The translations under genes and the position numbers were made by a program. A stretch of DNA of 35,329 nt from an archaeon 13_2_20CM_2_53_6 (GTDB lineage Archaea > Thermoproteota > Bathyarchaeia > 40CM-2-53-6), in contig MNDT01000006.1 of NCBI GenBank assembly GCA_001915065.1, positions 1 to 35,329 of the forward strand, written 5' to 3'. Below the pieces are notes generated by a model that saw only the letters and a program-made list of their open reading frames with translations, was not told the DNA's origin and searched no databases. Of the stretch, positions 1 through 35,329 are shown piece by piece (the stretch's first letter is position 1; the number at the start of each line of letters is the position of its first letter).

Positions 1-205
1 AGACCGGGTTGTAAAAGTCCATGCGGTCTATGCTGGCTGTGACAATGTTCATCCTGGTGTGGCGGAGAGCAGTAACCCCTGCAGCAACATCGACTTGCTT
101 GAGGATTGTGCCTCCGTGAACGTTGCCCATGGGGTTTGCATCGCTCGGAAGCATCTGCGTTGATATGATCGATTTTGAGCTACTGACCGGCTTTGAAAGT
201 CTCAT
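1..205 (-). CDS. Acyl-CoA thioesterase, hotdog fold (partial, runs off left edge)
   Basis: Reading the minus strand from the ATG at 205 gives 68 codons open to the window edge. The sequence contains the PMGNVHGGTILKQVDVAAG segment typical of hotdog-fold acyl-CoA thioesterases of the YciA/BFIT type, where the N-x-x-G-x-V-H-G-G stretch helps form the active site and the following Asp is usually catalytic. The later stretch with TASIDRMDF also fits this family. Such enzymes hydrolyse acyl-CoA in the cytoplasm. Only the N-terminal half is present; the C-terminal half is missing because the window ends. MerB-like gene 364-1116 lies upstream on the same strand, 158 nt away. Confidence 0.8.
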   Translation of the reverse strand, partial: MRLSKPVSSSKSIISTQMLPSDANPMGNVHGGTILKQVDVAAGVTALRHTRMNIVTASIDRMDFYNPV

Positions 206-363
206 GCTGGGACCAACTTGAGTCCCGAACTTTAGCTTTCCCCAAGAGCGTGCTGTTCGCGGCTTGCAATTCGCCGAAGGTTCCTGGTCTCCAGATCTCT
301 CAACTTGTTCTCGCTTTCTTTAGGCCTTCTACTGAACAGTTTGGTCTGGTTGGTTTCATGGCC

Positions 364-1116
364 TTACAGTTTCCAGAAGTCTCCGTGTAGCCCGATCGAA
401 TCCCAGTAGGCCGTCAGCTGTTCCTTGCTGGGCCTAGCGTAATCTATCTTCATCTTCTCCTTGTATATCGGCACGCTGATCTTGAGCGTCTGTTCCAGTG
501 AGAGGGCTTCACCTCTCACAACTGGGTTCTCCTTCAGCCAATCATCCAAGTGTCTTCGAGAACTGAGGAAGACCATGTTGTTGGCGCAGGTGAGAACTAT
601 GTTCTCCCACCACTTCGCCGCTGGCAGGCTCAAGAACACGAGGGGATCTGAAGGCTGTGTAGAAACCGCTCTTCCATTCCTGAACTCTATTCGGATGGGC
701 TCTGCGCAGTGATGGCAGAACGAATTGACCAGGCTCTCCCTCCCGAGCATAATATGGAAGGCAACAGCGTCCCATGCACAGGCGCCAAAGTATCCTTTGT
801 TGCCTATCTTGACCGCGAACGGTGTGTCCAGTGCGGAGAATGGATTAGCCATCAGAATTCTCTGAGTTCCCGGCAGCCGGATGACATGATGCGCCGTCTC
901 AAGTTCCTCGAGTATGTCACTGGCCTCGCTCCGTGCCAGATGGAAGCTTTGCATGATTTCTTCCAAAACTGGAGCCCGGCTGTTCTCTAGGAAATAATCG
1001 AAGACGAACTTGCGGACAGGCTTAGCTATAGTCTCCGAAAGTTTCACCCTCTCAAGTCCAGCCGATCTGGTTTTCGGGCTCCACTTATACTCATATCCTG
1101 CTCTAGCTTCCACCAT
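364..1116 (-). CDS. MerB-like alkylmercury lyase family protein
   Basis: 250 residues from the ATG at 1116. MerB cleaves the carbon-mercury bond of organomercurials. The N-terminal third (residues about 27-90) resembles the winged-helix part of MerB, followed by the NPFSALDTPF segment. The catalytic residues of the family appear conserved: Cys113 and Asp116 in CAWD, and Cys177 in VLTCANN. An extra CHHC pair (134-137) could bind metal. The open frame extends to 1239, but those 41 extra residues look like antisense of the plus-strand gene 1115-1348, so I chose the internal ATG. No merA, merP or merR lies nearby, so the true substrate may not be mercury. Family confidence is high, substrate confidence low. 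Stop TAA. Confidence 0.78.
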   Translation of the reverse strand: MVEARAGYEYKWSPKTRSAGLERVKLSETIAKPVRKFVFDYFLENSRAPVLEEIMQSFHLARSEASDILEELETAHHVIRLPGTQRILMANPFSALDTPFAVKIGNKGYFGACAWDAVAFHIMLGRESLVNSFCHHCAEPIRIEFRNGRAVSTQPSDPLVFLSLPAAKWWENIVLTCANNMVFLSSRRHLDDWLKENPVVRGEALSLEQTLKISVPIYKEKMKIDYARPSKEQLTAYWDSIGLHGDFWKL

Positions 1117-1348
1117 GCAATTCCCTATGAATTTGATCCAGAGGTTCGAAAGGTTCGTGAGCTTCATGAAGGCAAGCGACAAGCCTGCGGGCGAGGATCT
1201 CTTGAAACAGTTCGAATCGTTACCCGTAAAGGAGACCAACGAGTTCGGCTTCTCTCTGAAAGAGAGTGCGATGATTCTCCAGGTGATGGTGGACCATCAA
1301 AGGAGGCTGGCCGATGTCGAAAGGTCTCTCAAGGCTATAGGTCGTTGA
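1115..1348 (+). CDS. Small helical protein of unknown function
   Basis: 77 residues from ATG 1115 (or 73 from ATG 1127). I do not recognise a family. Composition looks like real protein: charged and amphipathic, with a helical C-terminal half containing VDHQRRLADVERSLKAIGR. It starts head-to-head with the MerB-like gene; the two ATG codons overlap by two bases at 1115-1116. If both starts are right, each promoter lies inside the other gene. It may instead be a chance frame opposite a longer MerB N terminus. Confidence 0.42.
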   Translation: MQFPMNLIQRFERFVSFMKASDKPAGEDLLKQFESLPVKETNEFGFSLKESAMILQVMVDHQRRLADVERSLKAIGR

Positions 1349-1668
1349 GTCTAACGATCGTAACTTGTATCTCTTGAAAGGTTCACAGGAGTCAGGGTTT
1401 CTCCCCTCATACTTTATCCAGACTTGGGTCAAGACAGCCAAGAGGGGCATAAGACTTGGATTTGCTGATTGACGATGTTCAGTTCTGGGATGGGACGGGG
1501 TTATCTGCACGGTCTCGAATGTCAGCGTAGGTACAGACGGTCGGATGCTACTGGGTCGGATCAGTTTCTCAGTGGCCTACTGGAATCTCGCGAGACGCGA
1601 ACATCCCTTGGTAATCCATGATGGGGGGGAGCCGTGGAGATGGTTAATTCGACCCATCTAAAGCCGCC
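1349..1668. other. Intergenic stretch, no gene seen
   Basis: 320 bases between the small plus-strand frame ending at 1348 and the minus-strand gene ending at 1669. I see no convincing coding frame, RNA fold or repeat. A 96-residue minus-strand frame overlapping it has no protein-like character. Confidence 0.5.
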
Positions 1669-2016
1669 CTAGTAGATTCCTGGCTTCGGCAAGGGGGCCC
1701 CGCAGGTTTCGCATTTTTCCTTGAAGGGTTGGTTTGTCATGCAATAGGGGCATCTGACGAGAATGGTATCAGGGGGAGGAGGAGGCGGGAAGGCGGTTTG
1801 CTGGGTGTAGGGTCGCTGAATATTGGAGCGAGATTGGGTCGCCGCGTTTGCGATGATGATGATTACTATGACGATGAAGAACAGGAAGAATATGCCGGGA
1901 AAGATGAAACCCGAGGATCCCCCCACCGCGACAGATCCTAGCGCTGCGAAGAAAAAAATGAACACAAACAGTAGGATGGCGGCTACCCGTATCGCCTGTC
2001 GTTTTTGGCGGCTCAA
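1669..2016 (-). CDS. Membrane protein with C-terminal zinc ribbon
   Basis: 115 residues. Two very hydrophobic stretches (about residues 9-33 and 36-56) form a hairpin of transmembrane helices. They are followed by a Gln/Pro-rich linker with a run of prolines (about residues 77-82) and a C-terminal zinc ribbon with CPYC and CETCG cysteine pairs. The ribbon is presumably cytoplasmic. Function unknown; small membrane-anchored zinc ribbons are common in archaea. Stop TAG. Confidence 0.75.
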   Translation of the reverse strand: MSRQKRQAIRVAAILLFVFIFFFAALGSVAVGGSSGFIFPGIFFLFFIVIVIIIIANAATQSRSNIQRPYTQQTAFPPPPPPDTILVRCPYCMTNQPFKEKCETCGAPLPKPGIY

Positions 2017-2068
2017 TGGTTGAGCTGTTGGAGTCCCTGTTCTAAAACAATATCGGGAGATTCTTCTC

Positions 2069-2941
2069 TCACCATGATAGCACGGCCGCAGCGGAGTCTT
2101 CTATATGCCTAAAGAGACCAAGATCACCCCTCAGCGTCAACGAGTACTCTGTCAGGGGGCCGTCGCAGAGAAGAAAATCCCCTCTCAGGGATCCTGGGCC
2201 GAAGAAGCCTGAGGAGAAGTCTGCGCCAAGTCCTCGGGCTATTTCCGAGAGCTGTTCCATCCGCATGGAGCCTGACGTTACCAAGCATAGCTCGAAGTTT
2301 CGCATTATAGGACTCCACAAATGGCTTGCTGTACCTGCCTCAACCTCACTGATCAACTCTTCTGAGACGAACTGGCCCATTTTTCTTCGCACCACCAATG
2401 ACACTTTCTTGAACGGGATTCCGGGGCTGGAAATCGTTGTCGATAGAGTTCCCGCAGGTTCAGGTTTGACCCAAGCGTTCGCGACTGACTGATCGGCAGC
2501 CACTGCTAGGGTCTGCTTCGTCAGAGAGAGTCGGAAGCGAAACCATGGCGATCGCAGCAAGAAGACCCAAATGTCTGCGCCAAGGGGAACATCTACATGG
2601 ATCGCGGGAGCGAAGAATGCTCCTTCCCATCGCCCCCGCAGTAATCCAGCCGCCGGGAGGAGTTCTCCGAGTGTGAATGTCAAAGATTGGCTCCCATAGC
2701 TGTCGGTCGTTTCCTCTGGCCGGATTGGCTGAGGATCTGGAATTGAAGGATCGAATCGCCACGCCTGGGTCTTTCCCTCCTGGACCCAATGGAAGAGGAG
2801 CACCGCTGTGCCGGTGTAGGCTCCTCTATGCCTTATCTCTCCCGCGGATCTCAGCCTGACTATCGGCTTGCCTCCTGCGATGGCGTACTCGGAATGAATC
2901 CCTCCGAGCAGGCTGTAGACTGGCAAGAATTGCTTGAGCAA
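2069..2941 (-). CDS. Hypothetical protein, 290 residues
   Basis: A long minus-strand frame without obvious transmembrane segments or signal peptide. I recognise no family or catalytic motif. It looks soluble and rich in beta strand, with protein-like composition throughout and a run of aromatic and hydrophobic residues in the middle. Overlapping frames on the other strand are weaker. It lies 52 nt upstream of the zinc-ribbon membrane gene on the same strand, so the two may be co-transcribed. Stop TGA. Confidence 0.65.
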   Translation of the reverse strand: MLKQFLPVYSLLGGIHSEYAIAGGKPIVRLRSAGEIRHRGAYTGTAVLLFHWVQEGKTQAWRFDPSIPDPQPIRPEETTDSYGSQSLTFTLGELLPAAGLLRGRWEGAFFAPAIHVDVPLGADIWVFLLRSPWFRFRLSLTKQTLAVAADQSVANAWVKPEPAGTLSTTISSPGIPFKKVSLVVRRKMGQFVSEELISEVEAGTASHLWSPIMRNFELCLVTSGSMRMEQLSEIARGLGADFSSGFFGPGSLRGDFLLCDGPLTEYSLTLRGDLGLFRHIEDSAAAVLSW

Positions 2942-3125
2942 GGAGACAGGTTGCTATTATGCGTGCGGTGTTCTCCATCAATCAACGGATGAGTCTCTCA
3001 ACTAACAGAATGACGCCACTCGAGAGAACGGCAGAATCCAGCCACGAGCAAAAATTAGACGCCGGGCAATAAGAACAGCCCGAGACGTTTTCAATGGTGG
3101 GGCCGGTGGGATTTGAACCCACGAC

Positions 3126-3143
3126 ATCCGCCGAGTCTATCGT
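3126..3143 (-). other. tRNA-Trp intron 3 (variable loop, 18 nt)
   Basis: Between tRNA positions 45 and 46. Central helix CCGT/GCGG (4 pairs, one wobble), bulges AGA and ATG, inner helix CGA/TCG closing a 5-nt loop. Excision leaves variable loop AGGTC, the common archaeal form. The central helix uses nucleotides of the mature anticodon stem, so splicing order may matter. Confidence 0.8.
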
Positions 3144-3151
3144 CTACGGGT

Positions 3152-3224
3152 ATCCTCACGCGCTCCCGAATCACCTCATCCCGCCCAACAATGGGCATCG
3201 GCACAGCCGTCCATGTTTTCCATT
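3152..3224 (-). other. tRNA-Trp intron 2 (canonical 37/38 site, 73 nt)
   Basis: It lies between G37 and A38 of the anticodon loop. The outer helix is the anticodon stem ACGGG/CCCGT, the central helix CTCC/GAGG has one mismatch, the bulges are AGA and ATA, and a short inner helix is ATG/CGT. Inside are hairpins GCCCA-TTGT-TGGGC and GGC-TGT-GCC. I see no convincing box C/D guide RNA of the kind known in haloarchaeal tRNA-Trp introns. Confidence 0.85.
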
Positions 3225-3245
3225 CTGGAGCCCGTCGTCGTCCCT

Positions 3246-3267
3246 TACTAGGACCCGAAACGGGTCT
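3246..3267 (-). other. tRNA-Trp intron 1 (D loop, 22 nt)
   Basis: Non-canonical intron after tRNA nucleotide 17. The BHB has central helix CTAG/CTAG (4 of 4 pairs), bulges CCA and TAA, and an inner 6-bp hairpin GACCCG/CGGGTC with a TTT loop. The outer helix is weak. Removal gives a D loop with the GG pair needed for the D-T loop contact. Confidence 0.8.
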
Positions 3268-3269
3268 GG

Positions 3270-4001
3270 CTAGACTACGGCCCCATAGCTTCTAGCGAAA
3301 GGCTGCCTAAGCTGCCCCACCGAGCGCGTTTCTACAAAATTGTTGCTATAAGGTTTGGTCGATTCCGATCTTCTGGGTATTCCAACACGATATGCGTATG
3401 GACGGTAGGACTGTTTTCGAGAAGCGTATTGAAACCGTTTGAGATGCTTTCCGTTTTTCGGCCTTACGACTCTAAAGAAATGGTCTACCTCAGCTTGTCT
3501 GCTGAGAAAGAATCTGAACTTCGTATCATCGCTCGTAATCGATGTAGGATGAAGCCCGAGTTTTGCCAGAGTCTGTCTAGCATACGCGAGTAGGGGTAGG
3601 GAAGCGAACTTGAACTGAATTTGAATGTAGGGGCCATATTTTCGATATACGCAACCGTCCGTGTCGAATAGGTCTCTGATGAAAGATACTTCATCTAGAG
3701 CGAGAGCTGGTGTCAGACGGGACAATTTCTTTCGGCCAAAAGGCATGCCCCATTCGTGGAGGATTAGGACAACTCGTTTAGAATACGCGTAGAGGATCAT
3801 CGTATTTTCATCTTTTACTAGCAGTACCTTGAAGGAGGTTTGAAAGAGTTCTTCGAACATCGGGCGTACTCTGCCGTTCAGATACTCTGAGTCATCGAAT
3901 TTGTGACCGGTTATGCAGATCTGAAAAGAGCCGTGACTCCTAGACATCGAGCCGTCTCCAAAGAGTATCCCGAGCATCTCAGATTCCTTTGCAGTCAACA
4001 A
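3270..4001 (-). CDS. LAGLIDADG homing endonuclease, two-motif monomer
   Basis: 243 residues from a TTG start (4001). Two LAGLIDADG motifs are visible: LGILFGDGS (residues 10-18, acidic Asp16) and FIRDLFDTDG (107-116, acidic Asp115), so it should act as a monomer making a site-specific double-strand break. The C-terminal part (about 170-230) is basic and aromatic. The last codons run into the tRNA-Trp gene, and the TAG stop is formed by D-arm bases (3272-3270). The gene is not inside any of the three tRNA introns, all of which are tiny; it sits immediately 5' of the tRNA on the same strand. It may be a free-standing homing gene targeting a tRNA exon, or a leftover of a larger intron event. Confidence 0.85.
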   Translation of the reverse strand: MLTAKESEMLGILFGDGSMSRSHGSFQICITGHKFDDSEYLNGRVRPMFEELFQTSFKVLLVKDENTMILYAYSKRVVLILHEWGMPFGRKKLSRLTPALALDEVSFIRDLFDTDGCVYRKYGPYIQIQFKFASLPLLAYARQTLAKLGLHPTSITSDDTKFRFFLSRQAEVDHFFRVVRPKNGKHLKRFQYASRKQSYRPYAYRVGIPRRSESTKPYSNNFVETRSVGQLRQPFARSYGAVV

Positions 4002-4131
4002 AGGAGTCAGCTCGGACAGGATTGCTATTGCTTAAGATGGAGAGTTGGGCAAAACTGCCTTTCAGGTCACGCGTGCTACAGTTACATCGAGGATCGCTGA
4101 CCTCGGTGGAGGAACCAGCCGATCTCGATTG

Positions 4132-4416
4132 CTATTCTTCTTTCTGGGCGATGTACGTCTTCGTCTCCGGCACATACCAGCGCGTCGTCTCGCGGAAACG
4201 ATGCCAGAAATCATGAAACGCCGAAAGGTCCCGTGACTCGACGAGTATCATCCCGTTATACGTGGTGCCCCAGATATGGGCGTATTCGGAGACGATCGCA
4301 ACATCCTTCGGCATTTTCTTCTTGAATTCTTCCCATCCGGTCGCTGCTTTCTTCTTATCCGCCTCGGTGAGTGGTCTTACCCGGAAGAAGATCAGGAACG
4401 CGAATATCAAGGACAC
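4132..4416 (-). CDS. Small DUF3303-like dimeric alpha/beta-barrel protein
   Basis: 94 residues. The sequence has the pattern of small archaeal/bacterial proteins with a ferredoxin-like dimeric alpha/beta barrel: an N-terminal strand ending in RVRPLTEADKKK, a helix, a central strand with HIWGTTYNGMILVES, and a helix with FHDFWHRFRETTRWYV. No catalytic residue can be named and no ligand is known. It stands alone on the minus strand between the homing endonuclease gene and the divergent PQQ-repeat gene. Stop TAG. Confidence 0.65.
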   Translation of the reverse strand: MSLIFAFLIFFRVRPLTEADKKKAATGWEEFKKKMPKDVAIVSEYAHIWGTTYNGMILVESRDLSAFHDFWHRFRETTRWYVPETKTYIAQKEE

Positions 4417-4579
4417 ATCGCCTAGCTCCGACCCGTCTTGGAGTGGATTAATCTGGCTTTCGGAGATTCGCGCTAGGCGGTATCCCTTCTCGTCCGGTCG
4501 GCCGGTAACACCCGTCTTTAGTTCCGGGGACGGTCACTAGCATTCAGTGATGATGAGGCGGGAGCACTAGGCGATACTG

Positions 4580-6553
4580 TTGAGGAAGCCGATCTTACTC
4601 TTAGTGCTCGCTCTATCCTCCGTGTTCATTCTCCCAGTAGCCACAGATAACCCAGGAAGTAAGCCCGGTCCTGTTCTCAACGCGGGTCCAATTGGAACGA
4701 CCGACTTTCCTTGGACTATGTTTCACTATGATGCTCAGCGTGCTGGGGTCACTCCCGCCTCTGGTCCCGCCTCAGCGAGCCTCATGTGGACTTACACGAC
4801 TGGAAATCTTGTCTATCCATCAGCGGCGGTTGCGGATGGTTACGTTTTCATCCCGTCCTATGATGGATCTGTCTACGCGCTCGACGAGTACACGGGCTCC
4901 CTAATCTGGTCATTTCCGACCGGCGGGAACATCATAGGAACCCCCGCGGTCGGCAACGGGATGGTCTACGTCTCGTCCAAGAACGGTTACGTGTACGCTC
5001 TCAACGAGCAGAACGGTGCGGTAAACTGGAGGATTGCGAACGATAATCTCACTCCGGTCACGTCTTCTCCCGTCCTGGCTGATGGCATCCTCTTCTACGG
5101 TACGTTTCTGTCGCCCTCCTCAGGCTTCGCCGAAGTGCTTGCCGTGGATCCGCAGACGGGCGCGGTGATCTGGAAGAATACGGGCATTCCGGACTACGTC
5201 GAAGGCTCCCTTTCCGTCAGTAATGGGCGGGTCTTCTTTGGAGTGGGCGCTTTCAACCCGGCTTTGATAATTGCTCTCAACGAGACGACGGGAGCCCAGC
5301 TGTGGAGCTATGGTACTGGGATAAGAACAACAGTTACCAGCGCTCCTGCCGAGGCCTATGGTAACGTGTACGTTGGTCTCGACGGCAACAGGTTCCTGGC
5401 TCTCAACCAGGCCACCGGCAGTCTTGTCTGGTCCTTCAACACGGGGGGCGGGACAAATGCCACGACCCCGGCTATCTATAATGGGATTGTCTATTTCGGG
5501 ACTAGCGCGGGAATCGTCTATGCGCTCAACTCAACAACCGGTACCACTATCTGGCGATATCCAGCAGCAGGCACGATTGGGCCGGTAACGTCTTCTCCAG
5601 CCCTCTCACTGGGATCCAACACTCTCTATGTTGGATCTAATGATCGCTACCTGTACGCGCTGAGCATGACGACTGGAGCGTTGCGGTGGAGATACCTTGC
5701 GGGTGGACAAGTCTCCTCTTCGCCCGCCGTAGCCGACGGCCGGGTCTTCTTCGGCTCAAAGGACCGCAGGGTCTATGCGCTGGGTGCGACCGTGCCGAGA
5801 CTATTCGACACGATAACTTCTAGCTCCACGGTCCTCGAGCCGGGACAGAATGCGACATTGACGATAACCGTGAGGAACAGCACAGCCCCACAGGCGGGAA
5901 CCAACCTGACTTTCACAACACCACCGCCAATAAGCTGGATGCTCTCCCAGCCCGTGCCAACTGGCATCGGGATCTATCAGGTGAACTTTACAGCGCCACC
6001 GCCCAGTCAGATAACTTCCACTGTAATCATAACTGTCCAAGTCACTGCGAGTTTGACAGGATATCTTAGTGCGACGAACCAGACGAGTATTACCGTGAAC
6101 CCGTTTCCATTGTTGACCGTCGCAGTCTCGCCGAAACCGTCCTCGATTACGCCTGGTGGAGAGATTACGTTGATGATCAAGGTCACTAATGGGACTGATA
6201 CGGTTCCGGGAGCCTCGCTCAATTTCTCGTCCTCAGTACCGGGGGGCAGCTTCTACTCGATGACCGATTCGGGTAATGGAAACTATACGGCGATATTCAG
6301 TACGCCGCTTCAGAGCTCGAGTCCTGTTGTGACGGTTCGTGCTTACAAGAGCGAGTTTACGCCCGGACAGGGCCAGACTACGGTTGTGGTTAACGGGGTT
6401 CCGAACCTGACCACCCTCAAAGTGTCCGGAATACCCATCTTTCTGTTGGTGGCGGGAGGCGGTATCCTCTTCCTGTTGATCCTCGCGGTTCTTGTTCGGA
6501 AGAAAAAGTCTGATTATCATCATATTGCTCCTCAGCCTTCGTTCTCATACTGA
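4580..6553 (+). CDS. Surface-anchored PQQ-type beta-propeller protein with Ig-like domains
   Basis: 657 residues from a TTG start. Residues 1-22 form a signal peptide. Residues about 45-405 hold repeated PQQ-like blades with the VYALDxxTGxxxW pattern, seen at least eight times (VYALNEQNGAVNW, VYALNSTTGTTIW, LYALSMTTGALRW), enough for a complete propeller. Two Ig-like/invasin-type beta-sandwich modules follow (about 410-505 and 508-605). A C-terminal transmembrane helix (about 618-640, GIPIFLLVAGGGILFLLILA) and a basic RKKK tail anchor it outside the membrane. Propellers like this act as binding scaffolds; none of the cofactor residues of a quinoprotein dehydrogenase can be assigned. Stop TGA, just ahead of the 5S promoter. 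Confidence 0.85.
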   Translation: MRKPILLLVLALSSVFILPVATDNPGSKPGPVLNAGPIGTTDFPWTMFHYDAQRAGVTPASGPASASLMWTYTTGNLVYPSAAVADGYVFIPSYDGSVYALDEYTGSLIWSFPTGGNIIGTPAVGNGMVYVSSKNGYVYALNEQNGAVNWRIANDNLTPVTSSPVLADGILFYGTFLSPSSGFAEVLAVDPQTGAVIWKNTGIPDYVEGSLSVSNGRVFFGVGAFNPALIIALNETTGAQLWSYGTGIRTTVTSAPAEAYGNVYVGLDGNRFLALNQATGSLVWSFNTGGGTNATTPAIYNGIVYFGTSAGIVYALNSTTGTTIWRYPAAGTIGPVTSSPALSLGSNTLYVGSNDRYLYALSMTTGALRWRYLAGGQVSSSPAVADGRVFFGSKDRRVYALGATVPRLFDTITSSSTVLEPGQNATLTITVRNSTAPQAGTNLTFTTPPPISWMLSQPVPTGIGIYQVNFTAPPPSQITSTVIITVQVTASLTGYLSATNQTSITVNPFPLLTVAVSPKPSSITPGGEITLMIKVTNGTDTVPGASLNFSSSVPGGSFYSMTDSGNGNYTAIFSTPLQSSSPVVTVRAYKSEFTPGQGQTTVVVNGVPNLTTLKVSGIPIFLLVAGGGILFLLILAVLVRKKKSDYHHIAPQPSFSY

Positions 6554-6561
6554 TTTTCCGG

Positions 6562-6574
6562 GAAGGCTTAACTA
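6562..6574 (+). promoter_or_regulatory. Probable 5S rRNA promoter
   Basis: GGAAGG followed by CTTAAC, resembling a BRE plus TATA box, lies about 29 nt upstream of the 5S 5' end near 6597-6600. The spacing fits an archaeal transcription start. Confidence 0.5.
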
Positions 6575-6643
6575 GGCGTTTTCACAGCCGGGTTCTGGGG
6601 TTGGCGGCCATAGCTGGGAGCTAGGACCCGTACCCATTCCGAA

Positions 6644-6973
6644 AGAACGAGGAAAGCACCATGAATACAGGCAGGAACGAAATGCTGCAATGGACACGGA
6701 CACCACAGACCCGGTTACATCAGCAGCCGAGCCGTATTCGTCTCTAACACAAACAAGGCGCTCCTAGAAAGCGTTCGAGCAATGCTCGACAGGTTAGGCA
6801 TAGAGTCCAAATTGTACTTGGACGCAAGAGCCGGAGTCCGCAAGAGCACAGTCACAAGCTGGAAACTAACCATCCTCGGCCGGGACAATCTGCTTCGATT
6901 CCGGGATAAGATCGGATTCAGCGATCTCGGAAAGTCAACTACGCTGAAGGCGATGCTTGACTCGTACCGGAAG
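6644..6973 (+). other. Intron in 5S rRNA with BHB splice motif
   Basis: The proposed splice sites A6643/A6644 and G6973/C6974 lie in a bulge-helix-bulge fold. The central helix is TCCG (6638-6641) with CGGA (6968-6971), 4 of 4 pairs. The bulges are AAA (6642-6644) and AGC (6972-6974). The inner helix is ACGAG (6647-6651) with CTCGT (6961-6965), plus one outer G-C pair across an A-A mismatch. The outer exon helix is partial. This is the geometry cut by archaeal tRNA splicing endonuclease, which also excises 16S and 23S introns in Thermoproteota. Confidence 0.85.
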
Positions 6974-7009
6974 CACGGAAGTGAATCTCCCAGGCGATCT
7001 CGGTGGTAG
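6665..7009 (+). pseudogene. Decayed LAGLIDADG homing endonuclease in the 5S intron
   Basis: Starting after the in-frame TGA at 6662-6664, this frame reads through a domain typical of the C-terminal half of LAGLIDADG enzymes. It contains YISSRAVFVSNTNKALLESV, then LGIESKLYLD, KLTILGRDNLLRFRDKIGF and SDLGKSTTLKAML. The N-terminal catalytic motif is missing. Upstream, another frame reads AAMDTD where this frame reads GHHRPG, so a frameshift may have broken a motif resembling AAMDTDG. No good start codon precedes the conserved part (first ATG 6782). The stop TAG at 7007-7009 lies inside 5S exon 2. I read this as a dead or minimal remnant of the intron's homing gene. Confidence 0.75.
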
Positions 7010-7141
7010 TGTGGTGCGAGAGCCCACGCGAAGCCCTGACCGCTGCCAACTCCATTTTCGAACTTGGAGTCGGAGACCGTCTCCTGATCTCGACTGGATT
7101 GTTATCTGTGAGTTGTGAAGCTGGTTTTGCACACTATCAAT

Positions 7142-7149
7142 CTTTATAA
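7142..7149 (+). promoter_or_regulatory. TATA box for the DUF1512 gene
   Basis: TTTATAAC about 40 nt upstream of the start codon at 7184, giving a predicted transcription start near 7170 and a short leader. Confidence 0.55.
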
Positions 7150-7183
7150 CATTCAGCCGAGAAGTATCCTTTAGATTCCGTTC

Positions 7184-8311
7184 TTGCTGACCGTTGTCCC
7201 GCTTGATCTGCTCGGCGACCTCTTCGGCAACGTAGGCAATATTTCGCAGATCGCGTTCACGCTTCTCTTCATCCTGCTCTTCTTCGGTTTTGGTCAGAAG
7301 CTGCAGATGCGCCAGTACATGTGGGACATTGACAGGGGTCTACGACGCCTTGATGTCATCCGGGGCCAGGCCAAGGATTTGACGTTGAAGACCGTGAAGG
7401 AAATCGGCAAGCCGACGTCTGATCCTATGCCCCAGCTGAACGTGCTCATGGAACAGTTCTTAATCACGCCCGTCGACATGGACCCGTCTGGGATCGTGAG
7501 CAAGTTCGACCATCTCCTGGATGTTCACGAAATGAAGTTCAAGGAGGATGTTCACAGGATTGCACCGAGCGCTGATCCGGCCCAGCTGAACAACCTCTCG
7601 AATCTTGTGGAGGCGTCCTGGGCGTTGAACACGATCTACCGCATCATACGCCACTTCTACCTGTTGGGGAAGAAGACGAACAGTATCTTCATCATAATCC
7701 AGCTCCAAGCGTTGCTTCCTTTGATTATGCAAGAGGCGGAAGCCTATCTGGGCGCAGCGCGGGCCTTTGCTGAGGGTCAGCCGATAGGGGATGGCATTGG
7801 TCCTTTGGTCGCGTCGAGGCTGATGAAGGACAAGTCACAGCGGAAGGTCGAGAAGGACGTTATCGTGGCGGAGACGACCTTGGAGGATCGCAGGATTATT
7901 GCTCTGAAGGCTGAGGGTCCGGGAGGCAATGTCGGGAAGCCGGGGGACGCTATACGGTCGTTGATAGAGGAGAATGGAGGGAAGGTCTCGATGGTTGTCA
8001 TGATTGACGCGGCGCTCAAGTTTGAGGGGGAGAACAGTGGCGAGGTAAGCGAGGGTATTGGAGCCGCGATCGGGGGTATTGGGACGGAGCGGTTCAAGAT
8101 CGAGGAGGAGGCGACCAAGAACAAAATTCCGGTCTACGCGGTTATTGTGAAGGAGAGTATCTTGGAGGCTATTACTCCTATGCGGAAGGAGATCTTGGAG
8201 GCGGGGGAGAAGGTTCTTGAGAGGATTAAGAGTCTGATCGTGGAGCGGAGCAAGCCCGGCGATACTATTATAGTGGCCGGGATCGGCAACACTATCGGCA
8301 TAGGCCAGTAG
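7184..8311 (+). CDS. DUF1512 family archaeal membrane-anchored protein
   Basis: 375 residues from a TTG start (7184). It matches the archaeal DUF1512 family in length and arrangement: an N-terminal transmembrane helix (about residues 20-40, IAFTLLFILLFFGFG), a long soluble helical domain with LRRLDVIRGQAKDLTLK, and a C-terminal part that ends in a Gly-rich TIIVAGIGNTIGIGQ. Function is unknown, and the family's spread across many archaea suggests a housekeeping role at the membrane. The gene at 8324 follows after 12 nt, so the two probably form an operon. Stop TAG. Confidence 0.8.
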   Translation: MLTVVPLDLLGDLFGNVGNISQIAFTLLFILLFFGFGQKLQMRQYMWDIDRGLRRLDVIRGQAKDLTLKTVKEIGKPTSDPMPQLNVLMEQFLITPVDMDPSGIVSKFDHLLDVHEMKFKEDVHRIAPSADPAQLNNLSNLVEASWALNTIYRIIRHFYLLGKKTNSIFIIIQLQALLPLIMQEAEAYLGAARAFAEGQPIGDGIGPLVASRLMKDKSQRKVEKDVIVAETTLEDRRIIALKAEGPGGNVGKPGDAIRSLIEENGGKVSMVVMIDAALKFEGENSGEVSEGIGAAIGGIGTERFKIEEEATKNKIPVYAVIVKESILEAITPMRKEILEAGEKVLERIKSLIVERSKPGDTIIVAGIGNTIGIGQ

Positions 8312-8323
8312 GGTCTCATTAAA

Positions 8324-8710
8324 GTGGCATCGGCGAGGCCGCGGAGCGGCCCATCAATAGCACTGATGATACTCTATATTGTGCTCGTGCTCGTCGGCTT
8401 CTACGCGTTGGTCAATCTCGTCCAGGTGGGCGGGAGTCCGATTAGCGAGGCTTTGTATTTTGTGGTGGCTACGCTGGCGCTCGGGTTTGTCGCGTTTTCG
8501 CTTATGCGTGTCCGGCGGAGTTTCGCCTTGGCGAATCCGGCTCCGAACCGGGTCTTCGAGATCGTCAAGTGTAAGCAGTGTAGCTTCAAGCAGATCAAGA
8601 ACTTTGCACTCGGCGACTATGTCACGAAGACGCTGGGCCTCTGTACTCAGTGTAATACGGCGAACCTGTTCATCGACGGGATTTATGGCGAGCCGCCCCA
8701 TCGCAAGTAG
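8324..8710 (+). CDS. Two-TM membrane protein with zinc ribbon
   Basis: 128 residues from a GTG start. Two hydrophobic segments (about 13-33 and 44-61) are followed by a soluble C-terminal domain with CKQC and CTQC pairs, which should bind one zinc. The order, membrane hairpin then zinc ribbon, resembles the gene at 1669-2016 but the sequences do not look closely related. It is probably co-transcribed with DUF1512 and may be its partner; that is inference from spacing only. Stop TAG. Confidence 0.75.
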   Translation: MASARPRSGPSIALMILYIVLVLVGFYALVNLVQVGGSPISEALYFVVATLALGFVAFSLMRVRRSFALANPAPNRVFEIVKCKQCSFKQIKNFALGDYVTKTLGLCTQCNTANLFIDGIYGEPPHRK

Positions 8711-8914
8711 GGGTTCTACTTCGATCGCGCTTCAGATCCCAATTCTTGGACTAGGGCTATCCGCTCTTTGTTGAAAGTGTGAAGCATCTCTGGAGTTCTA
8801 GCATGCCCCCGGGGGGTCGAGAAATAGATAACAGAAAAAGAAAAGATAACGAAAAATAGTGAGACGTCCGTAGCTTCCGGGATTCGCCGGATCTGTCGCG
8901 CGAGGATCGATCGA

Positions 8915-8923
8915 TTTAAAAAT
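8915..8923 (+). promoter_or_regulatory. Strong TATA-like promoter
   Basis: TTTAAAAAT in a GC-rich surrounding, predicting a transcription start near 8941-8946. It is about 305 nt upstream of the next coding gene, so the transcript has a long leader or is a separate RNA. Confidence 0.55.
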
Positions 8924-8940
8924 CTTCTAGACTTTCGGGC

Positions 8941-9176
8941 CCTTGCATCCTTAGCAAGGAGCTGTTATGGTGGATGGGTTGCCCTTTTGTTGGTCATTGA
9001 GAGGATTAACACTATGATGGATGGGTTTCCCGTTATAGGGCTATTCCAAGGCGTTTCCCTAGGGATGATCAGGCACCCCCGCGATTGTAAGCGCTCACTA
9101 GTTGCCCGTATCGCCTATCATCAAGAGTGCAGCCTTTCCGGATTCGGGATCCGGGCTTATTCTGAACGATTTTTTC
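8941..9176 (+). ncRNA. Candidate structured RNA or long leader upstream of the OCD-family gene
   Basis: A 235-nt stretch between the TATA box at 8915 and a run of six T at 9170-9175, with no credible coding frame. It opens with a perfect hairpin CCTTGC/GCAAGG (8941-8959). It has two near-identical 19-nt direct repeats (8966-8984 and 9013-9031, core GGATGGGTT). It ends with a hairpin CCGGAT/ATCCGG (9139-9155) ahead of the T run. I could not match it to SRP RNA or RNase P RNA. It could be an sRNA, or a leader controlling the downstream gene. The 479 bases 8711-9189 hold nothing else I can name. Confidence 0.4.
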
Positions 9177-9228
9177 GCAATCCTGGCGCTTGGGAAATCA
9201 TAATGCCCTTGTGCAGAATCTCGGTTCT

Positions 9229-10200
9229 ATGCTGCATGTGAATGAGGCTGATGTGAAGCGTCTCCTCCCCTTCCCGAAGGCTATCGATTTGGTGCGGGAG
9301 GCGTATGTGAGACTCGCCCAGGGAGAGGCTGCTAATCCTCCGCGGGTCCTGTTGTCGGTTCCGGGTGGTGCGTCGATGTTCTTCATGCCCGGGCATGTGT
9401 ATGGTCAGGGAAGCGTCGCGGTCAAGGTGGCACGTGTCAATGCAGGGAATCCGAGGGTCTCTCTGCCAACTGTCCTGTTGACTATCTACGCGTACGATGC
9501 AACCACTGGAGTGCAAGTAGCAGAGGTCGAGGGGGAATGGCTAACGGCTGCCAGGACGGCAGCAAGCACCGCGGTGGCCACGGATATCCTGGCAAGTAAG
9601 AGTGTCAGGGTCTTGGGAGTGTTTGGAACAGGAATGGAAGCAACGACGCACGTTCCTATGCTTATGCTGGTCAGGGACTTTGACAGGATCCTTGTCTACT
9701 CCAGGAACAAGGGCAAACGGGAGTTGTTTGCAGAGAAGATGTCTCGGGACCTTGGGATCACGGTTGTGACATCTGACTCGCCTGAACGCGTGGCGAGAGA
9801 GTCGGATGTGATAGTTACCGCGACGACATCCAACACTCCAGTCTTCGACGGAAGCCTGGTCAAGGCGGGGTCCCATGTGAACGCGATTGGAAGCGCAACC
9901 CCAGAAGCCAGGGAGGTAGACACGAAGTTTGCCAAAAGGTCCAGAGTGGTCGTGGACTCAATAGCGCAAGCCCTCGCGACCTACGGCGACATTATCGGGC
10001 CGATCAGAGAAGGAGCGATTCGAGAGTCGGAGATTCTCGAGCTTGGAGAAATCCTGAACGGAAAGATGAAGGTAGTACACCGCGCCAGTGACGTAACTTT
10101 GTTCAAGTCTGGCGGCCTTGCGGTTCTCGACGCAATGATAACAGACTATGTTCTCGGAAAGCTGGTTCCGCAGGAAAGGGCCAAAGGCGCCAGAGCGTAA
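9229..10200 (+). CDS. Ornithine cyclodeaminase / mu-crystallin family dehydrogenase
   Basis: 323 residues from ATG 9229; longer starts at 9190 (TTG) and 9211 (GTG) give extensions without family similarity. Members reduce or deaminate amino acids with NAD(P): ornithine cyclodeaminase, archaeal alanine dehydrogenase, ketimine reductase. Visible features: substrate-binding Lys66 in VAVKVARVN, Arg109 in LTAARTAA, the Rossmann loop GTGMEA (133-138) after VRVLGVF, a second NAD-domain signature GSHVNAIGSATPEAREVD, and SDVTLFKSGG near the C terminus. Full family length. The substrate cannot be told from sequence; archaeal alanine dehydrogenase is one option. A long structured leader precedes it. Confidence 0.85.
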   Translation: MLHVNEADVKRLLPFPKAIDLVREAYVRLAQGEAANPPRVLLSVPGGASMFFMPGHVYGQGSVAVKVARVNAGNPRVSLPTVLLTIYAYDATTGVQVAEVEGEWLTAARTAASTAVATDILASKSVRVLGVFGTGMEATTHVPMLMLVRDFDRILVYSRNKGKRELFAEKMSRDLGITVVTSDSPERVARESDVIVTATTSNTPVFDGSLVKAGSHVNAIGSATPEAREVDTKFAKRSRVVVDSIAQALATYGDIIGPIREGAIRESEILELGEILNGKMKVVHRASDVTLFKSGGLAVLDAMITDYVLGKLVPQERAKGARA

Positions 10201-10263
10201 CTAGCAACTGCGGCGGGTCGATTCCGACCTGTTCGGTGCATGATTCCGAAGTCTGCGAGTATT

Positions 10264-11721
10264 CTAAGTGAGACGTAGGGCGGGGGTTTGTGGGGTCTGA
10301 GGCGTTGACGCGCTGGGCCCTGGAGTTGGTGTCGAGGGCTTTCTTCTGAGAAAGAAGACTACCCCTGCGATAGCGGCGCCCGCCGCTACAGCGACTGCCA
10401 TGTAAACGTATCTTAGTGGAAATCCGCTGTTCGGCTGGTTTGGCGCTGGTGCGCTGTTGACCGTGACGGTGGTCTGGGCGGAGCGCGTGGACCCGCCACC
10501 GTTGGCGTTGATAGTTACAGTATAGGCCCCAGGCTGACCGTTACATGTCAGTGTGGCGGACCCCCCTATCTCGACAGTGTCGTGGTCGAGTGTACAGGTA
10601 AGACCAGCAGGTGCATCTACGCTCAGGCTAATACTGCGGCTGAATCCGGCCTGGCCTATGAACCCAATCGTCGCAGTGCCTGAAGATCCTGTCTGGAATG
10701 TTATCGAGGAAATCGGGTAAATCGAAAAGTCCCAGACTGTTACGGTTGTCTGGGCTGACTGCGTGGAGTAGCCACTAACGGCGTGTATCATAACAGTGGA
10801 GCCTCTTGTAGGATTGTCGGGTACTGGCTGACTTTCACATGTCATCGTCGCGGTTCCCGAACCTTGGATCGTGTAACGGTCGAGCGTGCAAGTAAGATCA
10901 CTAACAGTAACGACGCTCAAGCTGATCGTCGAGCTAAACCCGTTCTGGCCAGTGAGTGTAATTGTGGTGGTACCTGAGCCACCTGCTTGGAAGGTTATGG
11001 GCAAGATCGGGTCGATCATAAAGTCCGGAATTGTGGAGGAGAGCCAGATGTTGTTGTCGACCATTCCCAGGGCGAAAGCCGTCTGACTGTTTCCGTAGAG
11101 GGAGGTGATGGTAGAGTTGAAGGAGATTCCAATAAAGACGCCTGATTGCTGATCAAACGTGAATACCGTAGAGAGCAAGAACAACGACGAACCATAGCCG
11201 CTGTAGGAGGTCGTATAGTTGAGAGTGTTCACTGTTCTTGACAGGCCCAGCACTTGCTCCGTTGTTGTCTGATTAAGCGTGGGAGCAGTAGGCGCAAGGT
11301 TGGGGTCCCAGATATGGTCGCCCACCTGCAAGCCGCTCGCTAGCACAAAGTAGTCAGATGGTGCTCCACCCGCAAGACTTGTAACGTTGGAATAGCCAGA
11401 GGCGACATCGACTTGTGCTCCCTGCGAGGAAGTTGTCCCGTTCTTGTACTGTGTGAAGAGTTGGAAAGTGACGGTTGTCCCAGAAACGTCTACGATCCGG
11501 ATCAGGCCGTAGGCTGTGTCGTTCAAATCCCCATTGCCCTGGCTCTGGCACATCGTAGGGTCGCTAGATTGGCATCTATCGTACAGCGTTTCGTACTTCG
11601 CCCATTGACCCACGCTGACCCCTGGAGCATAGGTCGCAGCGTGTACTGTGAAAGTTGAGGATGAGATTCCGATAACAATCAGCAGAAGAGTCAGGAATTG
11701 TATTACTTTTGATTGGCTCAT
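10264..11721 (-). CDS. Surface protein with tandem Ig-like repeats and C-terminal anchor
   Basis: 485 residues. Signal peptide at 1-29 (LTLLLIVIGISSSTFTVHA). The N-terminal half is Thr/Ser-rich and beta-structured. Two tandem beta-sandwich repeats follow (about residues 235-330 and 335-420), sharing the pattern ITFQxGxSGTxTI, GFSxxISLSV, LTCTLD and SAQTTVTV. A transmembrane helix (about 437-460) ends in FFLRRK and a Pro/Thr tail. It would face the outside, anchored by the C terminus, as S-layer-associated or adhesion-type proteins do. The gene converges with the OCD-family gene. A CTAAATA box near 11755-11762 may be its promoter. Stop TAG. Confidence 0.8.
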   Translation of the reverse strand: MSQSKVIQFLTLLLIVIGISSSTFTVHAATYAPGVSVGQWAKYETLYDRCQSSDPTMCQSQGNGDLNDTAYGLIRIVDVSGTTVTFQLFTQYKNGTTSSQGAQVDVASGYSNVTSLAGGAPSDYFVLASGLQVGDHIWDPNLAPTAPTLNQTTTEQVLGLSRTVNTLNYTTSYSGYGSSLFLLSTVFTFDQQSGVFIGISFNSTITSLYGNSQTAFALGMVDNNIWLSSTIPDFMIDPILPITFQAGGSGTTTITLTGQNGFSSTISLSVVTVSDLTCTLDRYTIQGSGTATMTCESQPVPDNPTRGSTVMIHAVSGYSTQSAQTTVTVWDFSIYPISSITFQTGSSGTATIGFIGQAGFSRSISLSVDAPAGLTCTLDHDTVEIGGSATLTCNGQPGAYTVTINANGGGSTRSAQTTVTVNSAPAPNQPNSGFPLRYVYMAVAVAAGAAIAGVVFFLRRKPSTPTPGPSASTPQTPQTPALRLT

Positions 11722-11867
11722 TTACTCGAGACCGTAGAATGCTGAGAAAAGTCTCGTATTTAGGGAGTGTGGAAGGCTGACCCGCCTTGAACCATGGGAG
11801 AAGCGTTCTTCAGCAATATACAGGCATCCCTAGCTACCCTATCGCCGACGCAGGTCCTTGATGATAA

Positions 11868-12305
11868 TCAAATTTGTGGAGTATTTTGTTGGGGCCGTGC
11901 GGACCCGTGCTCGGTCCATCGTCTCCTGAATTCCCTGACTTGTTTCTGGAAAAACTGGTTCAGAATGTATAGGAGCGGTAGAACTGCAAGAAAGCCTGCG
12001 AGTGATAATATGTAGCTTTTCACAAAGAACCAGAACGTGGCCGTTATTGCGAGGAAGATCAAACCTGCCCAATAAAGAACAGCAAGTTTGTTGATCCTGC
12101 TCGCATAATGAAAGAACTCCGGATGAAGAGTCTCGATGTGCTCACGTCTCGCCCGTCTGAGTTCTCGGAGACCAGTATGTGGAATCCCTGCGTCACATAT
12201 TGGACAGTGAGACACTAGTGTCTTCGTTCCGTCGATATCCCGTCTTGTTCTCCGTGCGACGTCTCTGAAGCCAACGAAGACAAAGAGTGGAAGAAACGCT
12301 GCCAT
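11868..12305 (-). CDS. Membrane protein with Cys2-His-type zinc motif
   Basis: 145 residues from the ATG at 12305. A CPIC pair followed by HTGL and HIETLH suggests a small zinc finger of Cys2His2 type (residues 34-60). Two transmembrane helices follow (about 75-90 and 95-115) with a basic tail. The ATG lies in the middle of a hydrophobic helix: upstream, the frame continues with IAPPLTIAFVLIPM and stays open to about 12477 but holds no ATG, GTG or TTG. The true start is therefore uncertain. Function unknown. Confidence 0.6.
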   Translation of the reverse strand: MAAFLPLFVFVGFRDVARRTRRDIDGTKTLVSHCPICDAGIPHTGLRELRRARREHIETLHPEFFHYASRINKLAVLYWAGLIFLAITATFWFFVKSYILSLAGFLAVLPLLYILNQFFQKQVREFRRRWTEHGSARPQQNTPQI

Positions 12306-12664
12306 CGGTATGAGTACGAACGCGATGGTAAGCGGAGGGGCGATATTGTCGGGTATCCTTCCCAGAACGAAGAGGCAGCTGTAAACTCCACTGGTGGAAT
12401 ACCGGTCGTTAGCAATACGATTGCAATTCGGCTTGGGCGTCTCAAGTGCTAACAGACTATTCTGTTCCGTTGCGAGGACTTGGACCTGATTTCATCCGCT
12501 CGTACCAGCTGAGACGGCGTAGCCTCTCCAAATGCCAGTACCATAACTCACATGCTTTGTAATACGCTTAGTGGAAGGTTAGACTGCGAAAACGTACTGG
12601 CAGTAGGAAGACGATAACCATCCCATTTCGAACCAATATCTGGCCCAGTTGCTCGTCCTCTAGC
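12306..12664. other. Intergenic stretch
   Basis: 359 bases between two minus-strand genes. The part nearest 12305 encodes an in-frame hydrophobic extension of the zinc-finger membrane protein without a standard start codon. The rest shows no frame, RNA or repeat I can support. Confidence 0.4.
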
Positions 12665-13087
12665 TTAGGATAGGTAGAAGGTGAAGGGGTTGCCCCGCGA
12701 TGTTGTCAACGTGATGGCGTCGCCTGGTGTGAAGGTGAACGGGCTTCCCGTCAGGACGCAGTTGGGGCAGGATGAGCCGATAAGAATGTTGACCGATAAC
12801 TGTGTGTTCGGGCCTATGATTAGTCCCTCCCAGCCGTTCAGAAGATATTGATCGCCGGCAGCATCCTTGACAGCATAGGATGTGAACACGACCGAGGCAG
12901 TGCCGGTGTTCCGAATCGACAGGGTAACGTTCGTACCCGAGACCATGTAGAAGGATTCGAAGATGAGCGACTCCCTCGTGTTCTGGCTGTTGCTGACAAC
13001 GGCGTAGGCACCATACGCGACAGACGCTGACCCCGCAATGAGGATCAACATTAGAGCCCAGAGAGGAGGTTTCCTTAGACCAGCCAA
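12665..13087 (-). CDS. Secreted or membrane-anchored beta-sandwich protein
   Basis: 140 residues with an N-terminal hydrophobic segment (residues 9-30, ALMLILIAGSASVAYGAYAVV) preceded by basic residues. This may be a signal anchor or a pilin-like N terminus. The remainder is Ser/Thr/Asn-rich and beta-structured, with NVTLSIRNTGTASVVFTSY recalling archaeal secreted proteins and pilin-like domains. A CPNC pair could form a disulfide outside the cell. No partner gene is obvious. Confidence 0.65.
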   Translation of the reverse strand: MAGLRKPPLWALMLILIAGSASVAYGAYAVVSNSQNTRESLIFESFYMVSGTNVTLSIRNTGTASVVFTSYAVKDAAGDQYLLNGWEGLIIGPNTQLSVNILIGSSCPNCVLTGSPFTFTPGDAITLTTSRGNPFTFYLS

Positions 13088-13155
13088 GACTAGTCCTTAG
13101 TCAATATGTGTGCCCGTCCAATGTGAGAAACGTAACTCCGCCCAATTCCGAGAAG

Positions 13156-13818
13156 TTACAATGCTCGAGGGTGAGGAGCATCGTACTTGGAAGCTCGCAA
13201 TAGTTTTGTTGCCATAACTTCTATCCAGACGAAAGGCACAGCAAGGAACAATCTCTGTAGGAGTCCGACAAATCCGAGATATCCGAGGCTCGCAGCAGAG
13301 AAGATCGAGAAGAGTCCGATTGCTGCGACTCCCGTGATAAGGGAGTAGGGCCGGTATCCTTGCCAGTAACTATCGTGATTCAGACCCCTTGAGACTAAGA
13401 GAGGTGCAAATGCAAGTGCTACGAACGCGACAACTGCGTCCACATTGTGGGCTAGCTGAGAGAGAGACTGCGCGGCTATGGGACAGCTGGGGTCGCAGGG
13501 AAAGAAGCCCCCAGTCGCTTCCGCAACACCAAAGGTTCCAAGTAGGGTCGAGCCAATCCCGGGCCACCGTCCACCTTTAATGTTTCTGAAGAGTCCTACT
13601 GCGAACGCGGTGATTAGTAGACCGGTGACGACAAAATTTGCATTCATGATGATAGCGTTCGGACCGGTGCCCAGTTCGCTGCCGTACTGGTTGAGCTGAT
13701 TGTATCCTGGTCTCATTAGGCTGGCGAGGGTCCATAGAACCAACATGAGGACAGGACCCGTCACTCCACAAAGAGCAAGAGGCCGTACGAGTCTGTCCGA
13801 ATAAGTAGGGCTCATCAC
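13156..13818 (-). CDS. DUF998 family membrane protein
   Basis: 220 residues with six hydrophobic segments. The segment GGFFPCDPSCP followed by HNVDAVVAF is the DUF998 signature. The family has no firm biochemical role. The start overlaps the stop of the preceding gene by 4 nt (13815-13818), so the two are translationally coupled. Confidence 0.78.
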   Translation of the reverse strand: MMSPTYSDRLVRPLALCGVTGPVLMLVLWTLASLMRPGYNQLNQYGSELGTGPNAIIMNANFVVTGLLITAFAVGLFRNIKGGRWPGIGSTLLGTFGVAEATGGFFPCDPSCPIAAQSLSQLAHNVDAVVAFVALAFAPLLVSRGLNHDSYWQGYRPYSLITGVAAIGLFSIFSAASLGYLGFVGLLQRLFLAVPFVWIEVMATKLLRASKYDAPHPRAL

Positions 13819-14456
13819 TCAAGACGCTTTGTTATTACGCCGGTAGCTATCCACCCGCCGCTAGCCAGTAGCAGGAGGCCGCCTAGCACAGCGACTGTGG
13901 GTTGATAGATGTAGAGGGGGTCGATCCAGAAAGGTGTCGCGACAGCGTAGATGATTCCCGCCCACTTTGGGATTCTGTGAGATCGCCATATTGCGACGGC
14001 CAGGAGGAGTGAGCTGATGAAAAGCAAGAGGATAGCGGTTGCTCCGAAGATGAGAGCAGAAGGGTTGGAGGTTCTGGTTGATTCGGTTATTACGTTGATG
14101 GCGTTTGTGTCGCCGTTGAGGTAGTCTCTGCCTAAGACGGGGGCTGCGAAGGCGAGTATTCCTATGAACGGCATGAAGAGTCCCAATCCAGCGAAGAGTA
14201 GGAGTAATGCGCCGAGGGCCCATTTCTCAGCCGGTGTTCCTGCCAAGGATAGGTAGAGTGCTAGGGTTCCAATTGGGAGCAGAATCGCGGCTGGTATCCC
14301 AATCATGTTGGCCAGAGCGACATTCGTAGACGCCCGCGCAAAGCCTCCGGGATCTACTGACGGGTCGATCCACGCTCCGGGAATCAAGCTCGTTACTATC
14401 GCAAGCAGGCCCGAAGCGGGAAGAGCTAAGATGCCGTGACGAATCCAGGCCTGCAT
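13815..14456 (-). CDS. Polytopic membrane protein, DUF4386-like
   Basis: 213 residues, six predicted transmembrane helices, with short polar loops and no catalytic motif. The topology and the paired arrangement with a DUF998 gene suggest a DUF4386-like protein, but I cannot confirm it. It is the first gene of a two-gene operon. A TATA-like AAATAATA at about 14485-14492 (minus) lies roughly 30 nt upstream of the start, which would make a nearly leaderless mRNA. Confidence 0.6.
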   Translation of the reverse strand: MQAWIRHGILALPASGLLAIVTSLIPGAWIDPSVDPGGFARASTNVALANMIGIPAAILLPIGTLALYLSLAGTPAEKWALGALLLLFAGLGLFMPFIGILAFAAPVLGRDYLNGDTNAINVITESTRTSNPSALIFGATAILLLFISSLLLAVAIWRSHRIPKWAGIIYAVATPFWIDPLYIYQPTVAVLGGLLLLASGGWIATGVITKRLE

Positions 14457-14545
14457 TCCTAGACCTTCTATTCCTCGGCTCCGTATTATTTGTGAGTCTT
14501 GGGTTACATGCTTCTCTTTTAGATGTTCAAGAAAAGAACGGATTC

Positions 14546-14782
14546 ATGCAGAGAATTGAGTGGCTGGTGCTCGGAGTGATCCTATGCATTATGGCTCTGT
14601 TCATCGTCGTCGGCTTCCAGCACTCAAACCAGTTCGAATGTACAACAAACGGCGTTCCAAACTGCTTCGGTAACCCCAGCTACTCCCCTCTCGCATTTCC
14701 TGGAATAATCGCTGGAATGGCCATGACAGCGATAGGTTTGACGCTGGCAACCGTAGTCGTCTTGGGCAATCGCAAAAGCTAG
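14546..14782 (+). CDS. Small two-TM membrane protein
   Basis: 78 residues from ATG 14546; the longer frame from 14492 adds 18 residues with no hydrophobic pattern. Helix 1 is about residues 5-23 and helix 2 about 49-70. The loop between them contains two cysteines (ECTTNGVPNCFGNPS) that could form a disulfide outside. Family unknown. It is divergent from the DUF998 operon. Confidence 0.6.
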   Translation: MQRIEWLVLGVILCIMALFIVVGFQHSNQFECTTNGVPNCFGNPSYSPLAFPGIIAGMAMTAIGLTLATVVVLGNRKS

Positions 14783-14904
14783 AAGCCAGGGCGGCTTTGC
14801 GAACTAAGAAGAGTTGTGGCGATTTGTAAATTGAACCCGAGACATCGGTTGCAAAATGCTTTATCGTTGCGTGGTCTCGACAAAAAGTAAGGGCGAGACA
14901 GGGT

Positions 14905-15397
14905 ATGGGTTTATGGGATGATGAGCCCACAAAGAGAACCCTAGGTATCAGGGAGAGACAGATCCTTCTACGATAGAGCGCATCACAAATGTGAGAATTG
15001 CAGTAGGGATATCGAGTTCTCTGACATGCAGGTAGGACACAAGACAGCTTATTCCAGAGGAGGTGCAACACTGAGAAACTCCGTCGCACTTTGCTATGGC
15101 TGCAATAAGAAACAAGGCACGGACAGCTGGGAAGTTTTTCAGAGGAAGCAGGGAAAAACGATTGCTGCAGACAAACTGAGAGATATATTGAACAAGTTGA
15201 GCGTTCGTGAACTGAAATACATAGCCACGAAACACGCGATAAAACTCAAAGGACGATATGTCGAAGGGACCATCTTCGAAGACGATTATTACCAAGCTCC
15301 CTCCAAACAAAGTTACATCAAGGAACTGGCTAAGGTCCTCTCGGAGAATTATGTAAAATCCGCTTTGAAAGAGTTGCTGAATTCGAGACTTCGGTAA
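14905..15397 (+). pseudogene. HNH endonuclease with a one-base frameshift
   Basis: The reading starts at ATG 14905 as MGLWDDEPTKRTLGIRERQI and stops at TAG 14974. One base later in phase, the frame continues from 14969 as YDRAHHKCENCSRDIEF, then the HNH core with CENC, GHKTAYSRGG and CYGCN. It then runs through a helical C-terminal domain with LSVRELKYIATKHAIKLKG, SAP-like, to 15397. The extra base lies in CTTC (14965-14968). The second half has no start codon of its own before ATG 15026, which would cut off the first zinc pair. Restored, the protein is about 163 residues. A TATA-like CTTTATCG is near 14856. Real mutation or sequencing error cannot be told apart here. Confidence 0.75.
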
Positions 15398-15826
15398 CAG
15401 GAGTCAACAATTCTTCACTCCCCCTAAGGGAATGAGCCTGCGGGAGAAGTGAAGAAAGCACAATAGTTCGTCTGGCTAATGCTATAATCTAAGGTCCTTC
15501 AGTGCCCAAGTCGGACCCTCAACTGGACATCTCCGGCTGGTTCCGGGAGGAATGGCTGAATAAGAAATGCTGTCAGGAGGATCATACCGATGATAGAGTT
15601 GCACTCCATTATGACGGGTTAGGCGCTTACGCACTTGTTTTGTCAGGTCGTATGGTGCTTTCTTGGCGGTGTATCTCGGACGTCTGTCGCGCCAAGCCCA
15701 GAGCGACTTGGGTGACCGCAGACCGGCTCCGAAGGAAGGAGGCCAGGGGGACCTACCAGTCTTTCTGCGATCTAGCGGGGCCGTTACGACCTGCCTTACT
15801 CTCGGTCACCGATACGACCTAGAGGT
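15398..15826. other. Intergenic stretch with a duplicated methionine aminopeptidase fragment
   Basis: 429 bases. A plus-strand frame (15502-15822) covers part of it but is antisense to the map-like fragment below and has no family character, so I do not call it. Just after the HNH gene the sequence CTTCACTCCCCC...GGGAGAAGTGAAG forms an imperfect inverted repeat (about 15413-15455), a possible terminator. Confidence 0.45.
15620..15679 (-). repeat. Partial copy of the map 3' end
   Basis: About 60 nt closely similar to 16281-16342 in the same orientation, for example TCAGGTCGTAT followed by GTGCTTTCTT in both. On the minus strand it reads YTAKKAPYDLTKQV where map reads ETAKKALYDLIKHK. The copy lacks the flanking parts of map. 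Confidence 0.7.
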
Positions 15827-16174
15827 ATGGACCTCCGTCGGCGTCTTTCGAGACTTTTCGGGTCAGTGTGGGCCCGGTTCGTTGGCTTGTACTTCGGAAT
15901 CCTGGTCTTGATGGTAGCGATTGTTGCGGCTTATACAGGGGACTTGTATCTGGCAGGAGTCTTAGTACTCTTCATGATCAGCGTGCTCCTTCGGCTGCTT
16001 CTGATCGCGGTAGTCTTCTTCTGGCCCATCTGGATAACAATTATCATGGTGTGGACTGGCTACTGGGTCCTCTTCAAGAAGCGGTCCGAGACAAAGAGCA
16101 AAACGGAGCCTCGTCAAACGAAGAGCGGTCAGCTGGAATCTACCGCGAAACGTCAGCTCGTCCGACGATCATAG
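15827..16174 (+). CDS. Small membrane protein
   Basis: 115 residues. Three closely spaced hydrophobic segments (about 14-36, 40-55 and 57-84) with a basic N terminus (MDLRRRLSRLF) and a basic, polar C-terminal tail. No recognised domain. It converges with map, their ends lying 9 nt apart. The overlapping frame at 15868 is weaker. Confidence 0.55.
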   Translation: MDLRRRLSRLFGSVWARFVGLYFGILVLMVAIVAAYTGDLYLAGVLVLFMISVLLRLLLIAVVFFWPIWITIIMVWTGYWVLFKKRSETKSKTEPRQTKSGQLESTAKRQLVRRS

Positions 16175-16183
16175 CCGAGGCCG

Positions 16184-17089
16184 CTAAGGTCCCGTCAGAA
16201 TCGTGCAGCCTTCCCGGTTTACCAGCACAGTGTGTTCTGACTGAGCTACGGGATTCCCTGTCTGTTCTACGAGGACTGGGTAGGCGCTGACGCACTTGTG
16301 TTTTATCAGGTCGTATAGTGCTTTCTTCGCGGTTTCTCTCTCGAATGTCTTGTCGAGCCATCTGGACGCGAAGGGCAGGGTCGAGAAGTTTGACTGGATG
16401 TATGCGAGCAATTTCTTCGAGTCTTCCGTGGTCGCTCCTTTCGGTTTGACGTATCTGTAGATGTAGGCGCTGGACCCGTTCACCACAGCACCCGCCGCCT
16501 TCGCCAGCGTCGTAAACGGCTCTATGGCGTAGACCTCGCCCTCCTCGATCCTCGTCCCGTTCATCCCACCGACGTTCGGGACGGATTTTCCCGCGTGTAT
16601 CGTATACCGTTCGATCTTGTGACCTGTAAGGTTGCTTATCGGCCGGAGACCATACTTCTGGATGGTCGACTGGACGACCCGTCCAATCTCCGACAACTTG
16701 ACCCCGGGTCTGAACGCCCGAATCGCATTCCCCAACGCCTCATCGGCCGCTTGGGCCAACGGCTCAAGCCTAGGCTCGAAACAGACCGTAACAGAAGTAT
16801 CCGTAACATAGCCGTCAACCTGGACCCCGAAATCGATCTTGGCCAGACAACCAGCAGGTATAGTCAACGTATCCCCCGGAGGCGAAGTATAGTGAGCCGC
16901 AACCTCATTGATCCCAACATTGACGGGGAACGCAGGCTTGCCACCATGGTCCCGCATCTTCTGTTCGAGTTCGTCACAAATTCTGAGAGCCTGGACCCCT
17001 GGTTTGACCATCATCTGGACTTCCTTTCTCAGCCTGGCTACGATCTCGCCTGATTTCCTGAAAGAGCCCAAAGCCTGAGTGTCGAACAA
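16184..17089 (-). CDS. map: Methionine aminopeptidase, type II
   Basis: 301 residues, normal for archaeal MAP. It removes the initiator Met from nascent proteins. Metal ligands of the pita-bread fold are all visible: Asp86 and Asp97 in KIDFGVQVDGYVTDT (11 apart as in the Pyrococcus enzyme), a His in the HAGKSVPN segment, Glu in YAIEPF, and Glu in QSEHTVLV. The substrate-contacting His66 is in AAHYTSP. The insert between the ligands, ahead of YAIEPF and around 210-260, marks type II. Stop TAG. Part of its 3' end is duplicated at 15620-15679. Confidence 0.93.
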   Translation of the reverse strand: MFDTQALGSFRKSGEIVARLRKEVQMMVKPGVQALRICDELEQKMRDHGGKPAFPVNVGINEVAAHYTSPPGDTLTIPAGCLAKIDFGVQVDGYVTDTSVTVCFEPRLEPLAQAADEALGNAIRAFRPGVKLSEIGRVVQSTIQKYGLRPISNLTGHKIERYTIHAGKSVPNVGGMNGTRIEEGEVYAIEPFTTLAKAAGAVVNGSSAYIYRYVKPKGATTEDSKKLLAYIQSNFSTLPFASRWLDKTFERETAKKALYDLIKHKCVSAYPVLVEQTGNPVAQSEHTVLVNREGCTILTGP

Positions 17090-17343
17090 TCCGGGTTAGC
17101 CGCCTAGGACAGTCGCCTTTGTGAGTTTCATCGGTTGGAGTTAAACTATGATTTGTTCCTAGCCCGGACCCATGCGAACCCTATTGGAAGGCCTAGCCCC
17201 CACGAACCGGATAGACTACTGCCTGGAGTCCTATAACTGCTGTCACCACTTATGGTGAACAACGGGACAGGATCAATCGGAGATAGTAGCAGAGGATAGT
17301 TTGCCGGGGTCATGCATTCGAGCGTTTCTTAGCTAAAGGATTG

Positions 17344-17357
17344 TTTACTAAAAATTT
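17344..17357 (+). promoter_or_regulatory. AT-rich promoter of the ArsR-like gene
   Basis: TTTACTAAAAATTT, the only AT-rich tract in the 310-base gap 17090-17399, about 45 nt upstream of the gene start. The rest of that gap holds a small hairpin CACCA-CTTA-TGGTG near 17262 and nothing else I can support. Confidence 0.5.
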
Positions 17358-17399
17358 CCACAGAAAAAGATTGATTTGCGACAAGCGGCTAAGTAGAGA

Positions 17400-18404
17400 A
17401 TGCGAACTGCTATGGCTGCAGATGAAGAAACGTATTCCGTGATGTTCTCATCCCTCAAGCATCCGTTGAGGAGAAAAATCCTTCGAATTCTAGCCGCCGG
17501 GCCGAAGACCTTCACCGAGGTCCTCCAGCAACTAGATGTCGACAGTGCCCACTTCAGCTATCACCTAGAAAGTCTCGGCGGACTCATCAGCAAGGAGGCA
17601 GACGGAAAATACCGCCTCTCAAATCTGGGAAGGGCCGCCTCGTCCCTCATGGCACGTGTCGAGGAGCCCCCTAAGTTAGTGACTCCCGCAATCATTGGTT
17701 CCCCTGAGCGTCTCAGAGTATTACAATTCTCGTTTCTGATTCTCCTAATCCTGGGAGCTGGGTTTCTTGTCACCGGGGTTCTCGCGGCTCCGAGCACGAA
17801 TTACAGGCAAATGTATGTTCAGCAGAGTGTAGACACCGACTCCTGGACCGTTCAGCCTTACAAGATATCCGGCGCTCAGAGCTTTTCCTACCGCGGAGAA
17901 GGTATCTATGGAGTGGAGGTCGACCTTAATTTCCGTGACGCCTTCGCCTCATTTCCGCTAGTCGTGAGGCTCTCAACACCCACCGGAGGAAACCAGACTA
18001 ACCAAGATATTTGGGACGAGTCATGGTACGAATGGACCCCACTATCCTATTCTGGACTGGGGGACACTCACGAGAGGCTCTCACTCACTCTTTCCGCGTC
18101 CGGGAGCACGGCGAGCATTATTTCTCAGACTTCCTGGGACCAGGTTCACCCGTCCCCTGGAAAAATCATAGGGGAGTTCCGGCCTACAGGGGCTTTGCTG
18201 CTCATGAAAGTCGCGTCGGAAATAGGCAACCGAAACGTCACCCTGGCAGGCTTCCGCGCCTTTCAGGTCAAATCCTTCTACTTTCCGAGCTCGGAAGCCG
18301 CTACCAAGAACGTTCAACTCGTCTCGGGACTGGCATTAGCGATTCCAAGCATGGCATTCCTTCTATCATCCAGAACAGTCTGGAACAGAAAACAGAATGA
18401 ATAG
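17400..18404 (+). CDS. ArsR-like winged-helix regulator fused to a membrane/extracellular domain
   Basis: 334 residues (ATG 17400; ATG 17412 also possible). Residues about 10-85 are a winged-helix domain of ArsR type with LKHPLRRKILRIL, the recognition helix AHFSYHLESL and the wing GKYRLSNLG. A transmembrane helix (about 103-128) leads to an external beta-rich domain of about 160 residues. A second helix (about 304-324) returns to a short cytoplasmic basic tail. The design is a one-component membrane-bound transcription regulator that could sense an outside signal and bind DNA directly. No ligand-binding residues can be assigned. Its target may include its own promoter. Stop TAG. Confidence 0.75.
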   Translation: MRTAMAADEETYSVMFSSLKHPLRRKILRILAAGPKTFTEVLQQLDVDSAHFSYHLESLGGLISKEADGKYRLSNLGRAASSLMARVEEPPKLVTPAIIGSPERLRVLQFSFLILLILGAGFLVTGVLAAPSTNYRQMYVQQSVDTDSWTVQPYKISGAQSFSYRGEGIYGVEVDLNFRDAFASFPLVVRLSTPTGGNQTNQDIWDESWYEWTPLSYSGLGDTHERLSLTLSASGSTASIISQTSWDQVHPSPGKIIGEFRPTGALLLMKVASEIGNRNVTLAGFRAFQVKSFYFPSSEAATKNVQLVSGLALAIPSMAFLLSSRTVWNRKQNE

Positions 18405-18475
18405 TCTAAGGATCTTCGATAGAGTGTTAGGATTAAGCTTCTTGCAAAACTAGCCGACAAAGCCGCATGCCGGAG

Positions 18476-18560
18476 AAGCAAGGTGGACCTTGTTCCCTCT
18501 CGCGTTGAATGTGTCGACCAATTTAGATCCCATGGAGCGGATTGCTTGTCCACCTTTCTT
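18476..18560. repeat. Inverted repeat, possible structured RNA
   Basis: AAGGTGGAC (18480-18488) pairs perfectly with GTCCACCTT (18548-18556); extending outward adds three more pairs past one mismatch. The loop is about 59 nt. It lies in the gap 18405-18648 between two genes, with no coding frame I trust. Confidence 0.4.
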
Positions 18561-18648
18561 ATCGAGGGCCCTCAGGTCTAATGTCGGCATAACCCAGTCG
18601 CTATCAGCTTGTCCCGGTCTGTGGCATGATTCTTCCTTTCTTGGATTT

Positions 18649-19036
18649 CTAACGTTGTGTTGGTGTGTGCGGGGGTATCACGTGCGTCGCTTCGATCTTA
18701 ATCAGGACCCGTTTCTCACCCGTACTCCGACGCGGATACTTGTCCGCACCAAAGTACTTCTTCGCCATCCGGTCAATATGCGCCTCCGCGCCGTTGAAGG
18801 TAACCGCCTTGACATGAAGGATCAGAAGGATCAGTAACGGTCAGAGCAACCTTCGGATTCCTACGCAGATTCCTACTCTTCTGGCTCCCCTCAAACGTGT
18901 TAACCAGGACAAGATCGCCCTCATGGTCAACCCAGGTCTGAGTGACCTGCGGAGAACCATCCGGCATAATCGCAGCCACATTAGCGTAAGTTTTCCCCTC
19001 AATCAGCTTGTTGACGATGTCCGACAGCGGCTTCAT
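18649..19036 (-). pseudogene. Frameshifted PPOX-fold, F420/flavin-dependent oxidoreductase-like gene
   Basis: From ATG 19036 the frame reads a typical PPOX-class N-terminal half (VNKLIEGKTYANVAAIMPDG, then QVTQTWVDHEGDLVLVNT and RNLRRNPKVALTVTDPSDP). It then loses homology and stops at 18773. A different frame continues with AEAHIDRMAKKYFGADKYP and TGEKRVLIKIEATHV to a stop at 18649, which is the normal C-terminal half. About eight to ten residues of the central strand (usually RGRVVEVT) appear deleted at the break. The gene is thus broken by a deletion with frame change. These proteins bind F420 or flavin. A different, intact PPOX gene is at 33044. Confidence 0.75.
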
Positions 19037-19180
19037 GACCTAGTCGGGTCTAGACATCACTGAAGTGACTCTCACTCTCTACGACGCCGGTAAGCTGTGA
19101 GCGATGAAAGCTTAAGCGTCAGTAGGCTGCAACTCTAACAGAGAGAATTGTCAGAGTCGTCTTCTCAGACCAGTCTTGCT

Positions 19181-19387
19181 GTGAAGTCTCCAAGCTGTAA
19201 CGTTGCTATGGCTGACATGGGCGACATCCCATTCCGGACCGGAGGGACTAGCGGGGCGGCTCACCTTCTCTTTGGAAACTGGGCGGAACTCGGAGAGGGA
19301 GTCCTCCATCTGGACGCGTTCGTCTGTCAGAACTGTGGAAGAGTTGAGCTCTTCGCAGACTCGCAGACCAGGGATTCGCTCCGCTAA
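19181..19387 (+). CDS. Small zinc-ribbon protein
   Basis: 68 residues from GTG 19181; the longer frame from 19148 adds eleven residues without character. The pattern ADMGDIPFRTGG, then LLFGNWAELGEGVL and AFVCQNCGRVELFA, is a small widespread archaeal/bacterial zinc-ribbon family. The C-terminal CQNC pair is intact. The N-terminal pair is incomplete (SCNVAM where two cysteines would be expected), so zinc binding may be altered. Role unknown. Confidence 0.6.
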   Translation: MKSPSCNVAMADMGDIPFRTGGTSGAAHLLFGNWAELGEGVLHLDAFVCQNCGRVELFADSQTRDSLR

Positions 19388-19631
19388 GCTCACCGTTATC
19401 GCAAGTTCGATAGAACAAATCGTTAAGTGCGAAGAATTCACTACTCACAGTAATGCCTAGGAGCGCAGTTACTAGCCGAGACGGTTCCAGCCAGGGAGTG
19501 ATTACTGAAAAGTGCCCCCTGGCAATGAGATGGAATGGTTAGACAAGAAAGGTCACAGCCACCACGTTGCATCATGTCCTTGTACGAGGTGCAACGTTTC
19601 CAGAGTCGCCGGGTTAGTCTCGGGAGGGACA

Positions 19632-21161
19632 ATGGCCGAGAGCGTGTCCAGACTCGAGCCCCAAGGCTCAACTCTTTCGACCAGACTTGAACTGCCACAA
19701 CCACCAGCGATAACTGAAACAGCCACGGCTCTGGCGCTTCGCAGACGCTGGCTAATCCTCGGCGTCGTACTCGTCGGCTCTTTCATGGCCATTCTCGACG
19801 TATTCATCGTAACCCAGGGCCTGCCCTCAATCAGGACGACTCTCGGAGCAGGGGTCTCTGATCTCGAGCTGGTGGTATCAGCTTACTCGCTCGTCTACGC
19901 CGTCTTCCTCATAACGGGCGGCCGTCTCGGTGATATTCTAGACCGGAAACTAATCTTCCTGTTCGGCATGACTGTCTTTACCGTCGCCTCCACCCTCGCG
20001 GGATACGCGCCCTCCCCCTCTTTCCTCATCGGTTCACGCGCACTTCAGGGACTAGGCGCGGCGCTGATGTATCCACAGGTTCTCTCGATCATCCAAGTCA
20101 CTTTCAAAGGCGCCGAGCGATCCTTGGCGCTGGCACTGTTCGCGGCTATCAGCGGAATAGGCGCGATCACCGGCAACGTCCTCGGAGGCCTCCTCATCCA
20201 GCTCAACCTCGCCGGCCTCGCCTGGAGACCCATCTTCCTCGTCAACGTGCCCGTCGGCATAATCGGCGTCCTCGCCGGATTCCTCGTCCTCCGGCCAAGC
20301 AGAGCCGACAGACCGCCCAGGCTAGACTTGCCCGGCGTTGGACTCATCTCGCTCTTCCTCGTCTCGCTCATCCTTCCCCTCGCCGAGGGTCAGCAGCTCG
20401 GATGGCCGGACTGGATGGTCATGCTCCTCGTACTTGCCTTCCCAATCCTAGCTCTATTCGTCCTCTACGAGAGAAGGAGAACAGACAATGGAGAAGACCC
20501 GCTGGTCGATATGGACCTGTTCAAGCACCGGTCGTTCGCGGTCGGCATACCCCTAACGCTCATCTACTACGTCACCGCCAGCGGGATCTTCTTCACGCTC
20601 GTCCTCTTCCTACAATCAGGCCTAGGCTTCTCGCCCATAATCTCGGGGCTCTCATTCGCCGTGATCAACGTAGGCTTCATCAGCGCCTCACTCCTCGGCC
20701 CACGACTCCTCCCGAGATTCGGAACCCGTGTCCTCAGCCTCGCATACATCCTGCAGACAATAGGTCTGGCCGCGACAATACTCACCCTCAACTCTTATGG
20801 AACAAGCCTCAACCTGTACGAACTAGCTCTCCCTCTCCTAGTATTCGGAGCCGGCGCAGGGTTCGCCCTCTCACCACTACTGGGAGTTATACTCTCAGGC
20901 GTCCCCAGCCAGGACGCGGGCGCAGCCTCAGGCGTAGTCTCCACATCCATGCAGATCGGGAACACAGTCGGCATCTCACTCTTCGGACTCCTCTACTACA
21001 GCTTCCTCAACGGACAACTATCTCCGACTTCGTACTTGGACGCGTTCAAGCTGACTCTTCCCTTCTTCGTCATACTGGCTGTCTCCGCGTTCCTACTGGT
21101 CTTCCTCCTCTCACAACGTCGTGCGAGGCAGATCATCCAGCGCTTGGAGGTCAACCACTGA
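19632..21161 (+). CDS. MFS multidrug exporter, DHA2 (EmrB/QacA-like) family
   Basis: 509 residues from ATG 19632, chosen because the 40 residues preceding it in the open frame are polar and unlike the family. About fourteen transmembrane helices, the DHA2 number. Motif A is clear in the first cytoplasmic loop (GGRLGDILDRK). The early motif D-like stretch MAILDVFIVTQGLPSI and the motif C region GIGAITGNVLGGLL, typical of proton antiporters, are also visible. It probably exports hydrophobic compounds using the proton gradient. The gene is GC-rich and its long antisense frames are shadows. A T6 tract follows at 21189. Stop TGA. Confidence 0.87.
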   Translation: MAESVSRLEPQGSTLSTRLELPQPPAITETATALALRRRWLILGVVLVGSFMAILDVFIVTQGLPSIRTTLGAGVSDLELVVSAYSLVYAVFLITGGRLGDILDRKLIFLFGMTVFTVASTLAGYAPSPSFLIGSRALQGLGAALMYPQVLSIIQVTFKGAERSLALALFAAISGIGAITGNVLGGLLIQLNLAGLAWRPIFLVNVPVGIIGVLAGFLVLRPSRADRPPRLDLPGVGLISLFLVSLILPLAEGQQLGWPDWMVMLLVLAFPILALFVLYERRRTDNGEDPLVDMDLFKHRSFAVGIPLTLIYYVTASGIFFTLVLFLQSGLGFSPIISGLSFAVINVGFISASLLGPRLLPRFGTRVLSLAYILQTIGLAATILTLNSYGTSLNLYELALPLLVFGAGAGFALSPLLGVILSGVPSQDAGAASGVVSTSMQIGNTVGISLFGLLYYSFLNGQLSPTSYLDAFKLTLPFFVILAVSAFLLVFLLSQRRARQIIQRLEVNH

Positions 21162-21188
21162 GGGAGACGAAGCTTCCCCTAGCAATCC

Positions 21189-21194
21189 TTTTTT
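21189..21194 (+). terminator. Poly-T terminator after the MFS gene
   Basis: Six T in a row 28 nt past the MFS stop codon, typical of archaeal intrinsic termination. Confidence 0.5.
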
Positions 21195-21277
21195 CGTTAA
21201 TAGGTCTCTCCAAGTAGAATGGATTGGGACACTCGCCGGAGAGAAACGACTGATTATGCCGAACGTCTAGATCAAAT

Positions 21278-21526
21278 ATGCAAACTCGGACTTTATTGTT
21301 TGGAGTTCGGAGTTATTTTGTCCTCTTGATTTACCTGCAGATGACTCTTCTTCTAGCATTGAATGGCATAGCAACCTTCCCATAGGGACTCCTGACAATT
21401 GGTCCTCAAGCGTTCGCGGACCAGGGAATAATCTTCGTACTGACCATTCCCGGATTCGTCGGCATGTACATCGTGAACACCAGGCGAAGACTCGAGAGCG
21501 GGCAGCCCAACACCACACGAAAATGA
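21278..21526 (+). pseudogene. Small two-TM membrane protein gene interrupted by one in-frame TAG
   Basis: An 83-codon frame from ATG 21278 to TGA 21524 is broken only by TAG at codon 36 (21383-21385). The two halves make sense together: helix 1 is SYFVLLIYLQMTLLLALNGI, then a loop across the TAG (ATFP, then GLLTIGPQAFADQG), helix 2 IIFVLTIPGFVGMYIV, and a basic tail NTRRRLESG. A single C-to-T change from CAG (Gln) would explain it. Because TAG is the usual stop in this genome and no pyrrolysine genes are in view, I read this as a nonsense mutation or sequence error rather than recoding. Confidence 0.6.
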
Positions 21527-21581
21527 GTGCAACCACCGTTCTTGGTTACGCCTTTGCGAGTTGACAACTATTTTCAGAATA

Positions 21582-22742
21582 CTAGGATTTGCTAAAGTCG
21601 TGCTTCCACATTTCTCGTGCTAGAGCACCGTCCTTCTTGTACAGGTGTACTTGTGTCCGTGCCTTCTCTCGCCGTTCTCTATGCTCTCGCAAGAATCCTG
21701 TAACCTTCTCCACCAGAATATCCTTCATCTGACCGGTTAGCATCTGACCACTCCTGTACTCGGCTCGTATCTCCTCTATCCTCTTATCATCCGGCTCAAA
21801 GAACATGTACAGCCACTGGAACGGAACGTCAACATCAGGATTACCACCTAGCTTCCGGTGTTCTTCTATCGACGATTGTCCTCCCGAGAAGGCGTGGCGG
21901 TAGATCTTGTTCCTGACAGTCTTGTCATCATCGTTGAGATAGATGGCCGTCTCAGGCTTCGACGAGCTCATCTTGTCCTGCATACCCGTCAATGGGGGCA
22001 TGAACTTACTGTGAATCGCCGCCGCCTTATGATACCCAAGCGATTCGGCGATGTCCCGCTGGATCCTCCAGTACGGATCCTGGTCAATCGCGGACGGTAT
22101 CAGACAGCGCTTCTTCTCGAAGAGGCTCGGAAGAATCTGGACGGCCGGATAGAAGCTGAAACCGATATTCGTCTCGCCCGTGAAGCCGAAGACAGACTTG
22201 GCCGTGCTATAGTTGACCCGGCGGGCAATCTTCAAGATCAACGGATAGGCGTGTCCCACAAACTCGGTGTCCTGGAGGATGAACGTCTTGTCAGGCTCGA
22301 AGCCTACAGCCGCAATCTCGAGAATATTCTCCTCAGCCCACTTCTGAGTATCCTCATAGGAGAGGCCTCGCTTCTCCTCTAGAAACTTTTCATCATCAGT
22401 AATCTGAATGTAGACCCTCGTCTGGAACTTGTCCTGGAGCCACTTGGTGAAGTAGAAGCTGAGAATATGGCCAATATGCATCGGCCCGCTCGGCCCTCGG
22501 CCGGTGTAGAGGAAGAACCCCTTCCCCTTCTCATAATCGTCCAGCACCAGGTTCAGGTCCCGGTGGGAGAAGAATATCTCGCGCCGGACCAAATATGCCG
22601 CGTCGTCCAGGCTCGATTCGAGACGCTTCGCGAGACCACCACTAATCGGCTGGGTCCCAAACTCGCGAATGAGACGCTCATAATCGACAACTCCCGACAC
22701 TTCCCAAGGAGTAACTACGAACTTCTTCTCAACCATCTTCAT
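21582..22742 (-). CDS. trpS: Tryptophanyl-tRNA synthetase
   Basis: 386 residues from ATG 22742; the frame stays open to a TTG at 22796, but archaeal TrpRS begins close to the FVVTPWEVSG segment. Class I synthetase: PMHIGHI (HIGH at 89-92) and KMSSS are the ATP-binding signatures. The N-terminal TPWEVSG and the long insert before the Rossmann fold are the archaeal/eukaryal type. It charges the intron-split tRNA-Trp at 3095-3284. It follows pheS and pheT on the same strand with about a 150-nt gap, so it may be part of that transcription unit. Stop TAG. Confidence 0.93.
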   Translation of the reverse strand: MKMVEKKFVVTPWEVSGVVDYERLIREFGTQPISGGLAKRLESSLDDAAYLVRREIFFSHRDLNLVLDDYEKGKGFFLYTGRGPSGPMHIGHILSFYFTKWLQDKFQTRVYIQITDDEKFLEEKRGLSYEDTQKWAEENILEIAAVGFEPDKTFILQDTEFVGHAYPLILKIARRVNYSTAKSVFGFTGETNIGFSFYPAVQILPSLFEKKRCLIPSAIDQDPYWRIQRDIAESLGYHKAAAIHSKFMPPLTGMQDKMSSSKPETAIYLNDDDKTVRNKIYRHAFSGGQSSIEEHRKLGGNPDVDVPFQWLYMFFEPDDKRIEEIRAEYRSGQMLTGQMKDILVEKVTGFLREHRERREKARTQVHLYKKDGALAREMWKHDFSKS

Positions 22743-22895
22743 CCATACCTGATCCGCCAGTATCTCCAGCTGCCGTCCAGCAACAGCAGGGCTCAAGCGT
22801 ACAATTCGGACAATCGTTAGGCGATTCCGCTACTCGGCATTCCTTGGGCGAACAGCCGCAGTCAGCGCAACGGACCGGTTTGCTCGGCACTTCTC

Positions 22896-24581
22896 TTAGA
22901 CCCCGGACGACATTTTCTGGGAAAGGTCGACTTCAAAGGCCGCGGCCGGAAGGTTGAGCCCCCAACCCTGGAGGACCTTGGGGCTTACTTCTCCGACTAT
23001 TCCTATCTCGCGACCAGCGGAGACGACCTTGCCACACCGTCCTGAGAGGAAGCTTGGATGTTTAGTCTCCTTGACTTCGAACGTCTGGCCTACGTTCTCC
23101 ATCAGCGCATCTAGCGATGATCGTATCTCGGTAAAACCAGCCTGAGCGTGAATAGTCACGGCTGCGACCTTCCTCTCCTCCCTGACTGGTTGCGACGAGT
23201 TCTCTCCTCGACTGATGCTTGCTCCCACTTCGAAGATCTTCTGAGGATAGCCGACATGCGTGTTCCGGGACAGAAACTCCAGAAGGCTCGGCAGGACCCA
23301 GCTTCTCATCGCAGTGTGAGTGGTCATTTTCGGGTTCAGGAGAGTAACAAGATTCTCGCTTCCTATCTGCATCTTTGCCGCAACCGCCTCAGGCGAGGTC
23401 AAAACACAGGTCAGGACCTCTTGAAATCCTAGCCCGACCATAATCTCTCCCAGCGCCTCCATCTCAATGGTCTCTCGTGAAAGGTCGCCGACCGTCCAGA
23501 TCCCAGGCCACTCAGGCTTCAGCTTGTTAAGGTCCAATGCGATCGCGATATCCTCAATGACGTCGACGGGGTGCATGATGTCGATTCGATAGCATGGAAT
23601 CTCTAGGTGAAGAGTGTCGCCGGACGCTCGCTGGACCCTGTACCCGGCCTTCTCAGCAAACCGCGCAGCATCCTTCAAGACTAGAGACGTGCCGAGTAGC
23701 CTGTTGATCCGTGACAGGCTCAGCTTCGTCAGCGTAGGGCTGAGATTCGGGCTCACGACCTTACGGGGCGAACCGTAAGCATACGTTTCCGCGCAACTGT
23801 AGACTCTTCCTCCCCGCTCGGCGAGACAGGCGACCATGATCTTCAGTGTGTTATGTACAGTTTCAGAATCTGTACCAGTAACCTCGACAAGGATGTTTCT
23901 CGTACCTGGGGTGATTCTTCCAAGATCGTTCGAGTTGACGACAGGTGGAAGGGAGAGAATCTTGTCTTCTCCATCCACCAGTATCGGCCACTCTTCAAAA
24001 CGGGAAATTATGTCTCCATACTCTGTTCCTTTCGGATGATTTGTCACAATCTCCCGAAGACTCAACTTCGTCTCAGAGCCCAATGGAGCAAAACTGGCCT
24101 CATCAGGCTTGGCGACCGAGTATGAGAGAGGCGACGCGATCATGTCGGCCTGGTACAGGCCGATCGACGCCCTCTTCCGCTTCCTCCCATACGTCAAGTC
24201 CAGCTTTTCCTGCAGAGAAATCCAGCCCTTCAACGCCTCCTCCGAGGGCTGAAGACCCCTGACTATCGCGGTCGAAATGAAAGGACGAATAGGCTTCACA
24301 CGCTTGTCGATGACAACTTTGAGGCCCGACTTGCCAGCAACAAGGATCTGTCTACTTCGACCAGTTCCCAGCTGATATCGCAGCGCGCGGGCAATTCCCT
24401 CGACCGACCAGATGTCGGGACGGTTGCTGTCCTTGACCTCGATCGAGACAGCGTCTCTCTCAAGCGATTCCACGTCCCCCTTGACGAACGCCAGGATCTC
24501 GTTGAGACCCTCCTTGTCTCGGGGAACTGTCTTGCCCAGCATTCCCTCAAGGTCGTCGAGCGAGAATTGTACGCTTGGCAT
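22896..24581 (-). CDS. pheT: Phenylalanyl-tRNA synthetase beta subunit, archaeal type
   Basis: 561 residues, standard length for the archaeal/eukaryal form that lacks the bacterial N-terminal OB extension. It starts MPSVQFSLDDLEGMLGK. The B3/B4 editing region lies about 85-270. The B5 domain with IPCYRIDIMHPVDVIEDIAI follows at about 300-345. The B6/B7 catalytic-like fold makes up the C-terminal third. Together with pheS it forms the alpha2-beta2 enzyme. Its ATG begins one base after the pheS stop codon (TAG, A, ATG), so translation is coupled. Stop TAA. Confidence 0.93.
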   Translation of the reverse strand: MPSVQFSLDDLEGMLGKTVPRDKEGLNEILAFVKGDVESLERDAVSIEVKDSNRPDIWSVEGIARALRYQLGTGRSRQILVAGKSGLKVVIDKRVKPIRPFISTAIVRGLQPSEEALKGWISLQEKLDLTYGRKRKRASIGLYQADMIASPLSYSVAKPDEASFAPLGSETKLSLREIVTNHPKGTEYGDIISRFEEWPILVDGEDKILSLPPVVNSNDLGRITPGTRNILVEVTGTDSETVHNTLKIMVACLAERGGRVYSCAETYAYGSPRKVVSPNLSPTLTKLSLSRINRLLGTSLVLKDAARFAEKAGYRVQRASGDTLHLEIPCYRIDIMHPVDVIEDIAIALDLNKLKPEWPGIWTVGDLSRETIEMEALGEIMVGLGFQEVLTCVLTSPEAVAAKMQIGSENLVTLLNPKMTTHTAMRSWVLPSLLEFLSRNTHVGYPQKIFEVGASISRGENSSQPVREERKVAAVTIHAQAGFTEIRSSLDALMENVGQTFEVKETKHPSFLSGRCGKVVSAGREIGIVGEVSPKVLQGWGLNLPAAAFEVDLSQKMSSGV

Positions 24582-24582
24582 T

Positions 24583-26094
24583 CTAGCTCACCGTCTGGTC
24601 CCGAATCCATTCCAGGTCAGAAGTGAACAGCTGGCGAATATCCTGGATCTTACGATGCATCATGTAGAGCCGGTCAATCCCGAGACCCCACGCCAGGACA
24701 GGAACTTTGACGCCCAACGGCTCCGTCACCTCCGGACGGAAGATTCCACTACCACCAAACTCCATCCAGCCAACACCCTCCCTGTAAGCCTGCAACTCAA
24801 CACTCGGCTCCGTGAACGGGAAATAGTCAGGCTTGAACCGAACTCGATCCGCCCCCGCAACCTCCCTGGCAAACATCTCCAATATTCCAAGCAAGTTCCG
24901 CAAATTCAGACTCGGATCAAGAACAATGCCCTCCACCTGGTTGAACTCTGTCAGATGAGTCTTGTCAAGCATGTCCGGACGAAAGCATCGTGCGATGGCG
25001 AAGTATTTTCCCGGAATCTGGAGGTCCTTCGAGATCATACTCCGAACGCTGAGCGCCGTCCCGTGGCTTCGAAGAATCAACTTTGACGATTCATCAAGAG
25101 AGAATTTGTACCGCCATCCCGTCGAGCCCGTCTTCCAGCCGTTCTCATGGGTCTCCGCAACCCTCCTCACTAGATCGCCGTACTGTTCGAGGCTCGCTCT
25201 CGACGGGTCCTTCAGATAGTAGAGATCATGAATCTCCCTTGCAGGATGATTCTGCGGCATGTAGAGACAGTCGCAGTTGATGAAAGCCGTCTCGACAAGT
25301 GGTCCAACGGCTTCCCTAAACCCCAGGGCGACAAGCTTCCTCTTCACCATCCGCAAGAATCGAAGGTAGGGATGATACTTACCAGGAAAGACTTGAGGAA
25401 CGGGAGAGGACACGTTGTAGCTTCGGAGTCTAACTCGCTCCCACTCGCCAGAGCTGATCATCTCGCCGGTAAGCAGGCTCACCTCCTGCCGCGCACTGGT
25501 CCCGGCTACAGCACTTCTCCCGTCAGGTGTAATCTCGATCTCTCGCAGGTTCCTGATTCTAGCCTCTAGAAGACTTCTCTTGATAAGCCGCTGGGCAGAT
25601 TCTCTCAAGCTCGCCGGTAGCTCCTCGAGAATGATGCCTCCATTCTTCAGGCGAGCCAGAACCTGCTCATCCTCGTCACCGGTGGGCTCCCTATCCACTA
25701 CGACTTGCGGATCCGAATCGGCCTTCTCGATCCTTCCCCAGCGCTTTCGGCTAATCCAGCCTGTCACTATTGACGCGTATTTCTCGTCCAGCCCGGCTCG
25801 ACTAAGAGCCTCTCTAAGCCCAAGCCGTCCGCCGCTCTTGGCGACAGTCGAGACAATCCTCCGCTCCGGGAGGCCTTCCTCGAGGAACGACTTTCCCTCC
25901 ATCGTCAGGGTGAGCTCTGTCTTCTTCTCGACCCGCTCCCTGACCAGTCCATTCTGGGAGAGGCTCAGTACCGCTCGAGCAATAGCGGAGTCGGCGAGAC
26001 CCGATCGTTTCGCTAGTTCGTCAGGAGTCTTTGCTCCCTCGGACTCGATGAGAGCCTGCAGAACTCGGGCTTGACTCTGGCTAACATCTACCAA
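24583..26094 (-). CDS. pheS: Phenylalanyl-tRNA synthetase alpha subunit, archaeal type
   Basis: 503 residues from a TTG start at 26094. The N-terminal half (about 1-190) holds the winged-helix DBD-like domains of archaeal/eukaryal PheRS alpha, beginning LQALIESEGAKTPDELAKRS. The C-terminal half is the class II catalytic core: motif 2 area around SHGTALSVR and CFRPDMLDKTH, and motif 3 with VLAWGLGIDRLYMM. It binds Phe and ATP. First gene of pheS-pheT-(trpS). A TATA box lies about 50 nt upstream. Stop TAG. Confidence 0.93.
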   Translation of the reverse strand: MVDVSQSQARVLQALIESEGAKTPDELAKRSGLADSAIARAVLSLSQNGLVRERVEKKTELTLTMEGKSFLEEGLPERRIVSTVAKSGGRLGLREALSRAGLDEKYASIVTGWISRKRWGRIEKADSDPQVVVDREPTGDEDEQVLARLKNGGIILEELPASLRESAQRLIKRSLLEARIRNLREIEITPDGRSAVAGTSARQEVSLLTGEMISSGEWERVRLRSYNVSSPVPQVFPGKYHPYLRFLRMVKRKLVALGFREAVGPLVETAFINCDCLYMPQNHPAREIHDLYYLKDPSRASLEQYGDLVRRVAETHENGWKTGSTGWRYKFSLDESSKLILRSHGTALSVRSMISKDLQIPGKYFAIARCFRPDMLDKTHLTEFNQVEGIVLDPSLNLRNLLGILEMFAREVAGADRVRFKPDYFPFTEPSVELQAYREGVGWMEFGGSGIFRPEVTEPLGVKVPVLAWGLGIDRLYMMHRKIQDIRQLFTSDLEWIRDQTVS

Positions 26095-26142
26095 ATGCGT
26101 CGGGTCTCCAGACGGCAGTTTTCGCTGGAGTCCGGTCCCGAA

Positions 26143-26150
26143 CTATATTT
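26143..26150 (-). promoter_or_regulatory. TATA box for pheS
   Basis: AAATATAG on the minus strand, about 50 nt before the pheS TTG start, the only AT-rich site in the 127-nt gap to the VOC gene. Confidence 0.55.
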
Positions 26151-26221
26151 GATTTGGAGCGTCTCCGAAACGGATACGAGAAAATCGAGCGTTCTGGTCC
26201 GTGAGCGTCATGATGTTCGTG

Positions 26222-26698
26222 CTATGGGCTTGGGTTCGAGTCGGTACCCGTAGACGAACGTTCCCTCATTCGCCTCTCCATCTCTTGAGGAGGCACATCT
26301 TCGACGCGGGTGGCGATCCACCAGATGTTCCCCGTAGGGTCCTTGACGGCCGCGGTCCGATCGCCGTAAAACTGGGTAGTCGGCACCTGTTCAGAGGCTC
26401 CCCCCGCTTCCAAGCCTCGCTTGTACGTATGATCGACGTCCTCAACGTAGACGTACAATTGGCTGGGTATGGGACTGTACTGACGGGTCGAATCGGCCAT
26501 CATAACGATGGAACCGCCAATCTTGATCTCGGCATGACCCACGTGACCCTCTCTGTCATTGATCAACGCTCTCTCTTCCGCGTTGAAAGTGTGCTTAAGG
26601 AAATCGATGAGTCTTGGTACTCCGTCCACGATCAAGTATGGTGTAACAGACGCATACTCTTGAGGAACAGGTCTAACCTTGCCGGTGACAGATTGCAT
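26222..26698 (-). CDS. VOC superfamily (PhnB/glyoxalase-like) protein
   Basis: 158 residues from ATG 26698; the open frame reaches 27100 but that extension is antisense or out-of-frame to the LLM gene. The segments VTPYLIVDGVPRLIDFLKHTF, then GHAEIKIGGSIVMMAD, YVYVEDVDHTYKRGLEAGG and FYGDRTAAVKDPTGNIWWIAT, are the pattern of PhnB-like VOC proteins. They form beta-alpha-beta-beta-beta modules in dimers, often with a metal site. Substrate unknown. Confidence 0.8.
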   Translation of the reverse strand: MQSVTGKVRPVPQEYASVTPYLIVDGVPRLIDFLKHTFNAEERALINDREGHVGHAEIKIGGSIVMMADSTRQYSPIPSQLYVYVEDVDHTYKRGLEAGGASEQVPTTQFYGDRTAAVKDPTGNIWWIATRVEDVPPQEMERRMRERSSTGTDSNPSP

Positions 26699-26739
26699 GC
26701 GTTTCCGACGCGCTACTCTTCGACTTAAGAATTGCTCTG

Positions 26740-27652
26740 TCACACTACGTTTAGAATTCGTTTCACTGTCTCGAATCTGAACTCGGACTTCTCGTCGGCT
26801 GGGAAGTATGGATAAATCACTGGGAGGGAGACTCCCGCTTTTCGAAAAGATTGCACGTATCGATGCAGTTCCTCGCTGCGGGGATTGGCCAGGCTGACTC
26901 TCACCAGTTCTTTCGGCACCTCGACAGATCCACTGTTCCAATGGTCGCTCTGCTTGATTTCCGAGATCGCCTTGGCGGTCCCATCTTGCAAGAACATCTC
27001 GTGGTACTGAGGGATGGAGTCGTAGTTGAGAAACTCCTGCAATAGAAGCCTCAGCGCGTTCTCGTCGCTCTGTGAAGATAAGAAGATTTTCAGATAGCAC
27101 GCGAATTCGATGGGAGAGACCATCTGGCGTTTGACCGCTGCGATCAGGCCGTTAGCATGCCGTGGAGAACAGAAGTTCAAGAGGAGACCGTCCGTCCTGC
27201 CTACGGCGCGTCTTGCGATCCCCCGCTTGAGCGTAGCAACATAGGTCTCTGGGGGCCCTACTCCTCCGGGAAATGCGCGGAAGCCTTCCTTGAGCTCGTC
27301 CAGCCTCTCCAGCATTGCGATTACTGACTTGCCAGGTTTTGGACCGGGAGGACCGGTGCCCACTCCAAGAAAGAACCGGTTGGAGGAGAACGCCTGCAGT
27401 GTCTGGACCCGTCGCGTCAGCAGGGTGGGATCGTGCTCGAGTAGTCTGATGACTCCGCTTCCCGCGTGGACCCGGGTAGTCACGGCTAGGATCGAAGATA
27501 CGACCTCGAGCGACTCGTATCCGCCCCTAACATCAGGAATGAAGATACTGGTGACCTTGCTGTTCTTGTCGAGAATGCACGATGTCTCTCTGATTTCTCT
27601 AGGCGAGAATACCCCCCGGCCGAAGCGCGAACCCTATCTTTTCTGAACTCAA
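26740..27652 (-). CDS. Luciferase-like (F420-dependent type) oxidoreductase, with a probable frameshift near the 5' end
   Basis: The uninterrupted frame from GTG 27483 gives 247 residues, beginning inside the family. Homology clearly extends upstream: the same frame reads VFSPREIRETSCILDK, then KVTSIFIPDVRGGYESLEVVSS, back to 27631 but with no start codon. A neighbouring frame from TTG 27652 reads MSSEKIGFALRPG and joins it at a run of six G (27612-27617). Repairing one base there yields about 304 residues, the normal length for bacterial-luciferase-like monooxygenases and F420-dependent reductases (TIM barrel). Core motifs include HAGSGVIRLLEHDP and FFLGVGTGPPG. The electron carrier is probably F420 or FMN; substrate unknown. 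Confidence 0.75.
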
Positions 27653-27703
27653 AGTCTCTGTACTGAGACTCTGAATGTTCGACCTTTAGATTATTCCGGT
27701 AGC

Positions 27704-28594
27704 CTAGGTTCTGAGAGTTGCTTGCAGCGAACCTACGAGCTGCCAGTCAGTCTCGATAGCGTCCAACAGGTGAGTATAGGTCGGAATCGGATTGTGACTC
27801 CTGAAGAGATATGAAAAGTGAATACCGCTAACCTCATTCCGAAGTCCAGCAAACGCACGTGCTATCACCTGGACCCCTCCCCCTAGCGGGTCTCGTGAAA
27901 CGGTCTCCTTTACGCTCTCGGGGACTGGGATGCCAAATCGTCGACTCACAAATAGTAAGTTGTTGAGTCCGTGCGGGATGGACAGCTGGACGAAGATCGG
28001 TACCTTGAGCCCGCTGGATCGGAGGGCGTCGATGTAGTCGAGAACGTAATAGTCATCAAAAGCCGAGTTGGTGACGAGATAGTCTGCGCCCGCGTCCACC
28101 TTGGATAGTGTCCGAGAAATCTCCTTTTCCCGGTCCAGCGCGTACTGGTTCGTGACGGCTCCGATACAGGGTCTTTGTCCGTCGAAGACTGACCGGATTC
28201 CTCTGATCAGATCCTCTGCTCTCTTAAAATCGTAGGTTTTGATCTCGTAATTCGGATAGGGGTCTCCGAACACGACCAGAAAGTTCTCCAGACCCTTCTT
28301 GAAGAGAACCGGAAGGAGAGGGAGATCAGATCGGCGAAAATCTCTACAGGTCAGCGAAGGAACAGCCTCAAACCCTGTCTTCTTGACAATGACCGCTGAA
28401 GCCACGCTCCTCGTCTGTGGAGTGACCCGGAATTCTGACGGATAGCTAGGATCATTCTCGCCGTTTCTCAGGGCTGGGATCGTTATCGCGTCCACCCGCC
28501 CGTCCAAGAGAGGCAGGTGCGCCGGGACGACCCGGTCTGGAATCACCTCAGCAGTCACGATTGTGTGGTATTTCGCTCTCTCCGAGAGCTTCAT
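27704..28594 (-). CDS. Methylenetetrahydrofolate reductase-like protein
   Basis: 296 residues, TIM barrel of the MetF/MTHFR superfamily. It starts MKLSERAKYHTIVTAEVIPD. Supporting segments are VPSLTCRDFRRSDL, FLVVFGDPYPNYE, ADYLVTNSAFDDYYVLDYIDAL and VPIFVQLSIPHGLNNLLFVSRRFG. These parallel the folate- and flavin-binding regions of MTHFR. It would supply the methyl donor to the methionine synthase encoded just upstream. Its start overlaps the metE-C stop by 4 nt (28591-28594). The archaeal C1 carrier could be tetrahydrofolate or a pterin relative; sequence alone does not decide. Confidence 0.8.
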   Translation of the reverse strand: MKLSERAKYHTIVTAEVIPDRVVPAHLPLLDGRVDAITIPALRNGENDPSYPSEFRVTPQTRSVASAVIVKKTGFEAVPSLTCRDFRRSDLPLLPVLFKKGLENFLVVFGDPYPNYEIKTYDFKRAEDLIRGIRSVFDGQRPCIGAVTNQYALDREKEISRTLSKVDAGADYLVTNSAFDDYYVLDYIDALRSSGLKVPIFVQLSIPHGLNNLLFVSRRFGIPVPESVKETVSRDPLGGGVQVIARAFAGLRNEVSGIHFSYLFRSHNPIPTYTHLLDAIETDWQLVGSLQATLRT

Positions 28595-29796
28595 TGTGAA
28601 GCCTCCCTCGCAAGTTCCGCTCCCTTCACGATGCTCTCGAGCTTGGCGTAGGTCACATCCCAGGTTCGGGTCCGCAGTCCGCAGTCTGGGTTTGCCCAGA
28701 TCTTTCCAGGATCACCGACTATCTTGGTTGCGTGGAGGAGACGGTCTCGGACCAGCTCGGGCGACTCTATGATGTTCCGCTCGGTTGCTCTACCCGCGTC
28801 TGATGGAACTTGTCCCGAAAAGTCGTGGACATGGACGACCCCTACTCCGAACTCGCCCTCGAATCCGTTCTCGATGAAATACTCGAGGTCACGATATCCC
28901 TCTCGGTGCTTCGCATCAACTCCGAGACTCGTGCCGTCTCGGTTAGCAAATTCCAGTGCCAGCTGGCTGCACTTGTCAAGCTTCGGTGCATACTCTGCGA
29001 GTACCTTGTATCCTATCTCTGAGGGGTAGCATGTGTGGTCGCTGAACTTGCAGGTGAACCCCCTAACCGTCTCGTTCCAGCCCTCAACAAACAACTCCAT
29101 GTCCGCAGGCTCTGGATGCGTGGTGATGGCCGGCTCGTCAATCTGGATCCAGCTCGCGCCAGCATCGACCAGGTCTCGGATCTCTGGGCGTATTACTTGT
29201 TCGACGAAGTCTAGTAGGAATTCTCTCTTCGCTTCCTGTTTCTGCATCTTGAGGCTCGACCCCGTCCGCTGTCCGGTGTAGTAGCCACCGAACGACCAGT
29301 CGACGAGAGTGTAGGGTCCAGTTATCGGGACCTTGATCGGACCCTTCGCATTCTCCTTAACGTCAAGAAACTCCTGGAGGTATATCGGATGCTTCCGGTG
29401 AATCTTGGATTCGGCAACTGCCTTGTTGAAGTATTTGTAGTCGAAGGACTGGACGTGGCCCAGAACCCGCATTCCTTCGACGCCTCGGATCACATGCTCA
29501 TACATCTCCACCCTTTGCTGCTCTCCACCGACTCCCTCGTTGTCGAGTCCCGTCCGTTCGAAGAGGCGTAGCCCGTAGATTGTTGAGAGTTCCAGTAGTT
29601 CGCGGATGCGATCCTTCTGGTTCTCTGTGGATAGAAGCTGTTTTGCCCGGTCGTGGTAGTTTCCTATGCCGAGTCGTCCTGCCCATTCTTCGGCCTCGGC
29701 CAAGTCCTTGACCGTCAGCGGCTGAGTGAGACCCTTTGTCCGCCACCTGGGCTTTGCGAGGCTTCCGATCTCCTGGGTAGGATATAGCTTCCCCGT
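28591..29796 (-). CDS. metE: Cobalamin-independent methionine synthase, catalytic part (MetE C-terminal type), ACG start
   Basis: Archaeal MetE catalytic protein transferring a methyl group to homocysteine. Zinc ligands of the family are visible: His and Cys in SDHTCYPSEIG and Cys in NPDCGLRTR, with a Glu between them. The first ATG/GTG/TTG is a TTG at 29703, which would give 370 residues. The conserved N terminus continues upstream as GKLYPTQEIGSLAKPRWRTK. That begins with ACG at 29796-29794, directly after the metE-N stop codon and about 6 nt after a Shine-Dalgarno-like GAGGAGAGG. ACG is therefore the likely start (401 residues), perhaps a mutated ATG. Confidence 0.88.
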   Translation of the reverse strand, partial: TGKLYPTQEIGSLAKPRWRTKGLTQPLTVKDLAEAEEWAGRLGIGNYHDRAKQLLSTENQKDRIRELLELSTIYGLRLFERTGLDNEGVGGEQQRVEMYEHVIRGVEGMRVLGHVQSFDYKYFNKAVAESKIHRKHPIYLQEFLDVKENAKGPIKVPITGPYTLVDWSFGGYYTGQRTGSSLKMQKQEAKREFLLDFVEQVIRPEIRDLVDAGASWIQIDEPAITTHPEPADMELFVEGWNETVRGFTCKFSDHTCYPSEIGYKVLAEYAPKLDKCSQLALEFANRDGTSLGVDAKHREGYRDLEYFIENGFEGEFGVGVVHVHDFSGQVPSDAGRATERNIIESPELVRDRLLHATKIVGDPGKIWANPDCGLRTRTWDVTYAKLESIVKGAELAREASQ

Positions 29797-30780
29797 CTAC
29801 TTCCTCTCCTCGACCAGTCTAGTTGCTTCGGCTAGGGCCCGCGACTTTGCATCGGCGACCTTCCGTGGTACGAACTTGAGGTCGGAATTCGGAACCAGGA
29901 CGATATTGTCCGAAAATATGTGTTTGGAGACTCGGGTCGCGGTTTCGGCTATCCACTTCGGGTCCTCAACGTTCGATTCGCGTGAATCCACGATGCCGAG
30001 AGCGAGCGTCTTCTTGGTCTCGATCTTAGACCGTGTATGGTCGGTCTCGAAGAGGTCGAAACCGATTCCATCGACTGGAAGTTTGAGGAGATGAGGGAGT
30101 ATCGTGGTTGCATCTCCAAAGAATGTCTGGATAGTGAACCTGGCGTCGATGCCATCGACTGTCCTCCGGATTGCAGCCAGAGCGATTTCTAGCTCGGCGT
30201 TGCTCAACGTTTGTTCTCTGTAGGGCCGATAAACTAGGCATGGTTCCGAGATCTGGAACTGCGACACTCCGTCGGCCTTCAATCTTCGAATAATCTCGTG
30301 CTCTGCATGTGCAAGGTCAGAGACAAGCTCTGACTGGGTCTTGTAATGCAGATTCTCAGCGAGTTCAGAGAAGGTGTAGGGGCCGACTAGGGATGCCTTC
30401 CACGGTTTCGATTTAGGTAGAAGGTCTGCATGTATGAATTTCTTCAGGTTGAATGGGGCGAGACCAATTTTGCCGCTGACTGTCGGTTTCTTGTAGAAGG
30501 TGTTGGTGTCAAACCATCTAGAGTAGCGTGTCCCGGTTGTTACGCCATCTAAGGATTCGACAATAGGTCTTAGCTGGTCTTGCCAAGAGAAGGCCCCGTC
30601 CGTGAAGTTCTCGAAACCCGACTCGTCCTGAAGCTCGACCAGTTCGATTGTGTCTTGTTCGATCTGTTTTTCCACGCTAGCGCGTTCGGTCTTTCCTCTA
30701 TCGTAGGATCGCGTCAGTTCGATGAGCTGTTCTGAGCGGGGATAGATTCCGCCCAGCTCTGCGCTAGCGGGCATTTTCAT
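29797..30780 (-). CDS. MetE N-terminal-type methionine synthase paralogue
   Basis: 327 residues starting ATG 30780. It has a TIM-barrel fold similar to MetE: KASLVGPYTFSELAENL, SQFQISEPCLVYRPY, FTIQTFFGDATTILPHLLKLPVDGIGFDLFETD. It lacks the C-terminal zinc Cys of the NPDC type, so it resembles the non-catalytic or partner half of bacterial MetE. In bacteria the two halves are one protein; here they are neighbouring genes in the same reading frame, separated only by TAG (29797-29799). Translation coupling, or slight read-through, would keep the halves in equal amounts. First gene of metE-N, metE-C, MTHFR. Confidence 0.82.
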   Translation of the reverse strand: MKMPASAELGGIYPRSEQLIELTRSYDRGKTERASVEKQIEQDTIELVELQDESGFENFTDGAFSWQDQLRPIVESLDGVTTGTRYSRWFDTNTFYKKPTVSGKIGLAPFNLKKFIHADLLPKSKPWKASLVGPYTFSELAENLHYKTQSELVSDLAHAEHEIIRRLKADGVSQFQISEPCLVYRPYREQTLSNAELEIALAAIRRTVDGIDARFTIQTFFGDATTILPHLLKLPVDGIGFDLFETDHTRSKIETKKTLALGIVDSRESNVEDPKWIAETATRVSKHIFSDNIVLVPNSDLKFVPRKVADAKSRALAEATRLVEERK

Positions 30781-30799
30781 GCTGTTTTCATTATTCTAA

Positions 30800-30808
30800 T
30801 TATATAAG
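30800..30808 (-). promoter_or_regulatory. TATA box of the methionine operon
   Basis: TTATATAAT reads nearly the same on both strands and lies 20-28 nt upstream of the metE-N ATG. This places transcription start at or next to the ATG, a leaderless mRNA. The same AT core could drive the divergent regulator. Confidence 0.6.
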
Positions 30809-30856
30809 TTCTATTGTACCAATATTCCAATCAGAATGATAGCCCTTTCAGGATTG

Positions 30857-30872
30857 TATTCCGAAGGGAATA
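30857..30872. promoter_or_regulatory. Palindromic operator candidate
   Basis: TATTCC-GAAG-GGAATA, a perfect 6+6 palindrome with a 4-base spacer, in the 123-nt divergent region between metE-N and the HTH-CBS gene. A third TATTCC half-site is at 30823-30828, close to the TATA box. It is a natural candidate for binding by the neighbouring HTH protein. Confidence 0.5.
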
Positions 30873-30903
30873 TCAGGGAGGGTAGGCCCTCTATGTTCGA
30901 GTC

Positions 30904-31464
30904 ATGCTTCCCACTCTCGACGAGATTCCCAAGAGGCGAAAAGCTCTTGGACTGACACAGTCCAGACTAGCCGAGCTGGCGGGTGTTAGTCAGTCCATCA
31001 TCGCCAAGATAGAATCCGGGTCTGTCGATCCATCATACTCTATCGTTAAGAGGCTTGTTGAGACCCTTGAGAAGCAGAGCGTCGATACTGCGAGGCCGAG
31101 AGTCAGCGAGATCATGAGCAGGCCTGTCATCTCGGTCTCAAGGACTCAGCTCGTGCGTGAAGCGGTGGACCTGATGAGAAGACGAGGCTACTCACAGCTA
31201 CCGGTGTTTGAGGGAACAAGATGCGTTGGGAGCATCTCGGAGAAGACCATCCTGGACCGTGCGGCCCGGGGAGAACCCCTCGAATCGCTTCTCAATAACC
31301 GCGTGCGGGACATCATGGATTCTCCGCTCCCGACGGTCAGCGAGGATACGCCGCTTGAGATGATGCTCGGGCTACTCCAAGGGAATTACGGTGTACTGGT
31401 GACTAGGGGAGAGAACACGATCGGGATTCTCACAAAATCGGACATTCTTAAAGTGAAACGATAG
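30904..31464 (+). CDS. XRE-type HTH regulator with two CBS domains
   Basis: 186 residues. Residues about 5-60 are a helix-turn-helix of XRE/HTH_3 type (RRKALGLTQSRLAELAGVSQ, then SIIAKIESGSVDPSYSIVKRL). Two CBS domains follow (about 68-122 with MSRPVISVSRTQLVREAVDLM, and 128-184 with IMDSPLPTVSEDTPLEMML). CBS pairs bind adenosyl ligands such as AMP, ATP or S-adenosylmethionine. Divergent from the methionine operon with a palindrome between, it is a good candidate for a SAM- or nucleotide-sensing regulator of methionine synthesis; that role is inference. Stop TAG. Confidence 0.88.
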   Translation: MLPTLDEIPKRRKALGLTQSRLAELAGVSQSIIAKIESGSVDPSYSIVKRLVETLEKQSVDTARPRVSEIMSRPVISVSRTQLVREAVDLMRRRGYSQLPVFEGTRCVGSISEKTILDRAARGEPLESLLNNRVRDIMDSPLPTVSEDTPLEMMLGLLQGNYGVLVTRGENTIGILTKSDILKVKR

Positions 31465-31652
31465 CGCCGCTGTATCCAGTCTGGTCTCCGTTGGGCCCGA
31501 TGGTATCATTCGAACGTGCGTTTGTTTCTAGCGTAGGGTCTGGAGAGTAACATCATCCCTATCCAAGATTACACTCGTGCATCTCATCTCGAGATTACTC
31601 GATAAGCAGGGCTGTTGGTGGACAGGTTGCGAATAGGTCACGGGTTGATCAA

Positions 31653-32984
31653 ATGCTAACAATTTTTGGCAAGAAGAAAAAGGAGGATCAGACTCCTGCA
31701 GAGTCCCTCTCTGCCTCGCAAACCGAAGCCCCGCAGCCACTGTCGACTCCAAGCCAGAGTCCAAGCTACACACCCATAGCCGGGACACAGAACCCGGTCG
31801 AGGATCAGCCCCAATACCAGCCGGTTGCGAGAGCAGCCCCTCCACAACAAGCCTTCAGGCTATCACCGACTGCACCTCTACCTGCTGAGGAGACGTCTCT
31901 CACGAGGCTCTTGCAGTCGCTCCTCCAAGACATCCCACTACCTCCTGGCGTCGATCTAGGCTTCGCCAGCGCTTCCCAAACAACCCCTGACTATGTACCG
32001 GTCAGATCGACCCCGCCGAGCAGGGCCATGGTGATTGGTCCTGGAAAGGGCAGCCGTGAGTGGGAAGAGCAGGGGGAAGAATCTGCTAAACAGCCTGCTG
32101 CTACTCCAGCTGGTAAGCAGACAAAACCGCCAGAGGTTCAGCCCCCGGCCGGCAAAGTCTCGATTCCCACCCCTGCAGTTTCGACGAAACGAGATCAGCC
32201 TCCTGAGAAGACGCCTGAGAAGCCTTCCAAGGGGGAGAGGCAACCGGATAAGCCATCAAAGGAAATGGTTGCGAAAAAGGAGGCACATGCTCCGCAGAGC
32301 TTCGATCACATATTCCAGCTGACGCAGGGTAACCTGGAGAGTACGGGCCTCGTGATAATCAACGGTGAGGCGGGCTCAGGCCGAACCACTCTCTGTTCGG
32401 GTCTCACTAGTAACTACATGAAGATGGGCAGTGCCTGCATGTACTTGACGTATGACCAGGCTCCTTCCGATCTCCGTGATCAGATGAAGAAGCTGGGAAC
32501 CGACGCGGCACAATACGAGTCGGGTTTCCGGCTCATCCTCGTTGACGGCTTCGCGTCACAATCGGAATCGTTCAGCATGGAGCCCTACTATCTTGAACAA
32601 CCGTTCAGCTTCGCAAACATACAGGAGACGCTCACGAGGAATAGCCAGATGTTCATGGGCGAGAAGATCAAAATAATCTTCGATTCGCTTGATGGTCTGG
32701 CCTCAAAGGTTCCGGCCAAGGACTTCGCGAAGGGTTTCACGGATCTAGTCGGAAAACTCAAGGATTCGGGCGCCACGTTCATCGTCACTATAGACCTGTC
32801 GAAGTTGCCCAAGGATCTGATTGGGTCGTTGAATGACTTGGCCGACTGTGTCGTAGAGTTGTCGAAGGATGACTCGGATCCCAATGGACGACAATTGAAG
32901 GTTCAGAGGCTGAACCAGAAATCCGCCAAGATAGATGCTGAGACGTTCGAGATCGACTCGAGCAAAGGCCTAGTCTTCGTCTAG
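31653..32984 (+). CDS. KaiC/RecA-superfamily ATPase domain with long disordered N terminus
   Basis: 443 residues. Residues about 1-210 are low-complexity, rich in Pro, Gln, Ser and charged residues, without predicted fold apart from a short helix near 85-100 (TSLTRLLQSLLQD). Residues about 215-443 resemble the archaeal KaiC-like/RecA-superfamily core: Walker A GEAGSGRTT (about 238-246), a YDQAPSDLRDQM segment where KaiC-like proteins carry catalytic acids (here less clear), and Walker B KIIFDSLDGL (about 339-348). The C-terminal strands lead to VQRLNQKSAKID. Proteins of this type act in signalling or motility, but no target is evident. Stop TAG. Confidence 0.78.
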   Translation: MLTIFGKKKKEDQTPAESLSASQTEAPQPLSTPSQSPSYTPIAGTQNPVEDQPQYQPVARAAPPQQAFRLSPTAPLPAEETSLTRLLQSLLQDIPLPPGVDLGFASASQTTPDYVPVRSTPPSRAMVIGPGKGSREWEEQGEESAKQPAATPAGKQTKPPEVQPPAGKVSIPTPAVSTKRDQPPEKTPEKPSKGERQPDKPSKEMVAKKEAHAPQSFDHIFQLTQGNLESTGLVIINGEAGSGRTTLCSGLTSNYMKMGSACMYLTYDQAPSDLRDQMKKLGTDAAQYESGFRLILVDGFASQSESFSMEPYYLEQPFSFANIQETLTRNSQMFMGEKIKIIFDSLDGLASKVPAKDFAKGFTDLVGKLKDSGATFIVTIDLSKLPKDLIGSLNDLADCVVELSKDDSDPNGRQLKVQRLNQKSAKIDAETFEIDSSKGLVFV

Positions 32985-33043
32985 CACAACAGTTCTTTCC
33001 TACCGAAACTAGGGCCCGTAGTTTCGTAGTTCGTTCCTAGGGA

Positions 33044-33574
33044 CTACTCAGTGGAGAACGACCATCGTGAGGGGTTCGAGGCGCCGCTCTCGACAAATCC
33101 GAAGACCTTCTTCGGTTGGACCCGGTAGAACGAACCCTCCGAGCCGTCCATTTTCCAGCTGTACTTCTCCTCATAGTTCCGGACAATCTCACGAAGTGAA
33201 TTACTGTCCAGACTAGCTTTTCGAACGGTTCCTTCGAGGATCACTGCGTCCGCGGCGTTCTCTGGACAGACGACACAGTTCATGTTCTTCTCGATATTCC
33301 GGGCCTTCCTTGACCGCGGTCCTGTGCTGAAATAGAAAGCGTTCTCGAACCATATACCCCAAACGGGCATCACGTGGGGTCTCCCGTCGCCTCTGACTGT
33401 CGCCAACCAGTAATTACGAGCTCCCGACAATCGCTTGACCGCCCACGCCCAGGACAAGGAATCCACTCCCTTCCGGAACATCATCTGATATCCAGGCATG
33501 CATGGTCGACCGGCCGTGGGAGTTGGATGGGATGTTTTCTTGGACAAGTCTGCCGATCTCGGGGAGATGGCCAA
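33044..33574 (-). CDS. PPOX-class (pyridoxamine 5'-phosphate oxidase fold) flavin/F420 oxidoreductase
   Basis: 176 residues in the open frame; the true start may be a Met or Val around residues 26-37, since family proteins begin close to SLSWAWAVKRL. The split-barrel signature ARNYWLATVRGDGRPHVMPVWGIWFENAFYF and the cofactor-binding SRKARNIEKN are clear. The C-terminal RVQPKKVFGF is also family-like. It reduces an unknown substrate with F420H2 or FMN. It starts 12 nt after the GAPDH stop on the same strand, so the two are probably co-transcribed. Unlike the PPOX gene at 18649, this one is intact. Confidence 0.82.
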   Translation of the reverse strand: MAISPRSADLSKKTSHPTPTAGRPCMPGYQMMFRKGVDSLSWAWAVKRLSGARNYWLATVRGDGRPHVMPVWGIWFENAFYFSTGPRSRKARNIEKNMNCVVCPENAADAVILEGTVRKASLDSNSLREIVRNYEEKYSWKMDGSEGSFYRVQPKKVFGFVESGASNPSRWSFSTE

Positions 33575-33586
33575 TCCGATGCGGGA

Positions 33587-34624
33587 TCAGAGGAACTTGC
33601 TGCTTATGCCTAGGGCCTCGTTGGTCTTCGAGATGGATCTTCGTCCCTCTGTCTCGAGCCCGGTGAGTGCTCTCACCGCATCTACGTTCTCAGGGACGAC
33701 CACGCTCTCGTTGTGCACCTGGTAGACGAGGCTGGCCTCGCTATCGGTAACGTCGAGAATATCCTCCCAGTAGGCGACCTCCCACATGTCAGCCCTTGGC
33801 CTTCCAAGATCGCGCATCATCTCAGCAACAGCGTTCATACTGTCCACGCCGTCGGAGTTTCGAACGGGTGCAAGCCTCGGAGCGCTCCTCAGAGCCTTGA
33901 GAACGTCCTTCTTCTCCACCTCGCCCTTCAGTTGGACCATCGCGAAGTGCAAGTGGCCTAGGTTGAACGGACCCTTCGCGGCCATCGTGGTGATGTTGAG
34001 CTTCGGAAGAATAGTCTGAGCATCAGGACCTTGGTGCGAGGGAATGTGGGCCTCAGGGACGACCGTGTTGATGAGGCCCGCCTTGTGACTCTCCCAAGGG
34101 TCTGTTCCCCTACGGAAGAGTACTACTCGGGCTTTCTTGACGCCGATCGTACTGAAGAGTGTTCCGACGGTTCTGCAGATCCCGGTTGTGTTGCAGCTTA
34201 CAACGCGGGTTGCTGGTCGGTTGAGGTTCTCTTCAAAGTTGCATTGAGCCACAAATGATGATCCTGTCAGGTCGTGTTTTTCTCCGCCCTGAAAAATCGA
34301 CTTGACTCCCACCTTGTCATAAAGCACCTTGTTCTTTGCCCCCAACCCGGCCGGGGTGCAGTCAATGATGACGTCGATCTTCCTCAGAAGATCTTCGAGA
34401 GTCCCTGCCACTTCTACACCCGACTTTTTCATATCAGGAAGCTTATCAGGGATCGACGCGTAGATCTCGAAACCCTTATTCTGGCCCAGTTTGACACGAT
34501 AGTCTCCGACAACATCGGACACTCCGACAAGCTTCATGTCCTTCTGCTTAGTAATCGCCTCAGCAACACGCTTGCCGATTACGCCGAAACCGTTGACTCC
34601 GACCCTGGCTACGGACTTGGGCAC
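33587..34624 (-). CDS. gap2: Glyceraldehyde-3-phosphate dehydrogenase, archaeal type II
   Basis: 345 residues from GTG 34624; the frame opens upstream to 34666 but that extension lacks homology. The Rossmann start ARVGVNGFGVIGKRVA is followed by DVIIDCTPAGLGAKN. The catalytic Cys is in VVSCNTTGICR and the GGEKHDLTGSSFVAQCN segment is typical of type II archaeal phosphorylating GAPDH. It interconverts glyceraldehyde-3-phosphate and 1,3-bisphosphoglycerate with NAD(P), mainly for gluconeogenesis in archaea that also have ferredoxin-dependent enzymes. It is followed by a PPOX gene in a likely operon. Confidence 0.92.
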   Translation of the reverse strand: MPKSVARVGVNGFGVIGKRVAEAITKQKDMKLVGVSDVVGDYRVKLGQNKGFEIYASIPDKLPDMKKSGVEVAGTLEDLLRKIDVIIDCTPAGLGAKNKVLYDKVGVKSIFQGGEKHDLTGSSFVAQCNFEENLNRPATRVVSCNTTGICRTVGTLFSTIGVKKARVVLFRRGTDPWESHKAGLINTVVPEAHIPSHQGPDAQTILPKLNITTMAAKGPFNLGHLHFAMVQLKGEVEKKDVLKALRSAPRLAPVRNSDGVDSMNAVAEMMRDLGRPRADMWEVAYWEDILDVTDSEASLVYQVHNESVVVPENVDAVRALTGLETEGRRSISKTNEALGISSKFL

Positions 34625-34663
34625 TGGATGATTCTCCTGGCAAGGATGTTTCCCGATCCCTCT

Positions 34664-34671
34664 CATTTAGG
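34664..34671 (-). promoter_or_regulatory. TATA-like box of gap
   Basis: CCTAAATG on the minus strand, about 40 nt upstream of the GTG start at 34624, predicting a leader of 15-20 nt. It supports the shorter gene start. Confidence 0.5.
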
Positions 34672-34824
34672 CATAACGGGCCAAGAGCCTATCAGAGCAC
34701 GAGATCGTCTCCCAGTCTTTTTCGAATCCTGAGGAAACATGACTTTCTAAGGGAGCGTTCGCTGGGAGCTTGTACTGGTCTGGGGTCTCGCTTGAGAGAT
34801 AGCAGAAACAGTCTATCCCCTTCA

Positions 34825-35329
34825 TTGTCCCGCTTTTCGAAGACCGTGAAGTCTGCATTGCCTTTCTGGGCTCTAGTCCTAATTATTGGGTTCGTGCCAG
34901 TTCGTGCCCTGGAGATTATCGACTATTTCGTAGCGCACGCTGTTTTGTCCGCTAGCATTCTGGGCGCTTCTCTGATCTTTTCGCTTCTGATAATCTACTT
35001 CCTCTACTCAATGCGTTTCATCACGAAAAGGATCAATCGATTGAGTGACTACGCCCGGAAGATGAGTCCGGAACAGACGACCACGGACCTGAGCATACGT
35101 TACCGATTCCGGTGGGTGTTGGTGATATGGTTGATACTCTTAGGAATTAACGCACTTCTTTTCGGGTTGCCGGATAGTTTCAACGGAATATTCGCCGAGG
35201 ACATTCCTCTCTTCGCGTACTTCTTCTTCATCTTCGCATCATTTCTCTGGTTGTATTGTTACTCGATGCTCGAAATATACAGAGCGGGCAAACTCCCCCT
35301 TCAGCTCACGCCCTTCACCGAGGATAGGA
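34825..35329 (+). CDS. Multi-spanning membrane protein (partial, runs off right edge)
   Basis: Open from TTG 34825 (or GTG 34846) to the window end, at least 161 codons without a stop. Four strongly hydrophobic segments are visible, including SALPFWALVLIIGFVP, SASILGASLIFSLLIIYFLY, RWVLVIWLILLGINALLFGL and LFAYFFFIFASFLWLYCY. A charged cytoplasmic loop with KRINRLSDYARKMSPEQ sits between the second and third. No family recognised; truncated, so the C terminus is unknown. It is divergent from gap. Confidence 0.6.
   Translation, partial: MSRFSKTVKSALPFWALVLIIGFVPVRALEIIDYFVAHAVLSASILGASLIFSLLIIYFLYSMRFITKRINRLSDYARKMSPEQTTTDLSIRYRFRWVLVIWLILLGINALLFGLPDSFNGIFAEDIPLFAYFFFIFASFLWLYCYSMLEIYRAGKLPLQLTPFTEDR

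What the first reader, a model, noticed from the sequence alone, without database searches (positions are those of the whole stretch)
6597..7053. 5S rRNA gene split by an intron with a BHB splice motif
Two separated pieces match the two halves of an archaeal 5S rRNA. Excising 6644-6973 rebuilds CCGAACACGGAAG at the junction, restores helices I, II and III across exons and gives a 127-nt RNA. The cut sites sit in a BHB-like fold with a perfect TCCG/CGGA central helix. Archaeal 16S, 23S and tRNA introns are well known, but I know of no described excised intron in a 5S gene; the Halococcus morrhuae 5S insertion of 108 nt is retained in the mature RNA. If real, 5S maturation here depends on the splicing endonuclease, and the intron may persist as a circle.
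Basis: partly seen in the sequence, partly recalled or inferred. Interest (0 to 1): 0.95.

Follow-up and report, generated by a model that had tools for sequence, protein, structure and literature searches.

The report
Mobile intron inside archaeal 5S rRNA
In this archaeon and several relatives the gene for the small ribosomal RNA called 5S appears to be interrupted by a mobile intron that the cell's tRNA-splicing enzymes would have to cut out, which would make a ribosomal RNA not known to be spliced depend on splicing.

Summary
Confirmed and extended. The window's 5S gene is cut by a 330-nt insertion (6644-6973). Removing it gives a sequence identical, 126 of 126 positions, to the uninterrupted 5S of a same-genus genome. 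Record names point to class Bathyarchaeia. Nineteen of 256 class genomes carry an insertion at this site (CCGAA|CWCGG); the 18 with both ends are 17-414 nt. By position, all 18 keep a bulge-helix-bulge splice site: TCCG faces the intron's CGGN, two 3-nt bulges, and an inner helix whose sequence differs between families but stays paired (23 of 24 pairs in 8 lineages; 9 expected). Two same-genus copies and one from another family encode a single-motif LAGLIDADG homing endonuclease; the same-genus pair has dN/dS about 0.13. The window's copy is a broken remnant. Same-genus introns form a deletion series, 410, 330, 248, 56, 36, 26 nt, that spares both ends. The genome has two splicing-endonuclease paralogues, an RtcB ligase and no second 5S found. 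Best reading: a mobile archaeal intron in 5S, excised by EndA, joined by RtcB. My searches found no printed 5S intron. Excision is not shown (no transcripts), and energy folding misses the central helix in 5 of 18.

The parts
6597..6643 (+). 5S rRNA exon 1
   Evidence: With exon 2 identical, 126 of 126 (6597-6643 + 6974-7052), to the uninterrupted 5S of G007
6644..6973 (+). intron, 330 nt
   Evidence: Same-site insertion in 19 of 256 class genomes; aligned with the intact 410-nt intron of G010: 293 identical, 37 different, 80 in gaps
6638..6641 (+). 5' strand of the central helix (TCCG), in exon 1
   Evidence: TCCG/CGGN in 18 of 18 introns; CGGA or CGGG in 17, CGGT in G086
6642..6644 (+). 5' bulge AA|A, cut inferred between 6643 and 6644
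6645..6651 (+). inner helix, 5' arm GAACGAG
   Evidence: Pairs with 6961-6967 at 6 of 7 positions (A-A mismatch at the second); covaries between families; pair probability 0.56 for the first pair, 0.94-0.99 beyond the mismatch in the full precursor
6961..6967 (+). inner helix, 3' arm CTCGTAC
   Evidence: As above
6968..6971 (+). 3' strand of the central helix (CGGA), intron end
   Evidence: Central pair probabilities 0.98-0.99 in the window precursor
6972..6974 (+). 3' bulge AG|C, cut inferred between 6973 and 6974
6661..7009 (+). remnant of an intron-encoded LAGLIDADG homing endonuclease; in same-genus relatives the frame runs into exon 2 and stops at the 5S sequence TAG
   Evidence: PF14528 E 2.2e-12; match 6689-7006 to the relatives' profile E 2.2e-56; a net loss of 80 nt removed the LAGLIDADG motif and the frame is shifted
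6974..7053 (+). 5S rRNA exon 2
   Evidence: first 100 nt downstream of the site identical to G007, 100 of 100
7184..8311 (+). DUF1512 gene, neighbour downstream
   Evidence: PF07431 and PF23542
4580..6553 (+). PQQ-type beta-propeller protein gene, neighbour upstream
   Evidence: PF13360

Best explanation
A mobile archaeal BHB intron sits in the only 5S rRNA gene found. DNA step: in its intact form the intron encodes a single-motif LAGLIDADG endonuclease, likely a homodimer, that would cut the loop C palindrome TTCCG-AACA-CGGAA of intron-free 5S genes; repair copies the intron into the middle of the 4-nt centre (AA|CA). RNA step: in the 5S precursor the intron's 3' end (CGGAAG, a copy of exon 2's CGGAAG) captures exon 1's TTCCG, giving a bulge-helix-bulge that EndA cuts at 6643/6644 and 6973/6974; RtcB joins the exons into a normal 127-nt 5S. 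Once fixed, the endonuclease gene decays by internal deletion while the splice ends are kept. The window holds such a decaying copy. Shown: the insertion, exact empty sites, splice-motif covariation, selection on the endonuclease gene, the deletion series, presence of EndA and RtcB genes. Inferred: transcription, excision, ligation, DNA cleavage and homing.
For: Joined exons identical to a sister 5S, 126 of 126; upstream flank 1442 of 1500 identical. Same-site insertions in 19 of 256 class genomes. Inner helix: 29 of 33 Watson-Crick in the first three pairs over 11 distinct arm pairs, mean 13.0 with arms shuffled, 0 of 100000 shuffles as high; one intron from each of 8 lineages 23 of 24 against 9.0, 3 of 100000. 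LAGLIDADG_3 in the four relatives' frames scanned; the AlphaFold2 model of the G010 protein best matches I-DmoI (E 5.3e-5, TMq 0.51). dN 0.146, dS 1.16 between the two intact same-genus copies. Deletion series with both ends spared. Presence scattered on the tree of 18 loci, at least 5 changes forced by well-supported branches. EndA twice (E 2.9e-27, 2.2e-13), RtcB. No group I or II intron match at E up to 10 in 6500-7150 or up to 1 in four related loci.
Against: No RNA evidence. The genomes are mostly draft assemblies. RNAfold on the core with 14 and 6 nt of exon recovers all four central pairs in 12 of 18 introns, three in G086, none in G023, G028, G031, G083, G218; in the full precursor the central pairs reach 0.7 or more in 11 of 18. 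The strict exon-side helix has probability 0.06 or less in all 18 full precursors, though it forms in the local folds of G027 and G037; in the window it has an A-C mismatch, and RNAfold prefers 5S helix III outside a wider internal loop. The second inner pair is A-A in all eight same-genus introns with both ends. In the locus tree two long branches meet (G018, G020) and one row is 46% filled.
Confidence: 0.9

Rival explanations
1. Retained expansion segment: the insertion stays in the mature 5S, as the 108-nt insert of Halococcus morrhuae does.
For: Retained 5S insertions exist, and loop C insertion sites are listed for bacteria (PMC7812874, passages). The shortest forms here (17-36 nt) are hairpins of a size that could be tolerated, and energy folding does not recover the central helix in 5 of 18 introns, all short ones.
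Against: PMC7812874 reports a single archaeal insertion site, 104.1-105, and notes that its inserts lack noticeable complementarity to the core; here the insert's end is complementary to exon 1 in 18 of 18 by position. The insert reaches 414 nt and carries a protein gene. It is absent from close relatives.
Confidence: 0.05
2. Dead copy: the 5S is disrupted and an intact copy was missed in the part of the genome that is absent.
For: G000 is 80% complete. G010, a 52% complete bin, holds both an intact and an interrupted locus.
Against: Twelve intron genomes at least 90% complete show no second 5S over the cut-off. The exons are unchanged from the intact sister gene. The flanks of the two G010 loci differ by about 9-17%, so they look like two organisms in one bin.
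Confidence: 0.03
3. EndA cuts the intron out but the exons are not ligated: the 5S works as two pieces.
For: Fragmented rRNAs are known in bacteria (recalled). Nothing here shows ligation.
Against: RtcB is present. A 5S in two pieces is possible but unknown to me (recalled, not searched).
Confidence: 0.04
4. Group I or group II self-splicing intron.
For: LAGLIDADG genes also occur in archaeal group I introns (PMC6125680, passages).
Against: No group I or II match; introns of 17-36 nt are too short for a ribozyme (general knowledge); BHB covariation.
Confidence: 0.005

Closest known systems
BHB introns in archaeal 16S rRNA genes (Thermoproteales; PMC4496867)
   Same: BHB at the site, LAGLIDADG genes with one or two motifs, short hairpin forms under 50 nt and remnants (passages read)
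   Different: Those lie in 16S, at 13 loci; here one locus in 5S. Hosts there are thermophilic Thermoproteales, here Bathyarchaeia
I-DmoI, intron-encoded homing endonuclease (of a Desulfurococcus 23S intron, recalled)
   Same: Best structural match of the AlphaFold2 model
   Different: I-DmoI chains are 188-200 aa and two-motif (motif number recalled); here one motif, 131-142 aa, so a dimer is expected. Sequence match weak: I-DmoI E 0.14 or worse; best PDB hit 2dch, E 0.023
Expansion segments of 5S rRNA (PMC7812874)
   Same: Insertion inside a 5S gene, also in loop C in some bacteria
   Different: Other archaeal site; kept in the mature RNA where tested; no intron described in the passages seen
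rRNA insertion sequences of CPR bacteria (PMC11270868)
   Same: rRNA inserts with LAGLIDADG genes
   Different: That survey found none in 645 5S genes, counting inserts of 100 bp or more (passages)

Membership tests
Archaeal BHB intron | Insertion whose removal restores a conserved RNA gene | tested here: met
   126 of 126 identical to an intact sister gene
Archaeal BHB intron | 4-bp helix between two 3-nt bulges, cuts inside the bulges | tested here: met
   By position: 17 of 18 introns with four standard central pairs (G-U counted), G086 with three; bulges AA|N and AN|C in 18 of 18. Energy folding recovers the four pairs in 12 of 18 local folds, the window included
Archaeal BHB intron | Intron-side helix (h') kept by covariation | tested here: met
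   23 of 24 pairs in 8 lineages, 3 of 100000 shuffles
Archaeal BHB intron | Exon-side helix (h) with at least two Watson-Crick pairs | tested here: inconclusive
   By position: four pairs in 5 introns, three of four in 10 including the window, two in 3; but predicted probability 0.06 or less in the full precursors
Archaeal BHB intron | Host has splicing endonuclease and RtcB | tested here: met
Archaeal BHB intron | Excision and exon joining in RNA | not testable with these tools
   No transcript data
Group I intron | Catalytic core | tested here: not met
   No Rfam match
LAGLIDADG homing endonuclease | LAGLIDADG domain and motif | tested here: met
   Met for the intact copies of relatives; the window's own copy has lost the motif
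LAGLIDADG homing endonuclease | Cuts the intron-free site | not testable with these tools
   No assay possible
5S expansion segment | Retained in mature 5S | not testable with these tools
   No transcript data

The most novel reading that the evidence does not exclude
5S rRNA, to my knowledge the one ribosomal RNA without described introns, hosts its own family of mobile introns in Bathyarchaeia. The intron exploits the palindromic loop C twice, as DNA cleavage target for a homodimeric endonuclease and as splice-site helix. The same-genus endonuclease is completed by 5S: its last 11 codons and its stop lie in exon 2. The gene's GAGG translation signal lies in, or at the end of, the splice helix in both endonuclease-bearing lineages, so folding for splicing would hide it: a transcript is either spliced into 5S or translated into the endonuclease.
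Probability: 0.3. Interest if true: 0.88.

Novelty: new variant of a known kind. Interest (0 to 1): 0.8.

Why it matters
It would add 5S to the RNAs that host archaeal introns and make 5S maturation, and so ribosome assembly, depend on the tRNA splicing enzymes. It supplies a natural series from intact mobile element to a 26-nt intron within one genus, and 17 nt in another family, at one site. It would also explain why 5S genes are missed in such genomes: the standard Rfam model scores the window at 16.6 bits, below its cut-off of 38.

Tried and rejected
Rfam at curated cut-offs finds nothing in the window; the weak RF00001 match at 6943-7051 takes part of the intron as helix I and is misaligned. 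Five viral contigs matched the pattern but do not look like 5S. No viral relative of the endonuclease was found. Outside 5S, 11 of 19 LAGLIDADG matches in the order lie in open frames of 1009-1560 aa, possibly inteins, and 8 in frames of 233-324 aa; not followed. In one search the match in G216 and the second match in G012 are not 5S and were dropped before counting. G015 was kept in the 19 but left out of the fold and covariation counts, because its contig ends inside the intron. Of 18 empty loci given, one (G036) did not match the script's pattern and one (G011) gave a blank row, so 16 were aligned. In the phylum sample the 3' pattern matched 6 of 398 genomes, all of this class; pattern scans would miss divergent sites. 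Energy folding of the f4 introns prefers another register. The class-wide RF00001 list was cut before its end, so I did not use it to look for other insertion sites.

Literature: phrase searches for a 5S intron gave 0 papers; term searches. Only open-licence PMC papers are held, so subscription journals are not excluded. Papers were seen as listings and passages only; none was read whole.

Full report
WHAT IS THERE. The window is contig 1, bases 1-35329, of an archaeal draft genome (G000, 1.79 Mb, 69 contigs, 80% complete). Two pieces, 6597-6643 and 6974-7053, are the halves of a 5S rRNA gene. The best control is a same-genus genome, G007: its uninterrupted 5S is identical to the joined halves at 126 of 126 positions (6597-6643 + 6974-7052). 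The G007 gene scores 83.5 bits against RF00001, while the raw window locus scores 16.6, below the 38-bit cut-off. Upstream flanks of the two loci agree at 288 of 300 and 1442 of 1500 bases; downstream the first 100 of 100 agree, then comes an insertion or deletion, and over 1500 bases 1326 are identical, 86 differ and 176 lie in gaps, end gaps included. The intron was thus gained in one or lost in the other not long ago. G000 has no other 5S match up to E 10.

WHO ELSE HAS IT. A pattern for the 5' side and a pattern for the 3' side were run over all 256 class genomes held. They matched 20 and 17 genomes. After removing one genome without a 5S at the match (G216) and a second, non-5S match in G012, 19 genomes carry an insertion at this site; 16 of them are among the 38 genomes of the order (for that number), and 3 (G083, G086, G218) lie in other families. 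G015 is cut by its contig end, so only its 5' side is seen. In a sample of 398 genomes of the phylum the 3' pattern matched 6, all of this class. Twelve carriers are at least 90% complete (G004, G012, G014, G016, G017, G018, G021, G023, G027, G028, G031, G218), and none shows a second 5S over the Rfam cut-off.

THE SPLICE SITE. In all 18 introns with both ends known, exon 1 ends TCCG-AA and the intron ends CGGN-AN before exon 2's C. By position this gives a central helix of four standard pairs (G-U counted) in 17 and three in G086, between a bulge AA|N and a bulge AN|C. The intron-side helix next to the first bulge differs in sequence between families but stays paired: GAAC/GTAC (with one A-A mismatch), ACCC/GGGT, GCGA/TCGC, GCC/GGC, GTGA/TCAC, CTT/AAG, ATAA/TTAT, ACGA/TCGT. 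Counting the first three pairs, 29 of 33 are Watson-Crick over 11 distinct arm pairs; shuffling the 3' arms among introns gives 13.0 on average and never as many in 100000 trials. With one intron from each of 8 lineages, 23 of 24 against 9.0, reached in 3 of 100000. That is what a conserved fold, not a conserved sequence, leaves. Energy folding agrees in part: in the window precursor the central pairs have probability 0.98-0.99 and the inner helix 0.94-0.99 beyond the mismatch (0.56 before it). Over all introns the central pairs reach 0.7 or more in 11 of 18 full precursors, and a local fold recovers all four in 12 of 18 and three in G086; it recovers none in G023, G028, G031, G083 and G218. 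The exon-side helix is complete by position (CCGT/ACGG) in the five introns of families f3 and f4, has one A-C mismatch in ten including the window, and only two pairs in the three from other families. Its probability is 0.06 or less in all full precursors; RNAfold prefers the native 5S helix III with a wider loop in the window. I call it a slightly relaxed BHB. PMC7714728 (passages) states that the two-subunit enzyme, found mainly in the TACK archaea, accepts varied bulge lengths; G000 has two splicing-endonuclease paralogues, as such an enzyme needs, and RtcB.

THE MOBILE PART. Intact introns of G010 and G004 (410 nt) and of G086 (414 nt, another family) encode proteins of 142, 142 and 131 aa with a LAGLIDADG_3 domain (E 7.4e-13, 4e-11, 3.6e-11) and one motif (YIRGFVDGEG or YLRGFADGEG). 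G010 and G086 proteins are 47% identical. Between G004 and G010 dN is 0.146 and dS 1.16, so the protein has been under selection. The AlphaFold2 model (best of five, pLDDT 73, the others 46-66; only 4 sequences) best matches I-DmoI (E 5.3e-5, TMq 0.51). The window copy has a net loss of 80 nt that includes the motif, and is out of frame, yet its remaining part still shows dN 0.061 against dS 0.52 to G010, which points to recent loss. The same-genus series 410, 330, 248, 56, 36, 26 nt is made by internal deletions that spare both ends: the gene is dispensable, the splice site seemingly not. On a tree of the downstream region of 18 loci (9 with, 9 without), presence needs 6 changes, at least 5 forced by well-supported branches, and is no more clustered than shuffled labels (290 of 500 as low); two long branches meet in that tree and one row is only 46% filled. 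G010 holds one empty and one occupied locus; their flanks differ by about 9% over 300 bases downstream and 17% over 450 upstream, so they are probably two organisms in one bin.

HOW IT PROBABLY WORKS. The 5S loop C reads TTCCG-AACA-CGGAA, a palindrome around four bases, and the intron sits in their middle. From general knowledge of LAGLIDADG enzymes (recalled), single-motif members act as dimers on near-palindromes and cut four bases apart, so this is the site one would expect. In the window the intron's last bases, CGGAAG, repeat exon 2's CGGAAG; in the RNA they can pair with exon 1's TTCCG. One palindrome thus explains both the target and the splice helix. In the same-genus introns the endonuclease frame continues 11 codons into exon 2 and stops at 5S's own TAG, so it can be made in full only from unspliced RNA; in G086 it stops at the intron's last three bases. 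A GAGG signal lies in, or at the end of, the 5' arm of the inner helix in both lineages (sequences), which suggests that splicing and translation exclude each other. This last point is an idea, not tested.

KNOWN OR NEW. Apart from the host gene the features are familiar from archaeal 16S introns, including the mix of coding, remnant and short hairpin forms (PMC4496867, passages). For 5S, PMC7812874 (passages) lists expansion segments, with a single archaeal site at 104.1-105, and warns that some inserts might be excised. PMC11270868 (passages) found no insert of 100 bp or more in 645 CPR 5S genes. PMC12918454 (passages) states that processing through circular forms is seen for archaeal 16S and 23S but not 5S. 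Phrase searches for a 5S intron returned 0 papers in an open-licence library that lacks most subscription journals. I therefore rate it a new variant of a known kind: BHB intron, new host RNA.

LIMITS. No transcript was available, so excision is inferred. Most of the genomes are drafts. Pattern scans find only sites close to those known. By my own count, not from a call, the insertion lies between E. coli 5S positions 46 and 47.

Noticed in passing
L069 308-362, minus strand: A tmRNA model match (21.8 bits, E 1.1e-5, below its cut-off of 47) in a contig of this archaeal class; ARAGORN finds no gene there. It may be a tRNA gene with a long intron.
   Followed up: partly
order genomes, e.g. G004:C13:115859-116110, G015:C42:20112-20360: Distant relatives of the endonuclease lie inside open frames of 1009-1560 aa in 11 of 19 non-5S matches, possibly inteins.
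   Followed up: no
G012 (L035), G014 (L039), G008/G016 (L034, L040): Short introns of 56, 36 and 26 nt; the 36-nt form is the 56-nt form less 20 nt.
   Followed up: yes
L047 and L069, start of intron: A GAGG translation signal lies in or at the end of the splice helix in two endonuclease-bearing introns of different families.
   Followed up: no
L135, Parcubacteria Athens0714_16, around the pattern match: A 5S-like start that breaks off after CCGAAT and is followed roughly 135 nt later by a second 5S-like start.
   Followed up: no
literature: PMC8813620 (passages): The authors of circular Heimdallarchaeum genomes report that the 5S gene could not be predicted with existing models; a hidden or interrupted 5S there is worth a look.
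   Followed up: no
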